From an uncultured Alphaproteobacteria bacterium (GTDB lineage: Bacteria; Pseudomonadota; Alphaproteobacteria; UBA7985): a DNA stretch of 51,617 bases. Shown here one piece after another: positions 1 to 51,617 of the stretch. The stretch spans positions 1 through 51,617 of the forward strand of contig CAJQLX010000028.1 in the NCBI GenBank assembly GCA_905479265.1, in the 5' to 3' direction. Within the stretch, counting starts at the first letter, position 1; every line of letters begins with the position of its first letter. The notes below the pieces were generated by a model. It worked only from the letters and a program-made list of their open reading frames with translations. It searched no databases and was not told where the DNA came from. Position numbers and translations under genes: made by a program.

Positions 1-1824
1 CTATTCCACCGTCACGGATTTGGCGAGGTTGCGGGGTTGGTCCACGTCTGTGCCCTTATGCACCGCTGTGTGATAGGCCAGCAGTTGGATTGGGATCGAA
101 TACAGCAGCGGCGCGACGAAGCTGTCGACGGTTGGCATAACGATGACGTCTTCGGCAACGCTGCCTAAGCGATCAGCGCCGATCTGATCGGTGATAAGGA
201 TCAACCGACCGCCGCGCGCCGCCACTTGTTCGACGTTCGAGGCGGTTTTCTCCAGCAAAGGACCAGAGGGCGCACAAACGACCACGGGCACCGCATCGTC
301 AATCAGGGCGATCGGGCCGTGCTTCATCTCCCCGGCTGCGTAGCCTTCGGCATGGATGTAGGAGATTTCCTTGAGCTTCAGCGCGCCTTCGAGGGCAAGC
401 GGGAACATGGACCCGCGACCGAGGTAGAGGACATCCCGGCTGTCGGACATTTTGGCAGCGATACGCTTGATGTCTTCGTCATGGTTCAACACGTCTGCCA
501 TCAACGCCGGTACTTGCACCAGTGCCTGGGACAGCTGGGCTTCGGTTGCCGCATCGATGGTGCCGCGTTGGCGTCCAGCCCATAGCGCGAGACTGGCCAG
601 CACGGTCAACTGGGTGGTGAAGGCTTTGGTCGAAGCAACACCGATTTCTGGTCCGGCAAGCGTCTGCAGAACCACTTGAGACTCCCGCGCAATCGCGCTT
701 TCCGCGACATTGACGATGGCAAGTACGGGGTTTCCCTCCCGCCGGGAATAGCGGAGCGCTTCGAGGGTATCGATGGTTTCGCCGGACTGGGAAAGCACAA
801 TGGTCGCGCCGTTTTTGGGCAGCGGCGCTTCGCGATAGCGGAACTCGGAGGCAATATCGATCTCCACCGGAATCCGCGCCAGTTGTTCAAGCCAGTATTT
901 GGCAACAAAACCGGCGTAGTAAGCCGTGCCACACGCGGTGATGGTCAGGCGTTCCAGCGTCTTAAAGTCGATGTTCACGTCTTCGAAGTGAATGCGCTTT
1001 TCAACGGGGTTAAAGTGCGCATGCAGCGTGTCGCCGACCACAGAAGGTTGCTCGTGAATCTCCTTCTGCATGTAGTGGTGATAGTTGCCCTTGCCGATCA
1101 GCGCGCCGGTCAGCTGGCTTTTGACAATGGCGCGGTCTACGCGCTGGTTGTCCGCGTTGTAAATCGTCGCGCCTTCGCGGGTCAGCACGCACCAATCGCC
1201 GTCTTCGATATAGCTGAGCGTGTTGGTGAGCGGAGCGAGCGCTATGGCATCAGAGCCAAGATACATTTCGCCTTCACCATAGCCGATGGCGAGCGGTGAG
1301 CCTTTCCGGGCGCCGATCATCAGGTTGTCGTGGTCAGCAAACAGGATGGCCAGCGCAAAGGCGCCGTTCAGCCGGGCTATGACGGACTTGACGGCTTCAA
1401 CCGGGTCCAATCCATCGTCCAGTGCGGCGGAAATCAGGTGCACGATGGTTTCCGTATCTGTGTCGGAAGCCCATTGGATCCCGCGCGGGCTCAATTCTTC
1501 GCGCAGCGCGTCGAAGTTCTCGATGATACCGTTGTGGACGATCGCGACTTTGCCGTCGGAATGGGGGTGAGCATTGGCGACGTTTGGGACACCGTGGGTG
1601 GCCCAACGGGTGTGGCCGATGCCACTGCGTCCAGACAGAGGCGACCGTCGGACTTCGGCGGCCAGGTTCTTGAGCTTGCCCTCAGCGCGGCGACGCTCGA
1701 TTTGACCATCGACCAAGGTCGCGATCCCGGCGCTGTCATAGCCCCGGTATTCGAGGCGTTTCAGGCCATCAACCAGCTCATCGGCTACGCCATCAGTGCC
1801 AAGGATTCCAATGATTCCACACAT
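1..1824 (-). CDS. glmS: Glutamine--fructose-6-phosphate aminotransferase (isomerizing)
   Basis: This cytoplasmic enzyme makes glucosamine-6-phosphate from fructose-6-phosphate and glutamine, the first committed step to UDP-GlcNAc for peptidoglycan and lipid A. The protein has 607 residues, the usual length. It begins MCGIIGILG, so Cys2 becomes the N-terminal nucleophile of the glutaminase domain (about 1-230). Two SIS sugar-isomerase domains follow; the motif SQSGETIDT is visible in the first. The C-terminus is DVDQPRNLAKSVTVE, typical of the family. The TAG stop is the first three bases of the window, so the gene is complete. It starts with ATG 12 nt after glmU's stop and is probably cotranscribed with it, a fitting pair because GlmU acts two steps later. 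I see no glmS ribozyme in the short gap. Confidence 0.97.
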   Translation of the reverse strand: MCGIIGILGTDGVADELVDGLKRLEYRGYDSAGIATLVDGQIERRRAEGKLKNLAAEVRRSPLSGRSGIGHTRWATHGVPNVANAHPHSDGKVAIVHNGIIENFDALREELSPRGIQWASDTDTETIVHLISAALDDGLDPVEAVKSVIARLNGAFALAILFADHDNLMIGARKGSPLAIGYGEGEMYLGSDAIALAPLTNTLSYIEDGDWCVLTREGATIYNADNQRVDRAIVKSQLTGALIGKGNYHHYMQKEIHEQPSVVGDTLHAHFNPVEKRIHFEDVNIDFKTLERLTITACGTAYYAGFVAKYWLEQLARIPVEIDIASEFRYREAPLPKNGATIVLSQSGETIDTLEALRYSRREGNPVLAIVNVAESAIARESQVVLQTLAGPEIGVASTKAFTTQLTVLASLALWAGRQRGTIDAATEAQLSQALVQVPALMADVLNHDEDIKRIAAKMSDSRDVLYLGRGSMFPLALEGALKLKEISYIHAEGYAAGEMKHGPIALIDDAVPVVVCAPSGPLLEKTASNVEQVAARGGRLILITDQIGADRLGSVAEDVIVMPTVDSFVAPLLYSIPIQLLAYHTAVHKGTDVDQPRNLAKSVTVE

Positions 1825-1836
1825 AAAGTGCTATCC

Positions 1837-3207
1837 TTATTTCTGCGCGTTCAGGCGCGCTTTGATCGCTCTTAGCCGTTCGCGATAGCGTTCAGCGGCG
1901 TTTTCTTTGGTTTTGGTTGGTCCGCGTGTCGTTACGATGGCGTTGGCCGGGACATCTTCGGTGATGGTCGAACCCGCACCGACCAGCGCGCCGTCGCCGA
2001 TGGTCAGCGGCGCGACCAGCGCGGCGTTCGACCCAATAAAGGCACCGGCGCCGATGGTGGTCCGGTGCTTGTTAATGCCGTCGTAGTTGCACGTAATGGT
2101 GCCAGCGCCGAGGTTTGCGCGTTCCCCAACATCGGCATCACCCACGTAGGTCAAGTGCGGTGCCTTTGCCCCGGCGTGCAAATGCGCCTTCTTTATTTCA
2201 ACGAAGTTCCCGACTTTGACGGTGTCGCTGAGAACCGTTCCTTCGCGCAAGCGCGCCATGGGTCCAACGATAACATCTTCGCCCACCTGTGCGCCTTCGA
2301 AGTACGACCCGGCGCGCAAGCGACAACCACGGCCAACCACGACGCCGGTGCCAAAAAAGACGTTGGGCTCGATGATTGTGTCTGCGCCCACCCGAGTGTC
2401 ATAGCTGAGCGTGACGGTCTCCGGCGCAATCATGGTGACGCCGCCATCCATCAGTGCGGCGCGCAGGCGATCTTGCAGCACCGCTTCGACGGCGGCGAGT
2501 TCCCTGCGGCTGTTCACACCGGCCAAAAGGTTGGGGTCAAACTGCGAAGCGCGCGTGCGCAGGCCGGCTTTTCGCGCCAAGCCGACAATGTCAGTGATGT
2601 AGTATTCGCCAGCGGCGTTGCTGTCTGTCGTCTGAGCCAACAGATCAAACAGCACCTCAGTGCGCGCCAACATCAATCCGCCGTTGCACAGCGTGATCTC
2701 TCGCTGGGCTGGGGTCGCATCCTTGGCTTCAACGATTTCAAGGGGGCGGCCTTCGTCATCGAGGACAATCCGCCCATAGCCGCCCGGTTCTTGGGCTTCA
2801 AACACCGTCAGGGCCACATCGGCGTTATCGGCGATCGTGTCTTCGACCAGCGCGCGCAGGGCCGCCGTGGTGACCAGTGGCGTGTCGGCATAGAGCACCA
2901 GCGTGTATCCACTGGCCCCAGAAAGCGCGTCGGCGGCTTGCTGGACGGCGTGACCGGTGCCTTTGCGGTCTCGCTGCACGGACCAAGATCCCGGCTTTGC
3001 CCACGGCAGGTCATCAATACGGCTTTCGGATTCGGGGCCAATGACCACATGCAAGCGCTCGGGCGAAAGACCCTCCGCTGCTGCCAAGACCCATTCAACC
3101 AGTGATCGCCCGGCGGCGGCGTGCAGCACTTTGGGCGTTTCAGACTTCATCCGCGTGCCTTTTCCAGCAGCGAGGACGATGATATTCAGGGGGTGCGAAA
3201 AGGTCAT
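1837..3207 (-). CDS. glmU: Bifunctional UDP-N-acetylglucosamine pyrophosphorylase / glucosamine-1-phosphate N-acetyltransferase
   Basis: GlmU acetylates glucosamine-1-phosphate and then uridylylates it to UDP-GlcNAc, the precursor of both peptidoglycan and lipid A. The 456-residue protein has the full bifunctional length. The N-terminal nucleotidyltransferase domain shows LAAGKGTRMKS at about residues 12-22. The C-terminal half is a left-handed beta-helix of hexapeptide repeats (for example VGNFVEIKKA, LGAGTITCNYDG), where the acetyltransferase works. It starts with ATG and lies upstream of glmS on the same strand with a 12-nt gap, so the two probably form one operon. GlmM, the mutase between them in the pathway, is not in this window. 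Confidence 0.97.
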   Translation of the reverse strand: MTFSHPLNIIVLAAGKGTRMKSETPKVLHAAAGRSLVEWVLAAAEGLSPERLHVVIGPESESRIDDLPWAKPGSWSVQRDRKGTGHAVQQAADALSGASGYTLVLYADTPLVTTAALRALVEDTIADNADVALTVFEAQEPGGYGRIVLDDEGRPLEIVEAKDATPAQREITLCNGGLMLARTEVLFDLLAQTTDSNAAGEYYITDIVGLARKAGLRTRASQFDPNLLAGVNSRRELAAVEAVLQDRLRAALMDGGVTMIAPETVTLSYDTRVGADTIIEPNVFFGTGVVVGRGCRLRAGSYFEGAQVGEDVIVGPMARLREGTVLSDTVKVGNFVEIKKAHLHAGAKAPHLTYVGDADVGERANLGAGTITCNYDGINKHRTTIGAGAFIGSNAALVAPLTIGDGALVGAGSTITEDVPANAIVTTRGPTKTKENAAERYRERLRAIKARLNAQK

Positions 3208-3279
3208 GTTTTAACGACGCTAAGCAATTGGCGTTGATTGGTTCTTAAGCTGGCTTGGTGGCAGAATAAAGCTTGGAAT

Positions 3280-4053
3280 TCAGAATAGATCTCCTTGAGT
3301 CGGTTTCGCGTCCTGCGATTGCAATTCCAGTGCAGCCGTTGCGTCAATCGGGTGCAGCAAATCGGGGCTTTCTTGGCGCACTTGCCCGACTTTGCGATCG
3401 ACGGCGTAAAAAGCAAAATCACGGCTCTCGAAGGGCTGACACAGGGAAAGCAAAACCTCTGGCTCCGTTCGCGGTGAAAGCCACGCATCCCACTCGTCCT
3501 CGCTGTCCAGCACTACGGGCATGCGCGGATGCAAGGGGGTCATCGCTTCGCTGGCTGTGGTGGTCAGCATGGAGCACGAGCCCAAGGCTGACCCGTCAGC
3601 GGCTTGCCAAACCTCAAACAACCCTGCCGTCACCATCAGTCGCTCGTCCGTGAAATGAATACGATAAGGCTGCTTGTACGGTTTCTTTGCCCGGCTTTCA
3701 GTCTTCCATTCGTAAAAGCCGCTGGTGGGGATCAGACAGCGGCGGTGCCGAAATGCGCCGCGAAAGGATGGTTTTTCGGCGACAGTTTCGCTGCGTGCGT
3801 TGATCATGCGCGGGGCCATGGACGTATCTTTGGCCCAAGTGGGAACGAGACCCCAATGGGCGAAATCAACAATGCGCTGGCCCCGGTTTGGGCCTTCGAT
3901 TTCCAAGCGGATAATCGGCACCATCTGCGTTGGGGCGATGTTGTAGCGCGGCAGCACGCGCGCGGCGGCTTCGCGGATTTCTTCGGGGATGATCGCGTCA
4001 AAGACTTCGGCGACAGCTTCTAGGGGACGAGTGATGTGATAGCGGCCACACAC
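3280..4053 (-). CDS. SOS response-associated peptidase (SRAP / YedK / HMCES family)
   Basis: SRAP proteins bind abasic sites in single-stranded DNA and form a thiazolidine crosslink through their N-terminal cysteine, which shields the lesion. The 257-residue protein starts with GTG and reads MCGRYH, which places the catalytic Cys at position 2 after Met removal. The other conserved family elements are present: NIAPTQ (Asn ligand), SGFYEWK (Glu), and TPLHPRMPVVL (His). An AGGG ribosome-binding stretch precedes the GTG. Nothing in the 72-nt gap to glmU suggests a LexA box that I could recognise, so SOS control is unproven here. The name SRAP is a family name and does not show that this copy is damage-induced. 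Confidence 0.93.
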   Translation of the reverse strand: MCGRYHITRPLEAVAEVFDAIIPEEIREAAARVLPRYNIAPTQMVPIIRLEIEGPNRGQRIVDFAHWGLVPTWAKDTSMAPRMINARSETVAEKPSFRGAFRHRRCLIPTSGFYEWKTESRAKKPYKQPYRIHFTDERLMVTAGLFEVWQAADGSALGSCSMLTTTASEAMTPLHPRMPVVLDSEDEWDAWLSPRTEPEVLLSLCQPFESRDFAFYAVDRKVGQVRQESPDLLHPIDATAALELQSQDAKPTQGDLF

Positions 4054-4180
4054 GGCAGGCGGTCCCTTTCTCAGAGGACGGAGTTAAGCTTTTCAATATT
4101 ACCACGTACGACCGATCAGCGCTGGAAATCTACATTTTCCGCGCGCACCCTTGGCCTCGGATTAGATGGGAGAGAGTTTC

Positions 4181-5551
4181 ATGGCTTACGACTACGACTT
4201 GTTTGTCATTGGTGGCGGTTCAGGCGGCGTGCGCGCTGCACGGTTTACGGCGCCGCTGGGGTTCAAAGTAGGGTTGGCCGAAGAATACCGCATGGGCGGT
4301 ACGTGCGTCATCCGTGGGTGCGTGCCAAAGAAACTGCTTTCCTACGCTTCGCATGGCTTTGAAGATGTGGCGGATCTCGCCGGTTACGGCTTTGATGCGC
4401 GGGTTGATGGCTTTAGTTGGGAGCGCTTGATTGCGGCTAAAGACAAGGAAATCAACCGCCTTGAAGGCGCGTATCAGAACACGCTCAAGGGCGCCGGGGT
4501 CGAATGGTTCAAGGCGCGGGCGCACTTGACCGATGCTCACACCATCGTGCTGCGTGATACGGAAACGGGCGACGAAAAGACCGTAACAGCCGATAAAATT
4601 TTGCTGGCGACGGGTGGGTATCCAACGGTTCCCGCAATCCCGGGCCGTGACTTGGCCATCACGTCAAACGAAGCCTTCCACCTCGAAACACTGCCGGAGC
4701 GCATCGTTGTCTATGGCGGCGGCTATATCGCGGTTGAGTTCGCTTGCATCTTTGCAGGTTTGGGCGCGGAGACGCATTTGGTTTATCGCGGCGAGCAACC
4801 GCTGCGCGGCTTTGACGAGGATCTACGCCAGTTCTTCTTTGAACAGCTCGATCACCACGAGCACCTGACCCTGCATATGGGGGAGACGATTTCTGGACTG
4901 GCACAGGCCTCCAGCGGCGGGATTGACGTTGCATTGGGCTCAGGTCAGACGCTGAAGGTTGATCAAGCCATGTTTGCCACGGGCCGCGCGCCAAACACGC
5001 CGGCGGATCTTTGCTTGGATGGCCAAATTGCGCTGAACGACAAGGGCGCGGTGACGATCGATGAATTTGGCCAAACCACCGTGCCAAACATCTATGCCGT
5101 CGGGGACGTGACGGACCGCGTGCAACTCACGCCCGTTGCCCTGCATGAGGCGATGGCGTTCGTAAAAACGGTGTTTCAGGATACGCCGACCAGCATGGAT
5201 CACAGCAACATTGCCACCGCTGTGTTCTCGCACCCGGAAATCGCCACCTGTGGTTTGACCGAGGAGCAGGCCCGAGCGAGCTACGACGCGGTTGATATTT
5301 ATCGATCATCCTTCCGCCCCATGAAAAACACCCTGTCTGGCAACCCAAGCCGCAGCTTCATGAAGCTGGTCGTAGACCGTGACAGCGACCGCATTCTCGG
5401 CATGCACATTGCCGGTCGAGATTCCGCGGAGATGATGCAGGGGTTTGCCGTCGCCCTCAAAATGGGCGCGAAGAAAGCGGACTTCGACGCCACGGTCGGG
5501 ATTCATCCAACCAGCGCGGAAGAGCTGGTTACGATGCGAACGCCCAGCTAG
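4181..5551 (+). CDS. gor: Glutathione-disulfide reductase
   Basis: This flavoenzyme reduces oxidised glutathione with NADPH and maintains the cytoplasmic thiol pool. The start chosen is ATG 4181 (MAYDYDLFVIGGGSGG), because a GGGAGAG ribosome-binding site lies 6 nt upstream; an in-frame ATG at 4166 overlaps that site. The product is 456 residues. Visible features are the FAD-binding GGGSGG near residue 11, the redox disulfide motif GGTCVIRGCVPKK, the second dinucleotide fold VVYGGGYIAVEFA, and the C-terminal HPTSAEELVTMR, with the His-Glu pair that acts as acid/base. The CVIRGC form is typical of glutathione reductase rather than dihydrolipoamide dehydrogenase or mercuric reductase. It probably has its own promoter in the gap after the divergent SRAP gene. 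Confidence 0.94.
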   Translation: MAYDYDLFVIGGGSGGVRAARFTAPLGFKVGLAEEYRMGGTCVIRGCVPKKLLSYASHGFEDVADLAGYGFDARVDGFSWERLIAAKDKEINRLEGAYQNTLKGAGVEWFKARAHLTDAHTIVLRDTETGDEKTVTADKILLATGGYPTVPAIPGRDLAITSNEAFHLETLPERIVVYGGGYIAVEFACIFAGLGAETHLVYRGEQPLRGFDEDLRQFFFEQLDHHEHLTLHMGETISGLAQASSGGIDVALGSGQTLKVDQAMFATGRAPNTPADLCLDGQIALNDKGAVTIDEFGQTTVPNIYAVGDVTDRVQLTPVALHEAMAFVKTVFQDTPTSMDHSNIATAVFSHPEIATCGLTEEQARASYDAVDIYRSSFRPMKNTLSGNPSRSFMKLVVDRDSDRILGMHIAGRDSAEMMQGFAVALKMGAKKADFDATVGIHPTSAEELVTMRTPS

Positions 5552-5685
5552 CCGTTCTTCAACCAGCCTGTGAGCGCTTTTTTTGCCCAAAACGGTGAAT
5601 CGGAGCGCTTATTTGGGTCTTTGACCTAGCGTCCCAAAGCACAGGGTCTATAAGGCCATCAATTCACTGCATGGAGGAGGTTGCC

Positions 5686-6219
5686 GTGAGTTTTGATGCT
5701 GCAGCGGTTCGGAAGGCCGCTGAAACTGGTTTCGAAAGCCGAGGTAAGGTTCTTCCCGAGTGGATTGACTACAACGGCCACATGAACGTGGCGTACTATC
5801 TGGTCGCCTTCGATACCGGTCTGGACTCCTTCGTGGACACGCTTGATTTCGATGCAGAGGCCCGCGCACGCACCCAGATGACCACCATGACGCTCGAAGG
5901 GCACATCCAGTACCTTGGCGAGTTGATGGAAGGCCAGTCTTACCGCCTGTGCAATCAACTTTACGACTTTGATAGCAAGCGCATGCACGTGGCCCAGACC
6001 ATGTACGGCATCAACGATGATGGCAGCGAATTCCTCTCTGCGACCATGGAATGGATGTCCTTGTCAGTCTCCCTCGAAACCCGGCGGTCTGCGCCGTTTC
6101 GGCAGGAAGTCTTGGACGCTTTCGAAGCGGTTTGGGACGTTCACAAAGATTGGGAAGTGCCCACGTGGGTCAGTCGCTCGATCGGACTACCACCCGGAAA
6201 ATCCCTCGTCCGCCCTTAA
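5686..6219 (+). CDS. Hotdog-fold acyl-CoA thioesterase family protein (4HBT-like)
   Basis: The protein resembles single-domain hotdog thioesterases that hydrolyse acyl-CoA thioesters; its substrate cannot be read from the sequence. The conserved stretch EWIDYNGHMNVAYYL near the N-terminus is the family signature (D-x-N-G-H-M-N). I prefer GTG 5686 as the start, because GGAGGAGG at 5673-5680 is an excellent ribosome-binding site 5 nt upstream. The ATG at 5671 overlaps this site and would give 182 residues instead of 177. Homologues occur as thioesterases linked to carnitine or betaine metabolism, but no such genes are next to it here. It stands between gor and the CLC gene, probably as a separate unit. 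Confidence 0.82.
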   Translation: MSFDAAAVRKAAETGFESRGKVLPEWIDYNGHMNVAYYLVAFDTGLDSFVDTLDFDAEARARTQMTTMTLEGHIQYLGELMEGQSYRLCNQLYDFDSKRMHVAQTMYGINDDGSEFLSATMEWMSLSVSLETRRSAPFRQEVLDAFEAVWDVHKDWEVPTWVSRSIGLPPGKSLVRP

Positions 6220-6251
6220 TTCTCGCACTGTCGTGAAGGCTCTCTTGTACC

Positions 6252-8063
6252 ATGCCCGATCCCTCCACCCGAACCGCAGGTTCTCCGCAGTTGGCCTTTC
6301 GTCAGCGGGGTCTGCTGGTTGCGGCCATTTTGGCATTGGTGGTCGGGGGCTTGGTTGGACTGGCCGCCGTTGTCTTCCTTGAAGCGATTTCTTGGGTCCA
6401 GCTTCTGGCGCTGGGCACCCGCGAAGAGATGGTCATTTCCGGGTTGGTTGAACAGCCGTGGTGGCGACGCCTTGCCGGGCCTTTGATCGGTGGCGTGATC
6501 GTTGGCGGGTTGATGACGGTTCTCTATCCGACGCTCTCGCGTCCGCCCGGTGTGGCGAACGTGATCGCAGCGTCCGCCTTGCGCCGGGGCCGGATGAGTT
6601 TCCGCGATGGGATCAAGGCCGCTTCCCTCAACGCAATTTCGCTGGGTTTTGGCGCTTCGGTTGGTCGAGAAGGGCCAATGGTTCACTGGGGCGCAACCAT
6701 TGGCGCTTGGGGCGCGCGAGCGTTGGGGCTGGATCCTCGCATTCGCCGGACACTGCTGGCTTGTGGTGTTTCAGCCGCCGTCGCGGCTTCGTTCAACGCG
6801 CCGCTCGCGGGCGTATTTTTCGCGCTTGAAGTGGTTGTTGGGCACTACGCTTTTTCCCTGTTTGCGCCCTGTGTTCTCGCCGCGCTCGCAGCGACGTTGG
6901 TGGGCCGTGCCGTGCGGGGCGATGATCCGGCGTTTATCATGCCGGAAATCGTCATGGCGGGCGCGGCTGATTTCCCGCTTTTCGGGCTGCTGGGTGGGTT
7001 CAGTGGGCTGGTCGCGGTGTTGTTCATCGTGCTGACGTTTCGGATTGTCCGGCTGGCTGATCACCTGAGCCTGCCGTGGTGGTCTCGGCCAGCGATTGCT
7101 GGGCTGATCGTCGGCTTGATTGCCATTCAGCTCCCCCAAGTGCTCGGTATTGGCTATGAGGCCACCCAATTAACGCTCGCAGGCCAATATGGACTGCTGC
7201 TGCTGGTCGCTGTTTTGGCAGGAAAAATCGTTTGTGCGGCGGCGTGTCAGGGGCTGGGCTTTGGCGGCGGGGTGTTTTCGCCCTCGTTGCTGATCGGCGC
7301 GGCCTTGGGCGCTACCTTTGGTCAGCTTGTCGGCCTGCTGCCGTGGGGAACCTCGGACCCGTCCGCCTATGCCATCGTTGGCATGGGGGCCACGGCTGCC
7401 GCAGTGCTTGGGGCGCCGATTTCAACGGTTTTGATGGTGTTTGAGCTGACTGGATCCTACCCGATGGCCGTCGGGTCTATGGTGGCGGTCGTGTTCGCCG
7501 TTGGCCTCGCCCGCGCCATCACGGGACATTCGTTCTTCACGCGACAGCTGCAAATGCTGGGTTTGGACATTCGCGATGGCAAGGATGTTTCCCTGCTGCA
7601 AAACACGCAAGTCTCAGAAATTCTCGATACCGATGTCGATACGGTGCCGCCAACCATGCCAGCACCAGAAGTCCTTGATCGACTGATCGATAGCCGCTGG
7701 GGCCGGCTTTTTGTTGTCTCCGATACCGGCAAGCTGGAGGGTTTCATCACGCTCGAAACGTCCCGCTCTGCCCTGAAAGACCCGGAAAATACAGCCGCTG
7801 ACGTCGCGCTGGACGCCCTTTATGTTACAGCAAATTGCGATCTGACCACCGCGATGAAACGCTTCGTTGAAAAAGGGGAAGCCCACGTTCCCGTCGTCAC
7901 TGACGAGGCGTCAAACAGGCTGATCGGCTTAATCCACGACTTCGACGTGTCCTATGCCTACCACCGTGCCATGTTGGTCGCCGAGGGGCAGGAAGATTTG
8001 CCCGTCAACGCGCAGTGGAGCCGGGAAAAGCGCGATTCGGACACTCAGTCTTCGAGCAAGTAA
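6252..8063 (+). CDS. CLC-type chloride/anion channel or transporter with C-terminal CBS domains
   Basis: This inner-membrane protein of 603 residues has a CLC transport core of many hydrophobic helices (about 15-435) followed by a soluble CBS-domain pair (about 450-590), which in this family often senses adenine nucleotides. The gating glutamate motif GREGP is at 138-142 and GGGVFSPSLLIG marks the later filter loop. Two filter positions differ from E. coli ClcA. Its GSGIP loop aligns with PPGVA at 98-102, so the serine is proline. The E202-E203 pair aligns with E193-V194, so the internal proton glutamate is valine. Whether it is a channel or exchanger, and for which anion, is therefore open. 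The 3' end overlaps the convergent M14-family gene by 19 nt. Confidence 0.92.
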   Translation: MPDPSTRTAGSPQLAFRQRGLLVAAILALVVGGLVGLAAVVFLEAISWVQLLALGTREEMVISGLVEQPWWRRLAGPLIGGVIVGGLMTVLYPTLSRPPGVANVIAASALRRGRMSFRDGIKAASLNAISLGFGASVGREGPMVHWGATIGAWGARALGLDPRIRRTLLACGVSAAVAASFNAPLAGVFFALEVVVGHYAFSLFAPCVLAALAATLVGRAVRGDDPAFIMPEIVMAGAADFPLFGLLGGFSGLVAVLFIVLTFRIVRLADHLSLPWWSRPAIAGLIVGLIAIQLPQVLGIGYEATQLTLAGQYGLLLLVAVLAGKIVCAAACQGLGFGGGVFSPSLLIGAALGATFGQLVGLLPWGTSDPSAYAIVGMGATAAAVLGAPISTVLMVFELTGSYPMAVGSMVAVVFAVGLARAITGHSFFTRQLQMLGLDIRDGKDVSLLQNTQVSEILDTDVDTVPPTMPAPEVLDRLIDSRWGRLFVVSDTGKLEGFITLETSRSALKDPENTAADVALDALYVTANCDLTTAMKRFVEKGEAHVPVVTDEASNRLIGLIHDFDVSYAYHRAMLVAEGQEDLPVNAQWSREKRDSDTQSSSK

Positions 8064-9196
8064 CCGCCCTGACGACTTTCCAGCACCTCACGCCCCACAA
8101 TTTTCATGACGCTTTCACCCGGGAACATCAACTTGCGCGTTCGCCGTGACAGGATGAAGCCGTCCGTTGTTGCATACAGGGGGGTGCGTGCCTTGACCGG
8201 ATCGAGCTCCGTCGGATCGATGATGTCAGCGACGTGTTGGCCCTTGGTCACCTGATCACCCACAGCGACCTTGTAGGTCAGAATTCCCGAAACCTCGGTT
8301 CGCAGCATTTCCGTTGCTTCCAAGGGGAGGCCTTCAACCGTGATGTCGGGTAGAGGCGTCGGCTCCATATTAATAAAGCCGCGCGAGCACAGAATGCTGA
8401 ACAGGTGTTGCGCATCTTCGGCTGCCACGTCGTCTTCCACGTCGGCCCAACCGGCATACTCGAAGGTTGCAGCGGGGCAGGCCAGCGGGATGGGGTGGTT
8501 GGGAAAACGCGCTTGCAGCCGGGTCCAAACGGTCGAAAGACACTCGTCATAGGAACCGCCCCCACTGTCCGCCGCCGTCAACGCCACAGCCGAACGACTG
8601 GCGCGGGCAATGTCTTCCCAATCGGGCCATTGCTCGGGAATGATGAACAGGTGCCGGTCGCTTTCGTCGTCGCAGTGAATATCAAAGACAATGTCGGCAT
8701 CGTGGGACAGCTGCAGAATCTCCTTGCGAAAGCGCTCCAGTACGGTCGAGGGCTGACGCGCGGCGACGGCGGCGCCAATGATGCGCCGAATGTGAGCAAC
8801 GTTGGCCGTTTCATCGTCGCTGAGGACCGCTTCGATGTCCGCAATAACCGCTGGGGACAGCAGCTCCCAGCCTCGATTATGATTCTGGCCCGAAGCCATA
8901 TCGAAACGGCCAATGTGCGTATCGCCAAACATCACCTGCGCGCCGCCCAAGGGGTTTGCCTGGGGCAGAACAACAATTTCACCGTCGATCAAGCCCGCTT
9001 CCGCCGCCGCTTGCAGCTTTGGCAACATGTGGTGGAGGATAAGCATCCCCGGTGTTTCATCAGCATGAAGCGCGGCGTGCATGTAGGCTTTGGGCTTTCC
9101 CGGCTGAGCCGCACCAAAGCGAAACACGCGCAGGTTATAGGATGTACCTTGGAAATCGCCTTTAAGGGGACGGTTTTCGATGATGACGTTCTTCAC
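8045..9196 (-). CDS. Succinylglutamate desuccinylase/aspartoacylase (AstE/ASPA, M14) family protein
   Basis: The protein belongs to the zinc-dependent M14 fold used by AstE and aspartoacylase to release acyl groups from amino acids. Zinc-ligand motifs are visible: HADE (about residues 44-47) and DIHCD (His about 174). The likely general-base glutamate lies in ATFEYAG (about 246). The last 90 residues read like a barrel-sandwich (biotinyl/lipoyl-like) module, with VSGILTYKVAVGDQVTKGQ and TDGFILSRRTRKL, but no modifiable lysine motif is seen. The start chosen is GTG 9196, giving 383 residues, close to family length. The frame stays open to 9295, but that would run into the divergent helicase gene. 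No arginine-succinyltransferase genes are nearby, so an AstE role is not supported. Confidence 0.82.
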   Translation of the reverse strand: MKNVIIENRPLKGDFQGTSYNLRVFRFGAAQPGKPKAYMHAALHADETPGMLILHHMLPKLQAAAEAGLIDGEIVVLPQANPLGGAQVMFGDTHIGRFDMASGQNHNRGWELLSPAVIADIEAVLSDDETANVAHIRRIIGAAVAARQPSTVLERFRKEILQLSHDADIVFDIHCDDESDRHLFIIPEQWPDWEDIARASRSAVALTAADSGGGSYDECLSTVWTRLQARFPNHPIPLACPAATFEYAGWADVEDDVAAEDAQHLFSILCSRGFINMEPTPLPDITVEGLPLEATEMLRTEVSGILTYKVAVGDQVTKGQHVADIIDPTELDPVKARTPLYATTDGFILSRRTRKLMFPGESVMKIVGREVLESRQGGYLLED

Positions 9197-9288
9197 AGAC
9201 TGGTTTTCCCCATCAGATAGCCGCCGAGCAGCCTTTCGAGCGCGTAATCTCGATGGCGAGCCAGCCGACAATGTTCTACATTCGTCCC

Positions 9289-11700
9289 ATGACACAGGAT
9301 TTGTTTACACTACCCAAAGATCACCCTGACACGCCAGACCAAAGGCAAGGTATCGTGCCGGGTTCCGGTCCGGCGTATATGCAGGGTCTGAATCCGCCAC
9401 AGCGTGAAGCGGTGGAGACACTGGAAGGACCAGTGCTGGTGCTCGCCGGTGCGGGAACGGGCAAGACCAGAGCGCTGACCACACGAATCGCGCACTTGCT
9501 GATGACCGGAACAGCACACCCTCAAGAAGTGTTGGCGGTGACCTTTACCAACAAAGCCGCCGGTGAAATGCGGGAACGGGTTGAGGCGCTGATTGGACAG
9601 CCGACGACCGGCTGGTGGCTGGGAACCTTCCACAGCCTCGCTGCGCGGATCTTGCGCATCCATGCGAGTGTTCTGGGTGTTGAGAGCTTTACGCAGAACT
9701 TTACCATTCTCGATGACGACGACCAGCTGCGGCTGCTCAAGGCGCTGCTGATCGACCATAACCTCGACCCCAAGGCCCATAGCCCGCGTGCGGTTTCCAA
9801 CGCGATCAGCCGCTGGAAAGACCGGGGTTGGGTGCCGGAGAAGGTGCCGTTGGATGAAATTCCGAGCGGCTTGTGCGAAGGGCAGCTTGGCCGAATCTAT
9901 GATGCCTATCAAAGCCGGTTGCTGGAGCTCAATGCTTGCGATTTTGGCGATTTGCTGCTGCACAACCTGACGATCTTTCGCACCAACTCGGCCATTTTGG
10001 AAACCTACCAACACCGGTTCCGGTTTATCCTCGTGGACGAGTATCAGGATACCAACGTTGCCCAGTACCTGTGGCTTCGTTTGCTGGCGGCGAAGTATCA
10101 GAACATCGCCTGTGTCGGGGATGACGACCAATCGATCTATGGCTGGCGCGGCGCAGAGGTGGGTAACATCCTGCGCTTTGAGACGGACTACGAGAACGCC
10201 AAAACCATTCGTTTGGAGCAGAATTACCGCTCAACGGGCAATATTCTCGCCGCTGCTTCCGCGCTGATTTCCCACAACAATGAGCGGCTGGGAAAAACCC
10301 TGTTCACCGATGACGCGCCGGGTTCGACTTTGCATGTTCGGGGCTTGCCGGACGGAAACGAAGAAGCGCGGTTTATCACCGATGAGATCGAAAATCTGCA
10401 TCGGCAAGGGCGCGATTACAAAGACTTTGCCATCCTTGTTCGCTCATCATCGATGATGCGCGCGATTGAGGAGCGCATGATTGATGTCGGCTTGCCCTAC
10501 AAAGTCTTTGGCGGACCACGCTTTTACGAGCGTAAAGAAATTCGGGATGCCATCGCCTATCTCCGCTTGATCCGCCAACCCGATGACGACCTTGCCTTTG
10601 AGCGTATTATCAACGTGCCCAAGCGCGGTATCGGTCAAACCACGGTTGCCAAGGTGCTGGGCTATGCCCGGATGAACCGGATCAGCGCGATGCGGTCCAT
10701 TGAGGTCATGATCGACACGGACGAACTGCCCGCAGCGGCACGGAAGAAGCTGGTGGCGTTTCAGCAGCTGATCGGCCAGTGGCGCGAGTTGATGACGACC
10801 ATGCCGCACAATGAGTTGGCCGAGCAGGTGTTGGAAGATTCCGGCTATCGCGAGATGTGGCGGACAGAAAAAACCGCGGATGCGCGAGGGCGGTTGGAAA
10901 ACCTGGACGAGCTGGTTGGCTCGATGGGGAACTTCGAAAACCTCGCTGGGTTCCTCGAACACATCTCGCTGGTGTTGGATACCAACGCGGGGTCCGGCGG
11001 CGATGAGCTGTCGCTGATGACGCTGCACGCGGCCAAGGGCATGGAGTTTCCGGTTGTGTTCCTGCCCGGCTGGGAAGATGGCGCGTTTCCGAACATGCGC
11101 GCGATGACGGAAAGCGGTGACAAGGGGCTCGAAGAAGAGCGGCGCCTTGCCTACGTTGGCATCACGCGGGCGCGGGAAGAGCTGTATATCATGTACGTTG
11201 GCAGTCGCTTTCTGCACGGCCAATGGAACTATTCCCGCCCGTCACGGTTCGTCGAAGAACTGCCGCAGGATTTGCTGGACGTGGACGATATTTCTGGCGC
11301 GAGCGCCTTTGCAGGCGCAGGGGGCAGCGGTGGACTGGGGTCGCTCTATGGTGGCGGTGCTGCGGGTGCGCGCGATATTGGCGCTTTGCCGCCACTGGAA
11401 TGGGCGGACAAGCGACAGTTTCGCGGCCAGGACAGTCCCGGCATGAATCGTCTCAAAGCCAATCTTGAAACGGTCAAGCGCGGTAATCCCCCAGTGATTG
11501 ACGGTACCTTCGATCCCGTGGGTTTTGCCAGCCGTGACGCCGGTCATGGGTTCATTACAGGACAACGCGTGTTTCACCGAAAGTTTGGCTACGGTGTTAT
11601 CACCGCCGTTGAAGGGGAAAAACTCGTCATTGGGTTCGACGCAGCGGGTGAAAAACGTGTTATCGCATCCTTCGTTGTTGATGCCGCCGAAGCCAATTAG
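9289..11700 (+). CDS. UvrD/PcrA-type ATP-dependent DNA helicase (superfamily 1)
   Basis: This 3'-5' helicase family acts in nucleotide-excision and mismatch repair and removes proteins from DNA. The 803-residue protein carries the SF1A motifs in order: the Q-motif region LNPPQREAV, Walker A GAGTGKT (about 54-60), Walker B DEYQDTN (about 250), QSIYGWRGA (about 281), LHAAKGMEFPVVFLPG (about 578) and VGITRAREELY near 625. A flexible Gly/Ala-rich stretch precedes a C-terminal Tudor-like module (RVFHRKFGYGVITAVEGEKL), as in PcrA/UvrD. ATG 9289 was chosen by analogy. In-frame ATGs at 9271 and 9253 are possible and none has a strong ribosome-binding site. It is followed 8 nt later by prmA. Confidence 0.95.
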   Translation: MTQDLFTLPKDHPDTPDQRQGIVPGSGPAYMQGLNPPQREAVETLEGPVLVLAGAGTGKTRALTTRIAHLLMTGTAHPQEVLAVTFTNKAAGEMRERVEALIGQPTTGWWLGTFHSLAARILRIHASVLGVESFTQNFTILDDDDQLRLLKALLIDHNLDPKAHSPRAVSNAISRWKDRGWVPEKVPLDEIPSGLCEGQLGRIYDAYQSRLLELNACDFGDLLLHNLTIFRTNSAILETYQHRFRFILVDEYQDTNVAQYLWLRLLAAKYQNIACVGDDDQSIYGWRGAEVGNILRFETDYENAKTIRLEQNYRSTGNILAAASALISHNNERLGKTLFTDDAPGSTLHVRGLPDGNEEARFITDEIENLHRQGRDYKDFAILVRSSSMMRAIEERMIDVGLPYKVFGGPRFYERKEIRDAIAYLRLIRQPDDDLAFERIINVPKRGIGQTTVAKVLGYARMNRISAMRSIEVMIDTDELPAAARKKLVAFQQLIGQWRELMTTMPHNELAEQVLEDSGYREMWRTEKTADARGRLENLDELVGSMGNFENLAGFLEHISLVLDTNAGSGGDELSLMTLHAAKGMEFPVVFLPGWEDGAFPNMRAMTESGDKGLEEERRLAYVGITRAREELYIMYVGSRFLHGQWNYSRPSRFVEELPQDLLDVDDISGASAFAGAGGSGGLGSLYGGGAAGARDIGALPPLEWADKRQFRGQDSPGMNRLKANLETVKRGNPPVIDGTFDPVGFASRDAGHGFITGQRVFHRKFGYGVITAVEGEKLVIGFDAAGEKRVIASFVVDAAEAN

Positions 11701-11708
11701 GAATCTCC

Positions 11709-12680
11709 ATGGCCGAAACCTACCTCGTCTCCGTTTCCGTCCCGCGGGAGCAGGCGGAAACCTTTGAAGCGCTGTTAAGCGGTCTGCCGGGCGCTATTGT
11801 CGGTCGTCGAGCGCCGCTGATTGATACGGGTCTGGACTTGCGCGATAGCGATGAGTTGGAGGTTTTGGCGTACTTCGACCTTCGGCCCGATGAAGCCGAC
11901 GTTCAGGCGCTGCTGGAACTGGGTGATCAAATCACCGGGCTGCAGAACACGGCTTTTGCCTTTGAAACGTTGCCGGACGTTGATTGGGTGGCGGAAAGCC
12001 AGTCTTCGCTAACCGCCATCCACGCAGGCCGCTTTTTCCTGCACGGTAGCCACGACCAGACCCCTGTTCCCGGCGGAGCGTGCGAGCTGGTCATCGATGC
12101 ACAGAATGCCTTTGGCACAGGCCACCACGAGACCACACACGGGTGCTTGGAAATGGTCTCTGAGATCATTAAAACCAAGGGCCGACGCCGGCTGAACGTC
12201 CTCGATATGGGGACCGGTTCTGGCGTGCTGGGCTTGGCGTGGTGCAAAGCGACAAAGCAGCCCATGCTTGGTTCAGACATTGACCCCCAAGCCGTGAAAG
12301 TTGCGGACGTGAATGCCCGCCTGAACCAAGTCGGCGCCTATGCGCGGTTTGTCCCTGCCGCAGGCATTGGCCACCGCGACGTGCGCAAAAATGCACGCTA
12401 TGAGGTTGTTTTGGCGAATATCTTGTCGGGCCATCTGATCAACCTCGCGCCCAGTATCGCGCAGGTGACGGCACCGGGCGGTTTCATTGTGTTGGCGGGT
12501 TTGCTGCGGAAGCAAGAACAGCGCGTTTCGCGATCTTTTCACGCCCATGGCTTTATCGATGTGCATGTGATCCGGCGGGGTCCGTGGTCAATCCTGATGA
12601 TGCAGAATCAACGCGCCTCAACGCCCCGGCAGCTGAACCGACGGTGTCAGGACTGGTCGAAGTCCATCGACTTCCACTAG
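11709..12680 (+). CDS. prmA: Ribosomal protein L11 methyltransferase
   Basis: PrmA trimethylates ribosomal protein L11 with S-adenosylmethionine. The 323-residue protein has an N-terminal substrate-binding domain and a Rossmann methyltransferase domain. Diagnostic stretches are NAFGTGHHETTHGCLE, the SAM-binding motif LDMGTGSGVLGLAW, SDIDPQAVKVADVN, and VLANILSGHLINLAP (the N-P-P-Y-like catalytic loop region). It begins with ATG 8 nt after the helicase stop and is probably cotranscribed, an arrangement seen in other alphaproteobacteria. Its stop is only 4 nt from the stop of the convergent ligA gene, so no stand-alone terminator fits between them. Confidence 0.93.
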   Translation: MAETYLVSVSVPREQAETFEALLSGLPGAIVGRRAPLIDTGLDLRDSDELEVLAYFDLRPDEADVQALLELGDQITGLQNTAFAFETLPDVDWVAESQSSLTAIHAGRFFLHGSHDQTPVPGGACELVIDAQNAFGTGHHETTHGCLEMVSEIIKTKGRRRLNVLDMGTGSGVLGLAWCKATKQPMLGSDIDPQAVKVADVNARLNQVGAYARFVPAAGIGHRDVRKNARYEVVLANILSGHLINLAPSIAQVTAPGGFIVLAGLLRKQEQRVSRSFHAHGFIDVHVIRRGPWSILMMQNQRASTPRQLNRRCQDWSKSIDFH

Positions 12681-12684
12681 ACGC

Positions 12685-16433
<3,749 letters not shown>

Positions 16434-16487
16434 GGGGTTGCCTCTAAATCCGCCGAACGTTTTCCCCACCAGTGTGCGGTGAGAAGG

Positions 16488-17309
16488 TTAGCCGAAGGGG
16501 TTTAGGTTGCTCCAAAATCCCCGTCCAGTGCCTTTTATATGATCCGGCAATGGACCTTCGACAATCTCATAAGCCTTATAATACCACGTGCTGTCTGGGA
16601 AGTTATGCCCAAGCAGAATAGCCGTGTTTTTTGCCTCACTCGACAACCCAAGCGCCCGATAAACTTCGATGACCCTGTACAGCGCTTCTTCGACATAGGT
16701 TGAATCGGGGTAGGTCTGTATGACGTTCTGATACCGGTTCAGGGCCGCCATAAACTCGCGCCGGTGGTGATAGAACTTGCCGGTTACCAGCTCCTTCGCC
16801 GCGCGTTGGTTTTTGATGGCATTCAGTTTGACGCTGGCATCAAGGGCGTAGTCGGTGCCCGCAAACTTATTGATGACGGCACGCAGGTGGTCTTCCGCGT
16901 TTTCGGTGTCCCCCTCGTCCTTGTCCACGTCGGAAACAGAACGGTAAGAAGAGACGCCGCGCAGATAGTAGGCGTAGGCAATGTCAGGGTGGCCACCGTG
17001 GTCGCGAATGAAGCGCGACAGAACGGCCGTCGCCCGTTCGTATTCCTGCCCCTCGAAGTAATAGCGGCCCGACAAAACCAAAGCGCGCGGTGCTTCCGGG
17101 GATGTCGGGAACTGCCGATCGATTTCATCCATCAAACGCGCAGCCTCGGCCATGCGGCCGTCGTTGGCGGACCGCTGTGCTTCGATAGACAGCTCCTCGA
17201 TGGTGCGCGCGTCAATCTGCAAGCGTTCGATGCGGTCTTCCCGGTCTTCACACGCTGTCAAAAGAACAGCGGCGACACAGGCTGTCAGAAAGGGCAGAAA
17301 CGCTTTCAA
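16488..17309 (-). CDS. bamD: Outer-membrane protein assembly factor BamD (lipoprotein)
   Basis: BamD is the essential lipoprotein of the BAM complex that inserts beta-barrel proteins into the outer membrane. The 273-residue precursor has a signal peptide with a clear lipobox, LLTAC, so Cys20 would be acylated and the signal cut by Lsp. The rest consists of TPR-like helical repeats (for example ALVLSGRYYFEGQEYERAT, AYAYYLRGVSSYRSV). It was formerly called ComL. It lies between lpxC and recN, as in many alphaproteobacteria, which links outer-membrane protein and lipid A synthesis to the division genes. Confidence 0.93.
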   Translation of the reverse strand: MKAFLPFLTACVAAVLLTACEDREDRIERLQIDARTIEELSIEAQRSANDGRMAEAARLMDEIDRQFPTSPEAPRALVLSGRYYFEGQEYERATAVLSRFIRDHGGHPDIAYAYYLRGVSSYRSVSDVDKDEGDTENAEDHLRAVINKFAGTDYALDASVKLNAIKNQRAAKELVTGKFYHHRREFMAALNRYQNVIQTYPDSTYVEEALYRVIEVYRALGLSSEAKNTAILLGHNFPDSTWYYKAYEIVEGPLPDHIKGTGRGFWSNLNPFG

Positions 17310-17378
17310 GGTCTAGAAACCATCCTCTTTGCCGGACCGTGGCCACGCACCACGCGTGCGCATAATTCGACCGTCGTT

Positions 17379-18293
17379 TTAACGCTGCGCCGCACGGAAT
17401 GCCACTACTTTGGCATCAGGTGCGTCGTTGACCCAGTGCCACGCTGTTTGATCGGCAAACAGGCAGCGCAACAACGCCGCGTGCAAGGCGTGCCCCGCCT
17501 TGGTGCCGTGGTAATGCGCCAGGATCTGGAAGCCCCCCAAATACATGTCCCCAATGGCGTCCAAAACCTTGTGCCGTGCGGGTTCGTTCTCGTACCGCAG
17601 GCCTTCGGGGTTCCGCACGCCGTTGGTATCAAACACGACCGCATTGGTCAGCGACCCACCACGGATCAACCCTTTTGCCTGCAAGCCCGGCAGCTGACTG
17701 GCCAGCACGAAACTCCGCGATCCCGCGATTTCGCGAACAAAGGCGTTGAGTTCTGTGGAGGACGAACAGGACTGCAAGCCAATGCTCGGCACGTCGAAAT
17801 CAATATGAGCGGTGAAGGTTTCTTGCGTTTCACCGGGGGAGAGCGGTTCCAGTACGGCGTGACTGTCGCCATGGCTGACGCTGATGCGCCGGGAGAGGCG
17901 AATGACGGACGCTTGCGCGTCCTGCTCGACCACGCCAGCCTCGCGCATTGCATCGATCCACGGCAGGCTGGAGCCGTCGAGGATAGGCACTTCGGGACCG
18001 TCCAGCGTGATTTCTGCGTTGGTGATGCCATAGGTTCTGAAAGCAGCCATCAAGTGCTCAAGTGTTGAGACACTGGTGCCGCCTTCATTCGCGATGCGAG
18101 AGCACAGCGGGGCTGCGACGATGGCCTCGGGCGACACTTTGACCTCAGCCACTTCTGGCAGGGCATCCAAGCGGCGAAACACCAAGCCATGCCCAATCGC
18201 CGCAGGGGAGATGGTGCAGGACACCGGCACGCCCGCATGAAGCGTCAGGCCGGCCAACCGCAAAGGGCGCGCGAGGGTTTTTTGAAAAGTCAC
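17379..18293 (-). CDS. lpxC: UDP-3-O-acyl-N-acetylglucosamine deacetylase
   Basis: LpxC is the zinc deacetylase that commits UDP-3-acyl-GlcNAc to lipid A synthesis. The zinc-ligand motifs STLEHLMAAF and RHKVLDAIGD (H-x3-D) are present, as is GTKAGHALHA with the conserved catalytic-side histidine. I place the start at GTG 18293 (MTFQKTLARPLRL), giving 304 residues, the usual length. The open frame continues to an ATG at 18371, but that codon lies inside the terminator after ftsZ, so it cannot be the normal start. The ribosome-binding site before the GTG is weak (GGA). Its promoter should lie between 18294 and 18341. Confidence 0.93.
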   Translation of the reverse strand: MTFQKTLARPLRLAGLTLHAGVPVSCTISPAAIGHGLVFRRLDALPEVAEVKVSPEAIVAAPLCSRIANEGGTSVSTLEHLMAAFRTYGITNAEITLDGPEVPILDGSSLPWIDAMREAGVVEQDAQASVIRLSRRISVSHGDSHAVLEPLSPGETQETFTAHIDFDVPSIGLQSCSSSTELNAFVREIAGSRSFVLASQLPGLQAKGLIRGGSLTNAVVFDTNGVRNPEGLRYENEPARHKVLDAIGDMYLGGFQILAHYHGTKAGHALHAALLRCLFADQTAWHWVNDAPDAKVVAFRAAQR

Positions 18294-18341
18294 AGACTGA
18301 TCCGGTTCGTTGGGTTCTAATTCGTGTGCGTCAGCCCTACG

Positions 18342-18378
18342 AAAAAAGAAAGGGCGGAAGTGCCATAGCACCCCGCCC
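18342..18378 (-). terminator. Rho-independent terminator after ftsZ
   Basis: On the minus strand a GC stem (GGGCGG paired with CCGCCC, then GTGC with GCAC around a 4-nt loop, with a small internal loop) is followed by a T-rich tract, TTTCTTTTTT. It lies 58 nt after the ftsZ stop and before lpxC, so it should end most ftsZ transcripts. This indicates that lpxC and the genes behind it have a separate promoter or depend on read-through. Confidence 0.8.
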
Positions 18379-18435
18379 CGTGGAGAATCTTGGTGGTAAG
18401 TCGGTAGAAATATGATTTAGACGCTGATCCAGCGT

Positions 18436-20481
18436 CTAATTGATTTGCCGGCGCAAGAATGCCGGGATGTTCATTTCAGACTCGTCCAGATCCATTTCAG
18501 GGCTGTCCATTGGCGTCGCCGAGATGCTTGTCAGCGCAGGGCGTTGAGCGCCAGTGTTCAGGCCGCGGCCCATGCTGACGTTTTCACGGCGTGCCGGCTG
18601 GCCACCGTCCAAACGATCAAAGCCACTTTCATGCGCACTCTGGCGCAATTCAGCCTCATGGACGTCATCGGCGCTGGAGCGCGTTGAGAACCCACCGCGC
18701 GCGAGGTCCAGCAGACGGCCTAGAGGGTTGCCGGCCCGCTGTGGTTCGTCGTCGTACAGTGGCTCGTGGTCGGCTTCGGCTTCTTCGTACGCTGGTCCCG
18801 GGCTTGGCGCGACCAAGGGCTCAAACATCGTGCGTGGCTCGGGGCCGCGCGCGCTGATGGGCTCTACTGGCGGTGCAAAAGCCTGCGGTGCTGGCGCTGC
18901 GTAGGCCTCTGGCTGAGCTTCTACTGTTGGCTCTTCAAAGACGGGGGCGGGACGCTGTGCGACTTCATGCTGCGCACGCAGCAGTTTGTTCTCACGCACT
19001 TCCGCCGTTATTGGCTGCGCTTGGCGAAACGTCGGTACTTGCAAAGGGGCCGCAGGCTCGTGGCGCATGCCCGATGCCGTTGCAGCGGTTTGCGAGGCTG
19101 GCAGATCGCGCATGTCCATCATCTCATTGCGCGCCGGCGGCGTCAGGAGAGACTCGGGCAATGGAGCGATTGGATTGCGAGGCTTCAGCTCCGGAGCTGG
19201 CGCGCCTGCTGTATCGCCGGTGTTTCCGCCGTCGCTCTGCGGTGCTGCTGGGCTGCGCTTTGGTGGGTTCGCCACTGAGCGTGCAAATTCCATCGTGCCG
19301 GGCGTGCCCTGGATGGTGTGAATCACGCCACCCGCGCCGGTAATGTTGAACGACGTTGGCGTCGCAATGGGCGCGATTGTTTTTGCTTGGATCGGCGCAG
19401 GCGCAGCAGCTGGCTTTGGCGCAATCGGCTTGATGCTCTGCGCAGGCGTGTTCGACTGTGGTTCCGAACGCGCAAAGGCGCTGCCGTTCGCGTTCGCTTT
19501 GGCGGCGGCTTCTTCATCGATGCCTGTGGCCACAACGGAAACCCGAACGGTCCCTTCGAGGTTCGGGTCAATCGATGTACCGGTAATGATATTGCTGTCC
19601 TGCATGACTTCACGTGTGATCCGCTTAGCCGCTTCATCGACCTCATACATGGTCAAGTCAGGACCACCGGAGATGTTGAGCAGAACGCCTTTGGCTGAAC
19701 CCAGATTGATGTCGTCGAGCAGCGGATTAGAAATTGCCAATTCAGCGGCTTCAATCGCACGGTTTTCACCGTCAGCTTCACCGGTGCCCATCATGGATTT
19801 ACCCATCACAGTCATCAGTGCGCGAACATCTGCAAAGTCGAGATTGATGTTGCCCGGACGTACGATCAGGTCGGAAATCGCCCGAACACCGTCGTAGAGC
19901 ACTTCGTCAGCCATCTTCAGCGCATCCGCGTAGGACGTGCGCTCGTTGGCCACTCGGAACAGGTTTTCGTTGGGAATAACGATCAGCGTATCAACGGCGC
20001 TGGCGAACTGTTGCAAGCCTTCTTCAGCTTGTGACATGCGGACGACGCCTTCGAAACCGAAAGGCTTTGTGGCAACACCCACGGTCAGCACACCGCGCTC
20101 TTTCAGCGCTTTGGCGATCAATGGTGCCGCGCCCGTCCCTGTGCCGCCGCCCATGCCGGCGGTGATGAAGACCATGTTTACTTCACCAATTTCGTCGAGC
20201 ACGTCTTGCAGCGATTCTTCAGCAGCAGCTCGGCCAACAACCGGATTGGCACCCGCGCCCAAGCCTTGCGTCGCCATGGTTCCCAATCGGACCCGGCGAT
20301 CACTCAAGGACATCTCAAGCGCTTGAGCGTCTGTATTCGCAACGGCAAATTCTACGCCCTGTAGATCAGCCTGAATCATGTTGTTTACGGCATTTCCGCC
20401 GGCGCCACCTACGCCGAGAACCAGAATGCGCGGCTTAAATACCGATTTCTGATCCGGAACGCCCAATTTTAGAGCACACAT
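18436..20481 (-). CDS. ftsZ: Cell division protein FtsZ with an unusually long C-terminal linker
   Basis: FtsZ is the tubulin-like GTPase that forms the cytokinetic ring. The GTPase core (about 15-325) shows the tubulin signature GGGTGTG at 111-117 and the synergy loop NINLDFADV at 211-219. The extreme C-terminus [13 protein letters not shown] is the conserved peptide that docks onto FtsA and other partners. The protein has 681 residues. Between core and peptide lies a linker of about 335 residues rich in Pro, Ala, Gln and Glu, much longer than that of Caulobacter FtsZ (508 aa in total). The ATG start has GGAGA upstream. It follows ftsA by 78 nt and ends before a terminator. Confidence 0.97.
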
Positions 20482-20504
20482 AAAATTCTCCAGTGGTACT
20501 TTAT

Positions 20505-20520
20505 GCGACTTTTTCGTCGC
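20505..20520. other. Short hairpin in the ftsA-ftsZ gap
   Basis: A perfect 5-bp inverted repeat (GCGAC and GTCGC around a 6-nt T-rich loop) lies 24 nt before the ftsZ start codon. It has no T tract on the minus-strand side, so it is not a normal terminator. It could fold in the ftsZ leader RNA close to the ribosome-binding site. Confidence 0.35.
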
Positions 20521-20548
20521 CTATACTTTTTGGTCTCATCATTTTTAA
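20520..20548 (-). promoter_or_regulatory. Possible sigma-70 promoter for ftsZ
   Basis: On the minus strand TTAAAA and TATAGG are separated by 17 nt, each matching the -35/-10 consensus at four of six positions. The position in the 78-nt gap between ftsA and ftsZ would allow extra ftsZ expression, which is common in other bacteria. This is a weak consensus call by eye. Confidence 0.25.
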
Positions 20549-20559
20549 GGACGGTCGTT

Positions 20560-21843
20560 TTACGCCGCCCTCTTTGAAAAAAGCCCACCCACCAACGGTA
20601 TGGACTGAAGTAAGGACTTCTGGGACAGCGGTGCTGAACCCAGTGAGTTGTGCGTAACTTTGGTGCCCGCTGTGGCGGTAAAATGCGCCAGGCCCAATGC
20701 TGCAGACAGCTCGTAACCAGTCCGCGATGCCGATAATCCCTGCATCTCTCGTGGTCGCCCAATTCGGATTTGGCGATTCAACGCCAACGTTGCGTAGTCG
20801 CGCAAACCGGTCAGGTTCGCACCGCCACCGGTGAAAATCACCCGGCGACCCGCAAATTTTCTAATGTTTGGATGTTCGATGCGCCGCTTAATCATCGTCA
20901 GCATCTCGTCGATCCGTGGCTGCATATAGCTGACCACAAAAGACTTGGTTATCCGGTCACTGCCCACCAAGCCACCGTTCATCGCTTCCTGCGGCAAGCG
21001 GATTTCGCGCTCGTTGTCCGAAGGATTGCTCAGTGCGGAGCCGTAGAGGGTTTTGATGCGCTCTGCTGCGGCGATGTTGCAGTTCAACATTTCCGCGATA
21101 TCGCGCGTCAGGTGGTCAGAGCCAATCGGCAGGGTTTCCAAATGAACCGCACCGCCGCCGTTAAAGACCACGAGCGTCGAAACCGACGCCCCAATTTCCA
21201 CCAGGCACGCGCCCAGCTGCATTTCTTCATCTGTCACAACAGAATAGTGGCTCGCCAAACCGCCAACCATCACGCCACGAATGGTCAGGTGACACTTGTC
21301 GATAGCGTCGATGATGTTGTCGAGGCTGGAGCGGGATACAGACACGGCCAGCAAGCGCGAACCAAGGCGCTCCGCGCTCATTCCGCGTGGGTCACTGATG
21401 CCATGATTGCGATCAACGCGATAATCCACGGGCAATGTGTGCAGCCGATGCATGGGGCGCACACTTTCTTGCTCAAACGGCAACTGCTGGGTCGCGTAGT
21501 TGATGAGGGCGCTGACGTGGGTGTCGTTCACCGCGTGGCCACTGACATCAATTTCAAGATCAACCAGCTGGCTTCTCGGCTTACCGCCTGAGTAGCTCAC
21601 AAAAATATCTTCGATGGTCAGTCCAGCGGCCTCTTCAGCGGCCGTAACCGTCGCCAAAATCGCTTCCTTGGCGGCATCCATATCGACAACCTCGCCGCCG
21701 CGAATGCCTTTGGACGCACGGTGACCCGTACCCAGCACTTTTGGTGAACGTGGATTGGTGGCGTTTATAACGAGGCAAGTAATCTTGGACGAACCTACGT
21801 CTAAGACCCCGTAAAAGCCGCGATGTGAACGAGACGTTCGCAT
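20560..21843 (-). CDS. ftsA: Cell division protein FtsA (actin-like membrane tether)
   Basis: FtsA is the actin-like ATPase that ties FtsZ filaments to the inner membrane and recruits later division proteins. The 427-residue protein begins near FYGVLDVGSSKITCLV, the phosphate-1 loop of the actin fold. Further family stretches are SYSGGKPRSQ, CLVEIGASVSTLVVFNGG (phosphate 2) and VIFTGGGANLTGL. The C-terminal end, PLVGGLFSKRAA, is short and positively charged, but the usual amphipathic helix is not obvious to me. It starts with ATG 127 nt after the ftsQ stop, a gap long enough for a promoter, and the ribosome-binding site is weak. Confidence 0.95.
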   Translation of the reverse strand: MRTSRSHRGFYGVLDVGSSKITCLVINATNPRSPKVLGTGHRASKGIRGGEVVDMDAAKEAILATVTAAEEAAGLTIEDIFVSYSGGKPRSQLVDLEIDVSGHAVNDTHVSALINYATQQLPFEQESVRPMHRLHTLPVDYRVDRNHGISDPRGMSAERLGSRLLAVSVSRSSLDNIIDAIDKCHLTIRGVMVGGLASHYSVVTDEEMQLGACLVEIGASVSTLVVFNGGGAVHLETLPIGSDHLTRDIAEMLNCNIAAAERIKTLYGSALSNPSDNEREIRLPQEAMNGGLVGSDRITKSFVVSYMQPRIDEMLTMIKRRIEHPNIRKFAGRRVIFTGGGANLTGLRDYATLALNRQIRIGRPREMQGLSASRTGYELSAALGLAHFTATAGTKVTHNSLGSAPLSQKSLLQSIPLVGGLFSKRAA

Positions 21844-21869
21844 AGACTTAAATATATTCCATCAAATGA

Positions 21870-21887
21870 GCGCCCGCAGAGGGGCGC
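21870..21887. other. GC-rich hairpin in the ftsQ-ftsA gap
   Basis: GCGCCC and GGGCGC form a perfect 6-bp stem around a 6-nt loop inside the 127-nt gap. The A/T-rich run lies on the ftsQ side, that is before the stem for minus-strand transcripts, so it does not look like a terminator for ftsQ. It may be a leader structure for ftsA or a protein-binding site. Confidence 0.35.
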
Positions 21888-21970
21888 AAAAATTATTAAA
21901 AATCAGGTCTGTAAAAACCAAACCCAGCGGAGAAACAGCGCTTCAAAAATAGGTCGCACATCCTCACGGC

Positions 21971-23014
21971 TTATAATGTAACCGAATCTCTATCAGGAGT
22001 TAAGCTCTTTTCGCTACTATCTTGAAAAAACGTAGAAACATGGGTCTCTGTCGAGAACAAATCACGACCATCTTCTTCCGATTCGTTTCGCTTCCGAACG
22101 ATCATGCGATCGGGAACCCGCAAATCGATATTAACGATGTCCCGGTTGAACAATCCGTAGCGCCCTTCAGCGTCGGAGAGCTGTCTGAGTGCCAGATCAG
22201 CGTTTTCACTGGGTAGTTGCACTTTGATACCCAACGTCAGGAATAAATCCCACCGGCGATCGCCTCGACGTTCGGCGGCAACCACGTACTGCCGGATCGA
22301 TGGCACGATGCCCAAGGTGGACACCAGATCAGACGCCGCATCAGCCGCGCCAAAACCGGAGACGACGGGCAGGTCGAGGAAGTCAGACGGTGACTGGTCG
22401 ATAATGACCTCACCGCGGGTATCAATGACTTGATGCAGGTCGTTGCTCTGCCAGATCGCCATTGGGACGCGTTCGATGACGTTCACGGAGATGGTTTTTG
22501 GCAAGATCCGCTCAACTTCCGCCTGATCCACCCACGGCAGCCCCTCAATCCGCAGCTTCGCGTCGGTGGGGTCGATGGCCAAGATGGGGTCGCCGTAGTA
22601 GGCGCCAACGGCGGCAACAATGTCCGACTCACGCGTGTAGCGGCGGCCAGAGATCGAGAATTCTTCAATCCGTAAGCCGACAACGGCGCCTGCAACTTGC
22701 GCGGCGTGCGCGCCGCGGATGCCGGCAATGTCGATCCGACCGCTGTACCAGCTCCACGCCAAAGCGCTCACCAGTGCGACGCCGACAACCAGCGGTGTGG
22801 CAACCTGCAAGAAGCCAGAAATCCGTCGCTGACGTGACTCACGGTTCAGCCGTCGGCGCCGCTGCTCCAGGGCCGTTTCAGAGAATACATCTTCGTTGTT
22901 ACGAGCGAACTCAACATCATCATCGAAGCTCCGGTCGCTATAATTGACCTTATGCGCCTCCGAAGAGGCCTCGACGTGTCCGTCTTTCCGCCAAAATCCA
23001 ATCAGGCGTCGCAT
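21971..23014 (-). CDS. ftsQ: Cell division protein FtsQ
   Basis: FtsQ is a bitopic inner-membrane protein that links early and late division proteins through the FtsQ-FtsB-FtsL complex. The 347-residue protein has a charged cytoplasmic N-terminus of about 90 residues with an Arg-rich patch (EQRRRRLNRESRQRR), one membrane segment (VATPLVVGVALVSALAW), then a POTRA domain (IEEFSISGRRYTRESDIVAA) and the FtsQ beta domain (LPWVDQAEVERILPKTISVN). It starts with ATG and overlaps the end of ddl by 13 nt, which suggests translational coupling. A 127-nt gap separates it from ftsA. Confidence 0.93.
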   Translation of the reverse strand: MRRLIGFWRKDGHVEASSEAHKVNYSDRSFDDDVEFARNNEDVFSETALEQRRRRLNRESRQRRISGFLQVATPLVVGVALVSALAWSWYSGRIDIAGIRGAHAAQVAGAVVGLRIEEFSISGRRYTRESDIVAAVGAYYGDPILAIDPTDAKLRIEGLPWVDQAEVERILPKTISVNVIERVPMAIWQSNDLHQVIDTRGEVIIDQSPSDFLDLPVVSGFGAADAASDLVSTLGIVPSIRQYVVAAERRGDRRWDLFLTLGIKVQLPSENADLALRQLSDAEGRYGLFNRDIVNIDLRVPDRMIVRKRNESEEDGRDLFSTETHVSTFFQDSSEKSLTPDRDSVTL

Positions 23015-23928
23015 TCCGCGTTTTCAACCATCCATACCACAAGGGCTTTAAAATCCATTCCCGTCGCTAAAGCTTGCTCCGGCAAAAGGCTGAGCGGTGT
23101 CAGCCCCGGCTGTGTATTTACCTCAAGAATCGCGATTCGACCAGAGTCGGGATCAAATCTGTAGTCTGCGCGGCTCGCACCGCGGCAACCCAAGGCCGAA
23201 TGTGCAGCCTCAGACCAGCGTAACAGCTGCTCGGTTACCTCTGGCGGTAAGTCAACGGGATTGACCACGTGCTCCGTTTCCGCATCGGCGCTGTATTTGG
23301 CTTCATAGTCGTAAAACACCGTTTTGGGCTTGAGCTCCGTCACCGCCAATGCGCGTGGCTGATCGTTCTTGGCTTGCAGGACAGCGACTGTCAGCTCTCG
23401 GCCTGCCACGAACTCCTCCGCCATCAGCGCGCCATAGCGCTCCAGCCCGCTGAGGTCCATTTGATCGCCCGGCATCACGATCTTAACGCCCACCGATGAC
23501 CCTTCCTGACTGGGTTTGAGGACAAACGGACGGGGCAGCGGGTCGCCTTTGGCCCGTAGGGTTTCGAGGGTCACGCTAACATCGCGCACAATCGGAATAC
23601 CTGCGGCGGCAAACACCAATTTTGACAGCGGCTTGTCCATTGCAAGCGATGAAGCCAAAACGCCAGAGTGCGTGTACGGCACTTTGGCAAAGTTCAGAAT
23701 ACCCTGAATATTGCCATCCTCGCCCCACTTGCCATGCAAGGCATTGAACACCGCATCCACGCCCGTCAAAGCACCGGGCAGCTTGGCCCCGACGTCCCAA
23801 TCGGGGTCAAAAGGGATCACGCGGTAGCCGCTTGCTTCCAGCGCGCGCTGAACCGGCGCGCCACTGGTGAGTGACACTTCACGTTCGGCAGATAAACCGC
23901 CTTGAAGCAGAAGAACGGTTTTGCTCAC
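23002..23928 (-). CDS. ddl: D-alanine--D-alanine ligase
   Basis: Ddl joins two D-alanines with ATP to make the dipeptide that MurF adds to the wall precursor. The 308-residue protein is an ATP-grasp enzyme of DdlB length. Visible stretches are LLQGGLSAEREVSL, the central domain FVLKPSQEGSSVGVKIV, and ILEVNTQPGLTPLSLLPEQA with the metal-binding Glu/Asn. It starts with GTG, overlapping the murB stop as GTGA, and its end overlaps ftsQ by 13 nt. This supports tight coupling of murB, ddl and ftsQ. Confidence 0.96.
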   Translation of the reverse strand: MSKTVLLLQGGLSAEREVSLTSGAPVQRALEASGYRVIPFDPDWDVGAKLPGALTGVDAVFNALHGKWGEDGNIQGILNFAKVPYTHSGVLASSLAMDKPLSKLVFAAAGIPIVRDVSVTLETLRAKGDPLPRPFVLKPSQEGSSVGVKIVMPGDQMDLSGLERYGALMAEEFVAGRELTVAVLQAKNDQPRALAVTELKPKTVFYDYEAKYSADAETEHVVNPVDLPPEVTEQLLRWSEAAHSALGCRGASRADYRFDPDSGRIAILEVNTQPGLTPLSLLPEQALATGMDFKALVVWMVENAECDA

Positions 23929-24884
23929 AGGCCCAACACCTCCTCGGCTGTCTCTACGGTCTGTCCAGCGGCAAAAACGCCCAAACGACGGATTTCCCAG
24001 TGCAGCAACACGCCGCTGTCCTGATAAACCCGCGTGCGCACTGTTTCGCCAAGTTGCTCAATATCGTGCGCGCTGGCTTCACCCGTGTTGATCAGGAAAT
24101 TGCAATGTTTTTCAGAGACTTGCGCGCCGCCAACCTGCAAGCCGCGACAGCCTGCGGCATCCACATGTTTCCACGCCGAAGGGCCGTGTGGCGCGCTTTC
24201 TGGCGGGTTTTTGAACGTCGAGCCACCGGTTTTTTCGCGAATAGGCTGGGTCGCTTCTCGCGTTTCTTGCACGTGGGCGAGTTCGTCTTGCAGCGCCGCC
24301 GGGTCGCCGGGCTGGCATTGGAACGTGGCGGACAGGAAAACCCAGTCGGCGGGCAGTGAGCAATGCCGGTAGCTCAAACCTAAATCCTCAGCCGGTAAAT
24401 CAACGATCTGGCCCGAAGGCGAAAGCGCGCGCGCGGAAACCAGATGCTGGCGCGTATCGCCGCCGTGCGCGCCTGCGTTCATCCGCAAGGCACCGCCAAT
24501 CGTCCCCGGAACGCCGACATAAAACCCCAGGCCAGCCAGCCCTTCGCGTGCTGCGGTTTTGGCGACCGTGGCGTCCAGCGCTGCCGCGCCAGCGGTCAAT
24601 CGCGTGCCTTCAATATCGATACGGCCAAATTCCTTGCCGCCCAAGCGGATCACCACGCCGGGAAATCCACCATCCCGCAACAGCGTGTTAGAGCCAACAC
24701 CGACCACATAGACCGGCACGTCGTCGGGCTTGTTGGCGATGAAATGCGCGAGGTCTTCAGGGTCTGCGGGGCGGAAGAAAACCTGCGCCGGGCCGCCGAC
24801 ACGGAACCACGTTAGCGGGGCGATATCGTGGTTCTCACGATAGCTCCCACGGACATCGGGCAGTCGGTCAAGCAAAGGCACCAT
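23925..24884 (-). CDS. murB: UDP-N-acetylmuramate dehydrogenase
   Basis: MurB reduces UDP-GlcNAc-enolpyruvate to UDP-MurNAc with NADPH and FAD. The 319-residue protein shows the FAD-binding start TWFRVGGPAQVFFRPAD and YVVGVGSNTLLRDGG, the catalytic-region GVPGTIGGALRMNAGAHGG, and the type-II-like C-terminal stretch GSTFKNPPESAPHGPSAW with the serine proton donor region shifted from the E. coli form. The ATG is 2 nt after murC's stop. The ddl start overlaps its stop. Confidence 0.96.
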   Translation of the reverse strand: MVPLLDRLPDVRGSYRENHDIAPLTWFRVGGPAQVFFRPADPEDLAHFIANKPDDVPVYVVGVGSNTLLRDGGFPGVVIRLGGKEFGRIDIEGTRLTAGAAALDATVAKTAAREGLAGLGFYVGVPGTIGGALRMNAGAHGGDTRQHLVSARALSPSGQIVDLPAEDLGLSYRHCSLPADWVFLSATFQCQPGDPAALQDELAHVQETREATQPIREKTGGSTFKNPPESAPHGPSAWKHVDAAGCRGLQVGGAQVSEKHCNFLINTGEASAHDIEQLGETVRTRVYQDSGVLLHWEIRRLGVFAAGQTVETAEEVLGL

Positions 24885-24886
24885 CG

Positions 24887-26326
24887 CTACCCGCGCTCCA
24901 ACGCGTCAGGCAGGTCATTGGCCCAAAGGGTGATATTGCCCGCACCTAAAAAGACAACCAGATCCCCGGGCGCTGCATTGTCGCGCACCCAAGTTGGAAA
25001 TTCGGCTTCATTGCTCATATAGCGCGCACTGCGGTGTCCCCGCGCTTGGATGCCGGCGACCAAAGACTCAGCGTTCACATTCTCGATGGGCGCTTCGCCG
25101 GCGGCAAAGACATCAGCGATGTGGACCGTGTCGGCTTCGTTAAAGCAGGTGCAAAAATCTTCAAACAGGTCATTGAGCCGCGAGAAACGGTGGGGCTGGT
25201 GGATTGCGTGGATCTTACCGCCCGTATCCTTGACCCGTTGCCGCGCAGCGCGGAGAACGGCGGTAATCTCGACCGGGTGGTGGCCGTAGTCGTCGACCAC
25301 AGTAATGTCGTTCCACTGTCCGGTGATGGTAAAGCGCCGCTTGACCCCGCCAAAGCCCTCAAAGCCCTTTTGGATTTCAGCCGGTTCAACGCCCAGTTCC
25401 AAAGCCACGGCAATGGCTGAAACGGCGTTCGAGACGTTGTGATCGCCAAACATAGGCAAAGTGATATCCGCAATCACGTAGCTGGCACCGGATAGGCTGA
25501 CCCGCTCGCTCACGTGGACATCGAAAACCATACCGGTCCCATTGCTGCGGACATTCACAGCGCGCAAGTCCGCTTGCGGGTTGAAGCCATAGGTCAGGAC
25601 GCGGCGATCTTCGACGGTTGGCAATAAGCCCTGCACGGTCTCGTCATCGGTGCAGGCGACGGCGAAGCCGTAAAACGGAATGTTACCCATAAAGGCGCGG
25701 AAGGCTTCGTGAAGCGCTTCGACGCTGCCGTAATGGTCGAGGTGTTCGGGGTCGATGTTGGTCACAACCGAAACGGTAGCGGGCAGTCGTGTAAAGGTGC
25801 CGTCGCTCTCGTCCGCTTCGGCCACCAGCCAGTCGCCTTCGCCCAATCTTGCGTTTGTGCCATAGGCGTTAATGATGCCGCCGTTGATGACCGTGGGATC
25901 CTTGCGTCCAGCATCCAACAAGCAGGCAATCAGCGACGTGGTCGTGGTTTTGCCGTGCGTCCCACCCACAGCAATGGCCCATTTGAGGCGCATCAGCTCG
26001 CCCAGCATATCTGCGCGCCGGACAACGGGAAGGGACAGCGCACGCGCGGCCACGAGCTCAGGATTATCCTGCTTAATCGCTGAAGAGACCACCAGCACAG
26101 CGGCGTCTTCGACGTTTTCGGCCCGGTGCCCAATTTTGACCTCGATCCCCAGCTTTCGCAGCCGCTTCACATTGGCGCTGTCGCCAATGTCGGACCCTTG
26201 GACCTGATAACCGAGGTTCTTCAAAACTTCTGCAATGCCCGACATGCCGATGCCGCCAATGCCCACAAAGTGGAAAACGCCGGTATCCAGCGGCATATGC
26301 CGGATTGAGGTGCTTAATGATGCCAT
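24887..26326 (-). CDS. murC: UDP-N-acetylmuramate--L-alanine ligase
   Basis: MurC adds the first amino acid, L-alanine, to UDP-MurNAc. The 479-residue protein carries the Mur-ligase Rossmann start [16 protein letters not shown], the ATP-binding P-loop [19 protein letters not shown], and the C-terminal domain [10 protein letters not shown], which are hallmarks of MurC within the Mur-ligase family. It lies 5 nt after murG and 2 nt before murB on the minus strand, inside the tightly packed precursor-synthesis run. Confidence 0.97.
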
Positions 26327-26331
26327 GTTGT

Positions 26332-27414
26332 CTAGGTCTCCTGCTCAACCATGTCAGCGAGCTTTTCCGCTGCGCCCAAAAGGGCATTTGAGCGTGCCAA
26401 CGAAGCCATGTCCGACAACTGAGAGGGATTATCCAGCATATTTGTCAAATGCGAGGCAATCTCCGTGGCCGCGCTGTCACCTTCACGCACCAGTTTCGCA
26501 GCACCGCTGTCGGTGAGCAGGCGGGCGTTCTTGGCTTGCTGGTCATCCGCATGCACAGCGAGCGGCACAAAGATCGCCGGGCGACCGGCTGCGGCAACTT
26601 CATGAACGGTGGTCGCGCCGGATCGACTGATGACCAAATGCGCGTTGGCGAGGCGCTGGGGCATGTCGGCAAAGAACGGAGCCACCTCTAACCGGGCAAG
26701 GTTCAATGCCTGTAATTTGGGTTCAGCCTCGGCGCGGTTTTCATCTCGGATCTGGCTGACCAATGCGATCCGTTGACGTTGGTCGGCGGAAAGCAGGGCC
26801 AGCGCTTCTGGGATCAATCGCGAAAACACAGCGGCCCCTTGGGAGCCACCAAAGACCACAACATTGATGTTGGTTTCTACCGCTGGGAACGGCTCGTCGC
26901 CCACCGCTGCGATGTCGGATCGGATGGGGTTGCCGACCACGCGCAGCTTGGATTGTGCCGCGGCTGGGACGCCTTGAACGGACGGAAAGGCTGCTGAAAT
27001 CTGTTTGACACCGCGGGAAACGAACACGTTCGCGCGGCCCATCACCCCGTTTTGCTCGTGCATGAGGGTGGGGATGCCCAAATGCTGCGCGGCCAGCATG
27101 GGCGGGGCAGAGGGAAAGCCGCCAAAACCAACCACGGCGTCCGGCTTCCAGCGCTTGAGGTGCCCGCGCGCCTGAACGTATCCACGCCCAAGCCGAAGCA
27201 GGCCACGAACGCGCTTGTGTGGCGCGCCGGAGACAAGACCGCCTGCGGAAATGATTTCGATACCATCGGGGTCAAAGTCGGTCGCGTACTTCACACCCCG
27301 TGCATCGGTCAGCAAGCGCACGTCATGCCCGCGAGCTGAGAGCGCGCGGGCGAGGGCCATAGCGGGAAAGACGTGACCACCGGTGCCACCAGCGGCCAAA
27401 ACGATCAGGCTCAT
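26332..27414 (-). CDS. murG: UDP-GlcNAc:undecaprenyl-PP-MurNAc-pentapeptide GlcNAc transferase
   Basis: MurG adds GlcNAc to lipid I to form lipid II on the inner face of the membrane. The 360-residue GT28 protein begins [18 protein letters not shown], the donor-side glycine loop typical of Mur[17 protein letters not shown] and [20 protein letters not shown] are the acceptor and UDP-GlcNAc signature regions. The frame is open further upstream, but ATG 27414 is the only start that fits the family, and it overlaps the ftsW stop as ATGA. The run of ftsW, murG and murC is thus probably coupled. Confidence 0.97.
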
Positions 27415-28532
27415 AAGAAGCTTTCTTGTCGAGATCTCCGCCGCGTGACAGCGAGGAAAATCCCTATAGAGACGGCAAGCGACAGCAGTGATGAACCGCC
27501 GTAACTCAAGAAGGGAAGGGTCATGCCCTTGGTTGGTATCAACGCCAATGTTGACGCCATGTTGATCAAAGCTTGCAAACCCAGCTGACAAATGACGCCA
27601 AGAGCCACCAAAGATGTGAAGAGACTGTCAAACCGCACAGCCTGTCCGATCCCGCGCAAGACCAGCAGCGTGTAAACCAACAGAACGCCGATACAGGCCA
27701 TAAGCCCAAATTCTTCACCCAAGACCGAAAAGATGAAGTCATTGTGGACGTCTGGAATGGCGTTCTTCACTTTGCCTTCGCCGGGACCAACCCCCAACCA
27801 TCCACCGTCGTTAAAAGCCTGTGCTGCGCGGTTGATTTGGTAGTGATCGCCATCGGGGGCGTAAAATTCATTAATGCGGCGGCGCACGTGAGGCATGAAG
27901 GTGTAAGCGCTGAATAGGCCCGCAATACCGGTTCCAGCCAAGCCAAACATCCATTTGAGCGGATAGCCCGCCAAGAACAACTGAATGCCCCACACCGACG
28001 CAAACAGGATCGATTGGCCCAAGTCTTTCTGCAAGACCAGCAGGGCGATCATGCTGGTCAGCATGGCTGCGTTCATCGGCAGCGCCCACCGCTGACCCAT
28101 GCGCCGATCCAGCGCAAACAGCCAAGCGGAGATCACGAAGAATGCAGGCTTCATGAATTCTGAAGGCTGGATTTTGATGATGCCGAGGTCGATCCACCGT
28201 TCCGCGCCTTTGACCGCTTCGCCAATCTGCAGCGTTAGGATCATCCCCGCAAAGCCGCCAACCACGCCCAGCAAGCACAGCCGCCAGATCCAGACAGGGC
28301 TGAATAAACTCAGCCCGAACAGCAAGATGACCGACGGCACCAGAAATACCAGATGACGTTTGACGAAGAAAAAGGCTTCGAGGTTTAAGCGTTCGGCCAT
28401 GGCAGGAGAGGCCGAAAAAGACAGCAGCGCGCCAAAGGCAAGAAGGACCAGCACGATACCAATGGTCGTGCGATCAACCGTCCACCACCAACGCCCCACA
28501 AGGGACGTGTCAGACCGGGTGACATGGGTCAT
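27411..28532 (-). CDS. ftsW: Peptidoglycan glycosyltransferase FtsW (SEDS family)
   Basis: FtsW is the SEDS polymerase that extends septal glycan strands from lipid II together with FtsI. The 373-residue protein is very hydrophobic with about ten membrane segments. Family stretches include GAERWIDLGIIKIQPSEFMKP, the large extracytoplasmic loop VGPGEGKVKNAIPDVHNDFI, and GMTLPFLSYGGSS near the C-terminus. It lies 11 nt after murD, and its stop overlaps murG. The presence of ftsI in the same run gives the matching transpeptidase. Confidence 0.95.
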   Translation of the reverse strand: MTHVTRSDTSLVGRWWWTVDRTTIGIVLVLLAFGALLSFSASPAMAERLNLEAFFFVKRHLVFLVPSVILLFGLSLFSPVWIWRLCLLGVVGGFAGMILTLQIGEAVKGAERWIDLGIIKIQPSEFMKPAFFVISAWLFALDRRMGQRWALPMNAAMLTSMIALLVLQKDLGQSILFASVWGIQLFLAGYPLKWMFGLAGTGIAGLFSAYTFMPHVRRRINEFYAPDGDHYQINRAAQAFNDGGWLGVGPGEGKVKNAIPDVHNDFIFSVLGEEFGLMACIGVLLVYTLLVLRGIGQAVRFDSLFTSLVALGVICQLGLQALINMASTLALIPTKGMTLPFLSYGGSSLLSLAVSIGIFLAVTRRRSRQESFL

Positions 28533-28543
28533 GTCAAAATTCC

Positions 28544-29905
28544 CTAGTTCAAATAGTCGTCCGCCAAGGCTCGAAAAACATCGCCTCGGGCTTCAAAAGA
28601 AGCGAATTGATCCCACGAAGCGGCGGCTGGTGCCAGTAAAATCGTCGCAGAATCTAGAGAATCAGCCTCGGCTGTGGCCAAAGCAGCGCCAAAAGCGTCC
28701 TCAAGTGACGAAAAAGCCTGTGTTGAAAAAGGCTTGGAAGACAGTTGTGCCTGAAAATCTGCAGCGCATTCGCCGTAGACAAAGGCGGCTTTGACGTCGG
28801 CTAAATCATGCAGGGCCGCCTGCAATCCGCCGTCTTTGGCCTGCCCCCCTGCGAGCCAATAGACGTTCTTGAACGCCCGCAGCGCAACGGCGGCGGCTTC
28901 GGCATTGGTGGCCTTGCTGTCGTTGACGAAGCTCAGTCCATTTTTGGTGCCAAGCAGTTCTTGTCTGTGGGCGAGACCGGGGAATGTGCTGATCCCGTCA
29001 ACGATTTGTTCGGCCGTTAGACCCGCGTGCCACGCGAGGCCAGCGGCGACCGCCGCGTTTTGCCAGTTGTGGGCACCGGCGAGGGTCGGAATGGTGCGCA
29101 GGTCCAGAATGTGCTGCCCGTTGAGGCGCAAATCACCACCATAAGCAGACACGCCATAGTCCAGCGGACGGGCGGTGGTGACGGAAAGGACGCTTGCGCG
29201 GCTGTGATGGCTCAGCGCGGCGGCGATGGTTTTACCATGTTCATCATCCACGCCGACCAACGCTAGATTTCCAACCCGCTGCCGGGCAAAGATCCGCAGC
29301 TTTGCGTCGATATAGCCGGATAATCCGCCGTGTCGAGACAAGTGGTCGGGCGTTATATTCAGCAGGGCGGCCGCCGCAAATTCTGTACTGCGGCACAGAT
29401 CAAGCTGGTAGCTTGAAACCTCCAGCACAAAGGGCGCGCCAAGCGGCGGTGGGTCGAGCGAAAGCACCGCGTCACCGATATTGCCGCCAATGGCAGGGCT
29501 CAAGCCACCGCTGCCCAAGACATGACCGAGCAAGGCCGTGGAGGTCGATTTTCCGTTCGTGCCGGTGATCCCGATAAAGGGGTTTTGGTTCTGACGCTCT
29601 CGCCACAGCAGCTCGATATCGCCGATGACGGGGATGCTGCGCGCCTTGGCCAACAGCACCGCGTTGTGCGGCCGTGGGTGGGTCAGCGGAATACCGGGGG
29701 ACATCACCAGGGCGGCGTGGTCGTCAAAGCCCTGCTCGGGGAAATTCAGCCGGGTTGCGCCCTCTGGCGTCGGGTTATCGGGGTTATCGTCCCAGACATC
29801 CACCTGCGCGCCCCCGGCCAAGGCGGCGCGGGCCGTGGCTTGTCCGGTGCGGGATAGGCCCAGAACAGCAATCTTTTGGCCCGTGAGGTGCGTAAGTGGA
29901 ATCAT
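28544..29905 (-). CDS. murD: UDP-N-acetylmuramoyl-L-alanine--D-glutamate ligase
   Basis: MurD adds D-glutamate to UDP-MurNAc-L-Ala. The 453-residue protein starts with a Rossmann-like segment (KIAVLGLSRTGQATARA), has the P-loop GTNGKSTSTALLGH, the ITPDHLSRHG segment with the metal-binding His, and the C-terminal VNDSKATNAEAAAVAL stretch typical of MurD. It starts with ATG 31 nt after mraY and is followed by ftsW after 11 nt. Confidence 0.96.
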   Translation of the reverse strand: MIPLTHLTGQKIAVLGLSRTGQATARAALAGGAQVDVWDDNPDNPTPEGATRLNFPEQGFDDHAALVMSPGIPLTHPRPHNAVLLAKARSIPVIGDIELLWRERQNQNPFIGITGTNGKSTSTALLGHVLGSGGLSPAIGGNIGDAVLSLDPPPLGAPFVLEVSSYQLDLCRSTEFAAAALLNITPDHLSRHGGLSGYIDAKLRIFARQRVGNLALVGVDDEHGKTIAAALSHHSRASVLSVTTARPLDYGVSAYGGDLRLNGQHILDLRTIPTLAGAHNWQNAAVAAGLAWHAGLTAEQIVDGISTFPGLAHRQELLGTKNGLSFVNDSKATNAEAAAVALRAFKNVYWLAGGQAKDGGLQAALHDLADVKAAFVYGECAADFQAQLSSKPFSTQAFSSLEDAFGAALATAEADSLDSATILLAPAAASWDQFASFEARGDVFRALADDYLN

Positions 29906-29936
29906 GGTTTTCGCTGACTGATCAAAGGGGCGGCGA

Positions 29937-31025
29937 CTATCGGATCTTTAGCGTCGCAAGACCGATGAGCGCGAGGATAACGGCGACAATCCAAAACCGG
30001 ATGACAACGGTCGGCTCTGACCACCCCATCTTTTCAAAATGATGATGGATCGGTGCCATTCGGAATACGCGCCGGCCGGTCAGTTTGAACGAGCCAACCT
30101 GAATGATGACCGACAGGGCCTCCATCACGAACAAACCACCGATGATGGCGAGCACAAGCTCGTGCTTGGTGATGACGGCAATGGTGCCAATCGCACCCCC
30201 GGCGGCAAGGGAGCCTGTATCGCCCATGAAAACCTGCGCCGGTGGAGCGTTGAACCAGAGAAATCCAAGACCTGCGCCCACCAATGCAGCGCACAAAACG
30301 GCAAGCTCAGAGGTGCCGGGCACCATGTTCAGCGCCAAATCCTGTGACCAATCGGGGCGGCCAACCACGTAAGCGATGATGCCAAAGGAACCAGCGGCGA
30401 TCATGATGGGGACAATGGCAAGACCGTCCAAGCCGTCCGTCAGGTTTACCGCATTAGAACTGCCGACCATGACGAACAGGCCAAACAGAACCATGAAACC
30501 GCCAAGGGGCAAGTACCAGTCTTTGAAGACAGGGAACAGCAGCTTGCCCGCCAGATCTTCGGGTGACACGAGGTAGATCATCGCGCACGCAACCAAACCG
30601 ATTGTGACTTGTCCGATGATTTTGAAGCGCCCGGCGATGCCGTCCGGGCTCTGCTTGGAAACCTTGATGTAGTCATCCATGAACCCCAGCAGGCCGTAAC
30701 CACTGGTCACGAACAAGACGATCCAAATGTAGGGATTGGTCAAGTCTGCCCAAATGATGGTCGACGCCAGCATGGAGAGCAGGATCATGGCACCGCCCAT
30801 CGTGGGTGTACCCTTTTTCGTCAGCAGGTGGCTTTCTGGTCCGTCGGTCCGAATGGGTTGGCCCTTCTTTTGGACCGAGCGCAGCCACTTGATAATCGGC
30901 GGACCCACAAAGAAACAGATGATCATAGCGGTAAAGACAGCCAAGCCGCCCCGCGTGGATGTGTAGCTGAGCAGATTTGCGAGCGTGTAATCATCGGCAT
31001 AAGGACCGAGCAAAAGAGGCAACAT
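29937..31025 (-). CDS. mraY: Phospho-N-acetylmuramoyl-pentapeptide-transferase
   Basis: MraY transfers phospho-MurNAc-pentapeptide onto undecaprenyl phosphate to form lipid I in the inner membrane. The 362-residue polytopic protein has the catalytic Asp pair in GFMDDYIKV, the [13 protein letters not shown] motif and the histidine motif [13 protein letters not shown]. Its N-terminus and length match Gram-negative MraY. It starts with ATG 26 nt after murF's stop, and murD follows after 31 nt. Confidence 0.97.
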
Positions 31026-31051
31026 GTGAGCGCTTTACCGACTATGGAAAA

Positions 31052-32404
31052 TCAAAGGACCAGTTTATCAACAATTTTATGCACTTTTGACCCCAAGGAG
31101 CCTTTAACCAGCCATATGTCCCCTGCGTGAACCAATGGCGCAAGTTTTGTGTATAGCGAGTCAGGCTCCATCGCTGAAAGCCCTCTTTGGTCACTATTCA
31201 CGGTTTTGAGCGTATGTTCGCCGAAGGAACCACTGACATGAACGCAATCAATAGGCATTTTTGCGATGATGGTGCCGATTGACTCGTGCTCGATCTCGGG
31301 GTCGTCCAACTCTAGCATGTCCCCAAGAACCGCAATTCTTCGACCTTGGGTAGGCGTGGCAACCAATAGCTTCAGTGCTGCTTCAACCGCAGCAGGGGAC
31401 GCATTGTAAGATTCGTCGATCAGTGTGGCTGTCCCACCGCCGAGCGCGGGGATTTCAGAACGCTTGCCTCGGCCCTTTAGCGGCTGGACATGGCTCATGG
31501 CGGCGAGAAAAGCCGTGCGGTCTGCGCCCTCGGGCAAGGCTGCGAGCAACGCAGCGGCTGAACCGCCCCACTGTTCGCCTGCGAGCGCTAGTTCCAAGGG
31601 CATGCCGTCGACGTCATAGCCAAACCCCGCGCCGCTCAAGCCTGTGAAAGCCACCCGGACGTCCGCCCCGGCGCCATAGCCAAAACGGCGCACGTCGGCG
31701 TCTTTGGCCAAGTCAGCCAGCAGGGCGCCGTAGTGATTATCCTGCGGTATGACGGCGACGCCACCGCGTGACAATCCTTCGAAAATTTCAGCCTTGGCCC
31801 GTGCGATTTGTTCGGTGTTTTCAAAGAACGCGCTGTGCGCCGCAGAAATCCATGTGATCAGCGCAGCATCCGGCTGGACTTGTTTGGTTAATTCGCGAAT
31901 TTCGCCGGGTGCGCTCATGCCCATTTCAATCACGGCGAATTCTGTTTCGCGTGGCATGCGGGCCAGTGTGAGTGGCACGCCGTAGTGATTGTTCAGGTTC
32001 CCTTGCGTCGCGTGCGTTTTACCCAAGGCGGCAAAGCCTGCGGCGGCGAGTTCCTTGGTGCCCGTCTTACCCACCGAGCCGGTGATCCCCAGCACAAAGC
32101 CCGATATTTCTGCGCGTCGGGCGACCCCGAGGGCTTCAAGCGCTTTGGTGGTGTCAGGAACCAGAACTTGAGTGGCCGACAGATCGGGCAATGCGCGCTC
32201 AACCAGCACCACACAGGCTCCGGCTTCCACGGCCTTGGGCGCGAAGTCGTGTGCGTCGTGATTGGGGCCACGCAAAGCGATGAACAGGTCGCCGGGTGTG
32301 ATGGTTCGGGTATCGATCGACACACCTTGAACGCTGGTTTCCGCCGCCCCGAACAGGGTTCCCCCTGTTGCTTCAGCAATGTCTTTGGCGGTCCAGAGGT
32401 TCAA
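31052..32404 (-). CDS. murF: UDP-N-acetylmuramoyl-tripeptide--D-alanyl-D-alanine ligase
   Basis: MurF adds D-Ala-D-Ala to the UDP-MurNAc-tripeptide. The 450-residue protein shows the P-loop ITGSVGKTGTKE, the central TQGNLNNHYGVPLTL and the C-terminal IDESYNASPAAVEAAL stretch, all MurF hallmarks. It starts with TTG at 32404, because the codon two before it is the in-frame murE stop (TGA 32410-32408), so no earlier start exists. GGGGAG lies about 10 nt upstream, inside murE. An ATG overlapping the murE stop (32411) is in another frame and cannot serve. murE and murF thus share a reading frame with one stop and one codon between them. Confidence 0.95.
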   Translation of the reverse strand: MNLWTAKDIAEATGGTLFGAAETSVQGVSIDTRTITPGDLFIALRGPNHDAHDFAPKAVEAGACVVLVERALPDLSATQVLVPDTTKALEALGVARRAEISGFVLGITGSVGKTGTKELAAAGFAALGKTHATQGNLNNHYGVPLTLARMPRETEFAVIEMGMSAPGEIRELTKQVQPDAALITWISAAHSAFFENTEQIARAKAEIFEGLSRGGVAVIPQDNHYGALLADLAKDADVRRFGYGAGADVRVAFTGLSGAGFGYDVDGMPLELALAGEQWGGSAAALLAALPEGADRTAFLAAMSHVQPLKGRGKRSEIPALGGGTATLIDESYNASPAAVEAALKLLVATPTQGRRIAVLGDMLELDDPEIEHESIGTIIAKMPIDCVHVSGSFGEHTLKTVNSDQRGLSAMEPDSLYTKLAPLVHAGDIWLVKGSLGSKVHKIVDKLVL

Positions 32405-32407
32405 AAA

Positions 32408-33883
32408 TCATACTCCCCAATACAGCTTTGCAGCGCGCCGCGCTTCTGCGGCGTCATCGAATGGAAGCGTTGTATCGCCGACAATCTGGCCCGTTTCGTG
32501 ACCCTTGCCGGCAATTATGAACAAATCTTCGGGTTGCATCGCTTGCAGCCCCTGTTCGATCGCTTGTTGGCGGTCGCCGATGTCAAGCGCGCCCGGACAG
32601 GCTGCGAGGATTGCTGCGCGGATCAGGGCAGGGTCTTCGGTCCGCGGATTGTCGTCTGTGACGATGGCAACATCAGCAAAGCGCGCCGCCGCTTGCCCCA
32701 TCAGCGCCCGCTTGCCCGGATCCCGATCCCCGCCCGCGCCAAAGGCTACGATCAACTGACCGCGACAGTGGGGACGAGCGGCCTGTAAGACCGTGGCGAG
32801 GGCGTCTGGTGTATGGGCGTAATCGACCAGCACGCGGCCGTGTGGGGCCGATGGATGACTGACCACGGGCATCATCCGCCCCGGCACGCCCAAGGCTTCG
32901 GCTGGCACATCGGCCAGTTTCCGTGCCAAGTCCTGCACGCCCCCAACATGGGCCAAGCCCAGAGCCACGGCGATGTTTTCCGCTTGGAACGTACCAAACA
33001 GCGGCAAATCCAACCTGTGGGTTTGGTGGCCGAGGCGATAGGTAAAGCCCAGCCCGCTGGGTGTTGGTTGGGCTGTATAGCCAAGATCGATATTCGGGGT
33101 GTCTACGTTGCCCAAGCGGAACAAATTCAGCCCCAAATCAGCCAATTCTTGCGCCTGCGGCGTGCGCGTATCGATGACGACGGCGCCTTGGGGCTTGAGC
33201 CGATCCGTAAACAGGCGCCGCTTGGCGTGCCAGTAGTCTTCCATCGTGGGGTGATAGTCCAGATGATCGCGACTGAGATTGGTAAAGGCGGCAGCGTCGA
33301 ATTGTAAGCCGTCGAGGCGGCCTTGATCCAAACCGTGGGACGAGGCCTCGACGATTGCGGTTCTTCGGCCCGACGCCGCTGCGGCCGCTAAGCCTTGGGC
33401 CAGGGCGATCTGGTCTGGACTGGTCAGGTACGGCATGTCGAACAAGCCGCTGGGTAACATACCAAGCGTCCCAACCGACACCGCACTTTCTTCGCCATAG
33501 AGAAGCCGCACGAAGTGGGCCACGGACGTTTTCCCGTTGGTTCCAGTCACAGCCTGTAAACAAGCGGGCAAAGGGCCAAAAAAGCGTGCCGCGATGACCG
33601 CGAGGGCGCGTGCGGTATCCTCCACGACCAGCGTGGGAACGCGATGGGGTGTGCGCGGTGAGCGCTGCACCAGTAAAGCACTGGCTTGCGCAGCCAGCGC
33701 TCGATCAATGAAATCATGACCGTCAACGCGGCTGCCCGGCAGAGCGGCAAACAGGGAACCAGCGGCGACGGCGCGGCTGTCGAAGGTCAACTGTTCAACG
33801 GGAACATCCCTCGCGCCCGTGAGCGTTGCCGCAATACCCGCTTCACCCAGCCAATCGATCAGCGTTGAAACATAAACCGTCAT
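32408..33883 (-). CDS. murE: UDP-N-acetylmuramoyl-L-alanyl-D-glutamate--2,6-diaminopimelate ligase
   Basis: MurE adds the third residue of the stem peptide. The 491-residue protein contains the P-loop VTGTNGKTSVAHF and the substrate-selecting motif DNPR at about 411-414, which in this family marks meso-diaminopimelate rather than lysine. Other MurE stretches are EASSHGLDQGRLDG and FTNLSRDHLDYHPTMEDY, with the lysine region following. It starts with ATG 14 nt after the ftsI stop. Its own stop lies one codon before the murF start in the same frame. Confidence 0.96.
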   Translation of the reverse strand: MTVYVSTLIDWLGEAGIAATLTGARDVPVEQLTFDSRAVAAGSLFAALPGSRVDGHDFIDRALAAQASALLVQRSPRTPHRVPTLVVEDTARALAVIAARFFGPLPACLQAVTGTNGKTSVAHFVRLLYGEESAVSVGTLGMLPSGLFDMPYLTSPDQIALAQGLAAAAASGRRTAIVEASSHGLDQGRLDGLQFDAAAFTNLSRDHLDYHPTMEDYWHAKRRLFTDRLKPQGAVVIDTRTPQAQELADLGLNLFRLGNVDTPNIDLGYTAQPTPSGLGFTYRLGHQTHRLDLPLFGTFQAENIAVALGLAHVGGVQDLARKLADVPAEALGVPGRMMPVVSHPSAPHGRVLVDYAHTPDALATVLQAARPHCRGQLIVAFGAGGDRDPGKRALMGQAAARFADVAIVTDDNPRTEDPALIRAAILAACPGALDIGDRQQAIEQGLQAMQPEDLFIIAGKGHETGQIVGDTTLPFDDAAEARRAAKLYWGV

Positions 33884-33897
33884 GCATCTGGGGCGAC

Positions 33898-35610
33898 TTA
33901 GTCGCTCTCCTCCGCTGGCAAAATCTGCTCGATCCCGAGTATCGGGGCGGTACGCTCTACGATCCTTTTAAACGCAGGGGCTGCGACCCAGCCGCCGGTT
34001 GCGTAACCGTAGGTGTATTCCTGTGGCAACGGCTCGTCCACCATGACCAACAGCACGTATTTGGGATCTTCGATCGGGAAAGCACCGAGGAAGGTCGCGA
34101 TGCGCGCGTCTTCGTTATACGCGCCCCGTGAAGGTTTATCCGCCGTGCCGGTTTTGCCGCCCACGCGGTATCCTTCTGCACCGGCGTTGCCCCCGGTTCC
34201 TTCGCGCACAACATGGTCGAGCATCTTACGGACCTTGATGGACGTTTGTTCGGAGATAACGCGATTGCCGTCATGCAGGGGTGCGGTTGGATCGCGCTTG
34301 ACCAGAGTTGCTGGTCGGTAAATGCCGCCGTTGACCACGGCAGCAAAGGCGTTGGCGACTTGCAAGGGCGACGCCGCAATGCCGTGTCCGTAGCTGATGG
34401 TAATCGTCTGGGTTTTGCGCCAGTTGCTTGGATACTTGGGCGCTGAAACTTCCTGCACCTCGATCTCTGCGTGCGTGAGCAGACCAAGGCTGCTCAGAAA
34501 CCGTTTCTGTGCCCGGTTGCCAACGCGCAACGCCAACTTGGCTGAACCAATGTTGGAGGACTTCGATAAAATGGTTTTTGGGTCCATTTTGCCGTTGTAT
34601 GGCTTGAAGTCTTTGATGGTGTGCGGCCCAATTTGTAAGGGTCCGGTCACGTCAATTTCTTCGTCTTCTCGGACAGCGCCGGACTCAAGCGCAGCGGCAA
34701 CGGTGAAGACCTTGAAGACCGAACCCAGCTCATAGGTTTCAAAGGTCGCTCGATTTCGTAACTGGGCCTGTGACTGCGCGCCGGGGTTATAAGGGTCATA
34801 GTCCGGCAGCGATACGAGCGACAGCACCTCAGAGGTATTGGCATCCAGCAGGATCGCAGCGCCAGCCGGGGCTTCAAACTCTTCGATGGTTGCGGCCAAT
34901 TCTTCGGCGACAATATGCTGAATGCCCACGTCAATGGACAGCTCCAGCGGCGCGACGCCCTGCTGTAATGAGGGATCGAAATAGGCTTCAACACCCGCGC
35001 GGCCCACCGTATCGATGTCGTTAAACCCAACGACGTGAGCGGTCAGATTGCCTTTTGGGTAAACGCGGTGCTGTTCAGCAAGGAACTCAAGCCCCGGTTC
35101 GCCCAGGTTCCAAACGGCCTGTTCTTCCTTGGGCGTTAAACCGCGCTTGATGTAGACAAAGCTGCGGTTCTTGTTGCTCAGCCGACGGCGTAAATCGTCC
35201 ATATCAAGGGTCGGGAAAATTTCGGCTAAGCCTTGGAGCGTCGCTTCCAAATCCTGAATTTTTTTGGGGTCGGCGTAGGCGGCTTTCCGGTAGACGTTAT
35301 CAGCAAGGATCCGCCCGCGTCGGTCTTGGATGCGGCTGCGCTGGTGCTCATCTGCCGGACCGTCGAGAACATACTCAATGACTTTAAGCGGCCCTCTGGC
35401 CTCGGCGATAACGGCCAAATGGAAGATTTTTCCGCCAATAACGCAAAACAGCCCAAAGAAGACCAACCCAAGCAGCCACAGGCGAAAAGGTGCCACGGCG
35501 CGTGGGTGACGCTGTTCCTTCGCATGCGCACCGGCGCGCGCGCGTTCTGCTGACAAACCAAGATTGGCGTCAAGAACATGGGCCGAAGGATCAGGCGTGT
35601 ATGCTGTCAT
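33898..35610 (-). CDS. ftsI: Division-specific D,D-transpeptidase FtsI (PBP3, class B)
   Basis: FtsI crosslinks septal peptidoglycan as partner of FtsW. The 570-residue protein has a cytoplasmic N-terminus of about 40 residues, one membrane anchor (about 43-65), a pedestal domain and a C-terminal transpeptidase domain. The active-site triad of motifs is complete: SVFK (Ser297 nucleophile, Lys300), SSN at 351-353 and KTG at 486-488. The RRGRILADN segment after the anchor is typical of class B PBPs. There are no PASTA repeats. ATG start, 6 nt after the ftsL stop. Confidence 0.96.
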   Translation of the reverse strand: MTAYTPDPSAHVLDANLGLSAERARAGAHAKEQRHPRAVAPFRLWLLGLVFFGLFCVIGGKIFHLAVIAEARGPLKVIEYVLDGPADEHQRSRIQDRRGRILADNVYRKAAYADPKKIQDLEATLQGLAEIFPTLDMDDLRRRLSNKNRSFVYIKRGLTPKEEQAVWNLGEPGLEFLAEQHRVYPKGNLTAHVVGFNDIDTVGRAGVEAYFDPSLQQGVAPLELSIDVGIQHIVAEELAATIEEFEAPAGAAILLDANTSEVLSLVSLPDYDPYNPGAQSQAQLRNRATFETYELGSVFKVFTVAAALESGAVREDEEIDVTGPLQIGPHTIKDFKPYNGKMDPKTILSKSSNIGSAKLALRVGNRAQKRFLSSLGLLTHAEIEVQEVSAPKYPSNWRKTQTITISYGHGIAASPLQVANAFAAVVNGGIYRPATLVKRDPTAPLHDGNRVISEQTSIKVRKMLDHVVREGTGGNAGAEGYRVGGKTGTADKPSRGAYNEDARIATFLGAFPIEDPKYVLLVMVDEPLPQEYTYGYATGGWVAAPAFKRIVERTAPILGIEQILPAEESD

Positions 35611-35616
35611 CTCAGT

Positions 35617-36075
35617 TTAGTACTCCACCGATAGGGTGCTCGCCTGTTGCGCGATAATGGCTTGAAGCAAGTCCGGCGCATGGATCGGACGCAGCGAACC
35701 AACATCGCGCAGATCGTCACCATTGCGCAGGGAGTGGGTCGCGAAACCCTCTTCTGGCTCTTCAATGGTTAAATAGGCGACCGGGCGCAGATTTTCGGGC
35801 CGGACGGGGATTTGATCAACCGGTGCGATTGCACCTGACTCGCCCTCCGCGAACGCCGGCAAGAAGTCTTTGCTCAGCTCAGCAAGTCGGCGGGGCTGGT
35901 TCAGATGCTCCCATTCCAAATGCAGCTTGCGGACGCGTTCTTTGGTTTCAGCAATCTGTCGGATTGTCGAATCCCGCTCCTCAGCGACCTGCTGAACGGT
36001 GTACTTCACCTGAAACAGGGCAATGATGAGAGCCATAAAAAAGGCCAGCCAGAGTATGTAAGAAACACGAATCAA
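35617..36075 (-). CDS. ftsL: Cell division protein FtsL
   Basis: FtsL is a small bitopic protein that, with FtsB and FtsQ, activates FtsW-FtsI. The 152-residue product has one membrane segment right at its N-terminus (ILWLAFFMALIIALFQVKY), then a heptad-like helix (QVAEERDSTIRQIAETKERVRKL) and a Pro/Glu-rich tail. The match rests on this architecture and on position between rsmH and ftsI, because FtsL sequence is poorly conserved. The start is TTG 36075, overlapping the rsmH stop as TTGA, with GGAG 7 nt upstream. No ATG or GTG is available before the membrane segment. Confidence 0.88.
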   Translation of the reverse strand: MIRVSYILWLAFFMALIIALFQVKYTVQQVAEERDSTIRQIAETKERVRKLHLEWEHLNQPRRLAELSKDFLPAFAEGESGAIAPVDQIPVRPENLRPVAYLTIEEPEEGFATHSLRNGDDLRDVGSLRPIHAPDLLQAIIAQQASTLSVEY

Positions 36076-37097
36076 GTGTCAGCTCCACTTTGCTTGGATT
36101 CAGTGTCCGTTGCAGCACCCCGAGCTACAGCGTCCGTGCGTTGAGCCGCGCGAAGTTTGGCAGATCGAGCGCGCGGGTTAGCCCGGCATTCGTCCCGTTG
36201 TGCTTCGAGTGGCTTTTTGTTGACGAGGGCGAAGGTTCGAGCGGTGTCGTCGACTTCTTCCTCTTCCCACGGCATCAGTCGTCCCTTTGATGCCGGCTTT
36301 GAGGCTCGCGCCTTCAGGAATGATTTTACAATGCGGTCTTCAAGGCTGTGAAAGGTCACAACCACCAGGCGTCCGCCGGGCTTGAGAAGCGATTCAGCAG
36401 CGTCGAGCCCGCGCTCCAACTCGCCCAATTCATCATTGACGTGGATGCGCAAACCCTGAAACGTCCGCGTGGCAGGGTCGATGCCGTCTTTGGCGCGCCA
36501 AACAACCGAACGGATGATTTCAGCCAGCCGGCCTGTTGTCTCAATGGGCGCTTCTGCGCGTGCTTCGACAATGGCGTGTGCAACCGCCCGCGAGCGGCGT
36601 TCCTCGCCGTACTTATAAATGACGTTGGCGAGATCTTCCTCGCCCATCGTGTTCACAACCTCTGCTGCGGACGCCCCGCGTGAGGTGTCCATGCGCATGT
36701 CCAGTGGGCCATCTTTGCCAAAGGAAAAACCGCGCTCGGCTTGGTCGATTTGTGGTGAGGAAACGCCCAGATCCAGAATAACGACATCAACGCTGTTCAG
36801 GCCCAAACCGCGGACAATCCCCTCCATTTCGGAAAAGGCGGCGTGGTGGACCTCCAGCCCCGGTAACTGCTCGCTCAGGCTGGTTCCATACTCAACGGCA
36901 ACCGGGTCACGATCGAGGCCAATGTAACGGCAGCCGGGTTCAGCCGTCAGTATTCCACGGGCGTATCCACCGCGTCCAAAGGTGCCATCAACCACGCTTT
37001 CGCCTGCAGAAATATCCGCAGCAGCGATCACTTCGCGCAGCATGACAGGATCATGCGCGTGCGGTGTGTCAATCAGCTCTGGTGGAACAGCAAACAT
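36072..37097 (-). CDS. rsmH: 16S rRNA (cytosine(1402)-N(4))-methyltransferase
   Basis: RsmH (MraW) methylates N4 of C1402 in 16S rRNA and is by tradition the first or second gene of the division/wall cluster. The 341-residue protein shows the SAM-binding segment VVDGTFGRGGYARGIL, LDRDPVAVEYG, VVILDLGVSSPQIDQAERGF, and VVTFHSLEDRIVKSFL near the C-terminus. The start chosen is ATG 37097 (MFAVPPELIDTPHAHDPVM), because conserved sequence begins there; the frame is open upstream to 37262 without family similarity. No good ribosome-binding site precedes it. No mraZ lies upstream. Confidence 0.94.
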   Translation of the reverse strand: MFAVPPELIDTPHAHDPVMLREVIAAADISAGESVVDGTFGRGGYARGILTAEPGCRYIGLDRDPVAVEYGTSLSEQLPGLEVHHAAFSEMEGIVRGLGLNSVDVVILDLGVSSPQIDQAERGFSFGKDGPLDMRMDTSRGASAAEVVNTMGEEDLANVIYKYGEERRSRAVAHAIVEARAEAPIETTGRLAEIIRSVVWRAKDGIDPATRTFQGLRIHVNDELGELERGLDAAESLLKPGGRLVVVTFHSLEDRIVKSFLKARASKPASKGRLMPWEEEEVDDTARTFALVNKKPLEAQRDECRANPRARSAKLRAAQRTDAVARGAATDTESKQSGADT

Positions 37098-37190
37098 TGC
37101 GGTGGGTGGACGCCTCTTAAAAACAGCGGGACGATCGTTGTGTAATTTCTTGGGCTCGCTGCAGAAAATGCGCAGCGCATAATTTCTTCT

Positions 37191-37219
37191 AATGTATCTT
37201 AGGATATGGTCTGAGTAAA
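37191..37219 (-). promoter_or_regulatory. Possible promoter of the division/wall gene run
   Basis: In the roughly 200-nt non-coding gap before rsmH, the minus strand has TTTACT and TACATT separated by 17 nt (four of six matches each). Transcription would start near 37184 and give a leader of almost 90 nt. Two GANTC sequences, the CcrM methylation target of many alphaproteobacteria, lie just upstream at 37250-37254 and 37269-37273. The promoter assignment is weak. Confidence 0.25.
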
Positions 37220-37294
37220 TTGAAAACACAAGACTTTTAGGGAAAGTTAGAGTCGTTTTCATCCAACCGATTCGACAACGTCGAACGGGCGTAA

Positions 37295-37692
<398 letters not shown>

Positions 37693-38379
37693 CTAGTCCT
37701 TGACCAAGGCTGGGGCGCTGTAAAGCTCTTTTAGTCGGGAGAAAGCAGCGTTGATCCGGGCGAGTTGCTTATCGGCCAAAGCCATCAGCTCGTCCGGCAG
37801 TCCCAGCGACGCCAATTGGTCCGGGTGATGCTCGCGAACCAGAAAGCGGTGCGCCTTCTTAATCTCGTCCCAGCTCGCATCCCGCTCAACGCCCAAAATG
37901 ACAAAGGGATCATCGTCCAAATCCTGCCGATAAATCAGCGCCAAGCGTTCAAATTCAGCGGCACTCCACCCGAAAATTTCAGCGACATAACCCAGAAAAT
38001 CCAACTCAGGCGGCGAGACTTCGCCATCGGCCGATGCGATATGGAACAGGCACGCCATGAGCCGTTCGAGCTCGGGACTGCGGGGGTCAAACAGCTTTGA
38101 TACGTTGCGTGCGTAGCCGTCGAAACCGGCAACGTCTTGGCGCGCAAGGTTAAACAGCATGGCGACGTTTTCGTGCTGATCCTCCGGAACGTGAAAGACA
38201 TCGCGAAAGGCGCGAACTTCGTCGCGCGTGACTTGGCCATCGGCTTTGGACAGCTTCGCACCGAGCGCGATGACGCCTATGGTAAAGGCCTCAGACTTGT
38301 CGCCCGTCGCACGCGCGCGCCCCAGCACGACATCAATGCCGAGCTCCAATGCACGTAATATGCGTTGCCAGAGGGTCAT
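37693..38379 (-). CDS. DjlA-like protein: TerB-like domain plus C-terminal J domain
   Basis: The protein combines a TerB-like helical domain (about 30-150: FTIGVIALGAKLSKADGQVT, FHIASADGEVSPPELDFL) with a C-terminal J domain (DPFVILGVERDASWDEIKKA ... HHPDQ). The HPD motif that activates DnaK-type Hsp70 chaperones is intact. This is the DjlA arrangement without the N-terminal membrane helix of E. coli DjlA, although the start (MTLWQRILRALELGIDVVLG) is moderately hydrophobic and amphipathic. I use ATG 38379 (228 residues); in-frame upstream ATGs at 38415 and 38421 exist. It is divergent from pccA and directly precedes rnpB. Confidence 0.85.
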   Translation of the reverse strand: MTLWQRILRALELGIDVVLGRARATGDKSEAFTIGVIALGAKLSKADGQVTRDEVRAFRDVFHVPEDQHENVAMLFNLARQDVAGFDGYARNVSKLFDPRSPELERLMACLFHIASADGEVSPPELDFLGYVAEIFGWSAAEFERLALIYRQDLDDDPFVILGVERDASWDEIKKAHRFLVREHHPDQLASLGLPDELMALADKQLARINAAFSRLKELYSAPALVKD

Positions 38380-38505
38380 AAATCCGCTTTCTCTGCTCTC
38401 GGATCTGCTTGCCATAACCATAGATGCACGCTTGAGCGAAAACCAGACGAAGCGCTATTGCGCGATCGAGAAGGTGCTTTGCATCTGCAAGATAAGGGGG
38501 ATGCC

Positions 38506-40482
38506 ATGTCTTTCGAGAAAATCCTGATCGCAAACCGGGGTGAGATTGCCTGCCGTGTGATGAGGACCGCACGCCAAATGGGAATCGCGACGGTTGCGAT
38601 TTACTCCGATGCGGACGCAGGGTCTAAGCACGTGCAGATGGCAGATGAAGCCGTCAATGTGGGCGCAGCCGCGTCGGCGGATTCTTACTTGCAAGGACAA
38701 CGCATCATCGACGCCGCCAAAAATACCGGCGCGCAAGCCATTCATCCCGGTTTCGGTTTCCTGAGCGAAAATGCAGATTTTTGCGAGGCGGTGAAAGCGG
38801 CTGGCTTGGTCTGGATCGGCCCACCAACGGGCGCCATTCAGTCCATGGGTGACAAAATCGAGTCCAAGCGACTGGCTGGACTTGCGGGCGTTTCGACGGT
38901 GCCGGGCTATGTCGGGGAAATCGATACGCCGGAGCAGGCGGTCGAAATTGCCACTGAAATCGGCTTTCCGGTGATGATCAAAGCGTCCGCCGGTGGCGGC
39001 GGTAAAGGCATGCGCGTCGCAGAAACCGCGGGCGATGTGGCCGACGGCTTCCGCGCTGCGCGGGCCGAAGCAAAGGGCGCTTTTGGCGATGATCGGATCT
39101 TCATTGAGAAGTTCATCGTAAACCCCCGTCACATCGAAATTCAGGTTTTGGCCGACCAGAACGGCAACATCGTTCACTTGGGCGAGCGCGAATGTTCGAT
39201 TCAACGCCGACACCAGAAAGTTATCGAAGAAGCCCCTTCGCCGTTGCTGGATGAAGCCACGCGGCAGTCCATGGGCGAGCAAGCCGTCGCGCTTGCGCGC
39301 GCGGTGAATTATGCATCGGCCGGAACGGTTGAGTTCATCGCCGATCAAGACAAGAACTTCTTCTTCCTTGAAATGAACACGCGCTTGCAGGTTGAGCACC
39401 CCGTCACGGAGCTGATCCATGACATCGATTTGGTCGAGTGGATGATCCGCGTCGCGGCTGGCGAAAGCCTTCCCTTTAATCAGTCACAGGTGGAGCATGA
39501 AGGCTGGGCGCTGGAAGCGCGGGTTTACGCCGAAGATCCCTTGCGGGGTTTCCTGCCATCGATTGGCCGCTTGTCGGTTTACGCTGAGCCAGAAGGCGAG
39601 GGCGTTCGTGTGGATTCTGGCGTCCGCGAAGGCGACGAGATTTCCATGCACTACGACCCCATGATCGCAAAGGTCATCGCCTATGGCAAAGACCGGCAAG
39701 AAGCGGTTGATCGCCTGATGGGGGCTTTGGATGGTTATGTGATCGAAGGATTGGACCACAACGTCGCTTTTGTGAATCAGGTGCTGGGCGCAGAGCGGTT
39801 TCAAAGCGGCAGCCTGACCACCAATTACATCGCCGAAGAGTTCCCCGACGGCTTCACCGAGGATCATGTTGGCGGTGGGGATGATGAAGGCATGTTGGTG
39901 GCCTTGGCAGCGCAGGTGATGCGGGTCAACAATGCGCTCGATTTGCCCGACGAAGATGGTCACTACACGCTGCTTCTGGACCGAGAAATTTACCGTGTTG
40001 GCTTCGGCGACAGCGATGGTGGCGTGACGGTAAGCGTGAACGGTCGCTCCGGCGGCGAGGCTGAGTTTGGTGCAGACGTGCTGGATTGGCAGCCGGGTCA
40101 CCGCGTTTATTCCTGTGAACTGGGCGGGCGTCCTTTGGTGCTGCAAGCTGTGAAGCGGGCGCTGGCATGGACGATCGCGCACGGCGGTCGATCGGTGACG
40201 CTGACACCGATGCGCTCAGAGGTCGCTGCGCTCTACCACCACATGCCGGAAAAAGTCGTCCTCGATACCAGCCGGATCATTGTCTCACCCATGCCCGGTT
40301 TGCTGAAGGCGATTTCGGTTGAGGTTGGTCAGGCGGTAAAGGCCGGTGAAACGCTCGCGGTTGTTGAGGCCATGAAGATGGAAAATCTGCTCACCGCAGC
40401 TGTGGACGGCGTTGTCGAATCCATCCCCGCCACCGTTGGTGGAACGCTGAAGCGCGATGAAGTCATTCTCACGCTGGGCTAA
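38506..40482 (+). CDS. pccA: Propionyl-CoA carboxylase alpha subunit (biotin carboxylase plus biotin carrier)
   Basis: The alpha subunit carboxylates its own biotin with ATP and bicarbonate and passes CO2 to the beta subunit, producing methylmalonyl-CoA. The 658-residue protein has a biotin carboxylase domain (MSFEKILIANRGEIACRV, ASAGGGGKGMR, FFLEMNTRLQVEHPVTE), a PCC-type BT linker domain and a C-terminal biotinyl domain with VEAMKMEN (Lys624 carries biotin). The AEEFPDGF stretch favours PCC over methylcrotonyl- or acetyl-CoA carboxylase. ATG 38506 has AAGGGGG 5 nt upstream; the frame is open earlier without similarity. No beta subunit is in this window. PCC feeds a B12-dependent mutase, in keeping with B12 use by nrdJ. 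Confidence 0.87.
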   Translation: MSFEKILIANRGEIACRVMRTARQMGIATVAIYSDADAGSKHVQMADEAVNVGAAASADSYLQGQRIIDAAKNTGAQAIHPGFGFLSENADFCEAVKAAGLVWIGPPTGAIQSMGDKIESKRLAGLAGVSTVPGYVGEIDTPEQAVEIATEIGFPVMIKASAGGGGKGMRVAETAGDVADGFRAARAEAKGAFGDDRIFIEKFIVNPRHIEIQVLADQNGNIVHLGERECSIQRRHQKVIEEAPSPLLDEATRQSMGEQAVALARAVNYASAGTVEFIADQDKNFFFLEMNTRLQVEHPVTELIHDIDLVEWMIRVAAGESLPFNQSQVEHEGWALEARVYAEDPLRGFLPSIGRLSVYAEPEGEGVRVDSGVREGDEISMHYDPMIAKVIAYGKDRQEAVDRLMGALDGYVIEGLDHNVAFVNQVLGAERFQSGSLTTNYIAEEFPDGFTEDHVGGGDDEGMLVALAAQVMRVNNALDLPDEDGHYTLLLDREIYRVGFGDSDGGVTVSVNGRSGGEAEFGADVLDWQPGHRVYSCELGGRPLVLQAVKRALAWTIAHGGRSVTLTPMRSEVAALYHHMPEKVVLDTSRIIVSPMPGLLKAISVEVGQAVKAGETLAVVEAMKMENLLTAAVDGVVESIPATVGGTLKRDEVILTLG

Positions 40483-40488
40483 GGCATT

Positions 40489-40518
40489 CTTGGATCTGCT
40501 CAAACGGGCAGATCCAAG
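40489..40518. terminator. Perfect inverted repeat between convergent pccA and tyrS
   Basis: Arms CTTGGATCTGC and GCAGATCCAAG pair over 11 bp around an 8-nt loop. The hairpin fills the 39-nt gap between the two stop codons and could stop transcription from both sides. Neither side has a T tract, so it is not a classical intrinsic terminator and may rather protect 3' ends. Confidence 0.55.
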
Positions 40519-40521
40519 CCA

Positions 40522-41793
40522 CTAAGCGACCAGCAGAACGTGCTTTTTCTTACCCGAAGACAGCTTTACCGCACCCGTATCGGCGTCCACGTCGGCTGCG
40601 GTCAGGGTGCGTTCATCGCTGTCGATTTTCTCACCATTCAACCGCGCGCCACCGCCTTTGATCAGGCGCTTCACTTCACCTTTTGATCCGGCCAAGCCAG
40701 CCGCAACAAAGGCATCCTGAATGCTCATGCCCGCTTCAATCGCGCCCGCGGGCGCTTGGATCTTTGGCAAGTCAGCTGAAACGCCGCCGCCGCCAAATGT
40801 GGTGGATGCTGCATTCGCGGCAGCGTCCGCTGCTTCCTTGCCACGGCACATGACGGTGGTTTCATAGGCGAGGATTTTCTTGCCCTCATTGATCGCCGCA
40901 CCCTGTGCTGCGCCAAGCTCGTCGCACTGCTCGATGGGCAGTTCCGTGAACAGCTTAAGGAAGCGGCCAACGTCGGCGTCTTCGGTGTTCCGCCAGAATT
41001 GGTAGTAGTCGAAATTATTCAGCCGGTCTTCGTTCAACCAAACCGCGCCACCTGCGGATTTCCCCATTTTCTGCCCCGAAGCGGTGGCCAGCAAGGGGAC
41101 CGTCAGTCCAAACAGCTCCTTGCCGTCAATCCGGCGGCCAAGCTCGATGCCCTGAACAATATTCCCCCACTGATCCGAGCCACCCATTTGCAGGGCAACA
41201 TCATTCCGGCGCGAAAGCTCCAGAAAGTCGTAACCTTGAATGATCATGTAGTTGAATTCGAGGAACGACAGGTTCTGCTCGTTGTCCAAACGGCGCTTCA
41301 CAAAGTCCATTTTGGTCATGGCATTAACGGAAAAGTGCCGCCCGACGTCGCGCAGAAAGTCGATGTACTTCAGCCCGCCTAACCAGTCGGCATTGTTGGC
41401 CATAATGGCCCCCGTTGCGCTGTCGTCGTAGCTGAGGAACTTGGTAAAAATACCGCGAATCCCGGCCATGTTGTTGGCGATGATTTCATCGGTCAGCAAG
41501 GGGCGGGCTTCGTTCTTGTCAGAAGGATCACCGATTTTGGTGGTCCCGCCCCCCATGAGCGTCAAAGGCCGGTTGCCCGTCCGTTGGAACAGACGCAGCA
41601 TCATGATGTTCATCAGATGCCCGACGTGCAGCGAGTCGGCGGTACAGTCGTAGCCGATGTAGGCCGTAACCGGACCCGCTGCGAACTTCTCATCCAAACC
41701 TTTCACATCCGTACACTGGTGCAGATAACCGCGCGCAAAGGCTTCCTTTAAGAAGGGGGACTTTGCGTGTGACAGAGCATTTTCGGTGGTCAT
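40522..41793 (-). CDS. tyrS: Tyrosyl-tRNA synthetase
   Basis: TyrS charges tRNA-Tyr. The 423-residue class I enzyme has the HIGH-type motif HVGH at 56-59 and the KMSKS-type motif KMGKS (in SGQKMGKSAGG). GYDCTADSLHVGHL and GGSDQWGNI are typical TyrS stretches lining the tyrosine pocket. A C-terminal S4-like RNA-binding domain (VKRLIKGGGARLNGEKI) is present. ATG start. The gene upstream on the same strand (the alpha/beta-hydrolase) ends 57 nt away. Confidence 0.96.
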   Translation of the reverse strand: MTTENALSHAKSPFLKEAFARGYLHQCTDVKGLDEKFAAGPVTAYIGYDCTADSLHVGHLMNIMMLRLFQRTGNRPLTLMGGGTTKIGDPSDKNEARPLLTDEIIANNMAGIRGIFTKFLSYDDSATGAIMANNADWLGGLKYIDFLRDVGRHFSVNAMTKMDFVKRRLDNEQNLSFLEFNYMIIQGYDFLELSRRNDVALQMGGSDQWGNIVQGIELGRRIDGKELFGLTVPLLATASGQKMGKSAGGAVWLNEDRLNNFDYYQFWRNTEDADVGRFLKLFTELPIEQCDELGAAQGAAINEGKKILAYETTVMCRGKEAADAAANAASTTFGGGGVSADLPKIQAPAGAIEAGMSIQDAFVAAGLAGSKGEVKRLIKGGGARLNGEKIDSDERTLTAADVDADTGAVKLSSGKKKHVLLVA

Positions 41794-41850
41794 CGCATTG
41801 CTTTCACTAAACGGTTCTTGAGATGAGGACGAGAAAGGGGTTGAGACGGC

Positions 41851-42588
41851 TTATTCAGAATCCATCGCGTCGAGAATGTCGTCGAAGTCCATTTCAACGT
41901 CTTCCTCTTCGCCATCGTCTTCTTCAATGTCATCTTCTTCAGGCGGCAAAAGCTGCGGCGCAGCGTCGATATAGGCGCGAATCGACTGTTCGAGCTCTTT
42001 TTCTTTGCCAGTGAAGAAGTGGTTGGCCCCTTCGATGATGTTGTAGTCGATCTCGATGCCACGTTGCGCGCGCAGTTTCTCGACCAGCTTGAACACCTGA
42101 TCCTGGGGAACAAAATCGTCTTGGTTGCCTTGAATGAACAAACCGCTGTTCGGGCAAGGGGCCAAGAATGTGAAATCGTACAGGTTTGCTGGGGGCGACA
42201 CGGAGATAAAAGCGTTGATCTCAGGCCGGCGCATCAGCAGCTGCATCCCAATCCATGCGCCAAAGTCGTAGCCAGCAACCCAGCAACCCCGGGCGTTGGG
42301 CCGGTGGGTCTGCAGCCAATCCAGCGCCGTTGCCGCATCCGACAGTTCGCCTTCGCCGCGATCATACTCGCCTTCAGACGCGCCGACACCGCGGGAGTTG
42401 TAGCGCAGCACGTTAAAGCCGGCGTTCAAGAACGTATGGAACATCAAAAACGTGACGGTGTTATCCATCGTGCCGTTGTGCTGCGGGTGGGGGTGCAGAA
42501 TAAGGGCGAGAGGGGCGGTTTCGTCCGCGTGACCTTCGTAGCGCGCTTCGATTCGACCCTCGGGTCCGGGGATAATCAGCTTGGGCAT
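41851..42588 (-). CDS. Alpha/beta-hydrolase family protein with Asp at the nucleophile position and an acidic tail
   Basis: The protein resembles a group of bacterial dienelactone-hydrolase-like alpha/beta-hydrolases. It has the oxyanion-side HPHPQHNGTMDN, RYNSRGVGASEG, the nucleophile elbow AGYDFGAW (GxDxG at 106-110), a probable acid in GNQDDFVP (Asp157 or 158) and His190 in GANHFF. The elbow usually carries serine; here it is Asp108 (GAC). Residues 217-245 are almost entirely Asp and Glu. The function is unknown. The gene lies between tyrS and mlaD on the same strand and starts with ATG 42588. Confidence 0.85.
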   Translation of the reverse strand: MPKLIIPGPEGRIEARYEGHADETAPLALILHPHPQHNGTMDNTVTFLMFHTFLNAGFNVLRYNSRGVGASEGEYDRGEGELSDAATALDWLQTHRPNARGCWVAGYDFGAWIGMQLLMRRPEINAFISVSPPANLYDFTFLAPCPNSGLFIQGNQDDFVPQDQVFKLVEKLRAQRGIEIDYNIIEGANHFFTGKEKELEQSIRAYIDAAPQLLPPEEDDIEEDDGEEEDVEMDFDDILDAMDSE

Positions 42589-42677
42589 AAATCACTCTCA
42601 TCTACGGTGCTGGAAATATATGTCAGCCGTGTAGAGGAAATGTGCGCCAGATAGAAGACAGGGGATAGGTGGGTTGC

Positions 42678-43142
42678 TTAATCCGCTGAGGTGTCGTTGC
42701 CGCTGAAAATGGCCTGACTGATCAAATCGACCAGATTTACAGCATCGCTGGTGTCTTCAATGTAATGGCGCTCGGCCATCATTGTCGGCGAGCCACCCGG
42801 TTCAAGCTCGATAAAATTACCGCCCAGTAAGGAGCCGAAGCTGACCTTTGCGGACGTATCATCGGGCAGGCTGACGCCGGGATTCAGTCTGATTTCAACA
42901 ATGGCGTCGTAATAAGGGGGTTCAAGGCTGGATTCGAGGACGCGTCCAACCGGAACACCGGACATTTTCACCTGTGAGCCGGGATCAACACCATCAGCGT
43001 TGCCGAATACAGCGTAGATGACCATGCCGTCATTACCATTGCTCGCCGGACGGCCATTGAGCAGCATGCTGCCAAAGAAAAGGGCCGCGCAGACAACGAC
43101 AGCGCCAAGGATGATCTCTAGCGAACGGTTGGTTTGACCCAT
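42678..43142 (-). CDS. mlaD: MCE-domain phospholipid transport protein (MlaD-like)
   Basis: MlaD is the substrate-binding MCE subunit of the Mla system that moves phospholipids between outer and inner membranes. The 154-residue protein has an N-terminal membrane anchor (LEIILGAVVVCAALFFGSML) and one MCE domain in the periplasm (GNADGVDPGSQVKMSGVPVG, SLLGGNFIELEPGG), the size and pattern of MlaD. It lies 6 nt after the NDUFA12 homologue, a pairing common in alphaproteobacteria. The partner genes mlaE and mlaF are not in this window. Confidence 0.9.
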   Translation of the reverse strand: MGQTNRSLEIILGAVVVCAALFFGSMLLNGRPASNGNDGMVIYAVFGNADGVDPGSQVKMSGVPVGRVLESSLEPPYYDAIVEIRLNPGVSLPDDTSAKVSFGSLLGGNFIELEPGGSPTMMAERHYIEDTSDAVNLVDLISQAIFSGNDTSAD

Positions 43143-43148
43143 GATGGC

Positions 43149-43520
43149 TTAGTTCGGTGACCAGGCTTCGTAGTCGCCTGTTGTCGATGCGCGTTCTTCT
43201 TTGGAGCGCATGTCGCCCTGGGGGACGTAGGCTTCTGGCGTGCCAGTAAGGTTCCGCTGGTGATCCTTTTGCCAGTCGTACTTTTTCAGCTCCGACTCGC
43301 TCGGTGGTGTGGTGAGCGTGTGGTTCATCCAACCTTGCCACTCTGGCGGAACACGACTCGCTTCTTTCTCATTCTTGTAAATGACCCACCGACGTTCGCG
43401 CAGCATGGACCCGATCATAGGCTTTGCCCGCCGCTCTTTATAGTAGCGGTTGCCCTCTGCGTCGGTGCCGACGAGTGTGCCATTAAACAGTGTGTGAAGG
43501 CGCGTGGCCAAGGAGGACAT
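43149..43520 (-). CDS. NDUFA12-family complex I accessory subunit
   Basis: The 123-residue protein matches the NDUFA12 (B17.2) family, an accessory subunit of respiratory NADH:ubiquinone oxidoreductase shared by mitochondria and alphaproteobacteria. Recognisable stretches are GTDAEGNRYYKERR, RRWVIYKNEKEASRVPPEWQ and WMNHTLTTPPSE. It carries no signal peptide, in line with a matrix/cytoplasm-facing position on complex I. It begins with ATG 43520, and mlaD follows after 6 nt. The gene is good evidence for an alphaproteobacterial origin of the window. Confidence 0.92.
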   Translation of the reverse strand: MSSLATRLHTLFNGTLVGTDAEGNRYYKERRAKPMIGSMLRERRWVIYKNEKEASRVPPEWQGWMNHTLTTPPSESELKKYDWQKDHQRNLTGTPEAYVPQGDMRSKEERASTTGDYEAWSPN

Positions 43521-43632
43521 TTGCAGTTCCCGAGTCGAAGAGTGTGAAGGCTTGATGTCGGGAATTTAGTCCCTGAGAGGGTAAAATACCAGTCCCTTGA
43601 TACGTACGCATAATCTTGAAAAATTTGTGGCT

Positions 43633-43656
43633 GAATTGTGTGTGCGACAATTCGCA
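43633..43656. repeat. Overlapping inverted repeats
   Basis: GAATTGT and ACAATTC (7-bp arms, 7-nt spacer, 43633-43653) overlap TGCGA and TCGCA (5-bp arms, 4-nt spacer, 43643-43656). The two foldings compete for the same bases. The site lies 113 nt upstream of the NDUFA12 start and 610 nt upstream of nrdJ, and could be an operator for either; no regulator is identified. Confidence 0.4.
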
Positions 43657-43736
43657 ACGGCATGGCAGGGGCTCAGATAGTGCGCGTAATGATTGTCACT
43701 TTCCATACGCAAAATGGGCGACGCCAAACCGAGAAA

Positions 43737-43752
43737 ACACTACATCTAGTGT
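43737..43752 (+). promoter_or_regulatory. NrdR-box-like palindrome upstream of nrdJ
   Basis: ACACTACATCTAGTGT matches the NrdR consensus ACACWATATATWGTGT at 14 of 16 positions, and its outer six bases on each side are perfectly complementary. NrdR is the ATP-cone repressor of ribonucleotide reductase genes, and the next gene on this strand is a ribonucleotide reductase. A second box at the usual spacing of about three helix turns is not seen. Confidence 0.6.
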
Positions 43753-43783
43753 CCAAAGGCGGAAACCGTGCCAAATGTTGATT

Positions 43784-43811
43784 TTTACTGTGGAAAACTG
43801 ATTGGTATTAT
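43784..43811 (+). promoter_or_regulatory. Possible extended -10 promoter for nrdJ
   Basis: TTTACT and TATTAT are separated by 16 nt, and TGG before TATTAT gives an extended -10. It lies about 30 nt downstream of the NrdR-box-like site. If used, transcription starts near 43818 and leaves a leader of about 445 nt before nrdJ. Confidence 0.35.
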
Positions 43812-44066
43812 GAGACAACAAATTTGCGGAGCTAATGAATTTGGCATGCTCTGCACCAAAAGTCGGGGATAAGATTGTGCTTTAATCTGTTCCTGATATG
43901 TTCTGAATTGCGAGTGCAACATTGGAGATGTCCACCGTGCACGGGAGTTTTCCACGCAATTCTTACGAGAACGCGTAGGCAAGCGATTTCTAGCGCTTTA
44001 CGGGCGCACTTCGAAACCGCATAAGCCGCGTCCCATCTTGGACCGGACTCGGACCGAGGGGGGCGG

Positions 44067-44086
44067 TGCTGCTCGCGAGAGTAGCA
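44067..44086 (+). other. Hairpin in the GC-rich nrdJ leader
   Basis: TGCTGCT pairs with AGTAGCA (seven pairs, one G-T) around a 6-nt loop. GTCCC at about 44029-44033 and GGGAC at about 44090-44094 could close a larger domain around it. I could not match the region to a known riboswitch class. Confidence 0.4.
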
Positions 44087-44262
44087 GGCGGGACACACCG
44101 ATAGGGCGTTAGCCAAAAGCCGACTCCGGATTTGACCGGGTGAAGGCAGGCGCGTTTGACATTTATTGAGCAAGGATCAGCGGGGTTGATCTGCGTTCAA
44201 AGCGACACACCGTGTTTGGGGCGGTCTGGCGCTCAATAACAATAAAAGGGGTTGGGATACCA

Positions 44263-47200
44263 ATGCGTATAGATCGTCGCTTCACGGCTGATACGAAGTC
44301 AGCTTATGGCAGCCTAAAGTTCCGGCAGACATCGTCGGAGATTCGGAACCCAGACGGTTCAGTGGTGTTTTCAGCACCTAACATTTCGGTTCCCGATGGC
44401 TTTAGCCAAGTCGCGAGCGATATTCTGGCTCAGAAGTATTTCCGCAAAGCAGGTGTTCCAGCGCGTTTGAAGCGCGTTGAAGAAACCAGCGTTCCATCCT
44501 TCTTGTGGCGCTCCGTTCCTGACGAAGAAGCGCTGGCCCAATTGCCGGAAGATGAGCGCTACGTTGGCGAGACCGATGCGCGACAGGTTTTCGACCGCTT
44601 GGCGGGCACCTGGGCCTACTGGGCTTGGAAGGGTGGCTACTTTGACACCGAAGACGATGCGCAGGCGTACTTTGACGAGATGCGTTACATGCTCGCGTCC
44701 CAAATGGCCGCGCCGAACTCACCCCAGTGGTTCAACACCGGCCTGCATTGGGCTTACGGGATCGATGGCCCAAGTCAGGGTCACTACTACGTCGATTATG
44801 AAACTGGCCGTCTGACAAAGTCCAAGACCGCCTATGAGCACCCACAGCCTCATGCTTGTTTCATTCAGTCCGTTGCCGACGATCTGGTGAACGATGGCGG
44901 CATCATGGATCTTTGGGTCCGCGAAGCTCGTCTCTTCAAATACGGCTCCGGCACAGGTTCGAACTTTTCCTCGCTGCGGGGTGAGGGCGAATCCTTGGGT
45001 GGCGGCGGCAAGTCGTCTGGCCTGATGTCTTTCCTGCGGATTGGCGATCGTGCGGCTGGAGCCATTAAATCGGGTGGCACCACGCGCCGTGCGGCGAAGA
45101 TGGTCACGGTCGATGCCGATCACCCGGATATCGAGAATTATATTGGCTGGAAATGGATCGAAGAGCAGAAGGTCGCAAGCCTTGTTGCCGGCTCCAAGAA
45201 CCTGAACAAGCACATGAAAGCCATTATGGCGGCATGTCAGAACGGTTTGGTTGATGAGCCGCTGGATCCAAAGTCAAATCCAGAACTCAAGAAAGCCATC
45301 CGCGAAGCGCGCCGTGCGCTGGTTCCGGACAACTATGTTTACCGCGTTATCGAAATGGCACGGCAGGGTTTCACGGAAATCGAAATCCCGACTTACAACA
45401 CGGACTGGGATAGCGATGCTTACCTGACCGTCGCAGGCCAGAACTCCAACAACTCCGTTCGCGTGACGAATGAGTTTTTGGGCAAAGTAGAACGCGGTGA
45501 GAACTGGGATCTGCGGGCACGGACGACGGGCGAAGTCATGAAAACCGTCGGAGCGGCGGACCTGTGGGACCAGATTTCCTTTGCAGCTTGGGCCTGTGCC
45601 GATCCGGGCCTGCAGTACGACAGCACCATTAACGAGTGGCACACCTGCCCGGAGTCAGGCCGCATCAATGCGTCTAACCCTTGCTCCGAATACATGTTCC
45701 TTGATGACACTGCGTGTAACCTTGCCTCGCTGAACCTGATGAAGTTCGTCGGCGATACAACAGGGGCGCTGGACATCGAAGGTTACGAGCATGCTTGTCG
45801 TCTTTGGACTTTGACGCTCGAAACGTCGGTTCTGATGGCTCAGTTCCCGTCCAAGGAAATCGCCAAGCTGTCTTACGAATACCGGACGCTGGGTTTGGGC
45901 TTCGCAAACATTGGCGCGCTGCTGATGTCGATGGGTTTTGGCTACGACTCTGACGAAGGTCGCGCCATTTGTGGCGGTCTTTCGGCGCTTATGACCGGTA
46001 TCGCCTACGAAACGTCGGCTGAAATTGCGTCTGAGCGCGGTGCCTTCCCCGGCTATGCCAAGAACGCCGATTCCATGCTACGCGTGATTCGTAACCACCG
46101 TCGCGCTGCCTATGGTGAGACGGATGGCTATGAAGGCCTGACCATTTTGCCTGTGCCGCTGGTCGCGAAGGACTGTACCGTTCCATCCTTGGTCGAGGCG
46201 TCCAAGGCCGCGTGGGATCGCGCACTCGAAGGTGGCGAAAAGCACGGTTACCGCAACGCTCAGACCACTGTGGTTGCGCCGACGGGGACCATCGGTCTGG
46301 TGATGGACTGTGACACCACGGGCATTGAGCCAGACTTCGCATTGGTGAAGTTCAAGAAGCTTGCGGGCGGTGGTTACTTCAAGATCATCAACCAAACGGT
46401 TCCACTGGCGCTGGAGAATCTCGGTTACAACGAAGACCAGATTGACGATATTATCGCGTACGCGGTGGGTACGGGCTCCATGTCCAACGCACCGGGCATC
46501 AACCGTGAAAGCCTGAAAGCCAAGGGCTTTGACGAGGAAAAGCTGCAATCCATCGAGTCTTCGCTGGGCACGGCATTCCAGCTCAAGTTTGCGTTCAACC
46601 GTTTCAGCCTTGGTGATGATTTCTGCCGCGATGTTCTGGGCTTCTCAGACGCACAGCTGAACGATTTCTCGTTCGATATGCTTGCCGGCATGGGTTTCAC
46701 CGCTGAGCAAATCGAAGCAGCGAACGAGCACATTTGTGGCACCATGACACTTGAAGGCGCACCGCATCTGAAAGCTGCGCACATGAAGGTGTTTGATTGC
46801 GCCAACCGTTGCGGGGCCAAAGGGACGCGCGAGCTGTCCACCGACTCCCACATCCGCATGATGGCGGCGTCACAGCCGTTTATCTCTGGCGCGATCTCCA
46901 AAACCATCAACATGCCAAACACGGCGACCGTTGGTGAAGTCAAAGACGCGTATATGCTGTCGTGGAAACTGGGCATTAAAGCGAACGCCCTCTACCGCGA
47001 TGGGTCCAAGCTGTCGCAACCGCTGAGCTCAGCTTTACTGGTGGACGTGGATGCGGACGAAGATGATGCACGCGAAGCGGCAGAAGCGCTGGCGCAGGCC
47101 AATCCTGTGCAGCAAGCCGAAGTGGTCGCGGAACGCATCATCGAGCGCGTTATTGAGCGCACGTTGGAGCGGAAGCGCCTGCCAAACCGTCGCAAAGGCT

Positions 47201-48024
47201 ACACGCAGAAAGCCATCGTTGGTGGGCACAAGCTGTACCTGCGGACCGGTGAGTTTGAAGACGGCTCCTTGGGTGAAATCTTTGTTGATATGCACAAGGA
47301 AGGCGCGGCGTTCCGTTCGATGATGAACAACTTCGCCATCGCGGTCTCGCTGGGCTTGCAGTACGGCGTACCGCTGGAAGAATACGTCGATAGCTTCACC
47401 TTCACCCGCTTTGAGCCAAACGGAATGGTTGAAGGCAACGACGTGATCAAGATGGCGACCTCGACGCTGGATTACATCTTCCGCGAGTTGGCTGTTTCTT
47501 ACTTGGGCCGCAACGATCTGGCGCATGTTGAGCCTGCGGATTTGCGGACCGACACGCTGGGTCGTGGCGATCAGGAATCCGCGATGTCAGGCACTTCGGA
47601 TGAAGACGATGCGTTGCAGATGGCGCTGGACTTTGCTTCTTCGGGCTACCTGCGTGGCGGCAAGAAAGAGATGAAGAACCAACTCGTTGTCGTGACCGGC
47701 GGCAAGAAAGAAGGTTCGACCGGCGGCACGGTTGGCGGTGAAACCACCGTTGTCACGGCACTCTATGATGATGCGTCTGGCACAACGTCTTTCGAAATCC
47801 CGACCGCAGAAGCCCCTGTGCAACTCGCAGCCGGCGACTCTGAACGGTTCAGCATGGGCGGCGGTGCCGTTGATGCTGCGGACGACAAGATGCGCAACAT
47901 GGAAGAGGCCCGGATGAAGGGCTACACGGGCGATGCCTGTGACTCCTGCGGGAACTTTACATTGGTGCGCAACGGCACCTGTCTGAAGTGCGTAACCTGT
48001 GGTTCGACGACGGGTTGCAGTTAA
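44263..48024 (+). CDS. nrdJ: Vitamin B12-dependent (class II) ribonucleotide reductase
   Basis: This enzyme reduces ribonucleotides to deoxyribonucleotides with adenosylcobalamin as radical source, in air or without it. The 1253-residue protein has the reductase barrel with [22 protein letters not shown] (about 470-492, active-site cysteine and conserved Asn/Glu region), the [10 protein letters not shown] stretch and [20 protein letters not shown]. The C-terminus has a zinc-ribbon-like four-cysteine cluster (CDSCG ... CLKCVTCG) and ends TTGCS. The length fits the large class II form of alphaproteobacteria. ATG 44263 is preceded by GGGA; an earlier in-frame ATG at 44212 adds unrelated residues. 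No activating subunit is needed or present. Confidence 0.95.
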
Positions 48025-48032
48025 CCCGTCGT
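48007..48032 (+). other. Hairpin enclosing the nrdJ stop codon
   Basis: ACGACGGGTT and AACCCGTCGT pair perfectly over 10 bp with the 6-nt loop GCAGTT; the TAA stop straddles the loop and right arm. No T tract follows. It comes 20 nt before the true terminator, so the 3' end would carry two stems in a row. Confidence 0.5.
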
Positions 48033-48052
48033 TCAAATTGACCCATATAATG

Positions 48053-48093
48053 AAAAGGGGGAGTAGCGATCTGAGCCGCTCTCCCCTTTTTTT
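48053..48093 (+). terminator. Rho-independent terminator after nrdJ
   Basis: AAAAGGGG pairs with CCCCTTTT, extended inward by AG/CT and AGCG/CGCT with small bulges, and is followed by further T residues (seven Ts at the 3' side). The A run on the 5' side makes it able to work in both directions, which suits its place between nrdJ and the convergent mgtE. Confidence 0.9.
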
Positions 48094-48126
48094 GTCGGGT
48101 CGCGCGATAACATGAGCGCGGTATGA

Positions 48127-49515
48127 TTAGACCAAGAACGCTGCAGCCAAGCCAAGAAAGACGAGGAAGCCGACAACGTCCGTGATGGTGGTCAAAAACA
48201 CGGCTGAAGCATTGGCCGGATCGACGTTCAGGCGGTCTAGGACGATCGGTACCAAGGTTCCGGAAATGCCAGCGACGATCAGATTGACGAGCATGGCAAC
48301 GCCTATCACCACCCCAAGCATCAAATCCTGGAACCACAGAGCCGAGAAGGCAAAGGCGATCGCGGCAAATCCAATCCCATTGAACATGCCAACCAACGCC
48401 TCACGTGTGATGAACTGCACCGCTTTGCGCGCCCGCAAGTCTTTCATCGCCAAAGCGCGCACGGCAACAGCAAGGGTTTGCGTCCCCGCGTTTCCGCCCA
48501 TGGATGCGACGATGGGCATAAGCACAGCCAGCGCCACAACTTCTTGGATCGTGCCTTGGAACAGGGAAATCACCATCGAGGCCAGAACGGCGGTGGCGAG
48601 GTTGACCGTCAGCCAGATAAATCGATTGCGCGCGGTTTGCAGCGAGGAGCGGTTAATGTCGGATTCTTTGCCCAGGCCCACCAGCCGCATCAAATCGTCC
48701 TCGGCCTCTTCGTCGATCACGTGAACAATGTCATCGAGCGTCACCACCCCGACCAGCCGACCCGTTTCTTCATCGGCAATTGGCGCGGAGGAAAAACCGT
48801 ATTGGCGGAATGTGTGGGCCAGCTCTTCTTGGTCCAACATCGGCGAAAACACGCGGAGATCACCCTTGGCGACGTCGGACAGCGTTTCTTGACGCCGCGT
48901 GCGCAGGACGTGGCTGACCGACGCAGAGCCAATCGGCCGATAGGCTTCATCGACCAGATAGATGTCATAGAAATCGTCTGGCAAGTCAGGCTCTGCGCGC
49001 AGGAAATCGATGGTTTGGCCGACGTTCCAGTCTGCTGGAACAGTCACGAATTCCCGCGCCATCAATCGGCCTGTCGAGAACTCCGGATAGCGCAGTGCGT
49101 CCTCGGCCGCCCAACGCTTTGCCGCGGAGAGGGAGGACAGGATCTTTTGCTTGGCGACTTCGTCCAGATCTTCGAGCAGATCAATGGCATCGTCGGAATT
49201 CAGCTCGCCAAGGTTTTCGGAGATGACTTGGTCGTCGAGGTGTTCGAGAACGTCCTCAAGAACCACGCCTTCGACCTCGACGAGGATCTCAGCGGCGAGT
49301 TCGTCACCGAAAGCGAGCAAAACGGTCGAGCGCTCGTCGCGGGACAGGCCTTCGAGCACGTCACCCAAATCAGCAGGGTGAAGCGCGAGAATATCATCGC
49401 GGAGTTCTGCGAGGCGATTGCTGCGGATGGCATCGACCAACCGTTGCAGCAAATCTTCAACGGATGCGGCGTTTGCGTCGCTCGAAAAGGAAAGGGTTTG
49501 TGCCTGTTCGCTCAT
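48127..49515 (-). CDS. mgtE: Magnesium transporter MgtE
   Basis: MgtE is a homodimeric Mg2+ channel of the inner membrane gated by cytoplasmic Mg2+. The 462-residue protein has the acidic helical N domain (EDLLQRLVDAI ... LHPADLGDVLEGL), a pair of CBS domains (VSHVLRTRRQETL ... SAPIADEETGRLVGVVTLDD), the plug helix and about five membrane segments with the pore-region VLMPIVASMGGNAGTQTLAV. ATG 49515 fits the family; a GTG at 49527 adds four residues but has no ribosome-binding site. It lies 48 nt after the tRNA-Leu gene on the same strand. No Mg2+ riboswitch fits in so short a gap. Confidence 0.95.
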   Translation of the reverse strand: MSEQAQTLSFSSDANAASVEDLLQRLVDAIRSNRLAELRDDILALHPADLGDVLEGLSRDERSTVLLAFGDELAAEILVEVEGVVLEDVLEHLDDQVISENLGELNSDDAIDLLEDLDEVAKQKILSSLSAAKRWAAEDALRYPEFSTGRLMAREFVTVPADWNVGQTIDFLRAEPDLPDDFYDIYLVDEAYRPIGSASVSHVLRTRRQETLSDVAKGDLRVFSPMLDQEELAHTFRQYGFSSAPIADEETGRLVGVVTLDDIVHVIDEEAEDDLMRLVGLGKESDINRSSLQTARNRFIWLTVNLATAVLASMVISLFQGTIQEVVALAVLMPIVASMGGNAGTQTLAVAVRALAMKDLRARKAVQFITREALVGMFNGIGFAAIAFAFSALWFQDLMLGVVIGVAMLVNLIVAGISGTLVPIVLDRLNVDPANASAVFLTTITDVVGFLVFLGLAAAFLV

Positions 49516-49563
49516 GAACGACCCCACTTTGCCAAGACCGGACTGTTTGGATGAGCTCTAGGA

Positions 49564-49650
49564 TGGTGCGGCCGAGAAGACTCGAACTTCCACGGGCCGA
49601 AGCCCACAACGACCTCAACGTTGCGCGTCTACCAATTCCGCCACGGCCGC
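49564..49650 (-). tRNA. tRNA-Leu (anticodon GAG)
   Basis: On the minus strand the acceptor arms GCGGCCG and CGGCCGC pair over 7 bp, the anticodon stem CAACG/CGTTG holds the loop TTGAGGT (anticodon GAG), and a long variable arm (GGGCTTCGGCCC) is present, as expected for leucine. The T loop is TTCGAGT. The 3' ACCA is encoded. The gene is 87 nt long and reads CUC and CUU codons. A small hairpin precedes its 5' end at 49651-49672. Confidence 0.96.
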
Positions 49651-49708
49651 ACTTCTGCTAGAAGCAAGAAGTGTGAGATAACCGCTTTAACGAAGAGGTG
49701 CAAGACGG

Positions 49709-50395
49709 ATGAGGCCTACAGAGCCCCTGCAAAACCGCGTGTCTGGCGAAGATAAAACGCAGGGACCGGGAGCGGCCTTTCGATTTTTCCCCGAACCTGT
49801 GGCCTATCCAAACGCCTTACAGCAGATGGAAGCGCATGTTGCCGCGCTGGCTGCTGGCACGGCGCGGGAACAGTTGTGGTTCCTCGAACACCCACCGCTT
49901 TACACCAGCGGGACGTCCGCAAAGCCTGAAGATTTGCTCAATCCCGGTTCCTTTCCCGTCTACGCAGCGGGGCGAGGGGGGGAGTTCACCTATCACGGTC
50001 CGGGTCAGCGGGTTGTCTATGTCATGGTGGACCTGAGCCGTCGGGGGCGGGACGTTCGCGCTTTTGTCCAATCGCTCGAAGGTTGGATCATCCGGTCGCT
50101 CGAAGAGTTGGACGTGACGGCGGGGATTCGCGATGGGCGCATCGGCGTGTGGGTGGATCGGCCCGATGGTGGAGAAGCCAAGATTGCTGCCATCGGTATT
50201 CGGGTGAGGAAATGGGTGAGTTTTCATGGCATTTCTCTCAATGTATCGCCGAACTTGGACCACTTTGCAGGCATAGTGCCCTGCGGCATACGCGATTTTG
50301 GTGTTACGTCTCTGGCTGATCTCGGTTTGACCGCCAGTATGGAAGACGTCGATGCCGCTTTGATGAAACATGCACCGGAATATCTGAACCTGTGA
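49709..50395 (+). CDS. lipB: Octanoyl-(acyl carrier protein):protein octanoyltransferase
   Basis: LipB moves octanoyl groups from acyl carrier protein to lipoyl domains of enzymes such as pyruvate dehydrogenase; LipA then inserts sulfur. The 228-residue protein shows [29 protein letters not shown], the catalytic lysine in [10 protein letters not shown] and the acyl-accepting cysteine in GIVPCGI. ATG start. Its stop overlaps the GTG of the NUDIX gene as GTGA, so the two are coupled. It is divergent from the tRNA-Leu gene with a 58-nt gap that must hold both promoters. Confidence 0.95.
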
Positions 50396-50838
50396 GCCTT
50401 CCCCCGCTGAAGAACGTGAAAAAAGCCTACGTCTACATGATTCGTCGGCACCATTTGCTGGTCCATGAGCACGTTGATTATCCTGAGATGCCCTTGGCTT
50501 TGCCCGGCGGGACGCTGGAGAAGGGGGAGCTGCCGAATTTGGCGGTTCGCCGTGAAGCGGAGGAAGAAACCGGTTTGCCGGGCGGCTTCGGTAACATGCG
50601 GTTCATCGGCAAAGACGTCCAAGTGCACGCTGGCCACCGCATGAAAATGGATCGCTGGTTCTATCTTAGCTTTCCCAAAATCGCTTTGCCGCAGTCGTGG
50701 GAAAGTTGGGAAATGACGCCATCGGATTGGCACGAGCCCGTCCTGATTCGCTGGTTTTGGCTCCCACTGAGTGAAATGCCGGAGCGGAGCTGGAACCGTG
50801 TTTTGCGGCAATATATGCGTCGCCGAGGCCTTGTATGA
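50392..50838 (+). CDS. NUDIX hydrolase
   Basis: NUDIX enzymes cleave nucleoside diphosphates linked to another group. The 148-residue protein has a complete NUDIX box, [20 protein letters not shown] followed by ETGL, matching G-x5-E-x7-REUxEExGU. The substrate cannot be inferred. The segment around residues 95-125 is rich in Trp ([19 protein letters not shown]), which may line a specific pocket. The start is GTG 50392, overlapping the lipB stop. No functional link to lipoate metabolism is evident beyond the shared transcript. Confidence 0.9.
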
Positions 50839-50997
50839 TCCCGCTAACACTCCCATCTGACGCCCATGTCTGAGCGCACCCCAAGACCCTCATATTCGGA
50901 TATCGCAGCGGCGCGCAGCCGGGGTGGAGACTTTCTCGCACCTGGCTCTTTGCGCGGCGGGCGGCCTCAACCCCCTGTTAAAAGTAAGGAGGCCAGC

Positions 50998-51617
50998 GTG
51001 TCGTTCTTTGCCGAAATCGCTCGCTTTGCCATCAAAGGGCTTATCGTTGTCGCCATTTTCTTCCTCGCAACGCTCGCCGTGATCGCGGCCTTCGCGCTGG
51101 GTGGCAGTGGCGGGGGCGGGGACTATGCCGAAGAAGCAAGCTCGCGCGCGGATGGCTTTATCGACGTCGTTCGCGGTGAGCTGAACGATGACGAAGACAA
51201 TAAACTGGCGATCGTGCCGATATCGGGGCTGATCGATAGCCTTTCGATCAGCGATACCAATCCGGCTGGCTGGTTTAGCAACGATTTCGTTACCTTTGGC
51301 TACACCATCAAAGAAACGTTGGCCGATTTGGCCGAAGACGACGCGGTCAAAGGTGTGCTTTTGCTGATGAACACACCGGGTGGGACCATCAACGGGTCTA
51401 AAGCCATTGCTGATGGCGTGCAGGCCTATCAGGAAGCCACGGGCAAACCGGTTTACGCCTATGTGCAGTCCATATCTGCATCGGGCGGCATGTGGTCGAT
51501 GGCTGGCGCGGACCATATTATCGCTGACGAAGGGGCGTTGGTTGGGTCCATTGGTGTGATCCTAGGCAGTCTTCTTTACTACGACGATCCGATTGCGGTG
51601 GATCAGGGCCTGCTGTT
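50998..51617 (+). CDS. S49-family (SppA-like) signal peptide peptidase, 5' part
   Basis: S49 proteases are membrane-anchored and degrade cleaved signal peptides or membrane proteins. The gene runs off the window after about 206 codons. An N-terminal membrane anchor (AIKGLIVVAIFFLATLAVIA), the protease-domain segment VKGVLLLMNTPGGT and the serine motif ISASGGMWSMAGAD, with the probable nucleophile Ser before GG, are visible; the catalytic lysine would lie beyond the window. I choose GTG 50998 because AAGGAGG lies 5 nt upstream. The frame is open back to ATG 50866, which lacks such a site and would add 44 mostly polar residues. Confidence 0.85.
   Translation, partial: MSFFAEIARFAIKGLIVVAIFFLATLAVIAAFALGGSGGGGDYAEEASSRADGFIDVVRGELNDDEDNKLAIVPISGLIDSLSISDTNPAGWFSNDFVTFGYTIKETLADLAEDDAVKGVLLLMNTPGGTINGSKAIADGVQAYQEATGKPVYAYVQSISASGGMWSMAGADHIIADEGALVGSIGVILGSLLYYDDPIAVDQGLL

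Follow-up and report, generated by a model that had tools for sequence, protein, structure and literature searches.

According to the available text of PMC10666635, gaps of −8 to +6 between neighbouring genes are indicative of translational coupling, and in E. coli a +2 gap cost three gene pairs only 5, 20 and 70% of their re-initiation. In a synthetic operon cited by the same work, a +3 gap gave coupling about tenfold below that of a 4-nt overlap. An RNA-unfolding model of coupling is set out in the accessible part of PMC12548453. Structure directly 3′ of the stop codon was negatively correlated with coupling in the available portion of PMC7518266, where a 'ribosome termination structure' is said to hinder re-initiation. 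MurE and MurF can also occur as a single chain: the Bordetella pertussis MurE-MurF is one active polypeptide of 945 residues, with a linker of ∼20 residues (PMC6420597, available excerpt).

We analysed the murE-murF junction of the window (the whole stretch of DNA under study, 51,617 nucleotides; Table 1). The minus strand over the junction reads CTG TAT TGG GGA GTA TGA TTT TTG AAC CTC TGG. This is as the initial annotation had described it: the two genes share one reading frame, parted by a single TGA and one codon, and murF begins with TTG. We infer that this TTG is the murF start, because TTT is the sole codon between it and the TGA. The ATG over the murE stop was likewise confirmed to be out of frame, opening a short ORF only. 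Translation with the TGA read as a residue gives a MurE-MurF of 943 residues, in agreement with the ∼940 anticipated for read-through; an uninterrupted MurE-MurF frame was not found at the window junction, where the TGA intervenes. Both products gave full-length NCBIfam matches above the cut-offs. The murE product scored 397.8 bits with TIGR01085 (cut-off 257.3) and 494.3 with NF001124 (cut-off 476), and the murF product 341.9 bits with TIGR01143 (cut-off 288.6). Two equivalog models, PRK14093 and PRK10773, also matched the murF product, both below their own cut-offs.

Table 1. Positions of the junction features and of the RNase P RNA in the window
Feature	Coordinates	Strand	Description	Source or score
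murE	32408..33883	−	491 aa; ATG start; last codons GTA TGA	ORF list and NCBIfam
murE stop TGA	32408..32410	−	next base T	
lone TTT codon, murE stop to murF start	32405..32407	−	within the T5 run 32407-32403	
murF	31052..32404	−	450 aa; TTG start at 32404-32402	ORF list and NCBIfam
ATG overlapping the murE stop	32409..32411	−	out of frame with murF; 12-codon ORF only	
GGGGAG, Shine-Dalgarno-like	32413..32418	−	last murE codons; 8 nt before TTG, 1 nt before the out-of-frame ATG	
stable predicted RNA fold	32308..32407	−	pairs the TTG start	z −3.02; 1 of 200 shuffles as good
RNase P RNA, class A	37295-37687	−		RF00010, 309.2 bits

In our view, murE and murF are very probably ordinary separate genes, with termination at the TGA followed by (re)initiation at the TTG. 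The shared frame would be an accident of spacing, since a change as small as one base puts the murE stop in the murF frame.

The junction was compared with those of relatives. The murF locus search covered 96 genomes including the window's own, 92 of which had a match, and the loci of the 30 best matches were kept; a second set held the best 80 of 248 confirmed loci on named contigs. From these 110 loci (L006-L115) we set aside 6 duplicates, together with 21 that lacked a murE adjoining murF by our criteria (short contigs or another layout). The remaining loci gave 83 distinct junctions, 79 unfused (window included) and 4 fused. For the 79 unfused junctions of the 30 best and the best 80 of 248 loci, the murE stop was in phase 2 relative to murF 73 times, with 5 junctions in phase 1 and a single one in phase 0. 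The phase 0 case was the window alone, none of the other 78 distinct unfused junctions in the loci kept being in frame; there is thus no sign of selection keeping the frame. By type, the 79 comprised 65 ATGA or GTGA overlaps, 3 TAATG and 11 others.

In all five congeners (G001-G005), murE and murF are separate and the murE stop is out of frame. The junctions of the close relatives show the ordinary separate genes that the initial annotation had named beforehand as the first part of what would refute its reading. In the nearest relatives, murF is 72% (G001) and 70% (G003) identical to that of the window. The G003 junction is a GTGA overlap, and that of the sister G001 is TGA-CT-GTG, a +2 gap, one base of spacing apart from the TGA-TTT-TTG of the window. 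In a Rhodobacteraceae genome (L079), we observed a 79-nt murE-murF gap with a repeated ATTATTCG-type sequence; its nearest relatives, L065 and L069, differ.

Next, the background of such junctions in the genome itself was considered. The own-genome sample consisted of 20 stretches (L120-L139) and the window, 451,617 bases in all, on contigs known from earlier matches and not drawn at random. With a home-made gene finder based on hexamers, we predicted 365 genes and 257 codirectional neighbours in it; as start codon we used whichever ATG, GTG or TTG lay closest to the stop, so individual cases may be wrong. The same frame continued across one stop (TAA, TAG or TGA) in 40 of the 257 neighbours. 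With the same method, we obtained 25 of 158 in the congener stretches, 14 of 64 in G038 and 6 of 74 in G061. Among the 130 close pairs of the own-genome sample (possible start ≤30 nt from the stop), a gap of −4 was the commonest (29) and +3 the second (13). The junction that we label ftsL-ftsI, presumably correctly as judged from gene order, lies next but one upstream in the window's cluster and is also in frame, across a TAA with a +6 gap. Given the 40 same-frame neighbours and the 13 gaps of +3, the arrangement in the window is ordinary for this genome; the in-frame state is unusual for the murE-murF pair only. As such junctions are common here, a shared frame across one stop is weak evidence for fusion or read-through.

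The +3 gap stood out in the congener stretches as well (L140-L152; 7 of 93 close pairs, some of which may be orthologues entered twice). Across the remaining gaps between 0 and +6, the mean count was 3.3 in the own genome, against 13 for +3, and 0.8 in the congener stretches, against 7; in the latter, gap +11 was as frequent as +3 (7 each). The form stop-NCC-ATG was seen in 11 of the 20 gaps of +3 pooled from the own genome and the congener stretches. Counts of +3 in two other Alphaproteobacteria were 0 of 17 (G038) and 2 of 15 (G061).

Two further features of the window may be recorded. The gene at 36075-35617 (minus strand), which is presumably ftsL-like as judged from gene order, has an apparent TTG start in a 4-nt TTGA overlap at 36075-36072, and a lone TAA, at a gap of +6, parts it from the following gene, whose frame it shares (35619-35608, minus strand). 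The plus-strand ORF 37297-37734 is mostly antisense to the RNase P RNA and is probably not a gene.

The Shine-Dalgarno-like GGGGAG of the murE end is suitably spaced from the murF TTG. Both of the nearest relatives retain it: in G001 it precedes the GTG start by 7 nt, and in G003 by 5 nt, likewise ahead of a GTG. Its predicted pairing with the anti-Shine-Dalgarno tail amounts to −8.0 kcal/mol in the window, −8.0 in G003 and −7.7 in G001, the tail being the textbook one, which may not be that of the host. No 16S rRNA gene turned up in the 61-contig assembly, which may be due to the search itself, since it also failed in 5 of 14 control genomes. In the three remaining congeners, murF is preceded by different purine-rich sites.

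The two genes lie on the same strand with a gap of +3, which falls inside the range indicative of coupling in the available text of PMC10666635. From this layout, re-initiation at the murF TTG appears plausible and ordinary, and it may be weak given the roughly tenfold loss at +3 in the synthetic operon. Under the reading of two ordinary genes, murE and murF would form a separate pair inside a gene cluster for cell wall and division. Translation of murE would end at the TGA with release of the protein, and murF would be begun at the TTG 3 nt on, through re-initiation by the terminating ribosome or through a fresh 30S subunit bound at the GGGGAG. In relatives the stop is out of frame, mostly in a 4-nt ATGA or GTGA overlap or, in G001, at a +2 gap, and a shift in spacing may have brought the two frames together here. 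The sequence, the identity of the genes, their spacing, the state in relatives and the background in the genome are observed directly, whereas initiation at the TTG, its mode (re-initiation or fresh initiation) and this direction of evolutionary change are what we infer.

The predicted fold directly after the stop (Table 1) was of similar strength in the matching stretch of G001 (z −2.40), with a different pairing. The remaining four congeners lacked a comparable fold (z −0.61 to 0.00), and a fold spanning the window junction itself was weaker than the shuffles (z +2.12). As a prediction, the post-stop fold could fit the RNA-unfolding model of coupling or could hinder re-initiation, going by the available parts of PMC12548453 and PMC7518266. 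It is no evidence for read-through.

True MurE-MurF fusions were found at 4 of the 83 distinct junctions (30 best and best 80 of 248 loci), in uncultured Alphaproteobacteria. They have one uninterrupted frame and are L017 (with its duplicate L046), L043, L062 (cut by the contig end) and L068. In a quick tree of the 83 murF proteins the fused loci formed one group (SH-aLRT 91) and the window's genus stood apart (100); this is a quick tree only, the tool having flagged the composition of the fused rows as unusual, and it has long branches. The murF part of the fused loci is 37-41% identical to the window murF. Together with the Bordetella pertussis protein (PMC6420597, available excerpt), these loci bear out the earlier remark that natural MurE-MurF fusions exist and are viable. 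With PRK11929 (cut-off 1023 bits), the read-through translation of the window scored 788.7, and three true fusions, at 880.9, 890.3 and 895.0, also fell below the cut-off. Nothing observed here links the window junction to the fused murE-murF genes.

Among the alternatives to two ordinary genes sharing a frame by accident, a single wrong base in the T5 run 32407-32403, arising in sequencing or assembly, with the true stop out of frame, is unlikely, though the least so. With one T fewer, the junction would take the phase of 73 of the 79 unfused junctions in the loci kept and the +2 gap of G001, and the source genome is a 61-contig draft. However, gaps of +3 are frequent here, and five-base runs are not known to be especially error-prone in short-read data, which counts against such an error. 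An error of this kind would in any case leave murE and murF separate, and so overlaps the best explanation.

Read-through, in which some ribosomes decode the TGA and produce the 943-residue MurE-MurF beside the separate enzymes, is very improbable. The frame is open through the murE TGA into murF, and the joint would fit, the spacing from GKGHE to LW being 32 positions against 28, 28, 28 and 29 in four natural fusions. The Bordetella pertussis MurE-MurF is active as one polypeptide (PMC6420597, available excerpt), and a stable predicted fold lies directly downstream of the murE stop. Against these points, the window alone is in frame among the 79 distinct unfused junctions of the 30 best and the best 80 of 248 loci, and TAA and TAG in-frame pairs are equally common in this genome. 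The post-stop fold is not one structure across congeners, and it is similarly strong in G001, where read-through would leave the murF frame. The stop context TGA-T is the commonest one, found at 49 of the 123 TGA stops of the own-genome sample. In the available text of PMC5289835, U at +4 is said to lower read-through in E. coli and C at +4 to make the leaky UGA context; the source's own data show the +4U effect chiefly for UAA, and this argument against read-through is weakened accordingly. No case of murE-murF read-through was present among the literature matches listed. We reject read-through as the main reading: the frame is unconserved, the stop context ordinary and no downstream structure shared. 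Nor did the suggested read-through control of the MurE:MurF ratio find support, with the congeners out of frame, the commonest TGA context at the stop and a Shine-Dalgarno-like site before the TTG.

Selenocysteine recoding of the UGA was rejected, no selB being above its cut-off (best match 189.4 bits against 242.25). In the same search 2 of 14 controls passed; the absence of selB is not proven, because the assembly is 96% complete. The prfB gene was over its cut-off in this genome.

Read-through, if true, would be a naturally occurring link from separate Mur ligases to fused ones. That low-level read-through of the UGA yields a functional MurE-MurF beside the separate enzymes, an intermediate state opened by the one-base shift in spacing, has an exceedingly small chance of being correct.

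That a fused murE-murF gene split only very recently, or that a fusion is now arising, is scarcely credible: a single stop alone parts the two frames and true fusions are present among the loci examined, but the 'very recent split or fusion point' of the initial annotation is rejected on the five unfused, out-of-frame congeners and on the placing of the four fused loci in one distant clade of the quick tree, and the window murF retains its own start codon and Shine-Dalgarno-like site.

The arrangement at this junction, read as two ordinary genes, has little significance by itself. With genes under programmed read-through, it shares the open frame after the UGA; it differs from them in its unconserved frame, ordinary stop context and lack of a structure common to the congeners. 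With the Bordetella pertussis fusion and PRK11929, it shares the same two enzymes in the same order and nearly the same length (943 residues on read-through against 945); the window differs in having an intervening stop, its own murF start and unfused congeners. From the translationally coupled short-spaced pairs in the available texts of PMC10666635, PMC6728339 and PMC12548453, it differs by an in-frame gap of +3, where a −4 overlap is usual, and by a TTG start. It resembles these pairs in being formed by codirectional neighbours with a short gap and a Shine-Dalgarno-like site within the last codons of the first gene.
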